Positions 1-64,000 of a stretch of 64,000 nucleotides of DNA are shown here, piece after piece. The notes beneath the pieces were generated by a model. It did no database searches. It was given only the letters and a program-made list of their open reading frames with translations, and was not told the origin of the DNA. Source of the DNA: Streptomyces rubrogriseus (lineage in GTDB: Bacteria; Actinomycetota; Actinomycetes; Streptomycetales; Streptomycetaceae); assembly GCF_027947575.1 (NCBI RefSeq), contig NZ_CP116256.1, forward strand, positions 4,588,001-4,652,000, given 5' to 3'. The translations under genes were made by a program, and so were the position numbers. How positions within the stretch are numbered: position 1 is the stretch's first letter; every line of letters starts with the position of its first letter.

Positions 1-1
1 C

Positions 2-601
2 CAGAAGATCCGGATGGGCGTCTCCCCGCTCATCGGCCCGCATCTGGTGGGCCGCGCGTTCGCCGCCGTCCGCGACCTGCCCACGCCCCGCGACCTCGTC
101 CTGCGCGAGGCCAACATGCAGGACCTGCGCGACGGGCTGCAGGCCGGACGACTCGACCTGATCCTGATCCCGGCCGTGACCGCGATGCCGCGCTTCGAGC
201 ACCGGGTCATCGATGTCGAGCCCGTCGTCATCGTCGGCACGGCTGCCGACGACGGCACCTCGCTGGAACTGACCGAGGCCGGAAACCAACAGTTCATCCT
301 CGTGCCGGAAGCCTGCGGGCTGACCACGTTCACCACCCAGCTCTTCCATGCGAACGAGGTACCGCTGCACACCTATCCCGGGGAAGCGGCCAGCTACCGG
401 GTCCTGGAGGAATGGGCGGCTCTCGGCCTGGGCTCGGCCATGCTTCCCCAGTCCCGGCTCACTTCCCCGGCCGTCCCGCACCGCCCGCTGCTGAACGCGG
501 GCCGGGAGGTACAGATCTCCTTCGAGGCCGTATGGAGCCCTGACTCGGCCCTGCACACGGACCTCGTCCTGCTCGCCCAGCAGCTCGGCGCCTCCCGGTA
601 G
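2..601 (+). CDS. LysR-family regulator, C-terminal part (cut by window edge)
   Basis: The frame is open from base 2 to a TAG at 599-601 and encodes about 199 residues of a LysR substrate-binding domain; the N-terminal winged helix lies outside the window. The segment begins with the usual first beta strand of the domain (KIRMGVSPLIGPHLV) and continues with the alternating pattern typical of the family, including DLRDGLQAGRLDLILIPA in the first half and LVPEACGLTTFTTQLF at the start of subdomain II. LysR proteins bind a small effector here and control nearby or divergent genes. The ligand cannot be told. The two small genes just downstream on the same strand are possible targets, but this is only inferred from position. 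Confidence 0.8.
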   Translation, partial: QKIRMGVSPLIGPHLVGRAFAAVRDLPTPRDLVLREANMQDLRDGLQAGRLDLILIPAVTAMPRFEHRVIDVEPVVIVGTAADDGTSLELTEAGNQQFILVPEACGLTTFTTQLFHANEVPLHTYPGEAASYRVLEEWAALGLGSAMLPQSRLTSPAVPHRPLLNAGREVQISFEAVWSPDSALHTDLVLLAQQLGASR

Positions 602-728
602 CCATACAGATTGCTTATATGGCGATTCAGCATTCTCCCCTACCGGACGGCATTCCGTCTGCCTAACTTGGCGATGTGCAGCGACGATGTCGCAGCGCAC
701 CCGTCGAGCTGGAAAGGCAGACATAATC

Positions 729-1010
729 GTGGCCTATCTTGAGATCACTCTCTCCGTGGACCCGGCCAACCGTCCCGCGGCGGCAGCCGTCTACGAGAAG
801 TACAAGCAGCAGTTCCTGGACGGCGTCTCCGGCGCCACCAGCAAGGAGCTCCTGATCCGGGACGAGGACGTCCAGGTGCTCCACGGCTTCCGGTCGGTCG
901 CGGACGCCCGCGCGTACCTGGACAGCGAGCTGTTCACACAGGATGTCGTGGGTGAACTCGCGCCGCTGCTGTCGAGCGACCCGGACGTACGGGTCTACGA
1001 CACCGTCTGA
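729..1010 (+). CDS. Small protein of unknown function, 93 aa
   Basis: A GTG start at 729 is preferred because GGAAAGG lies 9-15 nt upstream; an in-frame start at 687 has no ribosome site. The 93 aa product has no signal peptide or membrane segment. Its pattern (YLEITLSVDP, a helix rich in charged residues, then VLHGFRSVADARAYLDSELF) resembles a dimeric alpha-beta barrel of the antibiotic-biosynthesis-monooxygenase or EthD type, but no diagnostic residues are visible, so the function is left open. The stop is 27 nt before the next gene, which has its own strong ribosome site, so the two are probably co-transcribed. Confidence 0.6.
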   Translation: MAYLEITLSVDPANRPAAAAVYEKYKQQFLDGVSGATSKELLIRDEDVQVLHGFRSVADARAYLDSELFTQDVVGELAPLLSSDPDVRVYDTV

Positions 1011-1037
1011 CATCCCCGTTCTGCGAAGGAGGACAGT

Positions 1038-1565
1038 GTGAGCACCGTGCGAGTCACCCCCTGGCAGGAAGGTGATGTCCCGTCTCCCCCGTCCGAGCTG
1101 CTCGCGGGCATGCGAGGCCGCCGCCCGGGCGGTGAGCTGATCGGTATCGACCGCGTTCTGCTGCGGAGCGTTCCGCTCGCCACGGGTTGGAACGGCCTGC
1201 TGGGCCGGGTCCGTGCCGAGTTCGACCTCAGTCTGGAGTACCGCGAGCTGATCATGCTCCGGGTGGCCGCTCTGAACAGGGCGGAGTTCGAATGGGGCGT
1301 GCACCACCCCGCGTACCTGGATGCGGGCGGGAGCGACGAGAAGAGCCAGGCGCTTCGGAAAGAGGACGCGGACAGCACGCTCTTCAACGAGGAGGAGCGG
1401 GCTCTGATCACTCTCACCGACCAGTCGACACGCCGGGTCGAGGTGGACGCTGACGTGATCGAGCACCTCAAGCGTCTGTTCGGCGAGGCACAGACGGTGG
1501 AGGCGGTCGCCACGGTCGCGGCGTACAACATGGTCTCCCGCTTTCTGGTGGCGCTGGCCATCTGA
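1038..1565 (+). CDS. Carboxymuconolactone decarboxylase (CMD/AhpD)-family protein
   Basis: The GTG start follows AAGGAGGACAGT, a near-perfect ribosome site. The 175 aa product has the CMD-family core: the helix EYRELIMLRVAALNRAEFEWGVHHPAYLDAG matches the segment that in related proteins reads ExxxWxxH and carries the active-site region, followed by a second helical repeat (FNEEERALITLTDQ) and VEAVATVAAYNMVSRFLVAL at the C-terminus. AhpD-type members use a CxxC pair; none is present here, which points to the non-redox CMD branch that keeps the E/H residues. Likely a cytoplasmic oligomeric enzyme acting on a small lactone or hydroperoxide-like substrate. It probably forms an operon with the preceding 93 aa gene. 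Confidence 0.8.
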   Translation: MSTVRVTPWQEGDVPSPPSELLAGMRGRRPGGELIGIDRVLLRSVPLATGWNGLLGRVRAEFDLSLEYRELIMLRVAALNRAEFEWGVHHPAYLDAGGSDEKSQALRKEDADSTLFNEEERALITLTDQSTRRVEVDADVIEHLKRLFGEAQTVEAVATVAAYNMVSRFLVALAI

Positions 1566-1644
1566 CCCGGGCGACGCCACGGCGACATGTCACGTACCGG
1601 CTGCCGGCGTCGCGGTGGCCGGTACGGGTGCCGCCTGACCGGTA

Positions 1645-2060
1645 TCAAAGTGGCGCGGTCGAGCCGCGTTCCCTAGTAACGCGGGGGGCGATGACGGTAG
1701 CTCGCAGCACCACCGGAGGCTTCCGCATGGAGATCGTCAACTTGGAGATCTCCGCGCCGTAGATCTCGGCCAGATGCGCGGAGATCTCCCCATGCGGCAG
1801 CCCCTTCGCCGACAGCGACAGGACCATCTCGTCCACCCCGACCAACCGCCGCTGCCGCTGTGACCAACTGCGGCTCGAACAACCCCACCCGGTCCCGCGG
1901 CACCGCGATCTTGACCGGCCCCGACTAGGTAATCACCATCTTGGGGCGGTGCCCGTAGCGGTAGTTCTCCAGGCCGCCTTCCCCGGTGAGCTTCACCCCA
2001 CCGGCCTGAGCCCGGGCAACCAGCTCGGCAAGCGGCCCGTCATCCACGGCGACCGTCCCA
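1645..2060 (-). pseudogene. IS256-family transposase remnant
   Basis: Read on the minus strand, three pieces of an IS256-type transposase follow one another. From about 2060 comes an N-terminal piece (DDGPLAELVARAQAGGVKLT, then GEGGL), which jumps by internal deletion to YRYGHRPKMVIT and ends in an in-frame TAG at 1925-1927. The same frame resumes as GPVKIAVPRDRVGLFEPQLV. A frameshift near 1850 leads to RRLVGVDEMVLSLSAKGLPH and GEISAHLAEIYGAEISKLT before similarity stops near 1725. Much of the catalytic core is gone, so it cannot transpose. Its 5' end abuts the broken lipoprotein gene at 2062, so this element or a later deletion probably truncated that gene. Confidence 0.75.
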
Positions 2061-2061
2061 C

Positions 2062-2319
2062 TCACCCCGGCCTCCCCGGCACCTGTTCCTGCTGGAGGTC
2101 GCCGGTGTCGGAGTAGTCGACCGTGACGTGTGTGTCGGGGTTGAGGCGGTGGAACTCGGCGACCACGGCGTCCATCGCGGACCTGTCGGTGGCGCTTGCC
2201 CTGACTGACAACTCGACCGGCCCGTCCTGTTCGGTCCCGAACGGACCGCACCCGGTGGTCGTGGTGACTGCGAGCGCCAGGCTGACGGCGAAGCCGAGCA
2301 GGTGTGAGGTGCGTGTCAC
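2062..2319 (-). pseudogene. ABC sugar-importer substrate-binding lipoprotein, N-terminal fragment
   Basis: The 85 aa piece starts with a lipoprotein signal (MTRTSHLLGFAVSLALAVTT then TTGC, cleavage before Cys-24) and continues as the first lobe of a family-1 extracellular solute-binding protein: VELSVRASATDRSAMDAVVA, EFHRLNPDTHVTVDYSDTGD, LQQEQVPG. Full-length members have about 420 residues, so roughly 80% is missing. The break coincides with the IS256 remnant at 2060. Together with the damaged permeases at 2842-3663 and the rhamnosidase piece at 2413-2732 it marks a dead carbohydrate-uptake locus. Confidence 0.75.
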
Positions 2320-2412
2320 GGACGGTCTCCGGGCGGGAAGGAGGAATGGGGTGGGCTGGAGCGAGGCGTGGGGTGTCAGGGCCGGGTCGGGTGGCAGCGG
2401 CTCGTGTGACGT

Positions 2413-2732
2413 TCACTCGACCGCGCAGCGGTCACACGGTGTGCTCCACTCCGAGGGGTCCGCGGCGTCGGGGGTCCAGACGCGGACGCGGACGGTGGCG
2501 CGTTCCCGGGATGTCAGGGGGCGCCGGGCCACGGCACGAGGACCTGCTCGGCGTTGTCGACGCGCCCGGTGCGGCGGATGCCGCCACGGCGTTCGAGTTC
2601 CAGCTCGTACGACACCTGGCGGCCGGTGCCTGCGGGCAAGGTCCAGGTCAGCCGGGGGGGGGAGGCGACTCCGATGCCGAGTCCGTCCGGCAGGTGTTCG
2701 AAGCCGACCGGGGAGGACTGAGGGGGGAGCAA
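2413..2732 (-). pseudogene. GH78 alpha-L-rhamnosidase, N-terminal fragment with frameshift
   Basis: From an ATG at 2732 the minus strand encodes VGFEHLPDGLGIGVASPPRL, TWTLPAGTGRQVSYELELE and RRGGIRRTGRVDNAEQVLVP, the opening of a bacterial alpha-L-rhamnosidase (GH78 N-terminal beta-sandwich). The frame stops near 2514, but the next frame continues the same domain (LTSRERATVRVRVWTPDAAD) until about 2413, so there is a one-base frameshift. The enzymes normally have about 900-1050 residues; only about 110 remain and no catalytic domain is present. The family releases L-rhamnose from plant or microbial glycans, consistent with a neighbouring sugar importer. Confidence 0.65.
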
Positions 2733-2841
2733 GGGGCGACCCTTCTTTCACGTGTGGTCACATCCGGGAGAGCGGCGGGTGGGCGCGGCGAACTCCCCGG
2801 GGCTGGGGCCCGGGGAGACGGCAGGCCGGGGCGCGACTGGG

Positions 2842-3461
2842 TCAGCCCTTCAACGCTCCCGAGGTGAGGCCCTTCATGACCTTTTGATTGAGGAAGAGGT
2901 AGATCAGGAGGGTGCCGAAGACGTTGATGCAGATGGCAGCGAAGAGGGGGCCGTATTGGGTGGCGCCGAAGTCGCCGGTGAAGTTGAGCAGGCCGACCTG
3001 GATGGCGCGCAGGTCCTGGTTGTTCGTGGAGGTCAGCGCGATGAGCAGGTCGTTCCAGACGAAGACGAACTGCACCAGGCCGACGGTGAGCAGGGCGTTG
3101 CGGACCAACGGTCAGGGGGAGGCCCGTGCCGGTGTAGGTGAGGATCAGCGGCCACAGGGTGCCGGCAGGCGGTCTGGTAGTACACCGTGAACAGGGGCAG
3201 CAGGATCATCTGCGGCGGAACCATCATGCCCGCGAGAAAGACCAGCAGAGTGAGGCTGCGGCCCTTCCACACCATGGCCTGCAGGGCGAAGCCGGCGGCG
3301 GTGCCCAGCAGCAGCATCAGCGCGAGGGCGGGGACGACGGCGAGCAGGCTGTTCTGTACGTAGAGGCCGATGTGACCGGTCGTCCACGCCTCGGTGTAGT
3401 TGCTCCACTCCCAGGTGGTGGGCAGGCTCCAGGCGCTGGCCGAGGACAACTCAGCGATCAC
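2842..3461 (-). pseudogene. ABC sugar permease (MalG/UgpE type), decayed
   Basis: Minus-strand pieces of a carbohydrate permease 2. Upstream comes WSLPTTWEWSNYTEAWTTGH, then GLYVQNSLLAVVPALALMLL and VVFLAGMMVPPQMILLPLFT-like helices. A frameshift lies near 3168 (after FTVYYQT), then GTLWPLILTYTGTGLPL in a second frame, and from 3108 VRNALLTVGLVQFVFVWNDL through FLNQKVMKGLTSGALKG in a third. Between the last two pieces the conserved EAA-loop segment that docks on the ATPase is missing, so there has been a deletion as well as indels. The first membrane helix is also absent at the 3461 end. It cannot make a working permease. Confidence 0.75.
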
Positions 3462-3491
3462 GGCCGCTCTGCAGATCGACGGCTGACCGAC

Positions 3492-3663
3492 ATGGCCACT
3501 GCCCTTCCGCTACGCCCGAAGGCGTCCGCGCACACCCGCAACCGGTCCCGGGCCGGCATGCTCTTCGCCCTGCCCACCGCCCTCGTCGTCGGCGTCTTCT
3601 TCGCCGTTCCGCTCGGCCTGCTGGTGTGGATGTCCTTCAACGACTGGCCACTCATCGGCGAGC
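3492..3663 (+). pseudogene. ABC sugar permease (MalF/UgpA type), N-terminal fragment
   Basis: An ATG at 3492 opens a frame reading MATALPLRPKASAHTRNRSR, AGMLFALPTALVVGVFFAVP and LGLLVWMSFNDWPLIGE, the cytoplasmic N-terminus, first membrane helix and start of the first loop of a carbohydrate permease 1. Similarity ends near 3660 and the rest of the gene is missing. Its partner permease lies on the opposite strand just to the left (3461 downward). Because MalF- and MalG-type genes are normally adjacent on the same strand, an inversion or other rearrangement near 3465-3490 is inferred. From 3664 to 3923 I see no gene. Confidence 0.65.
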
Positions 3664-3923
3664 GAAGGGGGATTCATCGCATTGGAGCACCCGGATCCGG
3701 ACGTCCTGCCTTCGCGCGGCATGAGACCGCACACCCGCCGGCGGACGGTACTGGTCACGACCGATGCCGCCGAGCAGGCAGACACCTCACGGTGCTGTCC
3801 CGTCAAATCGGTCGGGCGAGAGGGCGTCCAGGGGCTCCGAAGAGCCGCAACTGCGCGGTTTGTAGCGATAGGCGGGCCGTCGGCGTCTGCCGCGGTGCCT
3901 TTCCCGACGGACCGATCTTGGTG

Positions 3924-5657
3924 TCACCCCGACGTGTCTGCCGCCTTCCGTGACAGGGGTTCCTTCGGTGTACGCAGTGCGAGGAGGGCGACGTCGTCGA
4001 GTCCGGGCGGCTGGACCCGCCGGAGAAGTTCATCGGTGAAGGACGGCAGGGGGCGGTGGGCGAGGGCCGCGGCATGCTGCTGAAGTCGGTCCAGCCCCTC
4101 GTCGAGGGTTTGCCCCGGCACCTCGATGAGGCCGTCCGTGTACAGAAGCAGCGTGCAGCCTGGCGGCAACACGACCGTGGCGTCGGGGCGGCGTGAGCCG
4201 AGCCCGGTCCCCAGCAACAGGCTGTGCCCGTCGGTCAGGTACTCGGTCAGGCCGTCACGGGTGACGAGCAGGGGCGGGGGGTGTCCCGCGTTGGTCCATG
4301 TCAGGTGCCATCTTCCGCTGTCCGTCCGAGTGACTCTGGCGCAGATGAGGGTGGCCATCGTGACGTCGGTGATAGGCATGATGGCCTCGTCGAGGCGCTC
4401 CACGATGCGGCTGGGCGGTGTCTGCTGGGACCACGCGTAGGCGCGGAGCATGTTGCGCAGCTGGGCCATACCGGCGGTGGCCTCCAGGTCGTGACCGACC
4501 ACGTCACCGATGGCCAGTGCGGTCGCGCCGTCAGACAGGCTGAAGGCGTCGTACCAGTCGCCGCCCACCTGTGAGGCGTCGGGCGCGGGAAGGTAGCGCA
4601 CGGCCAATTGCAGCCCGGGCACACGGGGCATCTGCGGCAGCAGGTGATTCTGCATGGTCTCAGCGACCGCGCGCTGACGCTGATAGAGACGGGCGTTGTC
4701 CAGTGCCAGGCTCGCGCGGCGGGCGATGTCCTCGATCAGAGGCAGGTCCGCGGTGGTGAAGTTCCCCTGTTTCTGCGTCCGGCCGAGCGTGAAGGCTCCC
4801 AACACCTCCCGGGTCCCGCGGAGGGGAACGACGACGGCCGACCGGATGCCGGTGGCGTCGAACAGACGGCGCTGCTCGACGGCGATGCCGGAGTCCGGCG
4901 GCCCGTCGTAGACGTCCGGTTCGACCAACGCCGAGGCAACTCCGCGCAGGGCTCGTGACAACGGCATCGCGGAGTGCTCGGGCACGGGCGGCATCGGCCC
5001 CTGGAGTTCCTCGTACGGCACGAGGCGCTCCTCCTCGGAGTGGACCACGGCGGTGCGCCACACTTCGTCGTGCTCCGTGATCAGATCGATGACGGCCCAG
5101 TCCGCGAGTCTGGGCAGAACCAGTTCCACCAGTCGTTGCAGCGCCTCGTCGACGTTGAGGGTGGACGTCAGGCGCGTCGTGGTCTCGGCCAGCAGGGCGA
5201 GTCGTGCCAGTTCACTCAGCGGTTCCGCGGTCCGTTCCGAATGCGATCCGGTAGACGACGCCTGCGTTCGCGGATGGAAAAGCACCAGCGTGCCGACGTT
5301 TCGGCCCTCCACAGCGTACGGAGCGATGAACCAGGAGATGGGCAGGACGGAGCCGTCCGCCCGAGCGAAGTAGTCGTCGTCGCCCTGCGCCGGGTGGCCG
5401 GCGTGGAACGCCTGCCGCATGGCGCACTGACTGACATGCAACGGCTGGCCCTGGGGCCCGCGGTGCAGCAGTTCATGGGCGTCCTGCCCGACAAGCTCTT
5501 CGGTCCGGCGGCCCAGCATCCGCTCGGCAAGACTGTTGACCGCGACGATGCGGCCCTGCTCGTCGACGAGGTACGCACTGGCCCCTATGGCCTCCACAGC
5601 CACGGTGGCTCCCGGGACCACCGACTGCCCGGCCGCCTCGTCATGCGCCCCTGTCAT
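3924..5657 (-). CDS. PAS-GAF-SpoIIE (PP2C-type) phosphatase
   Basis: The ATG at 5657 is chosen because GGGAGGAGAGCGTA precedes it; earlier in-frame starts lack a ribosome site. The 577 aa product has a PAS domain (about 20-130), a GAF domain (about 150-325, ending LALDNARLYQRQRAVAETMQ) and a SpoIIE/PP2C domain (about 340-570). Metal-binding aspartates sit in GGDWYDAF (366-373), IGDVVGHD, LLYTDGLIEV and DDVALLAL. No membrane segment is seen. Such proteins dephosphorylate anti-anti-sigma factors in partner-switching networks, with PAS/GAF sensing a cofactor or small ligand. No HATPase anti-sigma domain is fused and no antagonist gene is adjacent, so its partner must be elsewhere. Confidence 0.9.
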   Translation of the reverse strand: MTGAHDEAAGQSVVPGATVAVEAIGASAYLVDEQGRIVAVNSLAERMLGRRTEELVGQDAHELLHRGPQGQPLHVSQCAMRQAFHAGHPAQGDDDYFARADGSVLPISWFIAPYAVEGRNVGTLVLFHPRTQASSTGSHSERTAEPLSELARLALLAETTTRLTSTLNVDEALQRLVELVLPRLADWAVIDLITEHDEVWRTAVVHSEEERLVPYEELQGPMPPVPEHSAMPLSRALRGVASALVEPDVYDGPPDSGIAVEQRRLFDATGIRSAVVVPLRGTREVLGAFTLGRTQKQGNFTTADLPLIEDIARRASLALDNARLYQRQRAVAETMQNHLLPQMPRVPGLQLAVRYLPAPDASQVGGDWYDAFSLSDGATALAIGDVVGHDLEATAGMAQLRNMLRAYAWSQQTPPSRIVERLDEAIMPITDVTMATLICARVTRTDSGRWHLTWTNAGHPPPLLVTRDGLTEYLTDGHSLLLGTGLGSRRPDATVVLPPGCTLLLYTDGLIEVPGQTLDEGLDRLQQHAAALAHRPLPSFTDELLRRVQPPGLDDVALLALRTPKEPLSRKAADTSG

Positions 5658-5935
5658 TACGCTCTCCTCCCAGACACGTGCTGCCCGGTGGCTACTGCCC
5701 TCAAGGGTGCCTCCCACGCAGCTGAGGCCCATCTCCTCTATGCCCCTCGAAAGCATCAAGTTCTCATCCGGCCAGGGTGACGATCCCGCTCCTGCGCATC
5801 CCCTACCCGTCAAGGGCCTCTCCCGGCTCGCTGACCAGCCTCTTCCTGCCCAAGGGGTGTTTTAGAGGGACGCGAAGTGAGCACAGCCGTTGATGGGCTG
5901 GGACGCCCGGGTCGGGCGAGTGTCTCTGGAGATCA

Positions 5936-6183
5936 CTGGGGTGCGGGCCGATCAGTTCGGCCGGCTCCGGAAAGTCGTCCGCGATGTCCCAGTCGGTATC
6001 ACCTCCGGCGTCGGCCGCGGTATGGACTTGCTGCAGCAGACACTCCCAGGTCCCGTCGGCCGACTACAGCCGGTGGCGCTCGTACACCGTCTTTCGTGGC
6101 CCGAACCTCTCGGGTAGATCACGCCACTGCATCCCGGTCCGCACCCGGTGAAGAATCCCGTCGATCACCTGCCGGTGATTCGC
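5936..6183 (-). pseudogene. IS5-family transposase, N-terminal remnant
   Basis: On the minus strand the segment reads NHRQVIDGILHRVRTGMQWR, DLPERFGPRKTVYERHRL, then an in-frame TAG where related transposases have Trp, and continues SADGTWECLLQQVHTAADAG and GDTDWDIADDFPEPAEL before similarity ends near 5936. This is the DUF4096-type N-terminus of an IS5-group transposase found in actinomycetes. The DDE catalytic region is absent. It directly abuts a piece of an IS5 transposase C-terminus on the opposite strand at about 6181, so the two are not parts of one collinear copy. Between 5658 and 5935 only the SpoIIE gene's leader region is seen. Confidence 0.7.
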
Positions 6184-6322
6184 CTTCGCTCGCATGAAGA
6201 CCTGGAAGATCCTCCGCGACTGCCGCCTCAAAGGCGACGGCGTCCACCACGCCATGCTCGGCATCGCCCACCTACAGAACCTCACCTCGCCGGACGACCG
6301 GGAAAGAGCACTGGCCAATTGA
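6181..6322 (+). pseudogene. IS5-family transposase, C-terminal remnant
   Basis: The plus strand reads AFARMKTWKILRDCRLKGDG then VHHAMLGIAHLQNLTSPDDR ending in TGA at 6320-6322. The segment with MKTWKILRDCRLKGDG is the characteristic C-terminal end of IS5-type DDE transposases in Streptomyces. Only about 46 codons remain. It lies tail-out against the inverted N-terminal remnant at 5936-6183, which suggests two insertions or an internal inversion followed by deletion. From 6323 to 6611 there is no convincing gene; a minus-strand open frame there has poor third-position GC and no ribosome site. Confidence 0.65.
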
Positions 6323-6611
6323 CATGGCGTAGATCATTACGGGACAACGCTCAGCGAGAACAGCGGAGACCCGTCACCGGATGACAGAGATCTCCGGAAG
6401 GGGCTGCTGCCATTCACCCAGTTCCGCAACGAGGACCCGGCGGGCCAGCCGCCGAGCCAGAGCCCATCCCTCATCGGATCAGAACTCTCCATCGCACGAT
6501 GGTCGCACGCCCACAGCTGACGAACCCACAGGCGAACATCCGGCTGAGCATATTTACCCGTACTGCGCCTGCGCACTTTTGCGGCTCTGGCAAGAATTTC
6601 GTAGCCGTAGA

Positions 6612-6896
6612 TCATCCGAAGGTGCCATCGTCGCGGACGGAGAAGTGTTCGCAGCCGTCGTGCTCAAAACGCACGCGCCCGTCGAACCGGGAGTCGGCGT
6701 GGGTGCAGGCCCCCCAGTCCAGGCCCAGTTCTCCGCTCAGCGTGATCCAGAACCGGCATCCGCCGCACTGCTCGTTGAACCATTCATCCCGGTGGTAGGG
6801 GCTTCCCGTGGAGCGATTGAGCAGCCGCAACCAGTGTCTGTGGACGTCGTCGCCCGCGTCTGCGTTGCCGTCCGTCTGCGGTCTGCCCGATGCCAT
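6612..6896 (-). CDS. Small Cys-rich protein, similar to the end of DUF3027-type proteins
   Basis: The ATG at 6896 follows GGAGGGCGGGGAACGG, so 94 residues are predicted. The product is acidic at the N-terminus and has a compact Cys-containing segment: WFNEQCGGCRFWITLSGELG, LDWGACTHADSRFDGRVRFE, HDGCEHF. The spacing CxxC...C...C suggests a zinc or iron site. The same segment is, as far as I recall, found at the end of actinobacterial proteins annotated DUF3027, so this could be a stand-alone version or a truncated remnant. No membrane segment and no informative neighbours; it sits between insertion-sequence remnants. Confidence 0.55.
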   Translation of the reverse strand: MASGRPQTDGNADAGDDVHRHWLRLLNRSTGSPYHRDEWFNEQCGGCRFWITLSGELGLDWGACTHADSRFDGRVRFEHDGCEHFSVRDDGTFG

Positions 6897-6994
6897 CCGT
6901 TCCCCGCCCTCTCGCCGAATCCGCAAGGTCAATCTGCACGGAACCAGTGCCCAGCCGCCAGTTGATTCCCGCGACCCGCAGGCCAGCGACCCAG

Positions 6995-7255
6995 CGCGTC
7001 GCAGACATCAGCTGCAAGGGCGGCGAGACCGGCGAGAGGGGCCAAGACGCTGAGTGAGAGGTCGTTCAGCCAGCCGGTGAGGGGCGTTGCGTCATGGACG
7101 TCGAGCATGACGGCGGAACGACGGACCAGGTCGTGAGTCTGTCTGAGTTCAGGGCAGTGGTCGACGAGCCGGGGCAGACGGTCGTTGTCGTTGGGGGTTG
7201 CGTCGGTGCGGGTGGGTGGTGATCCAGCGGGCGGCTTCACGCGGGGAGGCCGGTC
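6995..7255 (-). pseudogene. ISL3-family transposase remnant
   Basis: On the minus strand one frame encodes SPREAARWITTHPHR (about 7250-7205) and, after a frameshift near 7190, another continues RLPRLVDHCPELRQTHDLVR, RSAVMLDVHDATPLTGWLND, LSLSVLAPLAGLAALAADVC before similarity fades near 6995. The order PRxVxxWxxxHP, CPEL, a helical linker and W-L matches the C-terminal half of ISL3-type transposases. The conserved final part (PWNSG...EG...NRIK) is missing. Recognition is by motif order only. The remaining non-coding stretch up to 7473 contains nothing I can identify. Confidence 0.5.
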
Positions 7256-7473
7256 GCTCGCGTGATTCGAAGGCCTCGTCGTCGACGTCGAGACGCACCG
7301 CCGAGCGAACCCTGGTGCAGTGGGCCAACGGGTTCGAGGTGAATCGGATCGAAGCGCCAATCCCGGCCCGTCGGGCGGGGCCGAGCTCCAAACCTGTGGT
7401 GCGTCGAAGGGCTGGAGTGATTCTCTGGGACGAGCACGTGCGCCTGGGACGTTGTCGAGTTTGGTTGGGGTGT

Positions 7474-8253
7474 ATGGCTGTGGCTGGATACGGGGCCCTT
7501 TCTGAGGTCTATGAGTGGCTGATGCCCGAAGGAAAGCTGACTCCCGCAGGCTCTGCCGCTGCGTTCGGTGACCTGGTCAAACGGCTTCCCCCGAAAGCAC
7601 GTGTTCTCGACTGCGCGTGTGGCACGGGGCAACTCGCGGTGGGTCTGGCCGCGCTCGGCCTGGACGTGACGGCGACAGACGCGAGCGCTGCGATGGTGCG
7701 CCGGACCCGTCAACTCGCGGAGCAACACGGTGTCCCGCTGCGCGCGTTCCGCGTCAGCTGGGACGAGCTGTCCGGCCGTCTCGACGGTTCCCCGCCCTTC
7801 GACCTGGTCTTCTGCGTGGGCAATTCGCTCGCCCACGCCGAGGGTGCCTCTGCCCGGTTCGGTGCACTCACCGCCATGTCGCGGCTCTTGAGCCGCGACG
7901 GACGCCTCGTCCTCACATCCCGCACCTGGGAGCTCGTACGAGCGCGTGGATCTCGTCTGGACGTGGGGCATCGACTCGTCCGGCGTCAAGGACGCGACGC
8001 GGTCGTCGTCTACAACTGGCAGATCGAGCAGCGCTGGGACGAAGAGCACCGTCTGGAGATTGCCGTGGCGCAGGTGACGGCGGACGGGTCGGTACTGACA
8101 TGCTCCGAAAGGCTGTCGTGCTGGCCGTTCCGGCAGGAGGAGCTTGTCTCGCAGCTGCATGCAGCCGGACTTGAGGTGGAGTCCAACACCTTCGACCCGG
8201 ACGCAGAGAACTACACGGTGGTCGCCGTAAAGGGGGGACATGCCCAGAACTGA
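7474..8253 (+). CDS. Class I SAM-dependent methyltransferase
   Basis: The ATG at 7474 is chosen over the longer frame because similarity begins at MAVAGYGALSEVYEWLMPEG and GGTTGGGG lies just upstream. The 259 aa product carries motif I VLDCACGTGQLAVGLAALG (about 45-63), the acidic strand end TATDAS, and DLVFCVGNSLAHAEG at motif IV. The N-terminal YEWL and the central SRTWELVR are reminiscent of small-molecule N-methyltransferases of the glycine/sarcosine type, but the substrate is not determinable. No operon partner; the next gene begins 113 bp downstream with its own start region. Confidence 0.8.
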   Translation: MAVAGYGALSEVYEWLMPEGKLTPAGSAAAFGDLVKRLPPKARVLDCACGTGQLAVGLAALGLDVTATDASAAMVRRTRQLAEQHGVPLRAFRVSWDELSGRLDGSPPFDLVFCVGNSLAHAEGASARFGALTAMSRLLSRDGRLVLTSRTWELVRARGSRLDVGHRLVRRQGRDAVVVYNWQIEQRWDEEHRLEIAVAQVTADGSVLTCSERLSCWPFRQEELVSQLHAAGLEVESNTFDPDAENYTVVAVKGGHAQN

Positions 8254-8366
8254 CCAAGAGACAGGCCTTGGTCCGGAGGAGCGACCAGGCCGAAGCTGAT
8301 GGCGCCGGACCAGAACGTGCGGGGCACGACGAACCGCATGGATCGTGGGTGAGCTATCCTCCGCGC

Positions 8367-8999
8367 ATGCGTGGACAGTTCACCGGCTGGCCGGAACAGG
8401 CCATGGACGTGTTGTGGCAGCTCCAGGGTGAACCGACCCACGCGATCCGGGAACGCCACCGCGCGGACCGCGAACGTCTGGTCCGGCAGCCGATGATCGC
8501 CCTGCTCAACGAGGTCGCGGACACCGACCCCCGGTACGAGGACTTCTCCGTCTGGCACTACCGCACCAACTCCTGGTGGTGGCAGCACCAGGGCGCGGTG
8601 ATCCGACTCGGCCGCAAGATCGAGATCGGTCTCCGGTTCGCCCTGGACGGCCTGCGGATCCAAGGCGCCTGGTGGTACCCCGATCCCGGCCAGGTGGACA
8701 TGTTCCGCAAAGCCGTGGCCTCCGAGGGGAGCGGTCGCGAACTGTCCGCCATCGTCGAGGACGTGCGGAACAAGGGCTACGACATCTCCGGGGACGTGAT
8801 GAAACGCCCCCCGCGCGGCTATCCGACGGACCACTCCCGTGTGGACCTGCTGCGCCACCGTTCGCTGATCGCCGCCCGGCCCCTCGGCTGCGAGGTGTGG
8901 CTGCACACGCCCGAGGCGGTCGAACGGGTCCTCTCGGCCGCCGCCGACCTGGACGCCCTCCTGATGTGGCTGGTCCGCCACGTGAAGCGCGCCCCCTGA
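8367..8999 (+). CDS. DUF2461 family protein
   Basis: The product (210 aa from ATG 8367) begins MRGQFTGWPEQAMDVLWQLQ, corresponding to the FxGF...A..FL start of the DUF2461/TIGR02453 family, and ends with its most typical block, KRPPRGYPTDHSRVDLLRHR followed by SLIAA. The middle differs from textbook members, lacking the usual FSKDKxPYK segment and instead having YRTNSWWWQHQG, so this is a divergent branch. No ribosome site precedes the ATG; CTATCCT about 10 nt upstream may serve as a -10 box for a leaderless mRNA. The biochemical function of the family is unknown. Confidence 0.7.
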   Translation: MRGQFTGWPEQAMDVLWQLQGEPTHAIRERHRADRERLVRQPMIALLNEVADTDPRYEDFSVWHYRTNSWWWQHQGAVIRLGRKIEIGLRFALDGLRIQGAWWYPDPGQVDMFRKAVASEGSGRELSAIVEDVRNKGYDISGDVMKRPPRGYPTDHSRVDLLRHRSLIAARPLGCEVWLHTPEAVERVLSAAADLDALLMWLVRHVKRAP

Positions 9000-9003
9000 C
9001 ACT

Positions 9004-9319
9004 CTCTGGGCTACGAGCGGTACGGCGCGCAGGGCGGCGACTGGGGTCCGCGGTGTCCGGGGCGCTGGGCGAGGTCACCCCCGGGCGGGTGGCCGCCGCG
9101 CACCTGAACCTGGGGTCCGTCGAGGCGGGCACCTTCGACGGCCCGACACCCGCGGAGCGGGCGAACCAGGCGGCGGAGGAGGTGCGGCGCACCGGCCGGG
9201 GATACCCGGCGATCCAGGCGACGAGGCCGCAGCCCCTCGGCTACGGCCTCCCCGACTCCCCCGCGGGCCAGGCCGCCTGGCCGCCGAGAGTGCGCGGCTT
9301 CTTCCGTCTCTACCGCTGA
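9004..9319 (+). pseudogene. Epoxide hydrolase (alpha/beta-hydrolase) remnant
   Basis: Immediately after the DUF2461 stop the plus strand reads LGYERYGAQGGDWG, which includes the GGDWG nucleophile-elbow motif of epoxide hydrolases (Asp nucleophile). A one-base frameshift follows, then SAVSGALGEVTPGRVAAAHL, NLGSVEAGTFDGPTPAERAN and ATRPQPLGYGLPDSPAGQAA. Similarity ends there and the frame closes at 9317-9319. The first third and the C-terminal part with the catalytic His are missing. The abrupt start indicates a deletion joining it to the DUF2461 gene. Confidence 0.7.
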
Positions 9320-9419
9320 CCGTCCACGGCGCGACAGTGCCCTCACTGCCTCGGGGCGCCAGGCCTGGTGGAGATGCTCCACGGTCGGAGCCCAGTGCGG
9401 AACTGACCGTCAGGGGCGC

Positions 9420-9716
9420 GCGTGTACGCCGATACCGCCGGAGACGGTGAGGTCGTCGCCCGCGAGGCCGGCGTCTCCCAGCGCACCCTGTTCCGATACT
9501 TCGGCTCCAAGGAAGACCTTCTCGGGGGCGACCAGGACAGGTTCGGGCGCGTCCTGGCGGACACCATCGGCGAGCAGCCCGCCGAAGCCGACCTCTGGGA
9601 AGTCCTGCGCGCGGGGATCTCAGGCCGTCCTGTCCGCCGCGGCAACGGCGACCCCGACAGTGCGACCGGGCCCTCTCCCCGCCGGGAGGCTCGCTCGGGG
9701 ACACTGGCCGCGCTGA
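9420..9716 (+). pseudogene. TetR-family regulator remnant
   Basis: The frame reads YADTAGDGEVVAREAGVSQR then TLFRYFGSKEDLLGGDQDRF, a TetR DNA-binding domain (helix-turn-helix with TLFRYFGSKEDLL), and continues GRVLADTIGEQPAEADLWEV before a frameshift near 9625 moves the continuation (QAVLSAAATATPTV) to another frame. The residues before YADT are lost and the ligand-binding domain is cut after about 40 residues. It faces the end of the MMPL exporter gene and may once have regulated it, which is inference from position. Nothing else is seen between 9320 and 9420. Confidence 0.65.
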
Positions 9717-9778
9717 CATGGCTCGGGTGCAGATGCGACGTCAGCGGGGCACGGGGTGCTCCGGTCTCCGGAGCCGCG

Positions 9779-12031
9779 CTACACGTCGTACGTGTCCGGC
9801 AGGGACGGCACGGTGTGCGGTGTGGGGTGGGGCAGGGCTCGGGGGTTCGTGGCCTGGCGCGTGAGCTGTTCGCCCTCTACGTCGACATTGGGCAGGATGC
9901 GCCGCAGGAAGCGCGGGAGCCACCATGCGTGATGGCCGAGCAGGGCCATTGCGGCCGGTACAAGGGTCATGCGCACGATGAAGGCGTCGACGAGGACGCC
10001 GACGGCCAGAGCCAGGCCCATGCCCTTGACGACCTGCATTTCCGCAAGGACGAAGCCGCCGAAGACGACGATCATGATGAGTGCGGCGGCGGTGACGACC
10101 CTGGAGCTGTGGCCGAAGCCGCGGATGACCGCTTCGGCGGGGGGCTTGCCGCGGGTGTACTCCTCGCGCATGCGGGAGACGAGGAAGACTTCGTAGTCCA
10201 TGGCCAGGCCGAACAGGATGCCCACGAGCAGCATGGGCAGGAAACTCAGGACGGGCCCGGTCTCCGCGATGCCGAGAGGACCGGCCAGCCAGCCCCACTG
10301 GAAGACCGCCACCAGGACGCCCAGAGAGGCCCCGAGGGAGAGCAGGAAGCCGAGTGCGGCCTTCAGCGGTACGGCGATGGCCCGGAAGACGACGGTGAGC
10401 AGCAACAGGGCCAGGCCCATCACCAGCAGGCAGTAGACGGGCAGGGCGGCGGAGAGCTTGTCGGCCACGTCGATGTTGACCGCGGTGTTGCCGGTGACGT
10501 TCAGCCGGGTGCCCGTTTGCCGCTCGATGCCGTCGCGCGCACTGCGGATCTCGGACAGGACGGTGGCGGTGGCCCGCGTATCGGGGCCGGAGGAAGGGGT
10601 GACCTGGATCAGAACGGAGTTGCCCGAGTCGGAGGCGATGGGCGGAGAGACGGAGGCGACGCCGGGGAGGTTCTTGATCCGGTCGGCTGCTTGCTGTGCG
10701 GCGGCGGTCGTGGTGGCCCTGTCGGGGCCCTGGGCCAGGACGACCAGGGGGCCGCTGTGGCCGGGACCGAAGCTGTCGTCGATCAGTTTCTGGGCGCGGC
10801 CTGCGGAGCTGTGCGGGTCCGGGCCGCCGCCGAGTCCGAGTTGCAGATCGGTGACCGGGACGCTGAGGAATCCCAGGCCCAGGGCGCACAGGATCAGCAC
10901 TCGCCAGGGCCGGCGGGTGGTCGCCGTGGCCCAGCGGCGGGCCGCGGCGGGCCGCCGGGGATCGGCCTGTCGCCGTTCGGCGCGTGCGGCGGAGCGGGCC
11001 AGCGCCGGAACGCGGCTGGAGGTGATGCGCTGCCCCATGAAGCCCAGGAGGGCAGGTAGCAGGGTGGTGGCGATCAGGACGGACACCACGACGGTGGCGG
11101 CGGCGCCCAGGCCCATGACGGTGAGGAAGGGGATGTTCACCACGGCGAGGGCGGCCAGGGCGATGACGACGGTGGCTCCGGCGAAGACCACCGCGCCGCC
11201 GGCGGTGCCGGTGGCCAGAGCCGCCGACTCCTCCGGATCCATCCCCTGGCGGACCTGGATCTGGTGACGGGAGACGATGAACAGGGCGTAGTCGATGCCG
11301 ACGGCCAGGCCCAGCATCACCGACAGGGTGATGGAGGTGCTGTCCATGGTGATCACGCTGGTCGTCGCGAGGAGGGACAGCACACCGATCGCCACGCCGA
11401 CCAGGGCGGTCACGATCGGGATGAGGGCGGTGCGCAGGGACCGGAAGACGAGGACGAGAACGGCCAGGGCGATCAGAACGCCGATGATCTCTGTCGGACC
11501 CATGATCGCGGTCGAGGGGGAGAAAGCGTCCCCGCCCGTCTCGACGGCGAGTCCCGCGGTGCGGGCCCGCTGCGCCGCGTCCTCCAGGGTGAGCAAGGTC
11601 GATTCGGGGATGTCCTCGGCCTTTTCGGCGTCGAAGACGATCTCGGTGATGCCGGTGCGGCCGTCGGAGGAGACGGTGCCGCTCCGGGCGGCGGGACCGG
11701 TCACCGAGACCACGCCGGGGGTGTCGGCGGCCGTTGCGGACAGGTCGGCGACCGCCTGCGCGGGGGCAGCCGCGGTGATCTTCTGTCCGGCGGGCGCCTG
11801 TATGACGATCTTGCCGGTGACATGCGACTCGTCGGTGGAGGGGAACTCCTCCTCCATGACGTCGAGGGCGCGTTGGGCTTCGGTGCCCGGGATGGTGGTG
11901 GCGGAGGCGAACGGCTTCATCACACCCAGCGCGGTCACCGCCACCACCGCGAGCAGACCGAGCCAGGCGGCGAGGACGGCCTTGCGGTGCCGGAAGCACC
12001 CACGGCCGAGCCGGTAGAGCAATGTGGACAC
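9779..12031 (-). CDS. MMPL-family RND-type membrane exporter
   Basis: The start is taken as the GTG at 12031 (VSTLLYRLGRGCFRHRKAVL), behind CTGGGGGCTTTTGC. The 750 aa product has the two-fold MMPL architecture: a first helix (AVLAAWLGLLAVVAVTALGV), a large extracytoplasmic loop, five helices including the GIDYALFIVSRHQ motif (about 240), a second loop, then five helices including the matching GLAMDYEVFLVSRMREEYTR (about 600). The paired Asp-Tyr residues correspond to the proton-relay positions of MmpL proteins. Substrates in actinomycetes are lipids, siderophores or drugs; nothing here chooses among them. It diverges from the two-component system at 12273, a common arrangement for a regulated exporter. 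Confidence 0.88.
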   Translation of the reverse strand: MSTLLYRLGRGCFRHRKAVLAAWLGLLAVVAVTALGVMKPFASATTIPGTEAQRALDVMEEEFPSTDESHVTGKIVIQAPAGQKITAAAPAQAVADLSATAADTPGVVSVTGPAARSGTVSSDGRTGITEIVFDAEKAEDIPESTLLTLEDAAQRARTAGLAVETGGDAFSPSTAIMGPTEIIGVLIALAVLVLVFRSLRTALIPIVTALVGVAIGVLSLLATTSVITMDSTSITLSVMLGLAVGIDYALFIVSRHQIQVRQGMDPEESAALATGTAGGAVVFAGATVVIALAALAVVNIPFLTVMGLGAAATVVVSVLIATTLLPALLGFMGQRITSSRVPALARSAARAERRQADPRRPAAARRWATATTRRPWRVLILCALGLGFLSVPVTDLQLGLGGGPDPHSSAGRAQKLIDDSFGPGHSGPLVVLAQGPDRATTTAAAQQAADRIKNLPGVASVSPPIASDSGNSVLIQVTPSSGPDTRATATVLSEIRSARDGIERQTGTRLNVTGNTAVNIDVADKLSAALPVYCLLVMGLALLLLTVVFRAIAVPLKAALGFLLSLGASLGVLVAVFQWGWLAGPLGIAETGPVLSFLPMLLVGILFGLAMDYEVFLVSRMREEYTRGKPPAEAVIRGFGHSSRVVTAAALIMIVVFGGFVLAEMQVVKGMGLALAVGVLVDAFIVRMTLVPAAMALLGHHAWWLPRFLRRILPNVDVEGEQLTRQATNPRALPHPTPHTVPSLPDTYDV

Positions 12032-12272
12032 GCAAAAGCCCCCAGATGATGTGCTGACGAGAGAAGGACGAGGGGGCCCGGCCGGCTCGTCCCTTGAACC
12101 GACCGGGCCAGGCCCGCTACGAGGCGTCACTCACGCTAGAACGGCGGTTCGGGCGACAGCGCCGGATCGGGGCCCGGACGGCCCTCTTCCCACGAAACTC
12201 ACATGGAAGACGGAGCGGAGATCGGACACGATCGAACAGAACACCGATGCTCAGCAGGAAGCGAAGTCCCCG

Positions 12273-13010
12273 ATGCCAGACGATGCCACAGCACACACCG
12301 ACTCCGGCCGTGCTCCCGGCCCGGCTGTCGAAGGAAGGCTGCTCGTGGTCGACGACGAACCGGCGATCCTCGACACGCTCAGCCGGTTCCTGCGCTTCGT
12401 CGGCTACGACGTGCGCACCGCGACGACCGCTCACGAAGCGCTCGCCGCCGCGCGTGACTTCCTCCCCGAGCTGATCCTGCTGGATGTGATGCTGCCCGAC
12501 GGAGACGGCTTCGAGGTCATGCACCGTCTGCGCCAGGACGGCCTGCCGCATGCCGTGGTCTTCCTCACCGCCCGTGACACACGCAAGGACCTGGTCCACG
12601 GCCTGACAGCGGGAGGCGACGACTACATCACCAAGCCCTTCGGTCTGGACGAGGTCGCCGCCCGTGTCCAGGCCGTGCTGCGCCGCACCCGGCCCCGGGC
12701 CGGCACCGACCCGGTCCTGCGCGTCGCGGACCTGGAACTCGACTCCGCCACCTACACCGTCCGCCGGGCCGGCAGCGTCGTCGACCTGTCACCGACGGAG
12801 TTCCGCCTGCTGCGCTACCTCATGCTGCACCGCGGGCGCGTCGTCCCCCGCGCTCAGTTGCTCGACCACGTGTGGTCCTACGACTTCAACGGCGACGACA
12901 CCGTCGTCGCCACGTACATCAGTTACCTGCGCCGCAAGATCGACAGCCTCGGCCCCGCCCTGATCCACACTCAGCGCGGCGTCGGCTACGGCATCCGGGA
13001 ACCCCGATGA
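12273..13010 (+). CDS. OmpR/PhoB-type response regulator
   Basis: The 245 aa product starts at ATG 12273, with AGGAAG about 13 nt upstream. The receiver domain (about 22-135) has the acidic pair in LLVVDDEP (27-28), the phospho-acceptor Asp-71 in ILLDVMLPDGDGF and the conserved Lys in DDYITKPFG. The C-terminal winged helix (about 150-243) carries LELDSATYTVRRAG, LSPTEFRLLRYLMLHRGRVV and the recognition region VVATYISYLRRKID. It overlaps the kinase gene by 4 nt (ATGA), so the two are translationally coupled. It lies 241 bp from the divergent MMPL exporter, its most likely target by position. Confidence 0.92.
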   Translation: MPDDATAHTDSGRAPGPAVEGRLLVVDDEPAILDTLSRFLRFVGYDVRTATTAHEALAAARDFLPELILLDVMLPDGDGFEVMHRLRQDGLPHAVVFLTARDTRKDLVHGLTAGGDDYITKPFGLDEVAARVQAVLRRTRPRAGTDPVLRVADLELDSATYTVRRAGSVVDLSPTEFRLLRYLMLHRGRVVPRAQLLDHVWSYDFNGDDTVVATYISYLRRKIDSLGPALIHTQRGVGYGIREPR

Positions 13011-14161
13011 CCCCTGCGGCCCGACCCTCCCGCACTCCCCCTCACAGGGAGATCGCGCGCCTGCGTGCCGCTGTGGCCGCGGGGCGGGGCAGGCGGCTTC
13101 TGCGGCGGCGGCCGCTGCGCACCCGGATCGGCGCCCTCGTCACGGCCCTGTGCGCACTCGCCCTCGCCGCCACCGCCCTGGCCTGGCTCGCTACGGCCAA
13201 CGGGGTCGTCATCGTGGCGACCGAACTGGCCGGCCTGTGCATGGTGGCCGTGGTCAGCAGCCTGGCGGTCCGGCGGGCACTGCGGCCTCTGGAGCACGCC
13301 GCCGATACCGCGGACACCATCGCCTCCGGCGATCTCACCCGCCGGATCACCGCGGCCGACACCGCCCCCACCACCGAGGTCGGCCGTCTCGCGCACGCGC
13401 TGAACGGCATGCTCGACCAGATCCAAGGCGCCATGGCCGCACGCGAGGCATCCGAAGAACGCATGCGCCGCTTCGTCGCGGACGCCTCCCACGAGCTGCG
13501 CACCCCGCTGCAGGCCCTGCGCGGCTACACCGAGCTCTACCAGCACGGAGCACTGCCCGACAGAGCCTCCGTCGACGACGCCATCGACCGCATGCACGGG
13601 GAAGTGCGGCGCATGGGCAAACTCGTCGAAGCCCTGCTGATGCTCGCCCGCCTCGACGAGGAAGGCGAAGCGCCTCTGGAGCCCGTCGACCTCAGCCGCA
13701 TCGTCACCGACTCCGTCCGCGACGCCGCGGCCGTCGAACCCGCCCGCTCCTACACACTGCGCGTCCAGGACAGCGTCATCGTCCTCGGCGACGAGGCGCA
13801 ACTGCGCAGCCTGCTCGCCAATCTCCTGAGCAACGTCCGCATGCACACACCGCCCGCCGCACCCTGCACCGTCGAACTGCGCACCGGCGACAGCAAGGTC
13901 ACCCTCGCCGTCCAGGACAGCGGACCCGGCATCCCCGTCCACGCCGTCGGCCATGTCTTCGACCGCTTCTACCGCGCCGACGAAGGCCGCAGCCGCACCC
14001 ACGGCGGCACCGGCCTCGGCCTGGCCATCACCGCCGCCATCGTCGAGCACCACCACGCCCACATCGACCTCGACAGCCGGCTGGACCACGGCACACGGAT
14101 CAGCGTCGCCTTCCCCGAGCCCGAGCCCGAGCCCGAAGCCGATCACGGCTCCGCAACCTGA
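13007..14161 (+). CDS. Sensor histidine kinase of the OmpR-type pair
   Basis: The 384 aa kinase has a basic N-terminus, two closely spaced membrane helices (about 40-62 and 66-88) with almost no extracytoplasmic loop, a HAMP domain (about 90-145, RRALRPLEHAADTADTIASG), a HisKA domain with His-162 in FVADASHELRTPL, and an HATPase domain with the N box NLLSNVRMHTP, DSGPGIP and GGTGLGLAI. Lacking a sensor loop, it probably senses membrane state or cytoplasmic signals. The C-terminus ends in a Pro-Glu repeat (PEPEPEPE). It is coupled to the upstream response regulator through ATGA and its last 19 bp overlap the convergent XRE remnant. Confidence 0.92.
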   Translation: MTPAARPSRTPPHREIARLRAAVAAGRGRRLLRRRPLRTRIGALVTALCALALAATALAWLATANGVVIVATELAGLCMVAVVSSLAVRRALRPLEHAADTADTIASGDLTRRITAADTAPTTEVGRLAHALNGMLDQIQGAMAAREASEERMRRFVADASHELRTPLQALRGYTELYQHGALPDRASVDDAIDRMHGEVRRMGKLVEALLMLARLDEEGEAPLEPVDLSRIVTDSVRDAAAVEPARSYTLRVQDSVIVLGDEAQLRSLLANLLSNVRMHTPPAAPCTVELRTGDSKVTLAVQDSGPGIPVHAVGHVFDRFYRADEGRSRTHGGTGLGLAITAAIVEHHHAHIDLDSRLDHGTRISVAFPEPEPEPEADHGSAT

Positions 14162-14998
14162 CCCCGGTTGACCGCCGCAGCTCCCTGCCGTGTGGGCTCA
14201 GCCGGTGTCCCGGGTGCGCGGGGTCGGCGCCTCGGGCTGGGTGCTGTCCAGCTGGCGAGGAGTCGGAGCCGTTCTTCGGATCGGGTGCCGGGTTCGGCGG
14301 TGTAGATGGTCAGGTCGTGCATCGCCCGGTCGGACAAGGGCGGATCCAGTGACTGGTACGTCAGCTCCAGGTCGCCCGCCTCGGGGTGGCGCAGCCGCTT
14401 GACGCCGTCGTGGCGGATACGGACGTCGTGGGCGGCCCACTGCTTGCGGAACTCGGGGCTGAGTGTGGAGAGTTCACCGATGAGTTCCCGCAGGGCACGG
14501 TCGTGGGGCTCTCGTCCGGCCTCGGCGCGCAGCAGTGCGACGGTGGCGTGGCAGGCGGCGTACCAGTCGACGAAGAAGCGCCGGGCGACGGGGTCCAGGA
14601 AGTGGAAGCGGGCGATGTTGGCGCGGCCGTACTCGCTGGTGGTCGCGCTGTCGAACATGGGCGCGTGGACGGCCCGTGCGAGTGTGTTGTGGGCGATGAC
14701 GTCCATGCGGCCGTTGCGTACGAAGGCGGAGGACATCGTCATGGAGTCCAGCAGCCACTGAACCCGGGGCGGGACGGGGACGTCCTTGCGTCGCGCGGGG
14801 GTGCGGCGTGCGGGCTGGGCGGCGCGGGCCAGGTCGAAGAGGTAGGTGCGTTCGTCCTCGTCGAGTTTCAGGGCTTCGGCGACGGCGGCGAGAACGTCTT
14901 CGGAGACGCCGCTGATGTGGCCCCTCTCCAGCCGGATGTACCACTCGGTACTGACGCCGGCGAGGACGGCGACCTCTTCGCGGCGCAGGCACCTGTGG
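14143..14998 (-). pseudogene. XRE regulator with MmyB-like domain, 5' truncated
   Basis: The minus-strand frame is open from about 14998 to 14143. It encodes the second half of an XRE helix-turn-helix (LRREEVAVLAGVSTEWYIRL, ERGHISGVSEDVLAAVAEAL), a linker and the MmyB-like ligand-binding domain (VQWLLDSMTMSSAFVRNGRM, DVIAHNTLARAVHAPMF, FHFLDPVARRFFVDWYAACH, LELTYQSLDPPLSD). The first about 35 residues and any start codon are missing: the frame is blocked by TAG just upstream, where sequence of an alcohol dehydrogenase begins on the other strand. An internal ATG at 14742 would remove the DNA-binding domain. An intact relative lies at 44055-44909. Confidence 0.8.
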
Positions 14999-15913
14999 CC
15001 CTACGGTTCGATGACTACGGCCGACGGTCCGGTACGGATGGGACACGAGTCCATCGGCATCGTCGAGGACACCGGATCCGAGGTGAGCACCGTCAAGCGG
15101 GGCGATCTGGTGGTCGCGCCGTTCGCCATCTCCGACAACACCTGTGTCTTCTGCCGCGAGGGCCTGCACACCTCCTGCGAACACCCGCACGCCGGGTTCT
15201 GGGACGGCATGCCCGAGGAAGGCGGCCAGGCCCAAGCGACCCGCGTCCCGCTCGCCGACGGCACCCTGGTCAAGCTGCCCGTCGCCGCCGACTCCGCCCT
15301 CATGCCCTCCCTGCTCACCCTCTCGGACGTCTTCGGCACCGGCCACCACGCCGCCGTCGCGGGCGGGGTCGACCAGCGCACCAGTGTCACCGTCATCGGC
15401 GACGGCGCCGTCGGTCTGCTGGGCGTGCTGACGGCCAGGCTCCTGGGCGCCGAGCGGATCATCCTCATGGGCCGGCACCAGGCGCGCACCGATCTCGGCC
15501 GGGACTTCGGTGCCACCGACGTCGTCTCGGCACGCGGCGCGGACGGCATCGAGGCCGTCCGTGACCTGACCGGCGGCCAGGGCACCCATGTGGTTCTCGA
15601 GTGTGTGGGCGCGATGCCCGCCTACGAGCAGGCCGTCGGCATCGTCCGCCCGGGCGGCGTGATCAGCCGGGTCGGTGTCCCGCAGTACGAGCAGGCCCCG
15701 GTCGGCTTCGGCAGCCTCTTCGGCCGCAACATCCGCCTGACCGGCGGGCCGGCCCCCACCCGCGCCTACATCGAGGAGCTGATGCCCGCCATTCTCGACG
15801 GCACCATCGAACCGGGCCGGGTCTTCGACGCCACCACCGACCTCGGCGGTGTCCCGGCCGGCTACCAGGACATGGCCGACCGCCGGTCCCTCAAGGTTCT
15901 CGTCCAGCCCTGA
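14994..15913 (+). pseudogene. Zinc-dependent alcohol dehydrogenase, 5' truncated
   Basis: The plus strand encodes about 305 residues of a zinc medium-chain dehydrogenase: LWPYGSMTTADGPVRMGHES, the structural-zinc cysteines in CVFCREGLHTSC, the Rossmann motif VTVIGDGAVGLLGVLTARLL, and a full C-terminus (VPAGYQDMADRRSLKVLVQP). The usual first about 45 residues, including the catalytic-zinc Cys of the CGSD motif, are absent. The sequence starts exactly where the truncated XRE gene on the opposite strand loses its own beginning. Upstream open frame exists only as antisense of that gene. An in-frame ATG at 15012 could give a shortened protein, but without the zinc ligand activity is unlikely. Confidence 0.78.
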
Positions 15914-15958
15914 CCCGACGCCCCCGGAGGACAGGAGCGGCCGTCACGCTGCTCCTCC

Positions 15959-15993
15959 ATCTATATAAGTTATCTATATAAAACTGCTATGCT
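15959..15993 (+). promoter_or_regulatory. AT-rich direct repeats and leaderless promoter of the MarR-MFS operon
   Basis: Two exact copies of ATCTATATAA (15959-15968 and 15972-15981) lie 13 bp apart, an extreme AT patch in GC-rich DNA. They are followed by TATGCT at 15988-15993, six bases before the ATG at 16000, the spacing of a leaderless -10 box. The repeats cover the -35 region, so binding there would block transcription. The MarR product encoded immediately downstream is the obvious candidate repressor (inference). Confidence 0.55.
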
Positions 15994-15999
15994 TCGGGC

Positions 16000-16458
16000 A
16001 TGAGTCGTCAAGACGCCGCTGCCGGCGCGTCCTCCGCCATCGGGGCAGCCCTCTACAGCCTGGCCACCAGGGCCGCGAGACGCCTGCCTCGGGACATGAG
16101 CCTGACGTCCGCCGCCACCTTGGCCACCCTGGCCCGGACCGGCCCGCGGCGCATCACCGATCTGGCCGCGGTCGAGGGCGTCACCCAGCCCGCGATGACC
16201 GCCCTGGTCCGGGTGATGGAGGAGTCGGGCCTGGTGGAGCGGCGGGGCGACGCGGCCGACAAGCGGGTCACGCTGGTGTGTCTGACCGAGGCCGGCGCCG
16301 CGTATGTGCGGACGCGGCACCAGGCGGGCGTGCACGCGTTCGAGCGGTTGATCGGTGAGCTCACCGGCGACGAGGTCGAGGCGCTGGTGGCCGCCCTTCC
16401 GGCGCTGAAGCATCTGGCGGAGCTCGAGAGCCAGGACCGCGAAGGGCCGAAACGATGA
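16000..16458 (+). CDS. MarR-family regulator
   Basis: The 152 aa product has the winged-helix core of MarR proteins: LTSAATLATLARTGPRRITD, recognition helix VTQPAMTALVRVMEESGLVE, and the beta-wing RRGDAADKRVTLVCLTEAG with the conserved D-x-R contact. Terminal helices would form the dimer interface. Its stop overlaps the start of the MFS transporter gene (ATGA at 16455-16458), so regulator and exporter are co-translated, the usual layout for autoregulated drug-efflux control. A probable operator lies at 15959-15981. The inducer cannot be predicted. Confidence 0.88.
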   Translation: MSRQDAAAGASSAIGAALYSLATRAARRLPRDMSLTSAATLATLARTGPRRITDLAAVEGVTQPAMTALVRVMEESGLVERRGDAADKRVTLVCLTEAGAAYVRTRHQAGVHAFERLIGELTGDEVEALVAALPALKHLAELESQDREGPKR

Positions 16459-17888
16459 CCGGGCAGCCGCTCGGCGAGGTCGTGGTGAAGGCGGCCCCGC
16501 CGGCGCGTTCCGAGCCGCGGTTGCTGGTCCCCGCCCTGCTGTTCATCGCACTGGTCGTGGCGGCGGTCGCCAGCCTCGGGGCGCCGCTGATCACCAGCGT
16601 GGCGACCTCGTTCCACGTCTCGCTCGGCAGCGCCCAGTGGACGCTGACCGTCGCGCTGCTCAGCGGAGCCGTCGCCACACCGGTCCTGGGCCGGCTCGGA
16701 GCCGGCCCGCACCGGCGGGCCACGATCCTCGTCACGCTGGCGGTCGTCGTCACCGGCAGCGCGCTCACCGTGCTGCCGCTGCCGTTCGCGTGGCTGCTGG
16801 CCGGCAGGGCGGCCCAGGGTGTCGGGCTCGGGCTGACGGCGCTGATGATGGGCGTGGCCCGGGACCACCTCCCCGAGGAGCGCAGCGCGGGCGTGATCGC
16901 CCTGATCTCGGTGGTCTCGATCATCGGTGCCGGTGTCGGCTACCCGCTGGCCGCACTGCTCGCCGAACTCGGCGGAGTGCGGGCCGCCTACGGCCTCGGC
17001 CTGGCCGTCACTGCCGCCGCCCTCCTGACCGCGTGGCGTTCCATACCCGAAGCCCCCGAAGGCCGTTCCGCCCACGTGCACGTGGCGGGCGCGGTCGTAC
17101 TGGCCGCTGCGCTGAGCCTGGTGCTGCTCCTCGCCGGCGAACGGAATCTGTGGAGCCGCCACCCGGCCGTGGCGGCGGGCCTCGCCGTCGTCGCGGTGGT
17201 GCTGCTCTGCGTCTGGGCCGTCATTGAGCTGCGCAGCACGACGCCCCTGGTCGATGTACGGGCGGTGCGGCACCCGGCGGTCGCCGGGGCGAACCTCGCC
17301 ATGTTCGTCGGCGGGATCGGCATGTACCTCCTCCTCACGCTCATCACCCGGTACGCGCAGACGCCGCCCGGCGCCGGCTACGGCTTCGGGCTGACGACCT
17401 TCGTCGCCGGGCTGGTCCTCATCCCGTTCTCGGTCCTGGGTTTCGTCGCCGGCAAGCTCACACCGCGGGTCCGGACGCGGATCGCCGACCCCCTGGTCCT
17501 GGCCGGCAGCGCCATCGTGGTCGGCGGCGGGTTCGCCCTGTTCGCGGCGGCCCGGTCGGAGTTGCCCGAGCTGTTCGCGGCGATGGGCGTACTCGGTTTC
17601 GGCGTCGGCGCCTTCTCGGCCGCGATGCCGGGCGTCATCCTGGCCGTCACCCCGAAGAGCGAGACGTCGAGCGCCATGAGCTTCAACTACGTCGTCCGCA
17701 GCGTCGGGTACTCCCTGGGCAGTGCCGTCAGCGGCCTGATCCTCGCCGCGGGCACCGGCCCCGGCCGCCTCTTCCCCGACGACAGCGCCTACACCACCGC
17801 GGCACTGGTCGGCATCGGCGCCATGGCGATCACGACGCTGGCCAGCCTCGCTCTAGCCCGCCGACGCTCGTCCCGGACCAACCCGTAA
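16455..17888 (+). CDS. MFS drug-type exporter
   Basis: The 477 aa protein has a short cytoplasmic N-terminus followed by about 14 hydrophobic segments, beginning LLVPALLFIALVVAAVASLG, with helix 2 preceded by SLGSAQWTLTVALLSGAVAT, the loop GRLGAGPHRRATILVTL, and the helix-4 region LAGRAAQGVGLGLTALMMGV. Length and helix count fit the DHA2 (14-helix) group, though motif C of helix 5 is only loosely kept (SIIGAGVGYPLAALLAEL). Probably exports amphipathic toxic compounds by proton antiport. Translationally coupled to the upstream MarR gene. The downstream DUF1330 gene starts 34 nt after the stop and may be part of the same transcript. Confidence 0.85.
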   Translation: MTGQPLGEVVVKAAPPARSEPRLLVPALLFIALVVAAVASLGAPLITSVATSFHVSLGSAQWTLTVALLSGAVATPVLGRLGAGPHRRATILVTLAVVVTGSALTVLPLPFAWLLAGRAAQGVGLGLTALMMGVARDHLPEERSAGVIALISVVSIIGAGVGYPLAALLAELGGVRAAYGLGLAVTAAALLTAWRSIPEAPEGRSAHVHVAGAVVLAAALSLVLLLAGERNLWSRHPAVAAGLAVVAVVLLCVWAVIELRSTTPLVDVRAVRHPAVAGANLAMFVGGIGMYLLLTLITRYAQTPPGAGYGFGLTTFVAGLVLIPFSVLGFVAGKLTPRVRTRIADPLVLAGSAIVVGGGFALFAAARSELPELFAAMGVLGFGVGAFSAAMPGVILAVTPKSETSSAMSFNYVVRSVGYSLGSAVSGLILAAGTGPGRLFPDDSAYTTAALVGIGAMAITTLASLALARRRSSRTNP

Positions 17889-17922
17889 GTGCAGCCGCAC
17901 ACACCCCGACTCTGGAGGTTCC

Positions 17923-18216
17923 ATGCCCAAGGGCTACTGGGTCAGCTCCTACCGCACCATTTCAGACCCCGAGAAGCTGGCTGCTTACAACGAGCTGGCC
18001 CGCCTGGCCGTCGAGCCCGCGGGCGGCCGGACCATCGTCCGTGGTGGTCGGGTCGTGGCGCATGACGCCGGGATCGCCGAGCGCACCGTCCTGGTCGAAT
18101 TCGACAGCTTCGAGCAGGCCGTCGCGGCGTACGAGAGCGCGGCCTATCAGGAGGCGCTGGTCGCCCTCTCCGACGGCGTCGAGCGCGACTTCCGCATCGT
18201 CGAAGGCCTCGACTGA
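17923..18216 (+). CDS. DUF1330 family protein
   Basis: The 97 aa product begins MPKGYWVSSYRTISDPEKLA and follows the DUF1330 pattern: a first beta strand, a helix with YNELARLAVEPAGGRTIVRG, then ERTVLVEFDSFEQAVAAYES and AAYQEALVAL. This is a small dimeric ferredoxin-like fold of unknown reaction. CTGGAGGTTCC before the ATG is a clear ribosome site. It follows the MFS gene by 34 nt, so co-transcription with the MarR-MFS operon is likely. Confidence 0.85.
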   Translation: MPKGYWVSSYRTISDPEKLAAYNELARLAVEPAGGRTIVRGGRVVAHDAGIAERTVLVEFDSFEQAVAAYESAAYQEALVALSDGVERDFRIVEGLD

Positions 18217-18334
18217 CCAAGGCCCATTCGGAATCGTTCTCAAAGGGGCGGCGGTGGTCGATCAACGTGAGCCCGCAGCGGGCACGCCGCAGCGTTACCC
18301 CGGCGGCGGTGGAGGAACTCTCCCGGAATCGAGG

Positions 18335-18775
18335 TCAACCAGAGAACCACACGGTTCTGGCGATCCAGGCCATAGCCAACAAGCACGCCGTGCCCGTCGC
18401 CAGAAGCACCGGGACCGCCACTGTCATATAGATGGCGTTGGGAATGAGTGCGCGAACCGGCCAGACCCCCGCCACCTTCGGGTTCTGCGGCAAGTAGACG
18501 ATGCCTATCTCGCTGCCCCTTTCCGGCAAAACACCTTCCCAAGCGCTGGTGACCATCTGATTCGTCATGCCAGACGAGTCCGCGAACGTGACAACGACAC
18601 CATTGCCGTAACGGCCGCTCGTATATCCGGCACACGTTCCTCGGGCACGCACCCCCCGTGCACGGAGTCTTACTTTGCCGACGAAAATGTCTGACAGTGC
18701 CCGGAGGGCTGCGTACACGACGAAGGAAAGCCCAGAGAGTGCCACGACGGCGCCAACTGCCAATGCGTGCACCAT
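18335..18775 (-). CDS. DUF3592-type membrane protein
   Basis: The 146 aa product has an N-terminal membrane helix (about 4-26, LAVGAVVALSGLSFVVYAAL), a middle soluble part with RARGVRARGTCAGYTSGRYG, VVVTFADSSGMTNQMVTSAW, EGVLPERGSEIGIVYLPQNP, and a C-terminal helix (about 118-141). Two helices flanking a small beta domain that ends in VxYxPxNP is the DUF3592 signature. The role is unknown. The start has only a weak ribosome site. The 118 bp between its stop and the DUF1330 gene contain no clear terminator. Confidence 0.75.
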   Translation of the reverse strand: MVHALAVGAVVALSGLSFVVYAALRALSDIFVGKVRLRARGVRARGTCAGYTSGRYGNGVVVTFADSSGMTNQMVTSAWEGVLPERGSEIGIVYLPQNPKVAGVWPVRALIPNAIYMTVAVPVLLATGTACLLAMAWIARTVWFSG

Positions 18776-18988
18776 GTCGAAGTCTCCCGAGGCGTGGATG
18801 ACCGCTCGCAGCGGGTGGGAAGTGTTCCTGGTCCGCGCCGGTGGAACATGTCGAGGGCCTTGTTGGCGGTGAGGAAGGAAGCGATCTTCCGCGAAGCATA
18901 TCGGGCGCTACCTCGGTCTCGACGGCATCCTCGCGATCGCGCACTCCGACAAGGAGGACGCGGCCGCGACCTGAAGTACACGCGTGGA

Positions 18989-19036
18989 CGCTTCCTCGCT
19001 TCCTCGCTTCCTCGCTTCCTCGCTTCCTCGCTTCCC
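18989..19036. repeat. Tandem 8-bp repeat, CGCTTCCT x5 plus one variant
   Basis: Five perfect copies of CGCTTCCT (18989-19028) are followed by CGCTTCCC (19029-19036). The array starts 12 bp past the stop codon of the short-chain dehydrogenase gene, on its 3' side. It could be a slippage product with variable copy number. The rest of 18776-18988 contains no gene I can recognise; a 30-codon plus-strand piece ending in TGA at 18972-18974 (GRYLGLDGILAIAHSDKEDA) is unassigned. Confidence 0.8.
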
Positions 19037-19047
19037 GGCGCCGAGCG

Positions 19048-19791
19048 TCAGAGCTGGGAGCCGCCGCCGTCCACGGCGAGTTCCGCGCCGGTGGTGTAGG
19101 TGGCGTCGAAGGCCAGGAACAGCACCGCCCTGGCGACTTCGGTGGGGTCGCCCATGCGCAGCATGGGGTTGCCGGCCGCCATCTGTGCCTTGGTCTGTTC
19201 GGCCGCCTCCCGGGGCATCGACTTCTCCAGGATTCCGGAGTCGATCGGGCCGGGGCTGACCGCGTTGACCCGGATCCTTCGGGTGAGCAGCTCCCGCGCC
19301 AGGCTGCGGGTCATCGAGCGCACCGCCGCCTTGCCGGCCGCGTACGCGCTGAGCATCGGGAGCCCCAGCACGTTCGCCACGGATGTGGTCAGCACGACAC
19401 CGCTTCCTTCCGCCAGTAGCGGAGCGAGCTTCTGCACCGTGAAGTAAGGACCCTTGGCGTTGATGGTCAGCAGTTCATCGAAGAGCGCTTCCCCGGTCGC
19501 CTCGAACGGCGCGAAGCCGTTGACGCCGGCGTTGGCGAACAGGGCGTCGACCGTGCCGAACTCGGCCTTCACCCGGTCGGCCAGGACCTCGATGTCGGGC
19601 AGCGAGGCGGCATCGCTGCGGACCGCGATCGCCTTCTCGCCGAGCCGGTCGCGGGCGGCATCCAGAGTGGCCTGGTTCCGCCCGGTGATCAGCACGTGTG
19701 CCCCTTCGCCCACGAGCAGTTGGGCGGTGGCCAGTCCAAAACCGCTGCTGCCTCCGGTAATCACCACACGCTTGCCTGCGTACTTGCTCAT
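19048..19791 (-). CDS. Short-chain dehydrogenase/reductase
   Basis: Starting at ATG 19791 (GGAG nine bases upstream), the 247 aa product is a classical SDR: cofactor motif VVITGGSSGFGLATAQLL (9-26), ALFANAGVNG, catalytic Ser in VVLTTSVAN, and the Tyr/Lys pair in SAYAAGKAAVRSMTRSLARE, ending AELAVDGGGSQL. ITGRNQ after the second strand lacks the acidic residue that favours NAD, suggesting NADP. It diverges from the LysR gene at 19949 across a 157 bp region holding a perfect palindrome, so the LysR product probably controls it. The substrate is unknown. Confidence 0.9.
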   Translation of the reverse strand: MSKYAGKRVVITGGSSGFGLATAQLLVGEGAHVLITGRNQATLDAARDRLGEKAIAVRSDAASLPDIEVLADRVKAEFGTVDALFANAGVNGFAPFEATGEALFDELLTINAKGPYFTVQKLAPLLAEGSGVVLTTSVANVLGLPMLSAYAAGKAAVRSMTRSLARELLTRRIRVNAVSPGPIDSGILEKSMPREAAEQTKAQMAAGNPMLRMGDPTEVARAVLFLAFDATYTTGAELAVDGGGSQL

Positions 19792-19909
19792 TTCGGACAC
19801 ACTCCATCTGTTGCAACGGCTGTAGGGCTTTCGTCCGAGCGGTCGGACCTCGCTGGACGGGTTCGAGTCAACAACCGTCCGGATCAGGCGTCCAAGACCC
19901 GTTCTGCAC

Positions 19910-19942
19910 CCCGTCATGCAGAATCTGCATGACGGGTAGGCT
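19910..19942 (+). promoter_or_regulatory. 27-bp palindrome (LysR operator) with leaderless -10 box
   Basis: CCCGTCATGCAGA (19910-19922) and TCTGCATGACGGG (19924-19936) are perfect inverted arms of 13 bp around one base. The core contains T-N11-A, the LysR-type recognition pattern. TAGGCT (19937-19942) follows directly and lies six bases before the LysR ATG, giving a leaderless promoter with the operator covering the -35/-10 gap. This predicts negative autoregulation and control of the divergent SDR gene. Confidence 0.7.
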
Positions 19943-19948
19943 GCCGGT

Positions 19949-20875
19949 ATGTCCGACGAAGTCCTCCCCTCGCCCGCCTGCAACCCCGGCCCTGACCTGG
20001 ACCTGAGACTGGTGCGGTACTTCGCGGTCGTCGCCGAGCAGCTGAACTTCGCGCGGGCGGCCGCCGCGCTCCACGTTGCCCAGCCCTCCCTGAGCCGCCA
20101 GATCCAGCGGCTGGAGGACGCCCTCGGTGTGCGCCTGCTGGAGCGCACGACTCAGGGCAGTCGCCTCACCGCCGCCGGCGCGGCCTTCCTCCCGCAGGCG
20201 CAGATCCTCCTGCACGCGGCGCACCGGGCAGTGCTCAGTGCACGCGCCGCCGCGCCGCCGCGTACGGTCACCATCGGATACGTGGAGGACCTCGTCATCA
20301 CCCCAGCAGTGCGGGGCCTGCGCCGCCGTCACCCCGACGCCCACGTCCGCACCCTTCACCTGGACTGGGACGAGGCCCGCGCCCTGCCCGAGGGGCGGGT
20401 CGACGCGCTCGTCCTGCGCACGCCGCTGCCGATCCCGAGCGACGGTCTGGACGTGACCGTCCTCTACGACGAACCCCGGGCGCTGCTCGTGCCCGCCTTC
20501 CACCGTCTCGCCCGCAAGAAGTCGGTCACCCCGGACGACTTCACCGACGAGCCCCTCGTGGCCTGCGCCGGTATGGCGGCGCTGTGGACCGGGTTCTGGC
20601 GGCTCGACCCGCGTCCGGACGGCAGCCCGGCTCCGCTCGGCCCCATGCTCGTCGACACCTTCGAGGACAAGCTCGAAGTCGTCGCCGACGGCCGGGCCAT
20701 CGCCCTCGTGCCGGCCGACGACCGGCGCTGCACACTCCGCGACGACCTCGCCACCGTTCCGGTCGAGGGAGTGGAACCCTGCCAGGTGGTGGTCGCCACT
20801 CGGCTCGCCGACGCCAACCCGCTCGTCGCCCACTTCCGTGAGTCCGCGCACGACCTTCTCGTACGCAAGGTTTGA
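19949..20875 (+). CDS. LysR-family regulator
   Basis: The 308 aa product has an N-terminal winged helix (LRLVRYFAVVAEQLNFARAA, AALHVAQPSLSRQIQRLEDA, LGVRLLERTTQGSRLTAAGA) and an effector-binding domain from about residue 95 (TVTIGYVEDLVITPAVRGLR, LPEGRVDALVLRTPLPI, DDFTDEPLVACAG). It is transcribed away from the SDR gene and has a perfect palindrome over its own promoter. The ligand is unknown; control of the SDR is inferred from the divergent layout. Confidence 0.9.
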   Translation: MSDEVLPSPACNPGPDLDLRLVRYFAVVAEQLNFARAAAALHVAQPSLSRQIQRLEDALGVRLLERTTQGSRLTAAGAAFLPQAQILLHAAHRAVLSARAAAPPRTVTIGYVEDLVITPAVRGLRRRHPDAHVRTLHLDWDEARALPEGRVDALVLRTPLPIPSDGLDVTVLYDEPRALLVPAFHRLARKKSVTPDDFTDEPLVACAGMAALWTGFWRLDPRPDGSPAPLGPMLVDTFEDKLEVVADGRAIALVPADDRRCTLRDDLATVPVEGVEPCQVVVATRLADANPLVAHFRESAHDLLVRKV

Positions 20876-21187
20876 CGTCGCCCGGTCCTCGGGGACTTCA
20901 CCCCGGTGAGGTCTCCGGAAGCGGCCCAAAGCCGCTGCTGGACGGCTACCTCGTACGACTCCGCGCTGGAGGTAGCGGCCGCGGCGGGAGCCGAAGGGTC
21001 GCGGGGGTGTCGCGGGTCGGCTCGGTGCTCGACATTCCGGGACGTGCGGCCGCGACGATCGTGCCGTGCGCGGTGAGCCGACGCTGCGGCTCGTGGGTGG
21101 ACATGAGGACGGCCGGCGCGCTGCCGGCGGACAGCGCGCCCCCTGGGCGTACTCACCCGCCGCCGACCTCCGCGCGACGGGCACAGG
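20876..21187. other. Intergenic region, no gene recognised
   Basis: This 312 bp stretch separates two convergent genes (LysR and the rRNA methyltransferase). Open frames on both strands lack ribosome sites and recognisable similarity. A minus-strand frame from an ATG near 21103 (MSTHEPQRRLTAHGTIVAAA) has good codon use but stops resembling a protein after about 40 residues. I see no clear terminator. Confidence 0.5.
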
Positions 21188-22039
21188 TCACCGGGGCCGG
21201 TAGGCGGTGGCCAGCACGGAGACGGTGACCCGATCGGGCAGAAGTCCCTCATCGTCCAGGTCCGCACGGCTCACGTGGCGTGCACTCGGCGTCATCGCCA
21301 CCAGGTCCAGGACGTCCAGCCGGTTCAGGGAAACGGAGTACTCCACCCGGTGAGTGACCATGGGCTCGAAGAAGGGATCGAGCGCCCGGTGCAGGCGCTG
21401 TTCCTTGGCCGGGTCGATCACGACCATCCTCGGCACCTGGCCCCGCAACTCGGCCAGGTGCCGCCCGGTGGGACGGACGACGATCAGCCGACCGGTCGGG
21501 CGCAGTACGCGGTGGAACTCGGCCGGGTTGCGCGGCGCGAACACGTCCAGCACGACATCGACCGTCCCGTCGGCCAGCGGGAAGGGGCGGAAGACGTCCC
21601 AGGCGACCGCGGCGGCTCGGTCGTGGGCACGGGCTGCCGAGCGCAGCGCACGCACCGAGGTGTCCAGTCCCAGGCCACGGGCGCCGGGCAACTGGTCGAG
21701 CACGCCGGCCAAGTAGTAGCCCGTGCCGCAGCCCACGTCCACGACCGTGACCCGCTCGGACACGGGGCCGGTCGCCAGGCGGGCCCCGGCCTGCCTGATG
21801 GGGGCGTAGGCGCCGGTGGACAGGAAGCGGTCCCGCGACCGGACCATGTCCGCGTCATCGCCGCTGGTGGCGCGGGTGCCCGTCAGCAGACTGGCGTAGC
21901 CGTGGCGAGCGAGGTCGAAGGTGTGGCCCACGGGGCAGTGCAGCGCGCCGGGGCCGGGGCTCAGACGGCGCGTGCGGCAGGTCGGACAGCGCAGCAGGTC
22001 GAGGGACAGTTCGAGGGCAGGGGGGAACGACACGGGCAC
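21188..22039 (-). CDS. Putative 23S rRNA guanine-N1 methyltransferase (RlmA/TlrB type)
   Basis: The GTG at 22039 is preferred: GGAGTG lies six bases upstream and the protein then starts VPVSFPPALELSLDLLRCP. The 283 aa product has the N-terminal zinc ribbon that marks this family (CPTCRTRRLSPGPGALHCPV followed by GH), a linker HGYASLLTGTRATSGDDADM, then a class I methyltransferase with VVDVGCGTGYYLAGVLDQLP, GLDTSVRALRSAARAHDR and VLDVFAPRNPAEFHRVLRP. RlmA/TlrB enzymes methylate G745 or G748 of helix 35 in 23S rRNA; TlrB contributes tylosin resistance. A short leader ORF and hairpin upstream (22157-22226) suggest antibiotic-inducible expression. Which guanine is modified cannot be told. Confidence 0.82.
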   Translation of the reverse strand: MPVSFPPALELSLDLLRCPTCRTRRLSPGPGALHCPVGHTFDLARHGYASLLTGTRATSGDDADMVRSRDRFLSTGAYAPIRQAGARLATGPVSERVTVVDVGCGTGYYLAGVLDQLPGARGLGLDTSVRALRSAARAHDRAAAVAWDVFRPFPLADGTVDVVLDVFAPRNPAEFHRVLRPTGRLIVVRPTGRHLAELRGQVPRMVVIDPAKEQRLHRALDPFFEPMVTHRVEYSVSLNRLDVLDLVAMTPSARHVSRADLDDEGLLPDRVTVSVLATAYRPR

Positions 22040-22156
22040 GAGGCACTCCTGGACCGAAGGGAAGAGACCCGTGCCTGCACGCGCGCTCCGTACCTCACTG
22101 CCTCGGGAAGGAAGGGGCAGCGTCGGGAACGTGGTTCGCGCAGCAGGCACGCCGAG

Positions 22157-22184
22157 GAGGGCGACGCCGTCCGGCGTCGCCCTC
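22157..22184 (-). promoter_or_regulatory. Strong hairpin in methyltransferase leader (possible attenuator)
   Basis: GAGGGCGACGCCG (22157-22169) and CGGCGTCGCCCTC (22172-22184) are perfect 13-bp arms with a 2-nt centre. On the minus-strand transcript the hairpin begins 12 nt after the stop of a nine-codon ORF and lies about 120 nt before the methyltransferase start. No U-run follows, which is not unusual for high-GC terminators. It is positioned to end transcription unless translation of the leader is disturbed. Confidence 0.6.
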
Positions 22185-22196
22185 AGCGCCTTCCGG

Positions 22197-22226
22197 TCAC
22201 AGGAAGCAGCAGTGCGGGGTGCTCAT
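22197..22226 (-). CDS. Nine-codon leader peptide MSTPHCCFL
   Basis: On the minus strand an ATG at 22226 opens MSTPHCCFL and closes at TGA (22197-22199). A -10-like TAGACT lies at 22242-22247 on the same strand, placing the predicted transcript start about 9 nt before the ATG, so the ORF is the first thing translated. The downstream hairpin at 22157-22184 and the rRNA methyltransferase gene give the layout of a ribosome-stalling attenuator. Too short for homology evidence; supported by position and by the paired structure only. Confidence 0.5.
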   Translation of the reverse strand: MSTPHCCFL

Positions 22227-22308
22227 GAATGCCACGTCACGAGTCTACGAGCATCGGCGCTGCTTCATGTCTCCGTGCCCGCCCAGGAGGAGTTGGGAGG
22301 GGCATGAC

Positions 22309-22860
22309 CTAGGACGGGCGCCCGCCGAACTGCCAGTTGTGCACCTCGATGTCGGCGTACCGGTCCGGGGTCAGGATGGCGCGTGCCGTGTCCGGGCCGG
22401 GCGCTCGGACCAGCGCCGCGGTGCCCAGCCAGGTCGCGCCGTTGTCGGACAGCAGCGGTCCGTAGGCGATCAGCTCGTTCCGGTCCGGCGGCACTTCGAG
22501 GTCGGCGGCCTCTCCGGCGCCGAGGCCGAGTACCAGGTACCGGTTGCCGCCGGTCCGGCCGCCGGGGAACTCCCACATGGTGCGTCCCAGCGTGTTGCGC
22601 CACCGTCGTAGCAGCACGTCCCGGTAGGCGCCGGCCTGGTAGTTCGGCTCGTCGAAGGCGAAGGTGCGGGCGGCGGCAGGATCGGGCAGGTCGAGGATGT
22701 GCACGCTTCCGGTGAGTGTCTCGCCGTCGTCGTCGAAAGTCGGGCCCCGGGCGATCATCTCCTTCGCGTACTGGTCCATGTACGACCAATGCGCTTCCCC
22801 GAGTTCGTAGCGCAGTGACAGGGAGGCGGGCCGGTCGCGGTGGTAGCAGAGGAACTCCAT
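22309..22860 (-). CDS. YciI-like / DUF1330-like stress-responsive barrel protein, two-part
   Basis: From ATG 22860 the 183 aa product begins MEFLCYHRDRPASLSLRYEL. Its first half has the YciI pattern (WSYMDQYAKEMIARGPTFDD, GETLTGSVHILDLPDPAAAR, TFAFDEPNYQAGAYRDVLLR) with the usual RGP and a DxxPxAAxxFAxxxPY-like segment. The second half (GNRYLVLGLGAGEAADLEVP, ATWLGTAALVRAPGPDTARA, ILTPDRYADIEVHNWQFGGR) looks like a second, more divergent copy, so the protein may be a tandem of the barrel fold. No catalytic assignment. It stands alone, with 198 bp of non-coding DNA upstream. Confidence 0.75.
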   Translation of the reverse strand: MEFLCYHRDRPASLSLRYELGEAHWSYMDQYAKEMIARGPTFDDDGETLTGSVHILDLPDPAAARTFAFDEPNYQAGAYRDVLLRRWRNTLGRTMWEFPGGRTGGNRYLVLGLGAGEAADLEVPPDRNELIAYGPLLSDNGATWLGTAALVRAPGPDTARAILTPDRYADIEVHNWQFGGRPS

Positions 22861-23059
22861 GCCCAAAGATCTCTTGTGGGAGAGGAGCAGGTCGAGCGGA
22901 TTTCATGGCGATCGCTGCTCGGCCTCTTCCGGTCGACGCGGAGTCTCTCCGAGGTTGGGGCGTGCCCCGCATCGCAACGACCGGGCCCGGCCACGTGGGC
23001 GGCCGGGCCCGCGGCGACGAGCGTCGAGATTCCCCCCAGGCACTCAGGAGAGGACTCAC

Positions 23060-23398
23060 TCAGCCGAGCTGCGCCTCCAGCCACCGCAGGACCTCAGGGG
23101 TGACCGGGTCGGTGATGTCCGCGAACTCGTCGTGCCGCTTGAGGAACTTGGCGACGTAGGGGCAGACCGGAACGATCCGCATGCCGGATGCACGTACGTC
23201 GACGAGCGCCTGCTGGACCAGTTGCGGGGCCAGCCCCTGGCCGGCGAACGCCTCGTCGATCTCCGTGTGGAAGAAGACCCGCTGCGCGCCCAGATCACGG
23301 TATGCGGTCAGACCGGCGCGTTGCCCGCCGACCAGGATCTCGTACCGGCGATCGGCGTCCGCCCGCTCGACGACCGCGGGGGTGGAGGACTCGGTCAT
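23060..23398 (-). CDS. Small GNAT-type N-acetyltransferase (YjdJ-like)
   Basis: The 112 aa product is the compact YjdJ/NATD1-type GNAT: RYEILVGGQRAGLTAYRDLG, VFFHTEIDEAFAGQGLAPQL (acetyl-CoA pyrophosphate loop A-G-Q-G-L-A), and the end block RASGMRIVPVCPYVAKFLKR. It starts 34 nt after the pirin-like gene on the same strand, so the two probably form an operon. A second paralogue sits on the other side of the pirin gene at 24536-24844. Substrates of this group are unknown. Confidence 0.82.
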   Translation of the reverse strand: MTESSTPAVVERADADRRYEILVGGQRAGLTAYRDLGAQRVFFHTEIDEAFAGQGLAPQLVQQALVDVRASGMRIVPVCPYVAKFLKRHDEFADITDPVTPEVLRWLEAQLG

Positions 23399-23432
23399 GG
23401 TGCGCCTTTCGTCAGGGAAGTTGATGGGGACA

Positions 23433-24428
23433 TCAGCGGGTCGGCGGGTTCCGGCGCGGCCTGATCACGGCGTTCGGCAGGGTCGGAGTGGGGAGACGGC
23501 CGCCGAGGAAGTCCTCGATCGTGCCGAAGCGGTCGGTGGAGGCCTCCCAGTCCTCGCGGGCCTTCACGATGTCCTCGTGGCTGCGGCCTATGAAGTTCCA
23601 CCACATGACGATCTCCTCTTCGAAGGGAGGCCCTCCGAGGAGGATGGTCCGCGCCGGGGCGTCGGTCTCGTTCACCATCGTCAGGGTTTCCGCACCCCTC
23701 GGGACGTAGCCGAGTTCGGCGGGTCTCAGCACGGTGTCGATCAGGCGGACGTCCCCGCTGTCCACGAGGAGACCGTGCTCGAAGGCCGCGTCCACACCGA
23801 GGGTGAGCGTCGCGCGGGGTTCGACGACGATCTCGGCGCCGAGCAGCGGCGTGAAGGTCCGGACCGGGGAGGTCCGGCCCGCCAACGAACCCAGGAAGAC
23901 CCGCACCTCAGCCCCGTCCACCTGTACCGCTTCGGGCACGTGGTGCTGGAAGTCCCGGGCGGTGTGGCGGTGTTCCTCTGGCAGGGCGACCCACAACTGA
24001 ACGCCGTGCAGGACGGTGGTGCGCGGGGTGGAGACCTCCGAGTGGGCGATGCCGTGCCCACCCGTCATGAGGTTCATCTCGCCGGGCCGGATCAACGCGT
24101 GGGTGCCGAGGGTGTCGCGATGCTCGATCTCTCCGCCGAACAGCCAACTCACCGTCTGCAGACCGGTGTGCGGATGCGGAGACATGACCATGCCGCCCGA
24201 CGTGGCGACCTCGAGCGGGCCGTAGTGATCGGCGAAGCACCAGGCCCCGATGAGTGTGCGCGCCCGCTGGGGCAGCGTCCGGCGCACACGCATCGCACGG
24301 GGGCCGCCGAGCGGAACTTCACGCGCCGACAGGACCTCGACCCGGGGAGCACCGGCCGGCCGGTCGCCTTCGGCGAGCGGGTCGGCACCGCGGCGCAGAG
24401 TCTCCACATCGCCTTCCGGACTGTTCAC
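23433..24428 (-). CDS. Pirin family protein
   Basis: The GTG at 24428 follows GAGGAGG by 8 nt and is preferred to the GTG at 24437, which overlaps the ribosome site. The 331 aa bicupin has the pirin metal ligands in MSPHPHTGLQTVSWLFGGEI (two His) and MTGGHGIAHSEV (His, Glu), and the C-terminal cupin PARTILLGGPPFEEEIVMWW. Pirins bind iron and are redox-active, some with quercetinase activity. A copy of the local TTGAC-N2-GTCAA box lies 25 bp upstream (24453-24466), tying it to the MarR gene at 25002. The gene downstream encodes a small acetyltransferase. Confidence 0.88.
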   Translation of the reverse strand: MNSPEGDVETLRRGADPLAEGDRPAGAPRVEVLSAREVPLGGPRAMRVRRTLPQRARTLIGAWCFADHYGPLEVATSGGMVMSPHPHTGLQTVSWLFGGEIEHRDTLGTHALIRPGEMNLMTGGHGIAHSEVSTPRTTVLHGVQLWVALPEEHRHTARDFQHHVPEAVQVDGAEVRVFLGSLAGRTSPVRTFTPLLGAEIVVEPRATLTLGVDAAFEHGLLVDSGDVRLIDTVLRPAELGYVPRGAETLTMVNETDAPARTILLGGPPFEEEIVMWWNFIGRSHEDIVKAREDWEASTDRFGTIEDFLGGRLPTPTLPNAVIRPRRNPPTR

Positions 24429-24452
24429 GGAGAGCACCTCCTCAGTATTCCA

Positions 24453-24466
24453 GTTGTCACGTCAAC
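24453..24466. promoter_or_regulatory. Predicted MarR-type operator upstream of pirin gene
   Basis: GTTGTCACGTCAAC is an imperfect inverted repeat differing at one left-arm base from the GTTGAC-N2-GTCAAC pattern seen at 24892, 26372 and 26403. It lies 25 bp before the pirin start codon, in the core-promoter zone. Confidence 0.5.
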
Positions 24467-24535
24467 CCTGATGTCATGGAGGCAGGCCGGGTCCGGGCCT
24501 CCGCGTACGGTCAGCCGCCCGGCGGCACGGCGATC

Positions 24536-24844
24536 TCAGTCGCTGACCCTGCTGCGGGACTGGTACAGCAGGTCCTGGTATTCGGGATGGCGGCTGATCC
24601 AGCCCGCGAAGAAGGGACAGGTGGCCAGCACCCGGAGATTCGCGGCGCGAGCCTCGTCAAGGGCCGCTCGGACCAGCGCGGACCCGACTCCCGCACCCTC
24701 GTACTCGGGCTCGACCTCGGTGTGCACGAACGCCACGAGTTCCGCCGTACGGATGTACTCCGCGACGCCCGCCACCTTGGACTCCCCGTCGACACGGGCC
24801 TCGTAGCGCTTCGCCTCGGGCACGTCGCTGACTTCGACCGTCAT
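24536..24844 (-). CDS. Small GNAT-type N-acetyltransferase (YjdJ-like), paralogue
   Basis: The 102 aa product matches the 23060-23398 protein in layout: RYEARVDGESKVAGVAEYIR, VAFVHTEVEPEYEGAGVGSA (acetyl-CoA loop), LVRAALDEARAANLRVLATC and PFFAGWISRHPEYQDLLYQS. It has its own upstream region with an inverted repeat at 24892-24905, about 48 bp before the start. Divergent from the MarR gene at 25002, so both may share the regulatory region 24845-25001. Confidence 0.82.
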   Translation of the reverse strand: MTVEVSDVPEAKRYEARVDGESKVAGVAEYIRTAELVAFVHTEVEPEYEGAGVGSALVRAALDEARAANLRVLATCPFFAGWISRHPEYQDLLYQSRSRVSD

Positions 24845-24891
24845 GTGTCCTCCTCATCCCATGGGTCAGAGCGTCACCCTAACCCCACGAG

Positions 24892-24905
24892 GTTGACGCA
24901 TCAAC
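24892..24905. promoter_or_regulatory. Predicted MarR-type operator, acetyltransferase/MarR intergenic region
   Basis: GTTGACGCATCAAC has arms GTTGAC and aTCAAC with one mismatch. It lies between the divergent acetyltransferase and MarR genes. A further half site GTCAAC with a partly symmetrical GTTAGAC follows at 24975-24993, about 10-27 bp before the MarR ATG. Confidence 0.5.
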
Positions 24906-25001
24906 TTACCTGCGCGGCAGGGGCAGGAGCGGCGGCGGTGAGGTCGCACCGTCGGCGCCCGCTGGTAGATGAGCTGTCAACGATTTCGTTAGACTGCCGT
25001 C

Positions 25002-25469
25002 ATGGACGCACAGCCGCGCTGGCTCGACCCGGAGCAGAAGGCCGCCTGGGACAGCTTCATCCGTATGCAGGAGAAACTCATCGGACGACTGTCCCGGCGC
25101 GTCCAGGTCGACTCCGGACTGTCGGCGGCCGACTACGTCGTTCTCGTCAGCCTCACCGAGAGGGGCAACGGCCGGATGCGGTTCCTGGATCTGGCCAAGC
25201 TCGTCGAGTGGGAGAAGAGCCGGATGTCCCACCAGGTGACGCGGATGGCGAAACGCGGGCTCGTGGCCAGGGAGGAGTGCCCCGACGACGGGCGCGGAGC
25301 GTTCATCGTCGCCACCCCGGCCGGCTACGAGGCGATCGAGGAGGCCGCGCCGCTGCACGTCGAGCACGTCCGCCGCCTCTTCGTCGACGCCCTCACCCCG
25401 AACCAGCTCAACACGCTGGGCCGGCTCTCCCAGCGCGTGCTGGACCACATGGAGAAGCAACCGGACTGA
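25002..25469 (+). CDS. MarR-family regulator (SlyA-like)
   Basis: The 155 aa product begins MDAQPRWLDPEQKAAWDSFI and has the MarR winged helix: SAADYVVLVSLTERGNGRMR, recognition helix MSHQVTRMAKRGLVAREECP and wing DDGRGAFIVATPAGYEAIEE. Its long N-terminal helix (RMQEKLIGRLSRRVQVDSGL) should form part of the dimer. The wing lacks the common D-x-R triplet in exact form (DDGRG). A set of related inverted repeats around its own gene, the acetyltransferase, the pirin and the isochorismatase-type genes makes it the best candidate repressor of this cluster (inference). Confidence 0.88.
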   Translation: MDAQPRWLDPEQKAAWDSFIRMQEKLIGRLSRRVQVDSGLSAADYVVLVSLTERGNGRMRFLDLAKLVEWEKSRMSHQVTRMAKRGLVAREECPDDGRGAFIVATPAGYEAIEEAAPLHVEHVRRLFVDALTPNQLNTLGRLSQRVLDHMEKQPD

Positions 25470-25602
25470 CCGGAACCTGCGCCGGCGTGGTTGACCCGTC
25501 AGCCTTCGGCGCCCAGGGAGCAAGCCCCCGCCGGTCGGCCGCACTTGAGCTGGAGACGACGACGGCCGGGGGGCAGCCCGCTCGGCCGCCCCGGCGCAGC
25601 TG

Positions 25603-26259
25603 TCAGGCCTCGCTTCCGGTGGGCGTGGCCAGGAGCTGCATCTCCCAGGCGAAGACCACACCGCTGGCGCCGCCGTGCTGCGCCTGGACCTCGGCGACGC
25701 CCGCCACGGTCTTCTCGCGGGCCCAGTCGCGCTGCCACTCCCCCAGCACGGCCATCCAGGTGATCGGGACCACGCCGGCCTGGATCATGCGCTGCACCGC
25801 CATGTCGTGGGCCTCCCTCGAGACACCGCCCGACGCGTCGGTGACGACGAAGACCTCGAAGCCCTCCCCCACCGCCTGTATCGCCGGCATGGCCACGCAG
25901 ATCTCCGTCCAGAGGCCGGCAATGATCAGCTTCTTACGTCCCGTCGCCTTGACGGCGTCCACGACACGCTCGTCCTGCCAGGTGTTGATGAAGGTCCTGT
26001 TGATCGGCTTCTGCTCCGGAAACACTTCCTGCAGCCCGGGGAGGATGAGGCCGCCGCGCTCCTCCAGGACGGTGGTCAGAATGGTCGGGACGTCGAACAC
26101 CTTGGCGGCCTTGGCAAGCCCGACAGCGTTGTTGACGACCATCGTGGGTTCGTGGCTGTGCAGGTTGGCGACCTGGAACGGCTGGTGGTCGATGAGGGCG
26201 AGCACACTCTCCTCGGGCGTCAGCAGCGCGCCGAGTCCGGCCTTGTCCCCAGTACTCAC
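25603..26259 (-). CDS. Isochorismatase-like hydrolase (YcaC type)
   Basis: The GTG at 26259 lies 8 nt after AAGGGGAA and gives 218 residues starting VSTGDKAGLGALLTPEESVL. The catalytic triad positions of the isochorismatase-like family are visible: Asp in ALIDHQPFQV, Lys/Glu region in ILTTVLEERGGLILPG, and Cys in LIIAGLWTEICVAMPAIQAV. The GLWTEICV signature and following TDASGGVSREAHD place it with YcaC-type hydrolases of unknown substrate rather than with siderophore isochorismatases. Two boxes of the local operator family lie upstream (26372-26418). Confidence 0.85.
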   Translation of the reverse strand: MSTGDKAGLGALLTPEESVLALIDHQPFQVANLHSHEPTMVVNNAVGLAKAAKVFDVPTILTTVLEERGGLILPGLQEVFPEQKPINRTFINTWQDERVVDAVKATGRKKLIIAGLWTEICVAMPAIQAVGEGFEVFVVTDASGGVSREAHDMAVQRMIQAGVVPITWMAVLGEWQRDWAREKTVAGVAEVQAQHGGASGVVFAWEMQLLATPTGSEA

Positions 26260-26371
26260 AGGATTCCCCTTCGGGCACTTCGCGTCCGCGGGTCTCCGGC
26301 AGTACACCGACATCTCGATGCCCCGAGTGAGGCACATACGGGATGGCCGGGCCGGTGGCCACACACCTCTT

Positions 26372-26418
26372 GGTTGACGCGTCACCTACGCTAGAGGCAG
26401 CTGGTTGACAGGTCAACC
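26372..26418. promoter_or_regulatory. Two operator boxes between hydrolase and quinone reductase remnant
   Basis: GGTTGACAGGTCAACC (26403-26418) is a perfect inverted repeat with 7-bp arms. GGTTGACGCGTCACC (26372-26386) is a near match, with one base lost in the right arm. They are 31 bp apart, about three helical turns. Both lie upstream of the isochorismatase-like gene (minus) and of the decayed quinone oxidoreductase (plus). Confidence 0.6.
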
Positions 26419-26534
26419 ATGGCCGATCCTGGGTACTCGAACGAACCGGACAGACACGCTCCTCTGGACGGTCGAACCGGTTGGCAGCCGGATCAGCAGG
26501 GGTGGGGCGAGAGGTGGCTGCGTTCGCCGTTGTG

Positions 26535-26880
26535 GTCGAGGATCACCAGGATCTCGGCGGGGCCGTGGTCGCTGACGAGGTGGGCGAGGGCGTTGGCGAC
26601 TTCGCCGTCGGCGACCGTGTCCACGGGGGCGCCACGGGACGCTCGGCTGCCGATCTCCTGGTCGTCGACCCTGGCGGGGCCGACATCCTCCGGCACACTC
26701 CGGAAGAGATCGGCGACGGGGTGGCCGCCATTCTCGCGGTCGCGGGACCGACAGCCTCCGCAGCGCCGGCGGCAGCCGGCGTGAAGAGCGGAGACTCCGT
26801 TCTGATCGGGGGCGGAGCCGGTGGTGTGGGCGTCTTCGCGATGCAGCTCGCCAAGCTCACCGGTACCAGGGAGTCCGGCG
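26535..26880 (+). pseudogene. Quinone oxidoreductase (zinc-less MDR) remnant
   Basis: The plus strand encodes VADEVGEGVGDFAVGDRVHG, DLLVVDPGGADILRHTPEEI, GDGVAAILAVAGPTASAAPA and AAGVKSGDSVLIGGGAGGVG followed by VFAMQLAKLTGT. This matches the GDRV loop through the NADPH-binding GGAGGVG motif of NADPH:quinone oxidoreductases. Similarity ends near 26880; the C-terminal half is replaced by a terminator and the next gene. The N-terminus (26419-26530) is also not recognisable. The residues PEEIGDGVAA and ASAAPAAAGV contain Pro substitutions in normally helical parts, consistent with decay. Confidence 0.65.
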
Positions 26881-26909
26881 CAGCGCACGGCCCGGCAGCC
26901 GACCGGTAC

Positions 26910-26949
26910 GGGGCCGTCCTCCCGACCCCCGTGGCGGGAGGACGGCCCC
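26910..26949. terminator. Long hairpin terminator
   Basis: GGGGCCGTCCTCCCG (26910-26924) and CGGGAGGACGGCCCC (26935-26949) are perfect 15-bp arms around a 10-nt loop. GGCTTTTA follows on the plus strand. The stop of the secreted-protein gene on the minus strand is 23 bp away, so the structure most likely ends that transcript and may act in both directions. Confidence 0.85.
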
Positions 26950-26972
26950 GGCTTTTACGGGTGGCCGCCCGG

Positions 26973-27614
26973 TCAGTACAGCTTGTTGACGGCCGTGCGC
27001 GTGGTCTTCTTGAAGGCGGCCACCGGCGCATCCCGGAAGCCGCCCATCTGTCCCCATTTCGCGACGGTGACGGTCCTGCCGTCCCGTCCGACCGACAGCA
27101 GAGCGATGTCAGTGGCGCCCCAGGTCGTCTCGGTGTGCAGGCCCCGGACGCGGGCACCCTCCTCGACCGGCACGGTGCCGTAGTCGCGGCCCTCGGCCTC
27201 GACGTCGGGCGAGGACTCCTCGACGCGGTCGGCGCAGGTGCGGATCAGGTCGTCGTAGTGCTGCGCCAGTGCCTTGGCCTGGGCGGATGTGCCCGCGACG
27301 ACGGTCAACTGCACGGCGCCGGCGTCCAGGTCGGTCCAGAACCGGCGGTGCCGGTAGTCGTAGCCGGGCACGCCCTCCGTGCTCACGCACAGGCCGAGTT
27401 CGTCCGGGAAGCCGTCGGTGACCGGCCCGGCCGTCCAGGACGACGTCGGGTGCGGCGGCAGCTGGGACGCCGACAGGAACGTGGGCGTGGCGGACCGCGC
27501 GGTCGCGGCCTCCTGCGGAGTGGCGCCGGCCGCCGGTGCCGACAGGACCGCGCCCACCGCGAGGGCGGCGACGGTGAGTGCGCGGAGCGCGCTTGCTGGG
27601 CGGTGCAGGGACAT
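26973..27614 (-). CDS. Secreted protein of unknown function, 213 aa
   Basis: The ATG at 27614 follows GGGGGGAACAGCC. The product has a Sec signal peptide (MSLHRPASALRALTVAALAV, hydrophobic to about residue 30, AGA-TP cleavage region) and a mature domain with two Cys (LGLCVSTEG, LIRTCADRVEE) likely to form a disulfide. The pattern WTDLDAGAVQLTVVAGTSAQ, AQHYDDLIRTCADRVEE, TDIALLSVGRDGRTVTVAKW resembles extracytoplasmic sensor-like PknH-type domains of actinobacteria, but the match is loose. It diverges from the XRE membrane protein at 27852, 237 bp away, and the two may be functionally linked. Confidence 0.7.
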   Translation of the reverse strand: MSLHRPASALRALTVAALAVGAVLSAPAAGATPQEAATARSATPTFLSASQLPPHPTSSWTAGPVTDGFPDELGLCVSTEGVPGYDYRHRRFWTDLDAGAVQLTVVAGTSAQAKALAQHYDDLIRTCADRVEESSPDVEAEGRDYGTVPVEEGARVRGLHTETTWGATDIALLSVGRDGRTVTVAKWGQMGGFRDAPVAAFKKTTRTAVNKLY

Positions 27615-27851
27615 GGCTGTTCCCCCCGTGGACGGAAGCATGGAACGTGGGTGCCGCGGAAGGCCTGCCGGGTGGGCCCCGGCCTGGTCGGTGCGGCACC
27701 AAGAGCATCGGCGGACACACGGGGCGGGCGCAACAGCCGACGGCCCGTGCCGCGCGGTGGAACCATCCCAGCCCGTCTGACGTGCAGGTACATGGGATGC
27801 CTGGGATGCCGTCCCGGGCTGGACAGGGGCCGCACGAGGACAGGGAGACCG

Positions 27852-29213
27852 GTGCCGACACAGCACGACAGCGACAGCACGGACGCGGTCGCCGAGTTCG
27901 CGGCGCTGCTGACGGAGCTCAAGGAGCACACGGACCGCAGCTACGGCTCGCTGGCACGCCGTCTGGGCATGAACACCTCGACGCTGCACCGCTACTGCGC
28001 CGGTGACACGGTGCCGCTCGACTTCGCCCCCGTGGAGCGCTTCGCCGCCCTGTGCGGGGCGACCCCGGGCCAACGCCTCGAACTCCACCGCCGTTGGCTG
28101 CTGGCCGTAGCGGCCCGCCACCGGCCCCGCACGGCGGAACCGGGGCGGGGTGCGCCCGGCGCCGCCGACTCCGACACGGATCAGGAGACCGCCGGCGGCA
28201 CGGACACGGACGCCCCGCCGAAAGCCACCGCCACCCCGTCCGCCGAAACGGCCCCCGCACCCCGGCCCCCGCGCCGCCCCTGGTACCGCCGTAGGCCGCT
28301 CGTGGCGGGGACGGCCTGCGTGTGTGCCGTACTCGCAACGCTCGGAGCCCTGTCCGCACTGCCGGACAGGCAACGGGCGTCCGCCGACGGTCCCGCACAC
28401 GTCTCCGATCCGACGGCGTCCGGCACGGCCAAGGCCAGAGCGTCCGAGCCTCGGGACGCGTCACCCAGTCCGAGCGACTCCCCCACTGCCGAGACCTCCG
28501 AGCAGCCGCGCGGCCCCGCCGCCCCGAAACAGCAGCCAGGCACCTCCCGCCCGCACGGCACGACGACCGCCCCGTCCCCCGGCGAACAGCCGGCCGGGCT
28601 GCCGCTCACCTGGTCCGTCAACTCCCAGGCCTGGAAACTCGGCTGCGGCCACGACTACGTCATCGCCAAGCCACCCGGCCAGGTACCCCCTCCCCCTGCT
28701 CCGCAGGACGCGGCACCCTGGGCGGCGACACAGAACGCGGTGCACGGCAAAGAGACGCTCGTGCAGCTGTCGGTGCAGGGGCGCAGCGACACCGCCGTCG
28801 TACTGGAGGCTCTGCGCGTGCGTGTGACCGGCCGTGCGGCTCCGGTCGAGGGCAACGCCTACGCCATGGACCAGGGCTGCGGCGGCTCGATCACTCCCCG
28901 GTCCTTCGCCGTGGACCTGGACAAGGACCGGCCCATCGCCCGCGCGGTCGCCGGGAACGACTCCGGCACGCCGATCCCGGCCGTGCGCATGCCCTACCGC
29001 GTCTCGGCAAAGGACCCCGAGGTCCTGCTGGTCACGGCCACGACCGGCGCGTGCGACTGCCGCTGGTACCTGGAGCTGGACTGGTCCTCCCAGGGCCGCA
29101 CGGGCACCGTGCGCATCGACGACGACGGCCGCCCGTTCCGCACCACCGCCATCGAGGGCCTGCCGCGGTACATGTACGACACCCTGGGCCGTACGTGGGG
29201 GCCCTACAGCTAG
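27852..29213 (+). CDS. XRE-type DNA-binding membrane protein with extracytoplasmic domain
   Basis: GTG at 27852 with AGGGAG five bases upstream gives 453 residues. The N-terminus is a Cro/C1-type helix-turn-helix (about 25-75: SYGSLARRLGMNTSTLHRYC, AGDTVPLDFAPVERFAALCG). A Pro/Thr-rich linker follows, then one membrane helix (about 149-170), a long Ser/Pro/Thr-rich stretch (175-255) and a C-terminal extracytoplasmic domain (about 257-453) with four Cys (WKLGCGHDY, DQGCGG, GACDC). This predicts a one-component transmembrane regulator that could couple an outside signal to DNA binding. The secreted protein encoded divergently may be its target or ligand (inference). Confidence 0.8.
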   Translation: MPTQHDSDSTDAVAEFAALLTELKEHTDRSYGSLARRLGMNTSTLHRYCAGDTVPLDFAPVERFAALCGATPGQRLELHRRWLLAVAARHRPRTAEPGRGAPGAADSDTDQETAGGTDTDAPPKATATPSAETAPAPRPPRRPWYRRRPLVAGTACVCAVLATLGALSALPDRQRASADGPAHVSDPTASGTAKARASEPRDASPSPSDSPTAETSEQPRGPAAPKQQPGTSRPHGTTTAPSPGEQPAGLPLTWSVNSQAWKLGCGHDYVIAKPPGQVPPPPAPQDAAPWAATQNAVHGKETLVQLSVQGRSDTAVVLEALRVRVTGRAAPVEGNAYAMDQGCGGSITPRSFAVDLDKDRPIARAVAGNDSGTPIPAVRMPYRVSAKDPEVLLVTATTGACDCRWYLELDWSSQGRTGTVRIDDDGRPFRTTAIEGLPRYMYDTLGRTWGPYS

Positions 29214-29427
29214 AGGACACGGCAGATCGAGGAACAAGGCGTCGCCGATGCCAGCGGGTTGGAGCAGCCCTGCCGGGCCGCCCGCCGGTGCGCTCGTACG
29301 GATGTGGAGGCTGTCGTCACTCGGTGTTCCGGCTGCCGCCGTCGGCCACCTCCGCGGTGAGTGCCGGCTCTGTCCAGTGGGCTTGTGAAAAGGGGGTGTT
29401 GTCAGTGGGTCCTGGCAGGGTGCGTGC

Positions 29428-30633
29428 ATGACGAACAGCGAGCGTGACCGCATGACGCGGATCCTCAGCGGGTTGCCTGCATCGGCTCGAGAACTGCTGT
29501 TGGAGACGGACTGGGCTGCCCACCGGCACGCCTACGGCTCCGGCGAGGACATACCCGTCGCCCTGTGCTCCCTCCTGGACGAGGATGCCGGGATGCGATC
29601 CCAGGCGCTGGCCGTGTTGGACATGGGCGTGCTGCATCAGGGCTCTCTGTACACGGTCACCGCGCCCGCGGCCCTGTTCGTCGCCGCGATCCTCGACCAT
29701 CCCCTGTGCCTCGCCGAGCACGAGGGGCACCTCCCGTGGGACGACGGGCCGCCGCGCACCTTGCGGGCCGCCCTGCTCGACTGGCTGGGCCAGGTGGCCC
29801 AGTCGGCTGCCTACGGGGAGGATCCGGCGCGGGACCGGGCAAACTGGGAGTGGCAGCCCTGGCACGAGGACACGCGGGGCAAGCGTGACCCCGACGAGCT
29901 CGCCGCACTGCAAGCGTGCCGGGACATCCGTCCCACCCTGTACGACGCCGTCGAGCCGTTCCTCTCCTCCCGCGACCCCCACATCTGCGAGTCCGCGCTC
30001 GGCGTCGCGCTGCCGCTCCTTTCGGCCCCGGCCCTCGCCGACCGGGTACCGCGCGCCGCCGCACTGCTCCGGGACCGGCTGGGCACCATGACGGGCCGAC
30101 GGGAACGAGCCGCCGTGGCGCGGGCGCTGAGCCTTTGGGGAATGGACACCTCCGTTTTGCTCTCCGACTCCGACCCGGCCGTACGGGTCTGCGCCGCGCT
30201 CGGTCCCGTCCGAGTCGACCGGCCCCGTGCCCTCGCCGTGCTCCTCGACGCGCTGCGGGACCCCCGCACAACAGACAGATGGTTCCCCGAGCCGCTGCCC
30301 GGGGTCGACGGGAGGCTCCGGTTCACCGTGCTGCGTTCCGCGCTCGATCTGGCCGTGTCGTTCGAGGAGGTGGCACCGGTGACCATCGCCATAGTGGCCG
30401 CCGGCCACAAATCCGTCGTCGACCACGAAAGCGGGCCGATCCTGTTCAGAGCCTTCCCCGATGGCTACGACCCGACGCACTCGCTCACCTCGGCCCAACG
30501 CGCGCTGCTGCGGGCGTTCGTGGACACCGACGAGGCCACGGGCAGCATCGGCGGCAACTGGTTGTGGTTCCGCGCGGCCGGGCTGCCGGAGAACCGGGAG
30601 GGCATCGCCGCATTGCTGCGTACCCACCCGTGA
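29428..30633 (+). CDS. HEAT-repeat-like protein of unknown function
   Basis: The 401 aa product is almost all helical, with repeated pairs of amphipathic helices: IPVALCSLLDEDAGMRSQAL, VTAPAALFVAAILDHPLCLA, RPTLYDAVEPFLSSRDPHIC, ERAAVARALSLWGMDTSVLL and SDPAVRVCAALGPVRVDRPR. This repeat pattern and the LLxDxDxxVR motif fit HEAT-like repeats, usually protein-protein interaction scaffolds. No signal peptide or membrane helix. The upstream 214 bp contain no recognisable gene. Confidence 0.7.
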   Translation: MTNSERDRMTRILSGLPASARELLLETDWAAHRHAYGSGEDIPVALCSLLDEDAGMRSQALAVLDMGVLHQGSLYTVTAPAALFVAAILDHPLCLAEHEGHLPWDDGPPRTLRAALLDWLGQVAQSAAYGEDPARDRANWEWQPWHEDTRGKRDPDELAALQACRDIRPTLYDAVEPFLSSRDPHICESALGVALPLLSAPALADRVPRAAALLRDRLGTMTGRRERAAVARALSLWGMDTSVLLSDSDPAVRVCAALGPVRVDRPRALAVLLDALRDPRTTDRWFPEPLPGVDGRLRFTVLRSALDLAVSFEEVAPVTIAIVAAGHKSVVDHESGPILFRAFPDGYDPTHSLTSAQRALLRAFVDTDEATGSIGGNWLWFRAAGLPENREGIAALLRTHP

Positions 30634-30712
30634 CGCCGTCCCCGGTCAGGCATCACGATCGTCCGCCGCCCACCGTGCGGCCTTGCCTTCGAGCGGATGC
30701 GACTATCTCGGG

Positions 30713-31072
30713 ATGAGTCCCTCACAGACCTTGTCGCCGCCTCAGCGTGCCTTCATGCTCAACGCATTCGAGATCACATCCTCCCGGGCGTACGCGGCGA
30801 CCTGGACGGTCCGTACAGGGACGCACCCGGTGCGGAGCTGGCCGCCCTCCTGCTTCCGCTCGTCGACAGAGGGTGGATCGACGTCTGCCGGGCCACCCCC
30901 TGGACCGCGCCCGACGGAAGCAGCGGCTTCCAGGGCCGGCCGGCCCATCGCGCGAGATGAGCTGCCCGCGCTGCTGGCCGACGACGGCAATTGGGAGTAT
31001 CCCGACGACGGTGAGTGGATCGGCTGCCTGACGCTCACTCTGACCCGCCTGGGGCGAGAGGTCCCCTGGTAG
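30713..31072 (+). pseudogene. Small protein gene with two compensating frameshifts
   Basis: The start (ATG 30713: MSPSQTLSPPQRAFMLNAFE) and end (IARDELPALLADDGNWEYPD, DGEWIGCLTLTLTRLGREVP) are in one frame, but the coherent middle is in the next: DHILPGVRGDLDGPYRDAPG, AELAALLLPLVDRGWIDVCR, ATPWTAPDGSSGFQ. The switches are near 30772 (one base lost) and near 30932 (frame restored). Read continuously, the central 50 residues become low-complexity nonsense. The restored protein would have about 119 residues, soluble, function unknown. This may be a recent pseudogene or two sequencing errors. Confidence 0.6.
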
Positions 31073-31103
31073 TCCGACTGCGGTGCGCGGTGGCGGGGCG
31101 GCG

Positions 31104-31688
31104 TCAGGCCTTGAGTGTGGCGGCCGAGCTGGCGGCCTGTTCGATCCGCGCGCGGTGGGCGGCGCGGGCTTCCTCGTCGATCTGCTCCTCGTGTTCGGCG
31201 CGCAGCCCGGTCCGGCCGTCGAGGCCCTCGCGCAGGATGTCGGCGTGCCCGGTGTGCCGGACGGACTCGCCGAGGACGTGGACGATGACGGCGAACAGGT
31301 TCGTGTCGGACCAGGGCTGCGGCCACCACGGCACGTGGCCGGGGGCGTCGAGGGGAAGCTCGTCGATCGTCGCGTCCGAGTGCTGCCACGTGCGCCGGTA
31401 GAACCCGGTGATCTGATCGCGGGTCTCGTCCGCGGCCGCCCACTGATCGCTGCCGTCGGAGTCCTGCCATCGGCACAGCGGTTCCGGGGAGGGGCGGCCG
31501 AAGACCTCGCCGAAGTACCTGGCCTCGACGGTGGCGACGTGTTTGACCAGGCCGAGGAGGTTGGTTCCGGTCGCCGTCAGGGGTCTGCGGGCGTCGTACT
31601 CGGACAGGCCGTCGAGTTTCCACAGCAGCGCCTCGCGGTCCCGCCGCAGTCTCCCGTGCAGGGTGTGCTTCGCGAATTCATCGATCAT
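31104..31688 (-). CDS. DinB-family (DUF664) protein
   Basis: The 194 aa product is a four-helix-bundle DinB-like protein: LHGRLRRDREALLWKLDGLS, metal-ligand His in LLGLVKHVATVEARYFGEVF, and the second pair in VHVLGESVRHTGHADILREG. The three histidines are those that bind a divalent metal in mycothiol-dependent transferases of this superfamily. In actinomycetes such proteins often use mycothiol. The substrate is unknown. A related fold family (MDMPI) is encoded just upstream and again at 37831. Confidence 0.85.
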   Translation of the reverse strand: MIDEFAKHTLHGRLRRDREALLWKLDGLSEYDARRPLTATGTNLLGLVKHVATVEARYFGEVFGRPSPEPLCRWQDSDGSDQWAAADETRDQITGFYRRTWQHSDATIDELPLDAPGHVPWWPQPWSDTNLFAVIVHVLGESVRHTGHADILREGLDGRTGLRAEHEEQIDEEARAAHRARIEQAASSAATLKA

Positions 31689-31852
31689 GCGTCATGAGCC
31701 TTCCATGGGCTGTTCGTGTTCTCCAGATCCCGTACGCGGCCCGGCGCCCCGGCCCGTGACAGTGGCCGCGCAGGAGTCCAGGTGCGGCACCAGCCGGCGG
31801 TGAGCACCGCCGCACCGCCCGCCAGGGCCATCGCGCCGGCGGTTCTGACCGG

Positions 31853-32614
31853 CTACTCCTCGGGCTCCCAGGCGATCAGCCGCTCGAACACCTGCCGGTC
31901 GCCCTCGGTCTTCAGGTCGCTCAGCGTGAGGCGGCCCCAGACGAAGAGGAGCAGTTGCTCGGCCGTGCCCGTGGCCGAAGCGGAGGGGATCGCGGCGTCG
32001 TCCGTGAGGGGTGCGGGCCAGGCGCCGGTGCCGTCGAGCTCGAGGAGCCAGGAGCGGCCCTCGGTGGCGTGGTAGTGGATGGTGGCGGCCTCGTGCGGCC
32101 AGGCGGCCGGGGTGGAGTTGCAGGTGTCGAGGAACTCGGCCACGCCGTCGATCGCAATGTCGGGCGGCATCGGCTGCACGGCGCACGCGGCGAGCTGGGC
32201 GTCGTAGGTGTGCACCAGCACCTCGTGCACCCGGCGCCGTGCGACACCCCAGGCATTCGCCGGCGACAGGCCGGCGCTCCACCAGGTCCAGCACTCGCGC
32301 TCCGGGCCGGCCTCGCGCAGCGCGCTCAGCAGCAGCTCGTTCGACTCGGAGTACCAGGCCAGCAGCGCCTCGGGCTCGCGCGGCACCTCCGCGGCGTTCT
32401 TGGCCGGCGGAGCCTCGGCCGGGCCCGCGGCGACGATCGCGGCCCACCAGCGCTGGCCGGTACCGAGGTGCCGCACCAGATCGAACAACGTCCACCCGGG
32501 GCAGGACGGCACCGGCGCGTCGAGGCTCGCCCCGGCGGCAACCGCACTCCGGAACGCGGCCGACCGCTCGTCGATCAGTTGCAGCAGGGCTGCGTACTCA
32601 AGACTGTCTGTCAC
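31853..32614 (-). CDS. Maleylpyruvate isomerase-family (MDMPI) protein
   Basis: The 253 aa product has the N-terminal MDMPI DinB-like bundle: VPSCPGWTLFDLVRHLGTGQ (first metal His), and VHEVLVHTYDAQLA with the remaining His residues of the HxxxH-type site, plus a C-terminal domain ending LLLFVWGRLTLSDLKTEGDR. This is the usual two-domain form in Streptomyces, likely mycothiol-linked, of unknown substrate. The 164 bp downstream contain no gene. Confidence 0.85.
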   Translation of the reverse strand: MTDSLEYAALLQLIDERSAAFRSAVAAGASLDAPVPSCPGWTLFDLVRHLGTGQRWWAAIVAAGPAEAPPAKNAAEVPREPEALLAWYSESNELLLSALREAGPERECWTWWSAGLSPANAWGVARRRVHEVLVHTYDAQLAACAVQPMPPDIAIDGVAEFLDTCNSTPAAWPHEAATIHYHATEGRSWLLELDGTGAWPAPLTDDAAIPSASATGTAEQLLLFVWGRLTLSDLKTEGDRQVFERLIAWEPEE

Positions 32615-32656
32615 ATCGCCTGCCTATCACCCCGGATCACCCGACCGCACCGGATT

Positions 32657-33682
32657 TCACCGCCCGTACCGCTGCGCGACGGCCGTGAAGGCGGCCTTGG
32701 GCTCCCATTCCATGTCGGGGTAGGTCTGCCCCCGGCGTCCTTCGAGGAGTTTGACGATGCCCAGGCCGGCCCGGTCCAGGTCGTCCCTGGGGTCGCCGTC
32801 CGGGCGGTGCGGGTAGCCGGGCAGGGCGAACAGGAACACGAACGCGCTGTCCACTCCCTCGGTCTCGAAGATCTCCAGCAGTTCGCTCAGATACGCGGCC
32901 TGGCCGGCCTCGTCACGCTCGTACACGCCGGTCAGCCGTACCGGGGCCCTGGTCGCCGGGTCGTGCTCGACCACTTCCAGCACCCGACCGCCACGGTCCC
33001 CCGCGCCGCGGTAGGCGGCGGTGCCGAACCCGGTGACGGCGAGCGGCTTCGGCCCCTGCGCCAAGGTGCGCACCGCGTCCCGGAACCGGTCGGCGACCTC
33101 CGCGGAGCGGATCAGTTCGTACGTCACCATGTCGAAGGGGGTCCAGTCGATCTGCTCGAACTGGATGGCCGCGTAGGTGAGCCTGCCCCGGAAGCGCTCG
33201 CGGACCGTGGCCGCGGCCTCGCGGAGGAACGCGTTGACGCGCACGCCGAGCTCGCCCATCGCTTCGGCTCGCCGCTCGGGCCGGCGCATCAGCTGCTCGA
33301 CCCGCTCCTCGGGGCTGTCCCCCGACAGGAACCCGCGGTTCATCACGCTCAGTTCGACCCCTGCGACGAACACGACGGTGGCTCCCCGCTGCCGGAGCCG
33401 TTCCGCTCGCTCGGCACAGTCGCGGAAGAGCGTGAGGATCGGCTCGGGGTCCAGTTCCAGCGGGTAGGGCGAGAACCAGACCTCCAGGCCGAGCTCGGCG
33501 GCGGCACCGGCGGCCAGCTCCAGGCGGTCCGGGTCGCCGCCGATGATCTGGACCGCGTTGCAGTGCAGGTCGTCGCGGATGACGGCGAGTTCGCGCCGGA
33601 CCACCGCGGGATCGAAGTGCTCGCGGGACGTCTGGCCGTGCACGACGAATCCGGTGTCGTAGGTCATTCCTCTTGCTCGCAT
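32657..33682 (-). CDS. TIM-barrel, glycoside-hydrolase-like protein of unknown function
   Basis: ATG 33682 is preferred to 33667, whose upstream AGAGGA would touch the start codon; GGAC lies about 10 nt before 33682. The 341 aa product has alternating strand/helix units typical of a (beta/alpha)8 barrel: VVRRELAVIRDDLHCNAVQI, AAELGLEVWFSPYPLELDPE, TVVFVAGVELSVMNRGFLSG, LTYAAIQFEQIDWTPFDMVT, and VDSAFVFLFALPGYPHRPDG near the end. Glu residues at strand ends (AGVELSV, FEQID) fit a hydrolase-like active site, but no family is certain. It diverges from the TetR gene at 33818 across repeated operator-like elements, so it is the probable target of that regulator. Confidence 0.6.
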   Translation of the reverse strand: MRARGMTYDTGFVVHGQTSREHFDPAVVRRELAVIRDDLHCNAVQIIGGDPDRLELAAGAAAELGLEVWFSPYPLELDPEPILTLFRDCAERAERLRQRGATVVFVAGVELSVMNRGFLSGDSPEERVEQLMRRPERRAEAMGELGVRVNAFLREAAATVRERFRGRLTYAAIQFEQIDWTPFDMVTYELIRSAEVADRFRDAVRTLAQGPKPLAVTGFGTAAYRGAGDRGGRVLEVVEHDPATRAPVRLTGVYERDEAGQAAYLSELLEIFETEGVDSAFVFLFALPGYPHRPDGDPRDDLDRAGLGIVKLLEGRRGQTYPDMEWEPKAAFTAVAQRYGR

Positions 33683-33741
33683 GGTGCCGCTGTCCTCTCC
33701 GTCGGTCTCGGCGGGTCGAGACTGACAGGGAAAATGCGTGC

Positions 33742-33785
33742 ACGCAAGTTTGCACTGGAGCAGATTTGCGGGCACGCAAGTTTGC
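33742..33785. promoter_or_regulatory. Repeated operator-like elements between TIM-barrel and TetR genes
   Basis: ACGCAAGTTTGC occurs exactly at 33742-33753 and 33774-33785, 32 bp apart (about three helical turns). Each contains the inverted repeat GCAA-GT-TTGC. A degenerate GATTTGC lies between them. They fill most of the 135 bp between the divergent genes, the expected place for TetR binding. Confidence 0.55.
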
Positions 33786-33817
33786 GGGCACGCAGTCGCG
33801 CGTGGAAAGCTGACACC

Positions 33818-34474
33818 GTGACGACACCACCACCAGGGCTGCGGGAGCGGAAGAAGCGGGCCACGCGCGAGGCGCTGCGCGAAGCGGCGCTGCGCCTGGC
33901 CGTGGAGCGCGGACCGGACCAGGTGCGGGTCGAGGACATCGCGGAGGCGGCCGGGGTCTCGTCGCGCACCTACAACAACTACTTCGCCAGCCGCGAGCAG
34001 GCCATCGTCTCCGCCGTCACCGCGGACCGGGAGGCGCGCATCGCCGCGGCGGTCGCGGCCCGGCCCGCGGGAGTACGCCTGGCCGACGCCGTCACCGAAG
34101 CAGTGGTCGAGCAGTACACGAACACCGGTGAGCGTGAACAGCGGGCGCTGCTGCTGATCACCACCCGGACCGCGCTGCGCGACGCGTTCCTCGACACCAC
34201 GGCCGGCATCGAGCTCCCACTCACAGCGGTGATCGCCGAACGCCTGGGAGACGCCGAAGCCCACCCGGCCCGCGTCCTCGCTGCAAGCGTGACCGCGGCG
34301 GTGCGCATCGCACTGGAAGGCTGGCTGCGGCCTGCCGGGAGCGCGGAGACCGCCGGGAGTCTCCCCGCCGGAGGACTGCTCGTGCCCTCCGGTTCACTGG
34401 CGGACCAGCTCCGCACGGCGCTGGCCCCGCTCGCGCCCGCGTTCGACGCCGCGGAGCAAGGTGGGCAGCGGTGA
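33818..34474 (+). CDS. TetR-family regulator
   Basis: GTG at 33818 (GGAAAG ten bases upstream) gives 218 residues. The DNA-binding domain is clear: ATREALREAALRLAVERGPD, QVRVEDIAEAAGVSSRTYNN, YFASREQAIVSAVTADREAR. The C-terminal part (LLLITTRTALRDAFLDTTAG, VIAERLGDAEAHPARVLAAS) fits the TetR C-terminal domain often seen with xenobiotic-responsive members. It overlaps the next gene, the histone-like ORF, by 4 nt (GTGA), so the two are co-translated. Exact repeats upstream are its likely operators. Confidence 0.88.
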   Translation: MTTPPPGLRERKKRATREALREAALRLAVERGPDQVRVEDIAEAAGVSSRTYNNYFASREQAIVSAVTADREARIAAAVAARPAGVRLADAVTEAVVEQYTNTGEREQRALLLITTRTALRDAFLDTTAGIELPLTAVIAERLGDAEAHPARVLAASVTAAVRIALEGWLRPAGSAETAGSLPAGGLLVPSGSLADQLRTALAPLAPAFDAAEQGGQR

Positions 34475-34950
34475 CACCGACGCGGCTGGGACATCCGCCC
34501 CCTCAACTGCCGCGCGGCTCGGGGATGACCACCCAGCACGCGGGCCCCGGGCGCAGCGGTCGGCAGACCGCCTCGGTCACGAGTGGCTCGCCGTTCAAGC
34601 CCTCCCTCGTCAAAGCGGTGTTCGGGGCCGTGACCCCGATGCACGTCTCCCGGTCGGCCGCGTGGGCCGCCGGGTCGGTGACACGGACGGTGCTGACGGA
34701 GATCGTCCAGGGCGCGAGGACCGGGGCGGCAGCGGCGGGCCGGAAGAAGCTGATTCCCGGGGACCTTCTCTCGGCGATCGACCGGAACGTCGAGCTGGAG
34801 GTGGGCCCTGTCCAGCCGCACGGGGACGGACGGACCGTCGGCAGGGACGACATCCTGGCCGCCACCACGATGCAGTTGTTCGGCGGCGGCCTCAGGCCGC
34901 GCGCTCTCGCCGAAGCCCGCGAGGCGGCTCGGGGGCCTTCGGCCGGCTGA
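34471..34950 (+). CDS. Histone-fold (H2A-like) protein
   Basis: The GTG at 34471 overlaps the TetR stop (GTGA); an alternative ATG lies at 34525. The 159 aa product (141 from the ATG) contains a segment aligning with eukaryotic H2A along the whole fold: alpha-1 FKPSLVKAVFGAV, loop 1 TPMHVSRSA, long alpha-2 AWAAGSVTRTVLTEIVQGAR followed by TGAAAAG, loop 2 RKKLIPG, and alpha-3 DLLSAIDRNVELE. Key H2A features are kept: T-x-E-I in alpha-2, the K-K-x-I-P loop, and the L-x-x-A-I-x-x-x-x-E-L helix. A further helix follows (RDDILAATTMQLFGGGLRP). Bacterial histone-fold proteins are known, but an H2A-like one coupled to a TetR gene is unfamiliar to me. DNA binding is inferred, not shown. Confidence 0.7.
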   Translation: MTPTRLGHPPPQLPRGSGMTTQHAGPGRSGRQTASVTSGSPFKPSLVKAVFGAVTPMHVSRSAAWAAGSVTRTVLTEIVQGARTGAAAAGRKKLIPGDLLSAIDRNVELEVGPVQPHGDGRTVGRDDILAATTMQLFGGGLRPRALAEAREAARGPSAG

Positions 34951-35053
34951 GTGGGTGCGATCGGCATCTGCCGTGTGCATCTCTGGATATTCCGACGATA
35001 ACGCTCGCCGCTAGCTTCGCGGTGACCCTGTCGTGTTCGGTGAAAGGCATCCC

Positions 35054-35467
35054 GTGAAGAAGCTCGCCTCGGCCCTGCTTTCCGCAGTTCTCCTCGGCGG
35101 CGTGTCCGTCGCCGCCGCACCCGCCGCCTCGGCGGTCACCGCGCCGGGCGCCACCGCGTCGGCGGCACCCGGCTGTGTCACCGAGACCAAGGAGGTGAGC
35201 AAGGGCTACGGAACGATCACCGTGTGCGTCAACGAGGACGGCTCCGCCCGGGCCTACGGCGACCTCCACTGCACCGCGTTCGGCGCCGTTCTCGTGATGT
35301 GGGAGATCGGCTGGAAGACGACCTCCGGTGTCAAGGTCTCGACCGTCGCGACGGCCGGCTGGGGAGACGACGACATCGAGTTCGACGTCGACCCCTCGGC
35401 CGGCACGGACGGGATCAAGGGGATCACCGGAGTGGACGAGATCTACCTCGCCACGATCTACATGTGA
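35054..35467 (+). CDS. Small secreted protein of unknown function
   Basis: GTG at 35054 with AAAGG seven bases upstream; earlier in-frame starts would disrupt the signal peptide. The 137 aa product begins VKKLASALLSAVLLGGVSVA, a Sec signal ending near AAPAASA. The mature part has three Cys (APGCVTE, ITVCVNED, DLHCTAF) and a beta-rich pattern (KGYGTITVCVNEDGSARAYG, VLVMWEIGWKTTSGVKVSTV). No family recognised. It has no operon partner; the gene upstream ends 103 bp before it. Confidence 0.75.
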   Translation: MKKLASALLSAVLLGGVSVAAAPAASAVTAPGATASAAPGCVTETKEVSKGYGTITVCVNEDGSARAYGDLHCTAFGAVLVMWEIGWKTTSGVKVSTVATAGWGDDDIEFDVDPSAGTDGIKGITGVDEIYLATIYM

Positions 35468-35519
35468 CCCGGCCCGCACGCCACCGCGAACCTCTGTCGG
35501 GATCGTGCCGTCCGCTCCG

Positions 35520-35984
35520 TCAGCCCCGCTGAAGGGTGCGGTCGTGCTCCCGGACCGCGATCCGGGCCAGCTTGGTCAGCATCATGCCGTTGCGGACCTC
35601 GACCAGGTAGTCCACGGGCAGTCCGTGCATTCGGATGCCCGGGCCCCGCAAGGCGTGCCAGTCGAGTACGAAGAGCGTGGCGTCGCCCCAGGGCACCAGC
35701 TTCATGGCGATGCGGGCCGCGCCGAACGGTTCGGCCTGCGCCTCCAGTTCCAGGCGGCGTTCGGGTTCGCAGATGCGGACGACGCAGGTGTCGTCGAGGA
35801 CCAGCGGGCCGGCCCCGACCCGGACGCGCAACCGGGCGCCCACCTGGGGCCAGTGGGGGTCCGCGGCGAGCACCCGCTGGGTTCCGGTCACCCATTCCCC
35901 GTAGCGGTGTCCGTCGGACAGCAGGCTCCAGACCTCGGACGGGGTACTCAGGATCAGACGGCGGTTCCGGGCCAAGCTGAACAC
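35520..35984 (-). CDS. SRPBCC (START-like) family protein
   Basis: GTG at 35984 directly after GAGGGAGC gives 154 residues. The pattern NRRLILSTPSEVWSLLSDGH, YGEWVTGTQRVLAADPHWPQ, VGARLRVRVGAGPLVLDDTC, PERRLELEAQAEPFGAARIA is the polyketide-cyclase-2/SRPBCC helix-grip fold, a hydrophobic cavity that binds lipids, polyketides or other small molecules. The final helix LPVDYLVEVRNGMMLTKLAR is typical. Function not predictable. It is convergent with the secreted-protein gene. Confidence 0.82.
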   Translation of the reverse strand: MFSLARNRRLILSTPSEVWSLLSDGHRYGEWVTGTQRVLAADPHWPQVGARLRVRVGAGPLVLDDTCVVRICEPERRLELEAQAEPFGAARIAMKLVPWGDATLFVLDWHALRGPGIRMHGLPVDYLVEVRNGMMLTKLARIAVREHDRTLQRG

Positions 35985-36006
35985 GCTCCCTCGGGACGAC
36001 GGCGAC

Positions 36007-36038
36007 GACGGGGCGACGGGGTGACGGGGTGACGGGGC
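36007..36038. repeat. Tandem 8-bp repeat, GACGGGGY x4
   Basis: Four consecutive copies of GACGGGGC/GACGGGGT run from 36007 to 36038, just upstream of the SRPBCC gene start. The rest of the 265 bp between 35985 and 36249 contains no gene I can recognise. Confidence 0.75.
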
Positions 36039-36249
36039 GGGGGCACGAGTGATCCGCGGTCTGCGGCGCGCGCCCGTCGACACTAGCCCGGCGCTCCGGT
36101 GGCCCAGGGGAACGCGCCGACGCATGGGCCCGTCCGGGCGAGGCGCCCGCCGGCGGCTGCGGCCGGCGAGCTTTCCCGGTCGGGGCCGATGGCCGAGTCC
36201 GGCCGGTCGGCGGCCAGCCGGAACGCGTTCCGGCCGGCGGCACGATGCG

Positions 36250-37053
36250 TCAGTTCTTGACCGCGACCCCGCAGACGGACACGTCGGCCGTGGGCTCTTC
36301 GGGCCTGCCCGCGTCCGGGCGCCAGGAAGCCGTGGCGACGACCCCCGGGGCCACCAGGTCCAGTCCGGTGAAGAAGGCGGCGATCTCCTGCGGGGAGCGC
36401 AGGTGGTAGGTGTTGGCCGACTGGCCGTTGTAGACCTGGACCGCCCTGTTCAGTGCCTCGTTGTTGTCGGTGCCGTCGCTCAGGGCCAGATAGCTGCCCC
36501 GGGGCAGCGCCGCCATCAGTGTGTCCAGCAGCTCCGCGGGACGCTCGGCGTCGGAGATCTGCCCCATGATCCCCAGGGTGGTCAGCGCGACGGGGCGGCT
36601 GAGGTCCAGGGTTCTGGCGGCTTCGGCCAGGATCCGCTCGGGGTCCCTGACGTCGGCGTCGACGTAGGCGCAGGCACCCTCCGGCGTGCTGGTGAGCAGC
36701 GCCCTGGCATGGGTGAGGACGAGGGGGTCGTTGTCCACGTACACGATGCGGCTCTCCGGTGCGATGCGCTGGGCCAGCTCGTGCGTGTTGTCCGCGGTGG
36801 GCAGTCCGGTGCCGATGTCGAGGAACTGGCGGACACCGGCCTCGCCGGCCAGGAAACGTACCGCGCGTGCCAGGAACCGGCGTTGCAGGCGGGCGACGGC
36901 GGCGAACTCCGGAAACGTCGTCAGGATGACGTCACCGGCCGCGCTGTCGACCGGATAGTTGTCCTTGCCTCCCAGCAGGTAGTTCCAGACCCGGGCGGAG
37001 TGCGGCCGATCGGTCTGGAGTCGCGCCCCGACTTCTTCACGCGGATCAGTCAT
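36250..37053 (-). CDS. SAM-dependent methyltransferase, DUF574 (Methyltransf_19) family
   Basis: From ATG 37053 the 267 aa product shows the family hallmark PHSARVWNYLLGGKDNYPVD near the N-terminus, then FLDIGTGLPTADNTHELAQR (motif I), IVYVDNDPLVLTHARALL, and YVDADVRDPERILAEA. Streptomyces genomes carry many copies of this family, often near regulators, with unknown substrates. The C-terminal strand (ADVSVCGVAVKN) is normal. No partner gene is evident. Confidence 0.9.
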   Translation of the reverse strand: MTDPREEVGARLQTDRPHSARVWNYLLGGKDNYPVDSAAGDVILTTFPEFAAVARLQRRFLARAVRFLAGEAGVRQFLDIGTGLPTADNTHELAQRIAPESRIVYVDNDPLVLTHARALLTSTPEGACAYVDADVRDPERILAEAARTLDLSRPVALTTLGIMGQISDAERPAELLDTLMAALPRGSYLALSDGTDNNEALNRAVQVYNGQSANTYHLRSPQEIAAFFTGLDLVAPGVVATASWRPDAGRPEEPTADVSVCGVAVKN

Positions 37054-37119
37054 GGGCAAAGCTTCACACAACAGCGTACGGGTGGGAGGGAAGTACCGAA
37101 CTTCCCGGTGCCGCCCGGC

Positions 37120-37665
37120 TCAGCAGGACGGCGACGGGGTGGGCGGGGGCCGTAGGCCCAGCCACTGCTCGGCGTCCCAGGCCCGGAACCGCTCCACCTC
37201 GGTGAAACCCAGCTTCGCCGCCAGGCGCATCGAGCCGGTGTTGGCGGTCTGCGTGTTGAGCACCACCGGCTCGCCGGGAAGGACGCCGTCGAGCCAGTCC
37301 AGTGCCGCCGCGCACGCCTCGGCGGCGTACCCGAGTCCCCACGCCCGCGGCAGGAACAGGTAGCCGAGATCGACCTTTCCCACCGCAACGGGGCAGCAGT
37401 GCTCCCGTGTTCGCCTGAGCAGGACCTGCCCGATCATCTCCCCGTCGAGGTCGACGACGAAGCTCCCGGGCCATCGCTCGGGGGTCCCGGGCAGCTCACG
37501 CTCCAGTTCCGCACGGGGGCGGGGGCCGCCGAGGTAGGTGTGCACCTCGGGCGACGCCAGCAGTTCGACGAACGCCGCGCGGTCCGCGGCTCCGGACCCC
37601 CGGAGCACGAGTCTCGCGGTTCTGATCGCCACCGGCGGCCACGCGACGGGGCCCAGGTCTGACAT
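37120..37665 (-). CDS. GNAT N-acetyltransferase (RimJ-like)
   Basis: The 181 aa product begins with the RimJ-type start IRTARLVLRGSGAADRAAFV and has FVVDLDGEMIGQVLLRRT, VDLGYLFLPRAWGLGYAAEA (acetyl-CoA loop region, though G-L-G-Y-A replaces the usual Q/R-x-x-G-x-A) and NTGSMRLAAKLGFTEVERFR, the SxxxxxKxGF end motif. Likely acetylates a small amine or protein N-terminus; the substrate is unknown. Convergent spacing to the upstream methyltransferase is 67 bp on the same strand. Confidence 0.85.
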   Translation of the reverse strand: MSDLGPVAWPPVAIRTARLVLRGSGAADRAAFVELLASPEVHTYLGGPRPRAELERELPGTPERWPGSFVVDLDGEMIGQVLLRRTREHCCPVAVGKVDLGYLFLPRAWGLGYAAEACAAALDWLDGVLPGEPVVLNTQTANTGSMRLAAKLGFTEVERFRAWDAEQWLGLRPPPTPSPSC

Positions 37666-37830
37666 GCGCGCAGACTAACAAGTCCTGGTTCCCGTGTTGC
37701 CGAGAAGAGATCGCTCAGGGGCGATGACTTTGCACCGGACCGGGAGTCTCCTTCGGGAACGCCCTCCCCGGACGCTCACTGGTCGGGCCGGGGGCACACA
37801 GACAGCGACCTTGACAGGAGTCCAGGCCAC

Positions 37831-38493
37831 ATGACCGATCCGGCACTGACGGCAGACCCTCATCGCGAGACCGGGGTCTGGCCCGCGATCCACACCGAAC
37901 GAGCGGCGCTGGCGGCCGATCTCGCAGACCTGACGGACGAGCAGTGGTCCGTGCCGTCGCTCTGCGCCGGTCTGTCGGTGCGGGAGGTGCTGGCGCACCT
38001 GACGGCGGGCGCGAGTCTCAACACCGTGCGCTGGCTGGCGGGTGTGATCCGGTGCCGGTTCGACTTCGACAAGCAGGTGGCCGTGCGGCTGGCCGAGCAG
38101 CTCGGCGCGACCCCGGGCGAGACCCTTGAACGTTTCCGGCGCGTCGTCCCGAGCACGACCAAACCTCCGCTGCCCGCGATCGCCATGCTGGGCGAGACCA
38201 TCGTGCACGGAGAGGACATCCGGCGCCCGCTGGGCATCCGCCGCGACCACCCGATCGGTGTCGTCACCGAGGCGGCCGAGTACTACCGGGGCTCCGACCT
38301 CGTCGTCGTTGCCAAGGGACGCATCGGCGGGCTGAGACTCGTGGCGGACGACGGCCCGTTCGCGACCGGTTCCGGACCTCTCGTGTCCGGCCGCACCCTG
38401 GCCCTGGTGATGGCCATGACGGGGCGCGCGACCTACTGCGACGACCTCGAAGGCGACGGCGTGGAACTCCTCCGGAGCCGTATGAGCCTCTGA
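37831..38493 (+). CDS. Maleylpyruvate isomerase-family (MDMPI/TIGR03083) protein
   Basis: The 220 aa product contains the DinB-like bundle with IHTERAALAADLADLTDEQW, SLCAGLSVREVLAHLTAGAS (first metal His) and MLGETIVHGEDIRRPLGI, where HGEDIRRP is the family signature with the second His. It is likely mycothiol-dependent, substrate unknown. TTGACA about 20 bp before the ATG could be a -35 element. It diverges from the GNAT gene at 37665. Confidence 0.85.
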   Translation: MTDPALTADPHRETGVWPAIHTERAALAADLADLTDEQWSVPSLCAGLSVREVLAHLTAGASLNTVRWLAGVIRCRFDFDKQVAVRLAEQLGATPGETLERFRRVVPSTTKPPLPAIAMLGETIVHGEDIRRPLGIRRDHPIGVVTEAAEYYRGSDLVVVAKGRIGGLRLVADDGPFATGSGPLVSGRTLALVMAMTGRATYCDDLEGDGVELLRSRMSL

Positions 38494-38585
38494 CCGCGAC
38501 GAGTTGTCAACCCCGACGATCGTCACGGCCCGGGGTTGCCGTTCGGCCCGGGTGTCCGGGCGGGCGTGCTCCTACGTTTCCGCTC

Positions 38586-39572
38586 ATGGAACGAGAACCG
38601 CGAAAGAAGGCCCGGGCCGGCCGGTGGCTCGGCGCGCCGGCCGTCCTGGGTACCGGAGCAGGAGTGGTCGCGTGGCTGTCCCCAGGCGGACTGGGCCGGG
38701 CCGGCCCCGTCGAGGTCACCGGCGGGGCTTCGGCGTCCGCGTACCGGTCGGTCACGGGGGCGTTGGCGGACGCTCCGTCATGGGCGGGGGCCGCTCTGGA
38801 AGTCGCCACCGAGGGCACGCTCGTGATCCTCGGAGCGCTGCTGCTGTGGGCGGCGTGGACGGCGGTGCGCCGCAAGGACGCCCGAGGTGTCGCCGGTGCC
38901 GTGCTGACCGGCCTCGGCACCGTCGTGGCGTACGCGGGGAGTGAGGCGCTGAAACTCGTGGTGGACGAGGAACGTCCCTGTCGTGCGCTCGGTGCCGGGG
39001 CCGAGGCGGTCACGGAGTGCCCGGACGTCGGGGACTGGTCGTTCCCGAGCAACCACGCCACCCTGGCCGCCGGGCTGGCCGTCGGTCTCGCCGTCCTGCG
39101 GCCCCGGCTCGCCGTGGTCACGCTGCCGTTGGCCGGGGCGGCCGCGGTGCTGCGGGTGCTGGTGGGGGTGCACTACCCGCACGACGTGCTCGCCGGTGCG
39201 ACGCTCGGCGGCGCCGTCGTGGCGGCGGTGCTCCTCGTGTTCTGGCCCGCGGCCCGGGGTGCGGCCTCACGGCTGGGGAGGCTGCGGCGCGATGACGCCG
39301 GCCTCGTGAGCCACGACCGCGGCGGCGGCCCGGTTGTCGACGCCCAGCCTCGCCAGGAGGGAGCTCACGTGGGCTTTGACCGTTCCCTCCACCACATGCA
39401 GTCGCCGGGCGATCTGGCCGTTGGACAGGCCGACGCCGAGAAGGGCGAGTACGTCTCGTTCCCGGGCGGTGAGGGCCGCGACCCGGTCACGGGCAGCGGA
39501 ACGCCGACCGGCCAGGGTGCCGGCACCCGTGGCGGCGAGGTGCGCGACGACCCGGGCCGCGACCCGCGGTGA
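38586..39572 (+). CDS. PAP2-type membrane phosphatase with antisense-overlapping tail
   Basis: ATG 38586 gives 328 residues. Five or six membrane helices and the three PAP2 motifs are present: KLVVDEERPCR (K-x6-RP), PSNHATLAAG (PSGH variant with Asn) and RVLVGVHYPHDVLAG (R-x5-H-x3-D), the usual lipid-phosphate phosphatase active site facing outward. The PAP2 domain ends near residue 225 (VLLVFWPAARG). The remaining about 100 residues are encoded on the strand opposite the response regulator gene (39267-39947) and look like antisense translation (GGGPVVDAQPRQEGAHVGFD). The natural stop may have been lost by an indel near 39290. Confidence 0.8.
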   Translation: MEREPRKKARAGRWLGAPAVLGTGAGVVAWLSPGGLGRAGPVEVTGGASASAYRSVTGALADAPSWAGAALEVATEGTLVILGALLLWAAWTAVRRKDARGVAGAVLTGLGTVVAYAGSEALKLVVDEERPCRALGAGAEAVTECPDVGDWSFPSNHATLAAGLAVGLAVLRPRLAVVTLPLAGAAAVLRVLVGVHYPHDVLAGATLGGAVVAAVLLVFWPAARGAASRLGRLRRDDAGLVSHDRGGGPVVDAQPRQEGAHVGFDRSLHHMQSPGDLAVGQADAEKGEYVSFPGGEGRDPVTGSGTPTGQGAGTRGGEVRDDPGRDPR

Positions 39573-39947
39573 CAGGTAGGCGGCGCCCCCGGCCACCGCA
39601 CGGACTCCGGTGAGCAGTTCCTCGGGCTCGCCCGACTTGATCAGGAAACCGGCCGCGCCGCCGCCCAGTGCCTGCAGGATGTAGTCGTCCTCGCCGAAGG
39701 TCGTGAGCATGATGACGCCGGTGCCCGGCACGGCGGTGCGGATCTCCGCGGCGGCGTCGATGCCGTTGAGGCCCGGCATGCGGATGTCGAGTACGGCCAC
39801 CGCGGGTCGGTGGCGTCGCACCAGTTCCACGGCGTCGTGCCCGTCGGCGGCCTCGGCGACGACCTCGATGTCCGCGGCAGTGGCGAGGACGGCGCGCACC
39901 CCGGCCCGGATCATCGGCTCGTCGTCGGCGATCAGCACCCGGATCAT
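39267..39947 (-). CDS. NarL/LuxR-type response regulator
   Basis: From ATG 39947 the 226 aa product has a receiver domain (acidic pair in VLIADDEP, phospho-acceptor Asp-54 in VAVLDIRMPGLNGID, Lys in AGFLIKSGEPEELL) and a LuxR helix-turn-helix (LTARERDVLALLGVGLSNGQ, IARRLHVVEGTVKAHVSSLL). Its start lies 7 nt after the kinase stop, giving a kinase-regulator operon. The last 306 bp are antisense to the tail of the PAP2 reading frame. Confidence 0.9.
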   Translation of the reverse strand: MIRVLIADDEPMIRAGVRAVLATAADIEVVAEAADGHDAVELVRRHRPAVAVLDIRMPGLNGIDAAAEIRTAVPGTGVIMLTTFGEDDYILQALGGGAAGFLIKSGEPEELLTGVRAVAGGAAYLSPRVAARVVAHLAATGAGTLAGRRSAARDRVAALTARERDVLALLGVGLSNGQIARRLHVVEGTVKAHVSSLLARLGVDNRAAAAVVAHEAGVIAPQPPQP

Positions 39948-39954
39948 CGCGCGC

Positions 39955-41436
39955 TCACGGGGCGACCGTACCCAGGGACACCAGGGTGTCCTCCCGGAAG
40001 CAGAGCCGGTAGGCGTCGCCGGACCGGTCGTCAAAGCGGTCGGCCGTCATCGCGTAGTACTCGCACGTCGTGCCCTCTCCCATCGGCTCGTCGGCCGGCG
40101 GCCGGTAGTCGGTCTGCCGTTCCGGCAGGAGGCGCCGCACCTCGGAACGATCCTGCCCCACGTGCAGGCGGGCGTAGTCACGCGGGTCCAGGACCGACTG
40201 TGCCGCCGACCGGGTCTCCCAGACCATGAGCACCCCGCTCAGCAGCGCCGCCGTCACCAGGGGCACCATGACCGCGGCGACCAGCGTCCGGCCCGCCCTG
40301 CGCCGGGCGCGCCGGTGTTCCTGCGGCAGCGCGTCGTCGCGGGCGGCCGGGAACGCGAGCGGCGAGGGCGGGAGTGGCGAGGGGTGGTGCGGGGGCGGCG
40401 AGGGGTGGTGCGGGATGCGGGCGACGACCGCGTACCCTGCGTCGCGCGGCCCGTGCCGGAACGAGCCGCCGGTCAGCCGGACCCGTTCCCCGAGGCCGAT
40501 CAGGCCGAGCCCTCCGATGCCGGGCCGGGTCCGTACGCGGTCGGTGGACGGCGGTGGGCCGTTCTCCACGACGACCTCCGTCCGGGTTGCCGTATGTGTC
40601 ACGTGCACGGTGGTCCTCGCGCCCGGCGCGTGCTTGGCCACGTTGGTGAGGGCCTCCTGCACCACCCGGTGCGTCGCCCGCGCCACCACGGGCGGCAGGT
40701 CGTCCGCCTCGCCGTCGACGCGCAGCTCCACGGGGAGGCCGGCCCCGGACGCCTCGGAGGTCAGCCGGGCGAGGCCGGTGTCGTCGGGCTCGACCGGCGC
40801 CTCGCCGGTCTCCTCCCGCAGGACACCGATCACCTCGCCGAGGCGTTCCACCGAGGCCGCCGCCCTGGCCCGGATGTCGGCCGCCGCCCTCTGGTGGTGT
40901 TCCGCGAGGTCCGGCGCGAGTTTGAGCGCGCCGGCCGACAGGGCGATCAGGCTGAGGTCGTGTCCCAGCAGGTCGTGCATGTCCTGCGCGATGCGCGTCC
41001 GCTCCCGCAACCTCGCCTGGTCGGCGATCAGTCGCTGCTCGCGTTGGAGTTGACCGGCGCGCTCCCACCCGGCCCGGACGAGCTGGCGGTACTGGCACCA
41101 GAAGCGGCCCGCGAACCAGGGCAGCATCATGGCGGTGACCACCACGGCCACGAACCGGCCGGCCAGCGGGAGCCAGGCGGGAACGACGGACAGGGCCGCC
41201 ACACCGGCCGCGAGAACCGCGAGCAGGGCGAGCGCCGTCGGGGCCGTCCGCCCGGGCCGGCGTCCTGCGAGGAACGCGGTGACGGCGGTCGGAACCGCCC
41301 ACCACAGGTTGGTCACGCTCAGGCCGGCGGCCACCGCGGTAGCCGAGTTGAGGAGGGTCGCCGGATCACGTACCCGCCGCAGGAGCGTGTTCCGGGGCGT
41401 TGTCGCCGTCCCGCTTTCGGTCAGTGTGCTGTCCAC
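39955..41436 (-). CDS. NarL-type histidine kinase with extra C-terminal membrane/extracytoplasmic domain
   Basis: GTG 41436 has no ribosome site; the mRNA may be leaderless. The 493 aa protein has four N-terminal helices (about 30-118), the HisKA_3 helix with His-154 in RTRIAQDMHDLLGHDLSLIA, and an ATPase domain (VVQEALTNVAKHAPGA, GGLGLIGLGERVRLTGG). Instead of stopping at about 345 it continues through a Pro/His-rich linker, a further membrane helix (about 384-406) and an about 85-residue domain with YARLHVGQDRSEVRRLLPER, CEYYAMTADRF and YRLCFREDTLVSLG. That tail resembles the small BamE/SmpA-like fold and has two Cys. Partner response regulator is the next gene. Confidence 0.88.
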   Translation of the reverse strand: MDSTLTESGTATTPRNTLLRRVRDPATLLNSATAVAAGLSVTNLWWAVPTAVTAFLAGRRPGRTAPTALALLAVLAAGVAALSVVPAWLPLAGRFVAVVVTAMMLPWFAGRFWCQYRQLVRAGWERAGQLQREQRLIADQARLRERTRIAQDMHDLLGHDLSLIALSAGALKLAPDLAEHHQRAAADIRARAAASVERLGEVIGVLREETGEAPVEPDDTGLARLTSEASGAGLPVELRVDGEADDLPPVVARATHRVVQEALTNVAKHAPGARTTVHVTHTATRTEVVVENGPPPSTDRVRTRPGIGGLGLIGLGERVRLTGGSFRHGPRDAGYAVVARIPHHPSPPPHHPSPLPPSPLAFPAARDDALPQEHRRARRRAGRTLVAAVMVPLVTAALLSGVLMVWETRSAAQSVLDPRDYARLHVGQDRSEVRRLLPERQTDYRPPADEPMGEGTTCEYYAMTADRFDDRSGDAYRLCFREDTLVSLGTVAP

Positions 41437-41563
41437 GGAGGTGACGGTACGGACGTCGGGCGACGGCCGACCACTGCCGAAAGTCTCATTCCGTGCGCCC
41501 CGCACCGCGACCGCCGACGTCGGTACGCCGTGGGCACGGAGGTCCCCCGCGCAGGCCGTGGCC

Positions 41564-42310
41564 TCACATGCGGGATCTCAGCACGTCGACCTCGCAGCCC
41601 GGCGCGAAGGGGTCGAAGCCGTGCTCGCTCAGCCAGCGAACCGCCAGCAGGCTTCGCAACGACCACCATGCGTGGATCACCTCGACGTCGATGTCGGCGC
41701 CATAGCCGGCGATGACGTCGCCGAGGTGCTCCTCGTGTCCGAGGGTGAATGTGGCGAGGTCGTACAGGGCATCTCCCTGGCCCGCCTCGGACCAGTCGAT
41801 GATGCCCGTGACCTCGTCGCCGTCCACGAAGACGTGCGCGATCTGCAGGTCGCCGTGCGTGAACGCCGCAGTCCACGGCCGGAGCGCCGTCTCCGCGACC
41901 CGGCGGTTGCGGGTGACCAGGTCGGCGGGCAGGACGCCGTTCGTGACGAGCGACGCGCACTCGTCGTCGAGTTCCGCCGCCAGCACGGCGACGCTCCGGC
42001 CGGCCCGGCCCCGCCAGGGCGGCAACGGCGCGTCGTGCAGCTTCCGGATGGCGGCGCCCGCCGCGGCCCACCCCGCCGGCGACCCGGTCGACGGCCCGCC
42101 CAGGCGCCCGAGCGTCGTCCCCGGCACCGCGGTGATCGCGAGCACGGGCGGCTTGTGCCACAGGACCTGCGGGGTCGGGACGGACACGCGGGACATCGCC
42201 TCGATCTCGACGTCGATGCGAGCCCGGTCCGTGTCCACCTTCAGGAACACGTCACCGACGCGCAGGGTCGCACGCTCGGAATGGGCGACGACGACTTCGA
42301 CCTCATCCAT
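41564..42310 (-). CDS. Aminoglycoside phosphotransferase-family (APH) kinase
   Basis: From ATG 42310 the 248 aa product has the small N-lobe (ATLRVGDVFLKVDTDRARID with the ATP Lys), the catalytic loop FTHGDLQIAHVFVDGDEVTG and the metal Asp in IIDWSEAGQGDALYDLATF. His replaces the usual Asn of the HGDxxxxN motif, which appears to be a feature of this Streptomyces subgroup. The substrate may be an antibiotic, a sugar or another alcohol; the APH label does not imply resistance. Ribosome site is weak. The gene stands alone. Confidence 0.82.
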   Translation of the reverse strand: MDEVEVVVAHSERATLRVGDVFLKVDTDRARIDVEIEAMSRVSVPTPQVLWHKPPVLAITAVPGTTLGRLGGPSTGSPAGWAAAGAAIRKLHDAPLPPWRGRAGRSVAVLAAELDDECASLVTNGVLPADLVTRNRRVAETALRPWTAAFTHGDLQIAHVFVDGDEVTGIIDWSEAGQGDALYDLATFTLGHEEHLGDVIAGYGADIDVEVIHAWWSLRSLLAVRWLSEHGFDPFAPGCEVDVLRSRM

Positions 42311-42420
42311 GGGCGACCACTGTCCCCGGGAGTGATCGCCGATGTCTCCCGGTTTTCCGCACACCTGCCGACGAGTGCCGTACACAGGTGAACTCCGATC
42401 GGCTTCTCGAAGGCGGCAGC

Positions 42421-42849
42421 CTACCGGCGTCCGGTGAGGTGGGTCGTCAGGCGGGACAGCAGGGCGACCGACTCGCTCAGCCGCCGTCTTTCGCCGGGGT
42501 CGAAGGTCTCGCGGATGGCGGTGCCGAGGGCGCCCGCGCGCAGGGTGCGCTCGCGCCGGAGACTGGAGCGGCCGGCGTCGGTGAGGCGCAGCAGGAGCTT
42601 GCGGCCGTCGTCGGGGTGCGGCTCCCCGCGGACCAGGCCGGCGGCGGAGAGGTCCTTGACCGACTTGGCGGCCGACTGGTGTGTGACGCCGCGCAGTCGG
42701 GCGAGGTCGGCCGTGGTCAGGGGGCCGTCGCGGTCGAGGAATCCGAGGATGGCGGCTTCGCCGGGGGGCATGGTGTCCACGGTCCTCACCGCCCGGACCA
42801 GCTCACCGATCGACCGCCGCAGCTCCTCGGCCAGCACGTCTTCGTCCAT
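42421..42849 (-). CDS. MarR-family regulator
   Basis: The 142 aa product shows a MarR winged helix: PPGEAAILGFLDRDGPLTTA, recognition helix VTHQSAAKSVKDLSAAGLVR and wing PHPDDGRKLLLRLTDAGRSS with the D-x-R contact. It diverges from the metallo-hydrolase gene at 42946, and the 96 bp between hold two GTTGTACA elements, so it probably represses both genes. Confidence 0.88.
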   Translation of the reverse strand: MDEDVLAEELRRSIGELVRAVRTVDTMPPGEAAILGFLDRDGPLTTADLARLRGVTHQSAAKSVKDLSAAGLVRGEPHPDDGRKLLLRLTDAGRSSLRRERTLRAGALGTAIRETFDPGERRRLSESVALLSRLTTHLTGRR

Positions 42850-42880
42850 GGAGCCATCCTAGCCGGATATCCCGCACCTA

Positions 42881-42902
42881 GTTGTACAGTTAAGTTGTAC
42901 AA
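42881..42902. promoter_or_regulatory. Paired GTTGTACA operator elements
   Basis: GTTGTACA is present at 42881-42888 and 42894-42901, a 13-bp step; TTGTACAA (42895-42902) is a perfect palindrome and the first copy matches 7 of 8. They lie between the divergent MarR and metallo-hydrolase genes, in the promoter zone of both. Confidence 0.6.
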
Positions 42903-42945
42903 GTGAGCACAAGTGCTGCTCGGTGAAGGCGGAGGGACAAAGGAC

Positions 42946-43596
42946 ATGGCGGTCGTGGAACTCACCAAGTTCGGTCATGCGTGTGTGCGGCTCGAGAAGG
43001 ACGGGCGCCGCCTGGTCATCGACCCGGGCGGTCTGACCGACCCCGAGGCGTTGGACGGCGCTGACGCGGTGCTCGTGACGCACGAGCACTTCGACCACTT
43101 TTCGGAGGAGTTGCTGCGCCGGGCGGCCGCGGCACGTCCGGGTCTGCGCATCTGGACCAACTCCTCCGTCGCCAAGCGGCTGGACGGACTCGGCGCGCAG
43201 GTCTCCACCACCGGGGACGGGGACGCCTTCAGCGTCGCGGGCTTCGACCTCACGGTGCACGGAACCTGGCACGCGGTCATCCACCCGGATGTCCCGCGCA
43301 TGCCCAACATCGGGTTCCTGGTGGACGAGTCCCTGTTCCACCCCGGCGACGCCCTGACCGTCCCCGGCGCTCCGGTCGGCACGCTGCTGCTGCCCGTGCA
43401 CGCTCCCTGGTCCACGGTCGGCGATCTGATCGACTACGTGCGCGAGGTCGCTCCCCGCGATGCCTACGCCGTCCATGACGGCGCCCTCAACGACGTCGGC
43501 ACCGCGATGGTCGAGGGCTTCCTCGGCGAGCGGGGCCCCGGGGTCCCGGCTCGCTACCGTCGGCTGGCCCCGGGCGCGAGTGTCCGGATCGGCTGA
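42946..43596 (+). CDS. MBL-fold (UlaG-like) metal-dependent hydrolase
   Basis: ATG 42946 follows GGAGGGACAAAGGAC. The 216 aa product has the metallo-beta-lactamase fold of the L-ascorbate-6-phosphate lactonase type: LTKFGHACVRLEKDGRRLVI, DPGG, the metal motif VTHEHFDHFSEE (HxHxDH), VHGTWHAVIHPDVP and the Asp/His region FHPGDAL and LPVHAPW. Control by the divergent MarR is likely. The natural substrate is unknown. Confidence 0.87.
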   Translation: MAVVELTKFGHACVRLEKDGRRLVIDPGGLTDPEALDGADAVLVTHEHFDHFSEELLRRAAAARPGLRIWTNSSVAKRLDGLGAQVSTTGDGDAFSVAGFDLTVHGTWHAVIHPDVPRMPNIGFLVDESLFHPGDALTVPGAPVGTLLLPVHAPWSTVGDLIDYVREVAPRDAYAVHDGALNDVGTAMVEGFLGERGPGVPARYRRLAPGASVRIG

Positions 43597-43631
43597 GGGC
43601 CCCGGCGGCGCCGGTCACGGCGTGGTGACGC

Positions 43632-43916
43632 CTACGACGCCGAGGGCTTCTCCTCGCGGTACAGCACGAGGTGTTCGTGGTGGAGCACGCCGTCCCGCAG
43701 GTCTCCGGTGGCGGTGAAGCCGGTGTCGTCGACGTAGTCGAGGTGGTCGCCGGTCACCGTGTAGCGGCCCGTGTACGCGCTGCGCCGATTCCCCCGGGCC
43801 TCGTCGTAACGCCCGTCCGGCAGCAGCTCCTGCCTGATGTGGCCGTCCGCGGTCACCCACATGCCGACCACGTCGGCGTTCTCACGGTTGCGCCGGTCCC
43901 GCGCGTTCGCTGTCAT
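43632..43916 (-). CDS. Atu4866-domain protein
   Basis: From ATG 43916 (GGAAGGGAATGTGCG upstream) the 94 aa product reads DVVGMWVTADGHIRQELLPD, GRYDEARGNRRSAYTGRYTV, TGDHLDYVDDTGFTATGDLR and DGVLHHEHLVLYRE, the whole Atu4866 domain, a small lipocalin-like beta barrel. This domain is commonly encoded beside XRE/MmyB regulators and SDR or oxidoreductase genes, as here with the XRE gene starting 138 bp away in divergent orientation. Function unknown. Confidence 0.88.
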   Translation of the reverse strand: MTANARDRRNRENADVVGMWVTADGHIRQELLPDGRYDEARGNRRSAYTGRYTVTGDHLDYVDDTGFTATGDLRDGVLHHEHLVLYREEKPSAS

Positions 43917-44054
43917 CGCACATTCCCTTCCTCGGTGGGCAGTTGCCTCAGCCCGGCCGAGTCTGCGCAGGTCGGCCCGGACACACCAGGACGTTCGCTG
44001 CCTGGGTGCGACACACCCGGGCAGCGCACCGGGGCGCCGCCTAGCCTTGGCGGC

Positions 44055-44909
44055 ATGGACGACAACCACCTCGGGGAGTTCCTGCGCGCGCGCCGCGCCG
44101 GTCTGCGGCCGCAGGACGTCAACATGGCGAGCCACGGCCTGCGCAGGGTCGCCGGACTGCGCCGCGAGGAGGTCGCCGTCCTGGCCGGGGTCAACGTCGA
44201 CTACTACACCCGGCTGGAACAGGGCCGCGAGCGTCACCCGTCTCCGCAGGTGCTCGACGTTCTCGGCCGCGCGCTCCACCTGGACCCGGAGGCCAGCGCC
44301 CACCTGCACCGCCTGGCCGGGGTGTCACCGGCCGGCCGGGACTTGCTGCACGCGACCGAACGGGTCGGTCCCGCACTGCGTCAGCTGATGGACGGCTACG
44401 CCCACACGCCCGCCTTCGTCATGAGCCGCACCCTCGACGTCCTGGCCGCCAACGCCCTGGCCGACGCGCTCTTCGCCCCCTTCACGCCCGCGGACAACCT
44501 GGCCCGCATGATCTTTCTCGACCCGGCGGGCAGGGAGTTCTACCAGGAGTGGGACCGAGCCGCCCAGGCCGTCGTCGCCAACCTGCGCCAGGCACACGGC
44601 TTCGATCCGGAGCACCCGCGTCTGAGGCGCCTGGTGGACACGCTCACCGAGCACAGCGCCGTGTTCCGGCGCCTGTGGGCGGAGCACTCCGTGCGCGGCA
44701 AGACCCAGGACGCCAAACGGCTCCTCCACCCGGACGTCGGCGCCCTCTCGCTGACGTACCAGTCCTTCGACGTCCGTGACGCTCCGGGGCAGCAACTCGT
44801 CATCTATCACGCCGAGCCGGGCAGCCCGTCGGCCCACGCCCTGGGCCTTCTCGGCTCGCTGCACGCCGGTGAGCGGCGGCAGGGCGCGTCCGACCCGGCC
44901 GGGAGTTAA
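44055..44909 (+). CDS. XRE regulator with MmyB-like ligand-binding domain
   Basis: The 284 aa product is a full-length version of the family broken at 14143-14998: N-terminal helix-turn-helix (LRARRAGLRPQDVNMASHGL, RRVAGLRREEVAVLAGVNVD, YYTRLEQGRERHPSPQVLDV) and the MmyB-like domain (MSRTLDVLAANALADALFAP, MIFLDPAGREFYQEWDRAAQ, HPDVGALSLTYQSFDVRDAP). The ATG at 44055 is preceded by TAGCCT eight bases upstream, suggesting a leaderless mRNA. Probably controls the divergent Atu4866-domain gene; in related loci the ligand is unknown. Confidence 0.9.
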   Translation: MDDNHLGEFLRARRAGLRPQDVNMASHGLRRVAGLRREEVAVLAGVNVDYYTRLEQGRERHPSPQVLDVLGRALHLDPEASAHLHRLAGVSPAGRDLLHATERVGPALRQLMDGYAHTPAFVMSRTLDVLAANALADALFAPFTPADNLARMIFLDPAGREFYQEWDRAAQAVVANLRQAHGFDPEHPRLRRLVDTLTEHSAVFRRLWAEHSVRGKTQDAKRLLHPDVGALSLTYQSFDVRDAPGQQLVIYHAEPGSPSAHALGLLGSLHAGERRQGASDPAGS

Positions 44910-44951
44910 GACCCGCGAGCCGGTCCGCGAGCGGGATCCGTGAGTGTCTGG

Positions 44952-46094
44952 TCACGCCTCTGCGCGGCCGGAGCCGAAGAACTCGATCATCTGTTCCAGG
45001 CCGTCCGGGCTGAACATGGTGTCCAGGCTTTCGGCGGACTCGACGGCGGACGCTTCACTGCGGGGAAAGAGACCTTCCTCGTACTGGGTGAGCGCGGCCT
45101 CGGTGTCGCCGGGGTGAGCGGCGAGGGCGAGGGCTAGTTCGGCACCGTCGTACATGGCGAGGTTGGCGCCCTCACCGGCGAAGGGGGACATCAGGTGGGC
45201 CGCGTCACCGAGCAGCGTGACGCCGGGGGTCCGCTTCCAGCGGTGCCCGACGGGCAGCGCGTGGATGCGGCGCGGAGTGATGGTCTCCGCGTGGGCGACC
45301 AGGCCGCGCAGGCCCTCGTCCCAGCCGTCGAAGTGGGCGAGTACCGCGGCTTTGGCGGCGCCGTGGTCGGTGAAGTCGATGGTGTCGATCCAGTCCTCGT
45401 CCGCCCTGAGCGCGGTGTAGACGTGGAGGCTGCCGTCGGTCTCGCGGTGGGCGAGGAAGCCGCGCCGGTCGGCGAGGCAGATGAAGAAGCCACCGCCGAC
45501 GAGGGCCGCGCTGCGCGGGTGGCGGGTGTCGGCCTCGTGCAGGTCGGTCTCCACGAAGGAGATGCCGGTGTAGGCGGGCTCGGCGTCCGAGAGCAGCGGC
45601 CGGATGCGGGACCAGGCGCCGTCGGCACCGACGAGGAGGTCGGTGGTGATGGCCGAGCCGTCGGCGAAGGTGACCTCGTGCCGGCCGTCGTCCAGTGCCC
45701 GGGCGCCGGTGGCCTTGCGCCGCCAGTGGACCGTGCCGTCGGGGAGGGAGTTCAGCAGCAGGCCGCGCAGGTCGCCCCGGTCGACCTCGGGGCGGCCGCC
45801 GTCGCCCTCGTCCTCGGTGGCGACACGGACCGTGCCGTCGCGGCCGACCAGGCGCATCGCCTGGCCGCCCTCGTGGATGATCTCGCGGAACTCGTCGTGG
45901 AGGCCGGCGGCCCGGATCGCCTCCTGGCCGTTCTCCTCGTGGATGTCGAGCATGCCGCCCTGCGTGCGGGCCTCCGGGCCCGACTCCAGGTCGAAGACCG
46001 CGGACTCGATTCCGTTGACGTGCAGGACCCGGGCGGCGGTGAGGCCGCCCAGGCCGCCGCCGATGATCGCGATGGGGTGGTGAGGGGTGCTCAT
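44952..46094 (-). CDS. TetX-like FAD-dependent monooxygenase
   Basis: ATG 46094 with CTGGAGGCCACC upstream gives 380 residues; upstream in-frame starts lie inside the operator region. The FAD motifs are complete: IAIIGGGLGGLTAARVLHVN (GxGxxG), the DG motif TDLLVGADGAWSRIRPLL, and GVTLLGDAAHLMSPFAGEGA (GD motif). The segment EARTQGGMLDIHEENGQEAI is typical of the TetX/aromatic hydroxylase subgroup, some of which hydroxylate tetracyclines, but the substrate here is not known. Two strong palindromes at 46135-46164 separate it from the TetR gene upstream on the same strand. Confidence 0.88.
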   Translation of the reverse strand: MSTPHHPIAIIGGGLGGLTAARVLHVNGIESAVFDLESGPEARTQGGMLDIHEENGQEAIRAAGLHDEFREIIHEGGQAMRLVGRDGTVRVATEDEGDGGRPEVDRGDLRGLLLNSLPDGTVHWRRKATGARALDDGRHEVTFADGSAITTDLLVGADGAWSRIRPLLSDAEPAYTGISFVETDLHEADTRHPRSAALVGGGFFICLADRRGFLAHRETDGSLHVYTALRADEDWIDTIDFTDHGAAKAAVLAHFDGWDEGLRGLVAHAETITPRRIHALPVGHRWKRTPGVTLLGDAAHLMSPFAGEGANLAMYDGAELALALAAHPGDTEAALTQYEEGLFPRSEASAVESAESLDTMFSPDGLEQMIEFFGSGRAEA

Positions 46095-46134
46095 GGTGGC
46101 CTCCAGGGGTGCGCGGTCGGACACCTCCAATGTA

Positions 46135-46164
46135 ACGAACATGTTCGTAACGAACAAGTTCGTT
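46135..46164. promoter_or_regulatory. Two adjacent TetR-type operators before the monooxygenase
   Basis: ACGAACATGTTCGT (46135-46148) is a perfect 14-bp palindrome; AACGAACAAGTTCGTT (46149-46164) is a perfect repeat with 7-bp arms and a 2-bp centre. A third copy of the element lies in the TetR promoter (46942-46953). Confidence 0.75.
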
Positions 46165-46219
46165 CACGCGCATGCAGAAAGGCCGGGCAGCTACGGGTTC
46201 GGCAGCTGGGCGCGGCCCC

Positions 46220-46927
46220 TCAGCCGTCCGCGCCGCGCGCCGGGCCCGGGACGGGTGTGCGGGTGATCCCGTTGACGAGGACGTCGAACGACCAGCGCAG
46301 GCGGTCGTGGGCGGAGCCGCCGATGAGCAGGGGCATGTGGGAGGCGATCGCGGGATGGGTGGCCGCGTCCGCGTCGCGCAGGGCCCGGACGGTGGCGCTC
46401 CAGTCCTCGCGGGACGTCGGATCGTGTTCCTGGGTCGCCTGCTCGGCGGCAGTGGCGGTGGCGTCCTGCAAGAGCTTGTCCACGCCCCAGGCGACCTGCG
46501 CGCCAGGGGCTCCGCTGCGGGCGAGCAGCTCGAGGACCCGTTCCACGAGACGCAGGTAGTTCTCCCCGCTGGGGCGGGCGCCCAGGGCCGACCGGGCGAG
46601 CTGAGGGTGTGCGAACAGTACGAGGGTGTACGAGGTCAGCACGGCCCGCAGCTGCTCACGCCAGCCCTCCTCGGCGCCCGCACCGGTGAGGTCGACCTCG
46701 CCCAGCAGGGCGTCCAGCACGGCCGCGTGCAGCTCGGCGGTGTTCGCCACGTACACGTAGAGGGAGGCGGGGCCGGTGTCCAGCTCCTGCGCCAGGCGGC
46801 GCATGGTGACCTTCTCCAACCCCTCCGCACGCATGAGCGCCACCGCGGTGTCGACGATCCACCGCCGGGACAGTGCGGGCTTCGCCGGACGGTCCCGGCG
46901 GCTGATCGGGGCTCTTCTCGCTGCCAT
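46220..46927 (-). CDS. TetR-family repressor (TetR_C type)
   Basis: ATG 46927 behind GGGGAC is chosen; the ATG at 46948 would lie in the operator. The 235 aa product has the helix-turn-helix RRWIVDTAVALMRAEGLEKV, TMRRLAQELDTGPASLYVYV, ANTAELHAAVLDALLGEVDL and a TetR_C-like domain with HPQLARSALGARPSGENYLR. The conserved L-x-T-G-P-A-S-L-Y-x-Y/H block matches the class that includes tetracycline repressors. Three copies of the CGAAC-N2-GTTCG element around this gene and the monooxygenase make it their likely regulator. Confidence 0.9.
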   Translation of the reverse strand: MAARRAPISRRDRPAKPALSRRWIVDTAVALMRAEGLEKVTMRRLAQELDTGPASLYVYVANTAELHAAVLDALLGEVDLTGAGAEEGWREQLRAVLTSYTLVLFAHPQLARSALGARPSGENYLRLVERVLELLARSGAPGAQVAWGVDKLLQDATATAAEQATQEHDPTSREDWSATVRALRDADAATHPAIASHMPLLIGGSAHDRLRWSFDVLVNGITRTPVPGPARGADG

Positions 46928-46941
46928 GTCCCCGATCGTAA

Positions 46942-46953
46942 CGAACACGTTCG
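46942..46953. promoter_or_regulatory. TetR-type operator in the repressor's own promoter
   Basis: CGAACACGTTCG has perfect 5-bp arms (CGAAC/GTTCG) around AC and matches the pair at 46135-46164. It lies 15 bp before the TetR start, predicting autorepression. Confidence 0.65.
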
Positions 46954-46972
46954 CCGCGTGGTCGGGACCGTG

Positions 46973-48214
46973 TCAGCGGGAGTCCTGACGGAGGTGCCGG
47001 TCCTGTCCCGCCCCGTGTCCGGCGACTGCCGTGGCGATCCCGAGGACGGCCAGGACGCTGAGCGGAAGTGTCCAGCTGTGCGTGGTGTCGTGCAGGATGC
47101 CGAGCAGGAGGGGCCCGGCCGCCGCCACGAGGTAGCCGATGGACTGTGCCATGCCCGCCAGCGCGGCGGCTTCGCCGGAGCTGCCGGCCCGCTGGCTCTG
47201 GAAGGTCAGCGCGAGGACGAGGCAGGCGCCGCCGCCGAGTCCGAGCAGGGTGCACGCCAGGACGGGCAGCGCGGGAGCGGCGACCAGCACGGTGAAACCT
47301 CCCGCCACGAGGACCGAGGCCCCGGCGGCGGTCCATCGCTGATCGTGCCGGCCGCGGGTCAGCAGGGGCAGGAGGCTGCTGGAAGCCAAGGACACCACCT
47401 GGTAGTAGAACAGCATCCATCCGGCCGTGGTGCTGCTCGTGCCGCGGTCGATCAGGATGCTGGGCAGCCACGCGACCGCGGTGTAGAACGCCAGGGACTG
47501 CAGGCCCATGAAGAAGGTGACCTGCCATGCGAGCCGCGACCGCCAGGGCATCGGGCTGTGCGTCCCGCCGGTGGACGCCTGGGGCTTGTCACCTCGCATC
47601 CGGGGCAGCCAGGCGAGGAACGCGGCGACCGTGAAGGCGACACCCCAGGCGAGCGCCGTGCGCCAGGAACCCGGCACGGTGTGGGCCAGCGGCGCGGACA
47701 CCCCCGAGGAGACCGCGGCCATGAGGCCCATGACGGTCACGTAGAGCGCGCTGACGCCCTGGATGCGGTGTGCGGGCACGTTTCTTCTGATCAGGGCGGG
47801 CAGCAGCACGTTGCCGAAGGCTATGGCGGCGGACAGGATCACCGTTCCGGTGAACAGGAAGCCGACGGAGGGAAGGGAGCGGACCACCGTTCCGACGGCC
47901 AGCACACCGAGCGACGCCACCAGCAGGCGGGCGCTGCCCCATCGGTGGGAAGCCCTGGCGACCAGCGGCGACGTCGCGGCGAACGTCAGCAGCGGGAGCG
48001 TGCTCAGCAGCCCGCCCCAGCTCGACGTCAGACCACTGCCGTGCTCGATCTCCGGCAGCAGTGCGCCGACACCGGTGAGAGTGGTACGCAGGTTCGCCGC
48101 CACGAGACAGATCGCGACGACGAGCCCGACCGACACGGCGGGCCGGGCGCGGTCGGCGGCCGGTATTTCGGAGGCGGAGTCCTGACGGGGGGCCGAAGCC
48201 GGCTGCCGACTCAC
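46973..48214 (-). CDS. MFS transporter, CynX/NimT type
   Basis: The 413 aa protein has 12 predicted helices. The N-terminal AVSVGLVVAICLVAANLRTT, LTGVGALLPEIEHGSGLTSS and the helix FAATSPLVARASHRWGSARL match the CynX/NimT (cyanate/2-nitroimidazole) group of the major facilitator superfamily; LPALIRRNVPAHRIQGVSAL is the typical first-half loop. Its ATG overlaps the stop of the GntR gene (ATGA at 48211-48214), so the regulator is translated first and the transporter coupled. The substrate is unknown. Confidence 0.87.
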   Translation of the reverse strand: MSRQPASAPRQDSASEIPAADRARPAVSVGLVVAICLVAANLRTTLTGVGALLPEIEHGSGLTSSWGGLLSTLPLLTFAATSPLVARASHRWGSARLLVASLGVLAVGTVVRSLPSVGFLFTGTVILSAAIAFGNVLLPALIRRNVPAHRIQGVSALYVTVMGLMAAVSSGVSAPLAHTVPGSWRTALAWGVAFTVAAFLAWLPRMRGDKPQASTGGTHSPMPWRSRLAWQVTFFMGLQSLAFYTAVAWLPSILIDRGTSSTTAGWMLFYYQVVSLASSSLLPLLTRGRHDQRWTAAGASVLVAGGFTVLVAAPALPVLACTLLGLGGGACLVLALTFQSQRAGSSGEAAALAGMAQSIGYLVAAAGPLLLGILHDTTHSWTLPLSVLAVLGIATAVAGHGAGQDRHLRQDSR

Positions 48215-48921
48215 TGTTCCCCCGCGGCTCGTGGCGCGTCGGTCTCGTGGTCGCGGGTGAGCTGGACGATCGCTGCCGCCGCGTCCCGGGCGCCGCCCGC
48301 GTCCCGGGCCTCGATCGCGTCGACCAGCCGCCGGTGCAGACGGGCGTGTTCCTCGGCGTGGACGGCGTCCCAGGGCAGGCCCCCGAGGGACGCGGTGAGC
48401 GCCGTACCGAGGTGGTCGTACACCTCGATCAGCAGGTCGTTCCCGCTGGCCCGGACCACGGCCCGGTGGAACAGCGCGTCGACGCCCGTGGCCGCGGCCG
48501 GATCCTCACCGGCGCAGGCCGCGTCGGCGTCGGCCAGCAGCTCCCGCAACTGCTGCAACTGACTCTCGCTCCGGCGCAGGGCCGCGGCTCCCGAGGCGTA
48601 CTCCTCCAGGACGGTCCGCAGTTCCAGCACCTTGTCCCGCTGCGCGGAACTCGCCCGCCGCACCATGACGGACTGCAGCTCGCTCGACGAACAGACGTAG
48701 GTGCCGTCGCCGGCTCGCGGCTCCAGCAGGCCCAGGTGCACCAGTGCACCGATCGCCTCCCGCAGTGTGCTGCGTCCGACCCCGAGCTCCTCGATGAGGG
48801 CGTGCTCCGGCGGGATCCGCGTCCCGACGGGCCAGCCCCCTGCCTCGATGTGTGAGCGGAGGCTGTCCACCAGTTGTGCGGACAGGCTGGCCGTCCGTCG
48901 CGGTGCGCTGATGCGTTTCAT
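48211..48921 (-). CDS. GntR-family regulator, FadR subfamily
   Basis: The 236 aa product has the GntR winged helix (LSAQLVDSLRSHIEAGGWPV, GTRIPPEHALIEELGVGRST, LREAIGALVHLGLLEPRAGD, GTYVCSS) and an all-helical FCD effector domain with the metal-binding residues of that family (ALFHRAVVRASGNDLLIEVY, EEHARLHRRLVDAIEARDAG). It heads an operon with the CynX-like transporter. A run of CAT-containing half sites (48936-48962) lies just upstream and may be its operator. Confidence 0.88.
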   Translation of the reverse strand: MKRISAPRRTASLSAQLVDSLRSHIEAGGWPVGTRIPPEHALIEELGVGRSTLREAIGALVHLGLLEPRAGDGTYVCSSSELQSVMVRRASSAQRDKVLELRTVLEEYASGAAALRRSESQLQQLRELLADADAACAGEDPAAATGVDALFHRAVVRASGNDLLIEVYDHLGTALTASLGGLPWDAVHAEEHARLHRRLVDAIEARDAGGARDAAAAIVQLTRDHETDAPRAAGEQ

Positions 48922-49036
48922 GGCGGCAGCCTACACAAACATCAGACATTTGAACATCATGCTTTTCTCCAGGAGATGCGGCCGCGAACGGGCCGCATCG
49001 TGCTGGGTCCAGTCGTTCAGTCGGAGTCCGCGTCGC

Positions 49037-49918
49037 TCACACGCGGTCGGCCGCGATCAGGACGTACTGGAAGGAGCCGTCACGGTAGGACTCGATGAAC
49101 GCCTTCTCGATTCCGGTGACCAGCGAGGACGTGGCCCGCAGCTCCCAGTAGGGCAGCGTGTCCGGGGTGAGGTCGACGATGGTGTGCGGCACGAGCCGGT
49201 TGTCGGCCATGGCGCGCAGGTACTCGCGGCGGGAGTGGATGTTGCACTCGAAGTGGGCGTTGATCTGGGAGACCCACTTCGACGGCTGGCCGTAGCGGGG
49301 GTTCCAGCAGCCGGTGATCGTCACGTAGCGGCCGCCGACCTTCAGGAAGCGGGAGTGCTCGCCGAACAGGTCGTGGAGGTCGACGTACATGGTCGACTCG
49401 TTGTTCCACGAGGCCGTGATGCCGCCCTTTTCGAAGGGCGTGTCGAGCATGTTGCACACGCGGGAGCGGACATGGCCGTCGATACGCAGTTCCCGCGCGC
49501 GCCGGTTGCCGAAGTCGGCCTGGGCGGCGGACAGGGTCACTCCCTCGACCCGGCTGCCGAAGCGGCGGTGGGCCATGACCATGGAGCCGCCGCGTCCGCA
49601 GCCGGCGTCGACGAGGGTGTCGTCGGGACCGACCTGGCCGAGGTGGTCCATGAGGAACTCCGCCTGCGCCGACTCCAGCCGGTGCAGCTCGGCGATGACC
49701 TTCTTCTCGTACTCGCTGTGCTCCGGGTCGCCGAGCGCGGCATGGTCCACGGCGCCGATGCCGTAGTGGTGGTGATAGAGCCCGTCCACGTCACCGAGGC
49801 GGAGGTTGACCGGCCGCGCCTCGTTGTTCCAGTAGCGGGCGATGTCCTCCTGGTACGGCGTCGCCGGGGCCGGGATCTTCGCGGTGACGGTGGCGGTGGT
49901 GGTGGTCTCAGTGGTCAC
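49037..49918 (-). CDS. gppmt: Geranyl diphosphate 2-C-methyltransferase
   Basis: The 293 aa product catalyses SAM-dependent C-methylation of geranyl diphosphate to 2-methyl-GPP, the first committed step to 2-methylisoborneol. It shows TPYQEDIARYWNNEARPVNL, GLYHHHYGIGAVDHAALGDP, the SAM loop LVDAGCGRGGSMVMAHRRFG, and GITASWNNESTMYVDLHDLF, all typical of the enzyme. A Thr-rich leader (MTTETTTTATVTA) precedes the domain. It is the last gene of the operon, 15 nt after the 2-MIB synthase stop. Similar operons occur in S. coelicolor and S. griseus. Confidence 0.95.
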   Translation of the reverse strand: MTTETTTTATVTAKIPAPATPYQEDIARYWNNEARPVNLRLGDVDGLYHHHYGIGAVDHAALGDPEHSEYEKKVIAELHRLESAQAEFLMDHLGQVGPDDTLVDAGCGRGGSMVMAHRRFGSRVEGVTLSAAQADFGNRRARELRIDGHVRSRVCNMLDTPFEKGGITASWNNESTMYVDLHDLFGEHSRFLKVGGRYVTITGCWNPRYGQPSKWVSQINAHFECNIHSRREYLRAMADNRLVPHTIVDLTPDTLPYWELRATSSLVTGIEKAFIESYRDGSFQYVLIAADRV

Positions 49919-49933
49919 AGATACGTCCGTTCT

Positions 49934-51253
49934 CTACCAGAAGTCGGGCAGGCTGTAGCGGTAGGTGTTGGTGCGGTGCCAGTCGTGGTTGCCGTCGACC
50001 CAGGCGGCAACGCCCTTGAGGAAGCGCAGCACGGGGGGCAGGGGGCAGGCCTCCGCGAGGTCGGCCGCGGCGGCCTCGAAGGAGTGCTGGAGTTCGTTGT
50101 GGACCTCGACGGCCTTGAGGTAGGCGTCGCGTTCGCAGAGCTGCTCGCGCTCAGCGATCACCACCGGAAGGTTCAGGTGGCGTCCGGGGCTGTCGAGTTC
50201 CTTGGTGTAGGAGTAGAGGTCGTTGACGATGGTCGTCGCGTTGCCGGCGAGGGCGATGACCCGTTGCATGTCCGGGCGGGCATGCAGGTCCGCGGGCAGT
50301 TCGTAGCCGCCGACGGTGTCGGTGATCGTGGGGCAGGGGCGGAAGTTGTTGAACTGGCGCATCGCCAGGTACTCCCACACCTCCGGGACGTGTCCGGTCT
50401 GCGCCCAGGCGCCCTCGGCGAGGTAGCCCAGGTGCAGCCGGGCCATGTCGTGCCGGTAGCGGTCGGACTGGGAGGGGGTCGCCGCCCGGACGAAGTAGCC
50501 CATGGCGCTGTCGTACGCCCGGCGCGGGGCGTCCGATGCGAGGGACTCCTGCCACATCGGCGTGTATTCGGCCGTGGAGTGGAAGTGGTCGATCGCGGTG
50601 TGCGCGAGCAGGAGGCGCCCGCCCAGACCGACGGGTGAGCCGCCGTGGTCCTCGCAGTAGCAGTCGTCCACCGCGTTCTCCGCGACCATCAGCCGGGTCG
50701 CGAGCATCAGGTGGTCGACGGTCGGCGCGTCGGGGTGGCAGCCGACCATGTAGCGGCCGACCGAGAAGCCGTCGAACTGCCCCTCCCACTCCTCGGGATA
50801 CAGCTGGACCTCGTCCTCGGCCCAGCGCTTGATGCGGCGGCTCACCTCCTCGACGCGCACGGGGTCGGGTTCCGGGACGGGGTGGTGGTAGAGGCCGGGG
50901 ACGGCTCGTCCGGCGGCGGGCGGAGCGGAGGCCGGGGCCTCCGGGCCCGGTTGCCGTCCGTATCCGTCGGCCGGGGCGAGCGAAGCCGTGCCCGGCCCGG
51001 TCGGCCCACGCAGGATCCGCTGGAGGACGGAGCCGCCCGCGGCCGTGTCGAGCGAGTCCCCTGCGGCGGGGGCGGGCGTCGGGGGTGCCGGGTCGGGAAG
51101 CGTGACCGGCGGATGCAGCGCGGCCAGGAAGTCGGACGCGGCCGGCGTGACCGAAGCGCTCGGGATCACCGGGGCGGGCATGTCCGGCGGGGTTGTGGGC
51201 GGCGTCGGCCCCGGCTCGGGGGGTGGTGTTCCGAGGGTCCCGGAGTCGGGCAT
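49934..51253 (-). CDS. mibS: 2-methylisoborneol synthase
   Basis: The 439 aa terpene cyclase converts 2-methyl-GPP to the earthy odorant 2-methylisoborneol. The catalytic domain (about 120-439) has the first metal motif VAENAVDDCYCEDHGGSPVG and the second, NDLYSYTKE, both intact, and ends HRTNTYRYSLPDFW. The first about 118 residues are Pro/Ala/Thr-rich and predicted disordered, with two better-conserved patches: GGSVLQRILRGPTGPGTASL and GRAVPGLYHHPVPEPDPVRV. In this enzyme family the disordered N-terminus is not needed for catalysis; in operons with family 2B shells it is the likely cargo-loading region. Confidence 0.96.
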   Translation of the reverse strand: MPDSGTLGTPPPEPGPTPPTTPPDMPAPVIPSASVTPAASDFLAALHPPVTLPDPAPPTPAPAAGDSLDTAAGGSVLQRILRGPTGPGTASLAPADGYGRQPGPEAPASAPPAAGRAVPGLYHHPVPEPDPVRVEEVSRRIKRWAEDEVQLYPEEWEGQFDGFSVGRYMVGCHPDAPTVDHLMLATRLMVAENAVDDCYCEDHGGSPVGLGGRLLLAHTAIDHFHSTAEYTPMWQESLASDAPRRAYDSAMGYFVRAATPSQSDRYRHDMARLHLGYLAEGAWAQTGHVPEVWEYLAMRQFNNFRPCPTITDTVGGYELPADLHARPDMQRVIALAGNATTIVNDLYSYTKELDSPGRHLNLPVVIAEREQLCERDAYLKAVEVHNELQHSFEAAAADLAEACPLPPVLRFLKGVAAWVDGNHDWHRTNTYRYSLPDFW

Positions 51254-51335
51254 CGGCGGCTCCTTGCTGCGGCGGGATGGGCGTTCTGTTGCGCGTGCGG
51301 CGGGTCGGGCCCGGCCCTGCGGGCGGTGCGGGACT

Positions 51336-52751
51336 TCAGCGCGGTACCGGGGCGATCTGGACGTTCTCCATCACTCCGAGGGCGTCGGGCAGGAGCACCG
51401 CGGCGGAGTAGTAGGTGCTGACGAGGTAGGAGATGATCGCCTGTTCGTTGATGCCCATGAACCGCACGGAGAGGCCCGGCTCGTACTCGTCCGGCAGTTC
51501 TGTCTGCCGCAGCCCGATCACGCCCTGGTTCTTCTCGCCGGTGCGCATCGCGATGATGGAGCTGGTCTGCTCCTTGCTGATCGGGATCTTGTTGCACGGC
51601 AGGATGGGGACGCCGCGCCAGGCGGGGACGGACTGCCCGCCCAGGTCGACGTGGTCGGGGTAGAGACCGCAGCCGTTGAAGCCGCGTCCGATCGCGGCGA
51701 TGGTCCTGGGGTGGGCGAGGAACAGTTTCGTGCCACGTCGGCGGCAGAGCAGCTCGTCCATGTCGTCCGGGGTCGGCGCGCCGGTGCGGGGTTGGATGCG
51801 CTGCTTGAAGTCGGCGTTGTGCAGCAGCCCGAACTCGCGGTTGTTGATGAGCTCGTGTTCCTGGCGCTCGCGCAAGGCCTCGATCGTGAGCCTGAGTTGC
51901 TCCTCGCTCTGGTTCATCGGCCCGTTGTAGAGGTCGCCGACCCGGGTGTGGATCCTCAGGACGGTCTGGGCGACGGAGAGCTCGTACTCGCGCGGACGCA
52001 GTTCGTAGTCGACGAAGGTACCGGGCAGTTCGGCCTCGCCGACGTGACCGGCCGACAGGGCGATCTCGGCCTCGCCGTGCTTGGTCTGCCGCTGCCGCGC
52101 CCGGGTGTGTAAGTCGTCGACGTGGGCCCGCAGCTGCGGCGCGGAGTCCTGGACCGAGGTGAAGTCGGCGCGCGTGAGGGTGAGGAGGGTGCCGGAGGTC
52201 TCCGCGGTGAAGGTGCAGTCGTGGCGGGCGTCGGGGTCCGACAGCGCCTTCTCCCCGAAGTGGCTGCCGTCCGCGAGCACCGCGGTGGTGATCTCTCCCC
52301 CGTACTTGCCCTCGGTGGTCTGGCTGACGCGACCGTGGGCGATGAGGTGGATGCGGTCTGCGGGACCGCCCCGTTCGACGAGGACCTCACCCGCCGCGAA
52401 GTCCCGCTGCGTACAACGGTCGGCGAGGGCGGTGAGGACGTCCGGGTCCGTGAACCCGCGCAGCAGGGCCAGCTCGGCGAGTTCTCCGGGGATCACCCGG
52501 ACCCGGGCGCCCTCCTGGACGAACTCGATGCGGCCGTCGCCGAGGGTGTGGCGCAACCGTCGGTTGACCCGGTAGGCGCCGCCTGCGGCCTCGACCCAGG
52601 GCAGCATGCGCAGCAGCCAGCGGGAGGTGATCTCCTGCATCTGCGGCACGGACTTGGTGGTGCTGGCGAGGTTGCGGGCAGCCGCGGTACTCAGGGACTG
52701 CTGCGGCGCCTCGGGTGGGGTCTGAGCTTCCGGGATGCTGTCGACGGACAT
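51336..52751 (-). CDS. Family 2B encapsulin-type shell protein with cyclic-nucleotide-binding domain (EshA-like)
   Basis: ATG 52751 (AAGGAG upstream) gives 471 residues. N-terminal extension (1-45) and HK97-type elements ([40 protein letters not shown]) are followed by a CNB domain (about 95-215) with the phosphate-binding cassette [20 protein letters not shown] (Glu-167, Arg-176). The HK97-like P and A domains complete the chain ([60 protein letters not shown]). This is the known arrangement of family 2B encapsulins, homologous to EshA of S. griseus. It heads the 2-MIB operon, so the cyclase is the likely cargo. Confidence 0.9.
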
Positions 52752-52861
52752 CGGGAGGCCTTCTCCTTGCACGACGGGTCGACCGGCGCACACGGCTGCG
52801 CCGACGGGGAGACGGGAGGGGGTGGACGACGGGCCGGAGGGATCAGGTGAATCCGTCCGCC

Positions 52862-52952
52862 TTCAGCAAGCTAGCTGCTGGAACGGCCGCATCCGCCAAG
52901 GTGACGGGAGGCTTACCCCGAAGCAGTGATAATCGGTCGAATGCGGTTTATC
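52862..52952. promoter_or_regulatory. Symmetrical elements upstream of the 2-MIB/encapsulin operon
   Basis: The 275 bp between 52752 and 53026 contain no gene. TTCAGCAAGCTAGCTGCTGG starting at 52862 is an imperfect inverted repeat around AGCTAGCT. GATAA (52928-52932) and TTATC (52948-52952) form a second pair, inside the most AT-rich part of the region. Promoters for the minus-strand operon and the plus-strand MerR-type gene must lie here. Confidence 0.35.
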
Positions 52953-53026
52953 GGCCCGTTGGTTGAGATCTCTCTGTGCGAGAAGGTCTGGACCCTCACG
53001 TGGCGTCAGGCGGCATAGTCGGTGCC

Positions 53027-54142
53027 GTGGAGGATCACTGGACCGTGGGACGCGTGGCCGAGCTGGCCCACGTGAGCGTCCGCACGCTGCATCACTATGA
53101 CGAGATCGGGCTCGTTCGGCCGTCGGGGCGCACCGCGGCCGGATACCGGGCCTATTCGGCGGACGACGTGGAGCGGCTGCGGGAGGTGCTCGGCTATCGG
53201 CGACTGGGCTTCGGGCTGCGGGAGGTCGCGGAACTCGTCGGCGACCCGTCCGCCGACGCCGTCGCTCACCTGCGCCGGCTGCGCGGCCTGCTGCTGGAGC
53301 GGCGTGCTCGCACCGACGCCATGGTGGCGGCCATCGACAGGGAACTCGACGTACGGGCGAAGGGACTGAAGGTGACACCGGAGGAGCAACTGGAGGCGCT
53401 GGGCGCACGGTTGTACGACGAGATCGGCGGCGCGTACACCACGACACGGCGTACCGAGCCGCGGATCGCCGCGCGGATCTGGGACGCGCTCGGGGATGCG
53501 CGGACGGTGTTGAACGTCGGGGCCGGCACCGGCTCCTACGAGCCCGCCGATCGGGACGTGACCGCGGTGGAGCCGTCGGCGGTCATGCGGGAGCAGCGGC
53601 CTGCCGGGGCGGCGCCGTGCGTGGCCGCCGCAGCGGAGCGGTTGCCGTTCGCGGACGGCTCCTTCGACTGCGCGATGGCCGTCTCCACCGTTCACCACTG
53701 GGGGGACCCGATGGCGGGGCTGCGCGAGATGCGGCGTGTGGCCCGCCGCGTGGTGGTGCTCACGTTCGACACCGACGAGCCCGGTTGGCAGGACCGGTTC
53801 TGGCTCACCCGCGACTACCTTCCCGAGTTCGCCACCGTCCTCGCGGAGTTTCCCTCGCTTGCCGGGATGGCCGACGCGATCGGGGCCCGCGCCGAGCCGG
53901 TGCCCGTTCCGTGGGACTGCGCCGACGGTCTGTTCGAGGCGTACTGGCGCCGGCCCGAGGCGTATCTGGCGGAGCATGTGCGCCGGGCCGCGTCGGTGTG
54001 GACCAGGGTCGGGCCCAAGGCCGAGCGACGGGCGGTGCGCAGTCTCGGCGACGATCTCGGCTCCGGCCGGTGGGCCGAGCGGAACAGCCACCTCGCCGGC
54101 CTCGACGCGGCGGATCTCGGCCTGCGCCTGCTCGTCGCTTGA
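53027..54142 (+). CDS. MerR regulator fused to a class I methyltransferase
   Basis: GTG 53027 gives 371 residues, probably from a leaderless mRNA (CATAGT about 10 nt upstream). Residues 1-125 form a MerR DNA-binding domain and coiled coil: WTVGRVAELAHVSVRTLHHY, DEIGLVRPSGRTAAGYRAYS, DDVERLREVLGYRRLGFGLR, ending LKVTPEEQLEALG, a segment usual in TipA-like MerR proteins. From about 125 a SAM methyltransferase follows: RTVLNVGAGTGSYEPADRDV, VEPSAVMREQRP, LPFADGSFDCAMAVSTVHHW and a UbiE-type C-terminus. The methyltransferase sits where MerR proteins have an effector domain. No stop or start lies between the halves. Confidence 0.82.
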   Translation: MEDHWTVGRVAELAHVSVRTLHHYDEIGLVRPSGRTAAGYRAYSADDVERLREVLGYRRLGFGLREVAELVGDPSADAVAHLRRLRGLLLERRARTDAMVAAIDRELDVRAKGLKVTPEEQLEALGARLYDEIGGAYTTTRRTEPRIAARIWDALGDARTVLNVGAGTGSYEPADRDVTAVEPSAVMREQRPAGAAPCVAAAAERLPFADGSFDCAMAVSTVHHWGDPMAGLREMRRVARRVVVLTFDTDEPGWQDRFWLTRDYLPEFATVLAEFPSLAGMADAIGARAEPVPVPWDCADGLFEAYWRRPEAYLAEHVRRAASVWTRVGPKAERRAVRSLGDDLGSGRWAERNSHLAGLDAADLGLRLLVA

Positions 54143-54223
54143 CCTCGGCGTCGGACCGCATGACCGAGAACGGAGGCGGAGGGCCGGCTTCGCCCGGACA
54201 GCCCGCCGACGACGGCGGATCAC

Positions 54224-54281
54224 GCCGCCGCACCACCGCACCACCGCACCGCCGCACCACCGCACCGCCGCACCGCCGCTG
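54224..54281. repeat. Imperfect 9-bp tandem repeat (CCGCACCRC)
   Basis: About six units of CCGCACCAC or CCGCACCGC run from 54224 to 54281, ending two bases before the -10 box of the leader ORF. The array may be a simple slippage product or may affect promoter spacing. Confidence 0.7.
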
Positions 54282-54282
54282 C

Positions 54283-54288
54283 TAGGCT
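54283..54288 (+). promoter_or_regulatory. -10 box for leader transcript of the MFS gene
   Basis: TAGGCT lies seven bases before the leader ATG at 54296, the same arrangement as the leaderless promoter of the LysR gene at 19937. No -35 hexamer can be assigned within the tandem repeat. Confidence 0.5.
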
Positions 54289-54295
54289 GCGCGGC

Positions 54296-54352
54296 ATGTC
54301 AGCCGCATCGTGCTCGGCCGCTTGCGCGGCAGTGACCAGGACGTCCCGCTAG
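54296..54352 (+). CDS. Leader peptide MSAASCSAACAAVTRTSR
   Basis: An 18-codon ORF runs from ATG 54296 to TAG 54350-54352, directly behind a leaderless-type -10 box. Its stop codon falls in the loop of the first hairpin of the following structure (54341-54363), so a ribosome finishing or stalling here would mask that stem. Residues are mainly Ser, Ala, Cys and Thr. Supported by position and RNA pairing, not by homology. Confidence 0.5.
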   Translation: MSAASCSAACAAVTRTSR

Positions 54353-54419
54353 CGGCGGGACGTTCGGCGCACAGCACCCACCTGAACGTCCGGCCGCTTC
54401 GTGATCGGTCCGGAGCGGC
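54341..54419 (+). promoter_or_regulatory. Four-segment attenuator-like RNA upstream of MFS exporter
   Basis: Segment 1 ACGTCCCGC (54341-54349) pairs with segment 2 GCGGGACGT (54355-54363). Segment 2 GGACGTTC (54358-54365) also pairs perfectly with segment 3 GAACGTCC (54384-54391). Segment 3 GCCGCT (54393-54398) pairs with segment 4 AGCGGC (54414-54419), with GTC/GAC extending the stem across a 2-nt bulge. The 1:2, 2:3 and 3:4 pairings exclude one another, the logic of a translation-coupled attenuator. The MFS start codon follows 44 nt after segment 4. Confidence 0.6.
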
Positions 54420-54462
54420 GACTCGCGCTGCTCGGGAACTCCTCGGAGCGACGGAGCAATCG

Positions 54463-55878
54463 ATGCTTTCAGGCATTCCTTCTTCCCACGGGCAAAGCCC
54501 GTCTCCCCTGCGTGCGCGGTTGGCGCTGTGCGCGATGTCGATGCTGCAGTTCTTCATCGCGGTCGACGTGACCGTGGTGAACATCGCGCTGCCCTCGATC
54601 GGCGCGGATCTCGGCGTCGACGGCCACGCGCTGACCTGGGTGGTGGTCGGCTACACCGTCACCGGCGGCGGGCTGCTGATGCTCGGCGGTCGCCTCGGCG
54701 ACCTGTTGGGCCGCCGCCGCACGCTGCTGGCCGGCACCGCCCTGTTCGGCGCGGCGTCTCTGCTGGCGGGGCTGGCGCCCTCGTTCGCGGTCCTGGTGGC
54801 CGCGCGCCTCGTCCAGGGGGCCGGCGAGGCCGTCGCGCTGCCGGCCGCGATGGCCACCGTCGTGCTGCTGTTCCCGGAGGGGCCACGCCGGTCGCGGGCG
54901 CTGGGCGTGTGGGCCGCGGTCGCCAGTTGCGGGCTGGTGCTCGGATTCGCCCTCTCGGGAATCGTCACCGCCCGGCTGGGCTGGCGATGGGTCTTCCTGA
55001 TCTCGGTGCCGTTCATCCTGGCCGTGCTGGTGGCCGTGCTCTTCCTGGTCCGGGCCGACCGCCCGGCGGCCCGCGCACGGACCCGGCTGGACCTGCCGGG
55101 CGCGCTCCTGCTGACCGCGTGCCCGCTGCTGTTCACCTACGCCGCGGTCGAGGCCGGTGCGTCCGGCGCGCGCCGCTGGGTGAGCCTGGTGGCGCTGACC
55201 GGTGCGGTACTGGCGGCCGCCGGTTTCGTGCGGGTGGAGTCGCGTTCCCCGGCCCCGCTGGTGCCGCAGGCCTTCTTCGCCCACCGCGCCCGGGTGCGGG
55301 CGAACGTGACCACCATGCTGCTCAGCGGGGCGCTGTCGACCTCGTTCCTGCTGTTCACGTTCTACCTGCAGGACCGGCTCGGGCTCGGTCCGCTGGGAGC
55401 CGGGCTCACGATGCTGCCGTTGGCCGGCGCGCTGATCGCGGCCTCGGTCCTCGTGCCCCGGCTGCTGGCCGGCTGGGGAGCACGCGTGTGCGTGCTGGCG
55501 GGACTCGGCTGCGCCGCGGTCGCGATGACGGCGATCGCGCTCGTGGCGGCTCTGGGTGCCGGGGCGGTGTGGCTGCTTCCCGCGATGCTGCTGATCGCCG
55601 CGGGGATGGGTTTCGGGCTGGTGGGGCTGCAGTACATCGCGGTCAGCGGGACCACCGACGAGGACGCCGGGATCGCCTCCGGCGTCCAGCGGGCGGCCGA
55701 CCAGCTCGGCGGGGCGGCCGGCGTGGCGGTCTACGTGGGGATCGGGTTCGCCCCCACCGTGCACAGCGGCGACCCGTTCCTGGCGGCCTCGGTGCTCGCC
55801 GTCGCCGGACTGGCCGTGGGTGCCTCGGTCATCAGCCGCCCGTCGGCTCCGACGGAGGTGCGGCCGCGGGCCGAGTAG
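54463..55878 (+). CDS. MFS drug exporter, EmrB/QacA (DHA2) type
   Basis: ATG 54463 with GGAG nine bases upstream gives 471 residues and about 14 helices. Motifs of the DHA2 group are clear: FFIAVDVTVVNIALPSIGAD in helix 1 (motif D1), LGGRLGDLLGRRRTLLAGTA (motif A), LVQGAGEAVALPAAMATVVL (motif B), and ALSGIVTARLGWRWVFLISV (motif C and following WRW). Likely exports antibiotics or other hydrophobic compounds by proton antiport. A leader ORF with alternative hairpins precedes it, suggesting inducible expression. Its last 47 bp overlap the convergent MarR gene. Confidence 0.9.
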   Translation: MLSGIPSSHGQSPSPLRARLALCAMSMLQFFIAVDVTVVNIALPSIGADLGVDGHALTWVVVGYTVTGGGLLMLGGRLGDLLGRRRTLLAGTALFGAASLLAGLAPSFAVLVAARLVQGAGEAVALPAAMATVVLLFPEGPRRSRALGVWAAVASCGLVLGFALSGIVTARLGWRWVFLISVPFILAVLVAVLFLVRADRPAARARTRLDLPGALLLTACPLLFTYAAVEAGASGARRWVSLVALTGAVLAAAGFVRVESRSPAPLVPQAFFAHRARVRANVTTMLLSGALSTSFLLFTFYLQDRLGLGPLGAGLTMLPLAGALIAASVLVPRLLAGWGARVCVLAGLGCAAVAMTAIALVAALGAGAVWLLPAMLLIAAGMGFGLVGLQYIAVSGTTDEDAGIASGVQRAADQLGGAAGVAVYVGIGFAPTVHSGDPFLAASVLAVAGLAVGASVISRPSAPTEVRPRAE

Positions 55879-56344
55879 GAGACCGCGCCGCCCCGGCGGC
55901 CGTTCCGTGCAGGGAATGGATCATGCTCTCCAGGATCCGGAACGCGCCCGACTGCTCGCTCTCGGTCATACCGGCCAGCATTCTGAGCTCGACGGAACGG
56001 ACCGCCACGGTCGCCTTCTCCAGGCTCCGCCGGCCGCGGGGGGTGAGCCGCGCGGGGAGCGCCTTCCCGACGGGCGCCTCCGCGGGCCTGGTCACGTAGC
56101 CGTCCCGTTCCAGGGCCTGGAGCAGCACGTTCATCGACTGGCGGGTCACGAACGCGCCCCGCGCGAGCTCGGAGTTGGACAAGCCCGGCCGTTGAGCCAG
56201 CAGTTCGAGGCAGGAGTAGTGCGTCACGCTCATCCCGAGTGGCCGCAGCACTTCCTCCATGGCCGCGCGCAGGGCGCTCGAAGCCTCCTTGAGCAGGTAG
56301 CCCAGTGATTTGTCCAGGTCGATGCCGGCACCCTTTTGACTCAT
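55832..56344 (-). CDS. MarR-family regulator
   Basis: From ATG 56344 the 170 aa product has a MarR domain: MSVTHYSCLELLAQRPGLSN, recognition helix VTRQSMNVLLQALERDGYVT and wing PVGKALPARLTPRGRRSLEK, the latter without the common D-x-R. A Pro/Ala-rich tail follows. Two identical inverted repeats overlap its start and upstream region, and it diverges from the VOC gene at 56421, so it probably represses itself and that gene. Confidence 0.87.
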   Translation of the reverse strand: MSQKGAGIDLDKSLGYLLKEASSALRAAMEEVLRPLGMSVTHYSCLELLAQRPGLSNSELARGAFVTRQSMNVLLQALERDGYVTRPAEAPVGKALPARLTPRGRRSLEKATVAVRSVELRMLAGMTESEQSGAFRILESMIHSLHGTAAGAARSPTRPAAAPPSEPTGG

Positions 56345-56388
56345 GTCAGCATTCTGACATACCTTGACCTGTGTCAGGAATCTGACAC
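56344..56388. promoter_or_regulatory. Two perfect operators between MarR and VOC genes
   Basis: TGTCAG-CATT-CTGACA (56344-56359) and TGTCAG-GAAT-CTGACA (56372-56387, extended to GTGTCAG/CTGACAC) are perfect inverted repeats with centres 28 bp apart. The first overlaps the MarR start codon. Confidence 0.75.
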
Positions 56389-56420
56389 GAAGGTCCGACG
56401 CCAAGACAAGGAGCACCACC

Positions 56421-56789
56421 ATGCCCGTCACCGGTCCCGACTTCGTCTCCCTCCAGGTACGCGACCTCGACGCCGCGCAGGCGTTCTACGAGCAGTACCT
56501 CGGCCTCGTCCGCTCGCAGGCCGGGCCTCCGCACGCCGTAGTCTTCGAGACGAAGCCGATCGCGTTCGCACTGCGCGACATCGTTCCCGGCACCGATCTC
56601 GCCTCCGTCGCGCAGCCCGGCATCGGTGCCGCGATCTGGCTCCACGGCACCGATGTCCAGGCCATCCACGACGCCCTCGTCGCCGACGGTCACACCATCG
56701 TCTCCGCACCGGTCGACGGCCCGTTCGGCCGGACGTTCACCTTCGCCGACCTCGACGGCTACCACGTCACCCTCCACGACCGCGCCTGA
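56421..56789 (+). CDS. VOC-family (glyoxalase-like) protein
   Basis: The 122 aa product follows AAGGAG and shows two beta-alpha-beta-beta-beta modules of the vicinal oxygen chelate fold: FVSLQVRDLDAAQAFYEQYL, HAVVFETKPIAFALRDIVPG, AAIWLHGTDVQAIHDALVAD and FTFADLDGYHVTLHD. It may be a lyase, a dioxygenase or a binding-type resistance protein (bleomycin-like); no evidence decides. Control by the divergent MarR through the two operators is likely. Confidence 0.87.
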   Translation: MPVTGPDFVSLQVRDLDAAQAFYEQYLGLVRSQAGPPHAVVFETKPIAFALRDIVPGTDLASVAQPGIGAAIWLHGTDVQAIHDALVADGHTIVSAPVDGPFGRTFTFADLDGYHVTLHDRA

Positions 56790-56841
56790 CGGGCGGAACG
56801 CCGCAACGGCCGGCGCGGAGGGCAGGTGCCGCCGGAGCGTT

Positions 56842-57414
56842 TCAGCGCAGCAGGAGACCGACGGCCACCGTCAAACGTTCGAGGTACGACTCCCTCGACC
56901 CGACCTGGTGCTTGAGTCCCGTCGATGCGCTGATCATCGTCTGTGCGATCCGGACGGCCTCCTCCCGTCCCGTCGCGCCGGTGATCGCGTCCGTGATCAG
57001 CTCCTCGAAACGTCGCGGCAGGACCTCGACGACCTCTCCGAGGATGCCGGGATTGGCCTCGATCACCGTCGCGACGTCGCGCGTCAGCGGGCCGACGTAG
57101 CGGCCCGCCCAGTGGTCGAACGCTTCGACGAGGCGCTCCGGGAGGGGGCGGTCACCGTCGGCCAGGGCCTGTTCGGCCGCGGTGATGTCGCGATGCAGGG
57201 CCTGGGTGACCGCGGCACGGAACAGGCTCTCCTTCGAGGAGAAGAGGAAGTAGAGGCCCGGCCGGGAGATGTGCGCCGCCCGCGCCACCTCCTCCATCGA
57301 CGCCTTCCGGTATCCGAAGCGCGCGAACGTCGCCATGGCGGACTCCAGAACCATGGTCCGACGGTCGGCATCCGCGCCTGTCGGGGCCGGGTGGCCGGCG
57401 TCGCTCCTGCTCAT
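56842..57414 (-). CDS. TetR-family regulator
   Basis: The 190 aa product has a clear TetR DNA-binding domain: TMVLESAMATFARFGYRKAS, MEEVARAAHISRPGLYFLFS, SKESLFRAAVTQALHRDITA. The C-terminal domain includes EAFDHWAGRYVGPLTRDVAT and EVLPRRFEELITDAITGATG. It diverges from the SDR gene, with an inverted repeat in the 62 bp between them, so it is the probable regulator of that oxidoreductase. Confidence 0.88.
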   Translation of the reverse strand: MSRSDAGHPAPTGADADRRTMVLESAMATFARFGYRKASMEEVARAAHISRPGLYFLFSSKESLFRAAVTQALHRDITAAEQALADGDRPLPERLVEAFDHWAGRYVGPLTRDVATVIEANPGILGEVVEVLPRRFEELITDAITGATGREEAVRIAQTMISASTGLKHQVGSRESYLERLTVAVGLLLR

Positions 57415-57439
57415 GCGGCGAGCATACGAGCAGGAGCCG

Positions 57440-57470
57440 CACTATACAAATAGTGTCCAGTTCGTATAGT
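57440..57470. promoter_or_regulatory. Operator and overlapping divergent promoters, TetR/SDR
   Basis: CACTAT-ACAA-ATAGTG (57440-57455) is a perfect inverted repeat with 6-bp arms. TATAGT (57465-57470) lies six bases before the SDR ATG, a leaderless promoter. On the other strand the left arm contains TATAGT (57441-57446), a -10 box for the TetR gene. Binding at the repeat would block both. Confidence 0.65.
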
Positions 57471-57476
57471 TGAGCC

Positions 57477-58448
57477 ATGGATACCCGCCCGCTCGTCTCC
57501 ACGCCGTTCACCGCCTCCAGCACCGCGGACGAGGTGCTGGAGGGCATCGACCTCACCGGTGTCCGTGCGATCGTGACGGGAGCGTCCTCCGGACTCGGCA
57601 TCGAGACGGCTCGTGCGCTGACCGCCGCCGGGGCGGAGGTGACGCTCGCCGTGCGGAACACGGCTGCGGGTGCCTCCGCCGCCGAGACGATCGCCAGGTC
57701 GACCGGGGCGGCCCCGCCCCGGGTCGTCCGACTCGACCTCGCCGACCGGGCCGGCGTCACCCGGTTCACCGACGCGTGGGAGGGCCCGCTCCACCTCCTC
57801 GTCAACAACGCCGGCGTGGTCACCGGCGGACTCGAACGGACGCCCGAGGGCTGGGAGCTGCACTTCGCGACGAACCATCTCGGCCACTTCGCTCTGGCCA
57901 CCGGGCTGCGCCGGGCCCTGGCCCGCGGTGCGGCCGAGCGCGGCGGAGCACGGATCGTCTCCGTCAGTTCGACGGCGCACATGCGGTCCGGCGTCGACTT
58001 CGACGACCTCCACTTCGAGCGCCGCCGCCACGACCCGCAGACCGCCTACGCACAGTCGAAGACGGCGAACTCCCTCTTCGCCGTCGAGGCGACCCGCCGG
58101 TGGGGGTCCGACGGCATCGTCGCCAACGCGGTCAATCCCGGCGGTGTCGCGACGGGTCTGCAGCGGAACTTCACGCCGGAACAGAGGGCGTCGCTCGACG
58201 CGGCCGAGGCTGCCGGAGTCTTCACGTACAAGACGGTCGAGCAGGGCGCCGCCACCAGTGTCGTCGCGGCCGTCGCCCCCGAGTTCGCCCACTCCGGGGG
58301 TCACTACCTCGACGACGGGCGAGAGGCGTACACGGTGCCGAACGATGCCGACCTCGCGCAGCACCCGCACGGTGTCAAGGAGTGGGCGCTGGACCCCGCC
58401 GCCGCCCGGCGCCTGTGGACCGTCTCAACCGATCTGCTGCGCTCCTGA
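57477..58448 (+). CDS. Short-chain dehydrogenase, retinol/WW-oxidoreductase type
   Basis: The 323 aa protein is an SDR of the larger light-dependent-reductase-like group: cofactor motif AIVTGASSGLGIETARALTA (about 31-50), LAVRN giving NADP preference, LLVNNAGVVTGG, ELHFATNHLGHFALATGLR, catalytic VSVSSTAHM and TAYAQSKTANSLFAVEATRR. The C-terminal extension to residue 323 (HPHGVKEWALDPAAARRLWT) is usual in this subgroup. The mRNA is probably leaderless. Likely controlled by the divergent TetR. Confidence 0.9.
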   Translation: MDTRPLVSTPFTASSTADEVLEGIDLTGVRAIVTGASSGLGIETARALTAAGAEVTLAVRNTAAGASAAETIARSTGAAPPRVVRLDLADRAGVTRFTDAWEGPLHLLVNNAGVVTGGLERTPEGWELHFATNHLGHFALATGLRRALARGAAERGGARIVSVSSTAHMRSGVDFDDLHFERRRHDPQTAYAQSKTANSLFAVEATRRWGSDGIVANAVNPGGVATGLQRNFTPEQRASLDAAEAAGVFTYKTVEQGAATSVVAAVAPEFAHSGGHYLDDGREAYTVPNDADLAQHPHGVKEWALDPAAARRLWTVSTDLLRS

Positions 58449-58483
58449 CCTCTCGGCACGGAAGTGCCGACCGTGAGCCGAAC

Positions 58484-58711
58484 CTACGCGACTTCCTTCC
58501 CGGCCTCCCCCGGCTCCCCCAGTGGCCGGGTCGTCCCGTCGTCCGGGGCCGCACGCCGGCCGGGTTCGGTCTGGTCCAGCTCCCAGTGGTACTGGCACTC
58601 CTCGCACCGCGGCCCGTCCACGACGGCTGCCGGCGCGTGAACCCTCCGGCGGCTACGGGGGGCAAGGGTCCCCCCCCCCCGGCCGAGGCGAGCAAGACCC
58701 CAAGAGGGCAC
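58484..58711 (-). CDS. Possible small protein with CxxC, containing a G11 run
   Basis: A 75-codon frame (MPSWGLARLGRGGGTLAPRS, VVDGPRCEECQYHWELDQTE) fills most of the 276 bp between two genes. The CEEC pair with YHWELDQTEPG looks like a real zinc-binding fragment, but no ribosome site precedes the ATG. A homopolymer of 11 Cs on the plus strand (58670-58680) lies in its first part, so the reading frame upstream of CEEC is unreliable. It may be a truncated or phase-variable small gene. Confidence 0.3.
   Translation of the reverse strand: MPSWGLARLGRGGGTLAPRSRRRVHAPAAVVDGPRCEECQYHWELDQTEPGRRAAPDDGTTRPLGEPGEAGKEVA
58670..58680. repeat. Homopolymer of 11 C
   Basis: Eleven consecutive C residues, the longest mononucleotide run noticed in the window, lie upstream of the small CEEC frame. 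Such runs slip in replication and in sequencing. A second simple repeat, AGGTC/AGGTG units (58720-58750), overlaps the 3' end of the salicylate synthase gene. Confidence 0.85.
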
Positions 58712-58724
58712 GGTTCCGGTCAGG

Positions 58725-60155
58725 TCAGGTGAGGTCAGGTGAGGTGAGGGAGAACCTCAGGTACGGGGCGACGCTGCGGAGTTTCTCGCAGGTCTCCTCG
58801 GTCTCCCGCTCGGGGCTGGACTGGGCGGTGACCCCGGCGCCGGCTCGCAGCCACGCCTCGTCGCCCGCGCCGATCAGGGTGCGCAGGACGAGGGCGGCGT
58901 CGAGGGCGCCGCTGGTGCTCCCCCGGAAGACCGCCCCGCCGTACAGGCCGCGCGGACCTTCCTCGTGGCGGGCCAGGGCCTGGAGCGCGGCGCGTTTGGA
59001 GACGCCGGTGGCGGTGATCGCGGGAAACAGGGAGGCGAAGGCGTCCCAGGGTCCGGCGTCCGGCCGGAGCCGGCCCGTCACCCGCGAGGCCAGGTGCTGC
59101 ACCGATCCTCGGGGACGGACCGCCATGTACTCCTCGACCACGACGGAGCCGGGACGGCACACGGCCGCCATCTCGTCCCAGGCGAGACGTACGGACACGG
59201 CGTGTTCGTGTATCTCCTTGGGGTCGCTGAGCAGTTCCGCGCGCCGGCGCTCGTTCTCCGCCGGGTCGGCGCCCAGGGCGCGCGTGCCCGCGAGCGGCTG
59301 GGTGCTGACCCGTCCGTCGTCCCCGACCTCGAGAACGGTCTCGGGGCTGAATCCGGCAGCCCGGTAACCGCCGAGGTCCAGCACGTAGGAGCGTGCCGGT
59401 GTGTTGGCCCGGCGGCCCGCGAGGTAGGTCGCGGGGAAGTCGGGGCGCGGCTCGGCGGGCAGTGGGACCTGCCGGGAGACCACGGCCTTCTCCAGCAACC
59501 CGGCGCGGATGTCCCGGACCGTACGGGAGACCGCGCGGCCGTAGGCGGCGGTACCGACGGCGATGACGTCCTCGGTGCGGTCCCGCGCCGGTTGGTCGTG
59601 GGAGGTCTGCTCGGCCGCGGGCTCCGCGAGCAGGTCGGCGACCTTGCGCGCCCATGCCTCGTCCACCGCGCGGACCACCGTCGAGTCGCCGGTGAGGGTC
59701 ACTTCGACGGACGGGATCAGGGCGTGCAGCAGCGGCTGGTCTCCGGCCGTAGCGGGGTCCGCGTGCAGGAGGTGGGCGAGTTCGAAGGCCGCCCAGCCGT
59801 AGAAGCGGCGCTCTTCGCCGCTCTCGTCGGGCGAGGCGGATACGGAGGACAGCGCGGCGAGGGCGTCGGCGAACGCCGTCAACGGCCGCCGCTGCGTGCG
59901 CGAGGTCCAGGTACGCCCGGCGGCCCGCGCGGTGATGGCGGTGGCGTCCGCGGTGACGCTGGCGTCGGAGCCCGCCGCGAAGTGCCAGACTCCGCCCTCC
60001 GACTCGTACACCACGTACTGGCCCGCGAGGCCCGCCCGTGCGAGGCGGGTGGCGGTGGCGGCCGGGTCGGGGCAGGGCTCGCGGGTGCTCGCGCACGCGA
60101 GCGGTGGGACGGACCGCGCCCACGCGTCCCAGAGGTTCCGGGATCCGGTGCTCAT
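58725..60155 (-). CDS. Salicylate synthase (MbtI/Irp9/YbtS type)
   Basis: ATG 60155 gives 476 residues (AGAAGG about 13 nt upstream). The chorismate-binding fold is complete: EKAVVSRQVPLPAEPRPDFP, SYVLDLGGYRAAGFSPETVL, VSTQPLAGTRALGADPAENE, LLSDPKEIHEHAVSVRLAWD, VTGVSKRAALQALARHE-type loop, GLYGGAVFRGS and AGAGVTAQSSPERETEETCE, whose Glu residues bind magnesium. Length and the GLYGGAV block fit bifunctional salicylate synthases, which convert chorismate through isochorismate to salicylate, starter of yersiniabactin- and mycobactin-type metallophores. It follows two ABC half-transporters, 56 nt behind the second. Confidence 0.9.
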   Translation of the reverse strand: MSTGSRNLWDAWARSVPPLACASTREPCPDPAATATRLARAGLAGQYVVYESEGGVWHFAAGSDASVTADATAITARAAGRTWTSRTQRRPLTAFADALAALSSVSASPDESGEERRFYGWAAFELAHLLHADPATAGDQPLLHALIPSVEVTLTGDSTVVRAVDEAWARKVADLLAEPAAEQTSHDQPARDRTEDVIAVGTAAYGRAVSRTVRDIRAGLLEKAVVSRQVPLPAEPRPDFPATYLAGRRANTPARSYVLDLGGYRAAGFSPETVLEVGDDGRVSTQPLAGTRALGADPAENERRRAELLSDPKEIHEHAVSVRLAWDEMAAVCRPGSVVVEEYMAVRPRGSVQHLASRVTGRLRPDAGPWDAFASLFPAITATGVSKRAALQALARHEEGPRGLYGGAVFRGSTSGALDAALVLRTLIGAGDEAWLRAGAGVTAQSSPERETEETCEKLRSVAPYLRFSLTSPDLT

Positions 60156-60211
60156 CGTGTGGTGCCTTCTCTCTGCCGCTGGGTCGGGGTGGTCGTGGAT
60201 GTCGGGTCGGG

Positions 60212-61975
60212 TCATGACGAGGCCGACTCCAGTCGCCAGCCGTGGGCCTGCGCGCGCCGTTCCCAGAAGGAGGCGTACGTGCCTGCCGCCGCCACCAGGT
60301 CGTCGTGCGTGCCCCGTTCGGTGATCTCGCCGTCCTCCAGGACCAGGATCTGGTCGGCGCTCACGACGGTGCTCAGCCGGTGCGCGATGACCAGGAGGGT
60401 CCTGCGGGCCGCCAGGGCCCGCACGGCCTGGGCGAACAGCGCCTCGTTCTCCTGGTCGAGGGCGGCGGTGGCCTCGTCGAGGACGAGGATCGGGGCGTCC
60501 TTGAGGAGTGCGCGGGCGATGGACACGCGCTGCCGCTGTCCGCCGGACAGTCGCGCGCCGCCCTCGCCCACCTTCGTGGCCCACCCCTCGGGCAGCTCCT
60601 CGATCACGCGGTCGAGGCCGGAGAGCGCCGCGGCCTCGGCCAGTTGGCCACGGTCCGCGTGCGGGGCGGCGATGCGGACGTTCTCCTCGATCGTGCCGTC
60701 GAAGAGGTAGACGTCCTGGAAGACGAGGGACACGTGGGCCGCGAGGTCGTCGGCGCCGATCTCGCGGACGTCGACGCCGCCGATGCGGACGGTGCCCTCG
60801 GTGGTGTCCCGGAAGCGGGCGAGCAGCCCGGCGATCGTGGTCTTGCCCGCGCCGGAGGGCCCGACCAGCGCCGTCATGCTGCGCTCGGGCAGGCGGAAGG
60901 TCACGTCGTTCAGGACCGGGCGTGCGGCTGCTCCGGTCACCGGGTCGGCGCCGCCGTCGTAGTGGAAGCCGACCTTGTCGAACTCCACGCTCGCGTCGCG
61001 CGGCGTCCGCGGCTCGGCGGGCTGTGGGAACGGCGGTTCGTCGAGGACGGCGCCGAGGCGTTCCAGGGTGTTGCGGGCGATGCGCATCCCGGCGCCGGCC
61101 TCGGCGGCCGACGACACGCCGTCGATCAGGCGGACCAGCAGCACCAGGAGCGCCAGCAGGGTGGGCACGGTGAGGGAGCCGTCGAGCTGCCAGGACACCC
61201 CGAGGGCGAGCAGCAGGGCGAACACGAGCCGGGTGGCGAAGGAGAACGAGACCAGTCCGGGCAGCCCCCGCGCGATGAGCCGCCGGTCCGCGCGGGCCTC
61301 GGCCGCCAGGGCGTCGTCGAGGGCGCCGTATCCCTCGGCGGTCCGGCCGAACGCCCTCAGTACCGGCTGGTTGCGCGCGTACTCCAGGACCCGGTCGGCG
61401 GACTCGCCGATCGCGGCGTCGCGGCCCAGGTCGAGCCGGCGCATCACGGCGCTGCTCGCCGCCTGGACGGCGAACAGCACGGGCGCGCAGACCAGCAGCA
61501 CCAGGGCGGTGCGGACGTCGAAGAAGAACGTGGCGGCCACCAGCGTCGCCGGGGTGAGCAGGGAGCTGATGAACGGGCGCAGCAGGTGGGCCGGTGTGCT
61601 CATCACCTGGATGACGTTCTGTCCGGCGAGCCTGCTGAACTCGGCCGTGCGGCCGGCGTCGAACCAGCCGAGGGGCAGACGCAGTGCCTGGTCCGCCATG
61701 CGGTGGTGCAGCACCCGGGAGAGCCGGGAACCGACCGTGAAGCCGCCGCTGACGGCCGCGCCCTGGAGCGCGGCGTGCGCGACCGCGCAGCCGGCGAACG
61801 CCGCCAGCCAGGGCCACACGTCGTCGGGATCGGGACCGAGCAGGGCACGCAGTACGGGCACCAGGAGGGCGAAGGCCACACCCTGGAGGACGGCGGCGGC
61901 GCACTGGAGGACGAGCAGCCGGTTCAGCGGGCGGGAGCCTTCCGGCCCGAGGACCCGGTAGAGCTGACGGATCAT
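60212..61975 (-). CDS. ABC half-transporter (YbtQ/IrtB-like)
   Basis: The 587 aa protein has six N-terminal membrane helices (about 20-290) and an ATPase domain with Walker A GPSGAGKTT, Q-loop VFQDVYLFDGT, signature LSGGQRQRVSIARALL, Walker B ILVLDEATAALD and the switch His in IAHRLSTV. It overlaps the other half-transporter by 4 nt (ATGA at 61972-61975), implying a heterodimer. Paired fused permease-ATPases next to a salicylate synthase match YbtP/YbtQ and IrtA/IrtB, which import metallophore complexes despite their exporter fold. IrtA's siderophore-interacting reductase domain is absent here. Confidence 0.9.
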   Translation of the reverse strand: MIRQLYRVLGPEGSRPLNRLLVLQCAAAVLQGVAFALLVPVLRALLGPDPDDVWPWLAAFAGCAVAHAALQGAAVSGGFTVGSRLSRVLHHRMADQALRLPLGWFDAGRTAEFSRLAGQNVIQVMSTPAHLLRPFISSLLTPATLVAATFFFDVRTALVLLVCAPVLFAVQAASSAVMRRLDLGRDAAIGESADRVLEYARNQPVLRAFGRTAEGYGALDDALAAEARADRRLIARGLPGLVSFSFATRLVFALLLALGVSWQLDGSLTVPTLLALLVLLVRLIDGVSSAAEAGAGMRIARNTLERLGAVLDEPPFPQPAEPRTPRDASVEFDKVGFHYDGGADPVTGAAARPVLNDVTFRLPERSMTALVGPSGAGKTTIAGLLARFRDTTEGTVRIGGVDVREIGADDLAAHVSLVFQDVYLFDGTIEENVRIAAPHADRGQLAEAAALSGLDRVIEELPEGWATKVGEGGARLSGGQRQRVSIARALLKDAPILVLDEATAALDQENEALFAQAVRALAARRTLLVIAHRLSTVVSADQILVLEDGEITERGTHDDLVAAAGTYASFWERRAQAHGWRLESASS

Positions 61976-63804
61976 CGTGCACTTCCTTCTCGGATGGCGT
62001 CCGTGCTGCTGCTCTGGGCGTCCCAGAGGGCGGCGTACCGGCCACCCGCGGCGACGAGGTCGTCGTGACGGCCCTGTTCGGTGACGCGTCCGTCCTCCAG
62101 GACCACGATCCGGTCGGCGGAGCGGACGGTCGACAGCCGGTGGGCGATGACGAGCAGGGTGCGGCCGGCCGCGAGCGCGGACAAGGCGTCCTGGATCAGT
62201 GCCTCGGAGTGCGGGTCGGCGTACGCGGTCGCCTCGTCGAGCACGAGGACGGGGGCGTCGGCGAGCAGGGCTCTGGCGATCGAGAGGCGTTGTGCCTCAC
62301 CGCCGGAGAGGGTGACGGCCGTGCCGAGTTCAGTCGCGTAGCCGTCGGGCAGTGCCGTGACGCGGTCGTGGATGCGGGCGGCGCGGGCGCACCGCTCGAC
62401 TTCCTCGTCGGTGGCCTCGGGGCGGCCCAGCCGGATGTTGTCGGTGACGCTCGCCCGCAGCAGCCGTACGTCCTGGAGGACGAAGCCGACCCGGCGGTAC
62501 AGCTCGGTCGCGGGGATGTCGCGGAGGTCGGCGCCGCCGAGGGTCACCGTGCCGGCGGTGGCGTCGTGGAAGCGGGGCAGGAGCGAGGCCAGGGTGGACT
62601 TGCCGGAGCCGGAGGGTCCGACCAGCGCGGTGACCGTGCCGGGGGCGAGATCGAGGTCGACGTCGCGCAGGACGTCGGTGCGCCCGTCGTAGGAGAAGGT
62701 GACCCCGCGCAGCCGGACGTGGTGGCCGTCGGGCAGGACGGGGGTGGCGGGCTCGGGGAGGGTCGGGGCGTGCAGCAGCTCCGTGATGCGTACGGCGGCG
62801 GCCTGGCCGGCCCGGATCTGCTGGATGCGGGGGCCCACCACGCCCATGGGGGCGGCGACGGCGGGGCCCAGCAGCAGGAAGGGGACGAGTTCGGCGCCGG
62901 TCATCCGGTCCTGGGTGACGAACACGGCGCCCACCACGGTCAGGAGCAGCAGGACCACGGCCGGGGCGACCACCAGCACGGCGGCGGTGGAGCTGACCAG
63001 GGTGGTGCGGACCCAGCGGGAGAAGAAGTCGGCGAAGCCCTCGGTGGCGTCGACGAAGCGCTCGTGGGCCTTGCGGCCGCGGCCGAAGCTCTTGAACACG
63101 GCGATGCCGGAGGCGAATTCCACGGCGGCGGTGGAGATCCGCCCCAGCGCGGCGCCGAACTCGGCCATCTGGGCAGCGGCGCCCGCCATCGCCCGGCTGA
63201 ACAGGAGCACGCCGAGCAGCAGGGGGACGACGCTGACCAGGGCGAGGCGCCAGTCGACGGTGAACAGGTAGGCCAGGGCCAGGACCGGTGCGGTGAGTAC
63301 GGCGACGACGTCGAGCAGGGTGTGGGCGAACAGCGTGTGCAGCGCGCTCACGTCGTCCTGCACCGCCTGCTTGACCTCGCCGGTGCCCCGGTCCGTGAGC
63401 CGGCCCAGTGGCAGCCGTCCGATGTGCCGGGCGAGCCGGCGGCGAAGGGCGAGCTGGAGGTCGTTGTCGGCGATGTGGGCGAGGGCGCCGGCCGCGGTGC
63501 CGCACGCCAGGGCGAGGAGCCCCGCCGCGCAGGCCAGCGCGACCAGCGGCCACAGGGTGTCACCGTCGGCGGGGGTGCCCGTCGTGAGTCGGCCGGCGAT
63601 CTCGGAGACGGCGATGAACGGGACCACTCCGGCCAGGGCCGCGACGGTCTGGAGGCCGACGGAGACGGCCAGTCGGCTCCGGACGGGACCGGTCAGCTCG
63701 CGCAGGGGACGCGGGGGGTGCGTAGGTGCCCCGGTGCCCGCGCCGGGGGCTGCCGGGGCCCGGGACACCGGACCCGGGCCGGTCTCGGGCGGTTGTGACT
63801 TCAC
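61972..63804 (-). CDS. ABC half-transporter (YbtP/IrtA-like)
   Basis: The 610 aa protein has a Pro-rich N-terminus, six membrane helices (about 40-310) and an ATPase domain with Walker A GPSGSGKST, VLQDVRLLRAS, signature LSGGEAQRLSIARALL, Walker B VLVLDEATAYADP and AHRLSTV. In Walker B the usual catalytic Glu is present, while the following D-loop is AYADP, seen in the YbtP group. It overlaps both neighbours by 4 nt (63801-63804 upstream, 61972-61975 downstream), so the three genes are translated as a unit. Confidence 0.9.
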   Translation of the reverse strand: MKSQPPETGPGPVSRAPAAPGAGTGAPTHPPRPLRELTGPVRSRLAVSVGLQTVAALAGVVPFIAVSEIAGRLTTGTPADGDTLWPLVALACAAGLLALACGTAAGALAHIADNDLQLALRRRLARHIGRLPLGRLTDRGTGEVKQAVQDDVSALHTLFAHTLLDVVAVLTAPVLALAYLFTVDWRLALVSVVPLLLGVLLFSRAMAGAAAQMAEFGAALGRISTAAVEFASGIAVFKSFGRGRKAHERFVDATEGFADFFSRWVRTTLVSSTAAVLVVAPAVVLLLLTVVGAVFVTQDRMTGAELVPFLLLGPAVAAPMGVVGPRIQQIRAGQAAAVRITELLHAPTLPEPATPVLPDGHHVRLRGVTFSYDGRTDVLRDVDLDLAPGTVTALVGPSGSGKSTLASLLPRFHDATAGTVTLGGADLRDIPATELYRRVGFVLQDVRLLRASVTDNIRLGRPEATDEEVERCARAARIHDRVTALPDGYATELGTAVTLSGGEAQRLSIARALLADAPVLVLDEATAYADPHSEALIQDALSALAAGRTLLVIAHRLSTVRSADRIVVLEDGRVTEQGRHDDLVAAGGRYAALWDAQSSSTDAIREGSAR

Positions 63805-64000
63805 TTGACGAGTACTCCGATTTCGGGGATGGGCCGGCCGCCCGCCTCGGTGATGCGGCGGCTGGTCATGCCGGCCTCGCGGGCCAGGCGGGCGACGTCG
63901 AAGGTGTGCCAGTCGTAGCTGTCGGCGACCTCGCGCACGGTGCGGCCGTCGCGCAGGACCTTCCAGGTCGTGGTGAACCGCATGGCGTCGCCCTCGGTGG
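63801..64000 (-). CDS. C-terminal end of a probable SAM methyltransferase (cut by window edge)
   Basis: The minus-strand frame is open from the window edge to the stop at 63801 and encodes RFTTTWKVLRDGRTVREVAD, SYDWHTFDVARLAREAGMTS and RRITEAGGRPIPEIGVLVK. This pattern (strand, short turn, strand, helix with AREAGM, final strand) fits the end of a class I small-molecule methyltransferase, but the diagnostic SAM motifs lie outside the window. It overlaps the ABC gene by 4 nt and so belongs to the same metallophore operon. Confidence 0.5.
   Translation of the reverse strand, partial: TEGDAMRFTTTWKVLRDGRTVREVADSYDWHTFDVARLAREAGMTSRRITEAGGRPIPEIGVLVK

What the first reader, a model, noticed from the sequence alone, without database searches (positions are those of the whole stretch)
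34471..34950. H2A-like histone-fold protein encoded in a Streptomyces operon
Seen: the product can be laid over eukaryotic H2A across alpha-1, loop 1, alpha-2, loop 2 and alpha-3 with about one gap, keeping T-x-E-I in alpha-2, the basic K-K-x-I-P loop and L-x-x-A-I-x-x-x-x-E-L in alpha-3. Known: bacterial histone-fold proteins exist (DUF1931-type and short singlets) but are small and rarely resemble H2A. Inference: a full-length, about 141-159 aa H2A-like protein co-translated with a TetR regulator could be a DNA-organising or DNA-protecting factor, or a histone fold reused as a non-DNA-binding dimer.
Basis: partly seen in the sequence, partly recalled or inferred. Interest (0 to 1): 0.88.

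Follow-up and report, generated by a model that had tools for sequence, protein, structure and literature searches.

The report
Broken copy of Streptomyces histone doublet
The gene really does encode an H2A-like histone fold, but it is a shortened, probably decaying copy of a two-histone protein that is scattered through some Streptomyces genomes, and that parent family is the interesting part.

Summary
The H2A resemblance is real: a profile of 43 N-terminal halves of relatives matches PDB sequences with E down to 8.7e-4, and the 60 rows shown of 178 all contain H2A. But the gene is not a full-length H2A-like protein. The other relatives listed are 225-271 aa and carry two histone folds. The window copy keeps fold 1 and only loop 2, helix 3 and tail of fold 2. 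Against the intact copy at the same locus of a ~95% identical genome (G269) it lacks 353 bp plus a frame-restoring 1 bp inside the gene, and 77 bp before the ATG. That upstream deletion creates the apparent TetR co-translation; in G269 the GTG frame stops at the ATG. This TetR was found in 1 of 111 loci. In G159 the same locus lost fold 1 and has a stop. The family is patchy (47 of 392 genomes of the genus, own included); near-identical copies sit in different surroundings, and 12 of 80 loci carry an IS5-type terminus after the stop.

The parts
34525..34950 (+). Internally deleted histone-doublet gene; 141 aa from the family's ATG start, stop TGA 34948-34950
   Evidence: P0001 141 aa, 98% identical, starts here; two profile pieces, 1-94 and 217-259, in the same open frame
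34591..34806 (+). Fold 1, H2A-like histone fold (residues 23-94 from the ATG), with loop 2 RKKLIP
   Evidence: family profile matches to H2A; boundaries inferred from the H2A alignment, no structure predicted
34802..34803 (+). Deletion junction: 353 bp present in G269 (linker and, by inference, helix 1, helix 2 and the loop-2 insertion of fold 2) are absent here; TGGG at both ends in G269
34820..34821 (+). 1-bp deletion relative to G269 that restores the reading frame after the 353-bp deletion (net 118 codons)
   Evidence: alignment; frame
34819..34947 (+). Remnant of fold 2: loop 2, helix 3 and C-terminal helix (DGRTVGRDDILAATTMQLFGGGLRPRALAEAREA)
   Evidence: profile 217-259, E 9e-16; this part of the family aligns to H2B helix 3 - alpha C
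34471..34524 (+). In-frame extension from a GTG overlapping the TetR stop; by-product of a 77-bp deletion at 34523/34524 (and 3 bp at 34494/34495)
33818..34474 (+). TetR-family regulator (TetR_N, MftR-type C domain), neighbour, not part of a conserved histone context
34951..34995 (+). Downstream stretch resembling the family's 3' tail (in other loci about the last 16 codons of an IS5-family transposase); the IS terminus itself is not seen here
   Evidence: extent judged by eye

Best explanation
The gene is a decaying, internally deleted copy of a Streptomyces 'double histone' gene. The intact protein (about 259 aa) carries two histone folds in one chain: an N-terminal H2A-like fold, a conserved linker, and a second histone fold whose end resembles H2B. 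Inferred, not shown: in the intact protein the two folds pair with each other into one pseudodimer that binds DNA through its basic loops. In the window copy a 353-bp deletion removed most of fold 2 and a 77-bp deletion removed the normal leader and ribosome-binding region, so the product, if made, is a lone H2A-like fold with a short tail. It most likely no longer works as the parent does. The parent gene has spread between Streptomyces as a short isolated segment, in some loci ending at an IS5-family insertion-sequence end.
For: Shown: the longer relatives aligned have two folds (P0078 passes the Pfam Histone cut-off, 27.1 vs 26.4 bits, with two matched stretches). The same locus in G269 is colinear, about 95% identical and intact. 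Deletions mapped base by base. G159, same locus, has lost fold 1 and has a stop, so this locus has broken twice in different ways. No other copy in the own genome with the profile up to E = 10. The gene differs more than its flanks (91.5% vs about 95-96.5%), and window residues differ at R34, D35 and A50, conserved in 91-98% of 57 relatives. The 141-aa form is not an assembly error: another record (P0001, S. rubrogriseus, 3 residues different) has it. Fold 1 = H2A-like. Spread; 4 plasmid records.
Against: The reading frame survived two indels (353 + 1 bp) and persists in P0001, which could mean the short form is still used. dN/dS of the window copy against G269 (0.71 over 94 + 33 codons; one inserted codon, the junction and the last codons left out) lies within the range of seven intact pairs (0.22-0.81 over whole genes), so relaxed selection is not proven; changes are equally many on the intact G269 side. 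Departures at conserved sites (4 of 64) exceed the median (1) but not the range (up to 13) of the 57 intact rows that define those sites. No structure prediction could be run, so pairing of the folds and DNA binding are inference. IS ends were seen on one side only in most loci.
Confidence: 0.8

Rival explanations
1. The short form is a working single-fold histone: after the deletion, two H2A-like folds pair as a homodimer and bind DNA, as archaeal histones do. It is a domesticated derivative, not a wreck.
For: Open frame kept through two indels; the same 141-aa form in P0001; strongly basic, pI 11.3; loop-2 RKKL-P-DL kept.
Against: Leader and ribosome-binding stretch deleted; conserved R34, D35, A50 changed; the same locus is a plain pseudogene in G159; no other single-fold relative of this size among the 120 best of 345 hits.
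Confidence: 0.15
2. One reading: a full-length H2A-like DNA-organising protein co-regulated and co-translated with TetR.
For: GTG overlaps the TetR stop (GTGA) and is in frame; H2A-like fold confirmed.
Against: This TetR in 1 of 111 loci; the in-frame overlap exists only because of the 77-bp deletion; not full length.
Confidence: 0.03
3. The family is not H2A-like by descent but a TAF11/TAF13- or SPT3-like histone-fold pair, i.e. a histone fold used in a transcription-factor-like role, and H2A similarity is convergence within the fold. (This bears on the parent family and can hold together with decay of the window copy.)
For: Pfam TAFII28 is matched by 35 of 63 members at E <= 0.01 against 17 of 63 for Histone; TFIID-18kDa is a weak hit for the second fold in P0059 and P0078.
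Against: In the six proteins all TAF scores are below cut-off; the 60 PDB rows shown of 178 contain H2A and no TAF; the end of fold 2 aligns with the H2B-type C-terminal helix. Ambiguous: hhalign puts helix 2 of fold 2 nearer H4.
Confidence: 0.25

Closest known systems
Streptomycetaceae two-fold histone family (hypothetical proteins; 'histone H3/H4' or 'Histone H2A/H2B/H3...' in some automatic annotations)
   Same: The window gene is a member by sequence: 83% identical to intact P0002 over 59% of its length, with the C-terminal ~40 residues also aligned.
   Different: It lacks about 118 residues: the linker and, by inference, helix 1, helix 2 and the loop-2 insertion of fold 2.
Eukaryotic / giant-virus H2A and H2B-H2A doublets (e.g. 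PDB 9cvt miniH2B-H2A)
   Same: Fold 1 matches H2A best; end of fold 2 matches H2B helix 3 - alpha C; two folds in one chain.
   Different: Order is H2A-like then second fold, opposite to the H2B-H2A chains matched; identity is low (25% over 71 columns); tails and octamer contacts untested.
DUF1931 bacterial/archaeal pseudodimeric histones (PDB 1WWI, 1R4V; described in PMC13088155 and PMC12701072, passages seen)
   Same: Two histone folds in one bacterial chain.
   Different: Only 1 of 63 members has even a weak DUF1931 match (E 0.006); this family is basic (median pI 10.5 of 74 loci), mostly about 259 aa, with RKK-L-P and RRTI loop-2 motifs.
Bacterial single-fold histones such as HBb of Bdellovibrio and HLp of Leptospira (PMC10627809, one section and passages; PMC12701072, passages)
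   Same: Histone fold in bacteria.
   Different: Those are short singlets; no chain of theirs is among the rows shown.

Membership tests
Streptomycetaceae double-histone family | Homology over fold 1, start at the family's ATG | tested here: met
   ATG 34525 kept, the leader before it deleted
Streptomycetaceae double-histone family | Second complete histone fold (GAHRFEAG... helix 1, helix 2, RTIGRDD loop 2, helix 3) | tested here: not met
   only loop 2, helix 3 and tail remain
H2A | Sequence-profile match to H2A above other core histones | tested here: met
   family N-half: (hhalign P 0.0014 but probability only 17.6%); window alone only E 0.33
H2A | Pfam Histone (PF00125) gathering score | tested here: not met
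   window: no hit up to E 10; of six relatives one, P0078, passes (27.1 vs 26.4)
H2A | Three-helix histone fold in three dimensions, pairing with an H2B-like partner | not testable with these tools
   structure prediction switched off
H2B (second fold) | Helix 3 plus H2B-type C-terminal helix | tested here: inconclusive
   6 of 7 hits are H2B, but the best (E 0.0031) sums two stretches of one duplicated chain (8.7 and 9.7 each) and single H2B chains have E 0.87-1.1; hhalign P 0.084, and helix 2 is nearer H4 (P 0.006)
DUF1931 pseudodimer | Pfam PF09123 match | tested here: not met
   none; 1 of 63 at E 0.006
   this TetR in 1 of 111 loci; TetR block without histone in G101, G128, G164

The most novel reading that the evidence does not exclude
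Streptomyces carry a mobile, eukaryote-like histone doublet: an H2A-like and an H2B-like fold in one chain, forming a DNA-wrapping or DNA-bending pseudodimer, acquired once and then spread between species as a nearly naked gene riding on insertion-sequence ends and plasmids. The window strain shows it being lost again.
Probability: 0.25. Interest if true: 0.9.

Novelty: new variant of a known kind. Interest (0 to 1): 0.58.

Why it matters
The papers seen name as bacterial double histone folds the Thermus and Aquifex type (DUF1931; PMC13088155, PMC12701072, passages), which are said to lack DNA-binding residues. A basic, H2A-like doublet in cultivable, genetically tractable Streptomyces, with intact and broken alleles at one locus in close relatives, would let one ask directly whether a bacterium can use a eukaryote-like histone pair, what it does to the nucleoid, and why it comes and goes. 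The window copy itself matters mainly as a natural loss allele.

Tried and rejected
Full-length reading: rejected after the alignment with longer relatives. Operon with TetR: rejected. Assembly error as the cause of the short form: made unlikely by P0001. Second copy elsewhere in the genome: none with the profile; three weak hits with the single sequence (E 0.07-2.6) were not followed. Phage origin: no match in 50,697 phage records and none confirmed in viral contigs. Conserved partner genes: none found; after the gene itself the commonest neighbour cluster is in 16 loci. A transposon with two clear ends: not shown. The right end is shared by a minority (12 of 80); in the pairs listed shared DNA mostly begins 17-300 bp before the ATG. 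An inverted IS remnant lies upstream in L018 and transposase fragments in direct orientation in L012 and L019 (four loci examined for repeats). One search also listed inverted matches to the terminus core with up to two mismatches upstream in L012, L014, L021, L046 and L058, not followed. Comparison of the two halves with each other found nothing. dN/dS did not separate decay from constraint.

The gene caller preferred an antisense frame over TetR, so TetR was checked separately. The script stopped with an error after L073; one search covers all 80 loci for the tail, by a loose pattern without a chance control. The searches scored only part of the first-look candidates in most genomes, so their counts may be low. 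The loci are the best 80 of 96. The 111 loci include some places fetched twice.

Full report
What was checked. The frame at 34471-34950 is there and its translation is as implied. Alone it finds no Pfam or NCBIfam family up to E = 10; its only PDB hit up to E = 10 is an H2A (8ua7_C, E = 0.33). So by itself the resemblance is suggestive only.

What it belongs to. The protein search gave 345 relatives, the best 120 listed. One (P0001, S. rubrogriseus, 141 aa, 98%) has the same form. The other 119 listed are 225-271 aa and match only 46-65% of the query. In the 11 of them that I aligned with the window, extra residues lie in the middle, about 118 in the 258-261 aa members. They have two histone folds: Pfam sees TAFII28/Histone in the N-terminal part and, in the two variants without a loop-2 insertion (P0059, P0078), Histone/CBFD/TFIID-18kDa in the C-terminal part. 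P0078 passes the Histone cut-off (27.1 vs 26.4 bits). Across 63 aligned members, 35 match TAFII28, 17 Histone, 3 CBFD_NFYB_HMF and 1 each Bd3614_N, DUF1931 and TFIID-18kDa at E <= 0.01. A profile search with 15 members gave 449 proteins, of which I saw 120.

Which histone. A profile of the N-terminal halves (43 sequences) hits 178 distinct PDB sequences at E <= 1; the 60 shown are all H2A or H2A-containing fusions, best E 8.7e-4. A profile of the C-terminal halves (44 sequences) has 7 hits at E <= 10, 6 of them H2B, aligned over helix 3 and the C-terminal helix. The best (E 0.0031) is a duplicated H2B chain whose two stretches have 8.7 and 9.7 each; single H2B chains have 0.87-1.1. Against eight typed histones and 2000 shuffles of each, the N profile scores human H2A best (17.3 bits, 0 shuffles as high); H3 (9.8) and H4 (6.1) also beat all their shuffles. 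The C profile scores human H2B best (11.9 bits, 0 as high), then yeast H2B (10.7, 2 as high) and H4 (8.8, 2 as high). hhalign agrees for fold 1 (H2A P = 0.0014, probability 17.6%; next best P 0.07) but not for fold 2 (H4 helix 2 P = 0.006, H2B P = 0.084). I therefore call fold 1 H2A-like and fold 2 a histone fold of uncertain type with an H2B-like end. Pairing of the two folds is inferred from known double histone folds (PMC13088155, passages); no model could be made.

What happened in the window. G269 is colinear with the window over about 18 kb, with indels, at about 95-97% identity in all blocks over 300 bp, and has the intact doublet between the same TetR and the same small, by eye secreted, protein. 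Base by base the window lacks 353 bp between TGGG microhomologies at 34802/34803, one more base at 34820/34821 that restores the frame, and 77 bp directly before the ATG at 34523/34524. In G269 these 77 bp hold the leader GCAGGGAGCGCTTCCTCC, also seen before the ATG of relatives (28 loci listed; a leader pattern in 34 of 80 loci). In G269 the frame from the TetR-overlapping GTG is a separate 45-codon frame ending in a TGA that overlaps the histone ATG. The 159-aa frame and the 'co-translation' are thus products of the upstream deletion.

Decay or reuse. The gene is 91.5% identical to G269 over fold 1 while flanks are about 95-96.5%. Polarised changes: 9 non-synonymous and 4 synonymous on the window side, 9 and 2 on the G269 side, 1 unresolved. 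dN/dS between the two is 0.71 (94 + 33 codons), within the 0.22-0.81 seen over whole genes in seven pairs of intact relatives; an eighth pair, L102 and L011, first 94 codons only, has 0.93. This does not decide. The window differs at 4 of 64 columns that are at least 90% conserved (R34, D35, A50, I61); the median for the 57 intact rows is 1, the maximum 13. G159, with the same TetR and secreted-protein neighbours, has lost fold 1 and carries a stop and frame changes in fold 2. G101, G128 and G164 have the TetR block with no histone in the stretch fetched; G300 has the secreted-protein side only within the 4 kb fetched. So of the three genomes seen with a histone at this locus, one copy is intact and two are broken in different ways. 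The frame-restoring base and the persistence in P0001 are the best evidence for continued use of the short form, and I keep that at 0.15.

Distribution and movement. Matches, own genome included: 5 of 61 relatives, 47 of 392 genomes of the genus, 15 of 200 in the family (3 of 17 genera), 45 of 293 in the order (1 of 9 genera), 8 of 394 in the class (1 of 137 genera) and 4 of 296 in the phylum (1 of 198 genera). The named loci are mostly Streptomyces, with Kitasatospora, Actinacidiphila, Yinghuangia and one unclassified actinobacterium. Four plasmid records carry it, one in part, no phage record, no confirmed viral contig. Of the 80 named loci fetched (best 80 of 96), 73 meet a simple three-motif test for an intact doublet. 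In the 70 pairs listed, copies 94-98% identical in DNA mostly share only 17-300 bp before the ATG and 8-72 bp after the stop; three pairs share longer flanks (L016/L093, L031/L034, L013/L094). In 12 of 80 loci a terminus-like sequence follows within 90 bp of the stop. The tail reads as the last codons of a transposase (TNIAACTLICYRRLAK in L011) of the IS5 family (NF033580, below its cut-off; PF01609, above). L011's tail aligns at 94% over 52 bp to the end of an 855-bp element present in three copies over 99% identical in G219. How the gene moves is not shown; a matching left end was not established.

Is it in print? Six searches combining Streptomyces, Actinobacteria, Actinomycetota or actinomycete with histone terms: four returned no paper, two returned 32 and 9,874 of which 20 each were listed, none of them on such a protein by title and start of abstract. 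Four papers on prokaryotic or double histones have no occurrence of Streptomyces, Actinobacter- or Actinomycet- in the main text (passages seen, and one section of PMC10627809). That paper reports 416 bacterial histone-fold proteins in a supplementary table that I could not see, so members may be listed there. Some databases already label members 'histone H3/H4' or 'Histone H2A/H2B/H3'. Alva and Lupas 2019 is not held.

Verdict. The locus holds a broken copy of a patchily distributed, apparently mobile two-fold histone gene. That family deserves study; this copy is mainly a loss allele.

Noticed in passing
L011, L012, L015, L016, L018, L020, L021, L022, L033, L036, L073, L089, within 90 bp after the histone stop: A sequence like the terminus of an IS5-family element (ATGAGATGGCCTC, loose pattern) follows the histone gene; in L018 an inverted remnant of the element also lies upstream (49-nt arms, 88% complementary).
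   Followed up: partly
L045, L047, L048, L058, L060, L063, L069, L071, L074, L081, L085 and others: A second type of the family (VTDLPFKPQ..., about 67-74% identical to P0005) often has the same gene about 230 bp upstream (a cluster in 16 loci, some fetched twice), so this type has a more stable surrounding.
   Followed up: no
G269:C1:95180 versus G000:C1:4622525: The colinear region lies 95 kb from the contig start in G269 but in the middle of the G000 contig; either a contig is permuted or the block has moved.
   Followed up: no
window about 31850, 32657 and 34523: Three places where G269 carries 65-77 extra bases relative to the window within a few kb; only the one before the histone ATG was examined.
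   Followed up: no
P0005 residues about 183-217; P0059 and P0078: Many members carry a ~34-residue proline-rich insertion in loop 2 of fold 2; two 225-aa variants lack it and score higher with Pfam Histone.
   Followed up: partly
L165 (G159:C1:7535000-7540000): Same locus with a different break: fold 1 missing and a stop in fold 2, a separate loss.
   Followed up: yes
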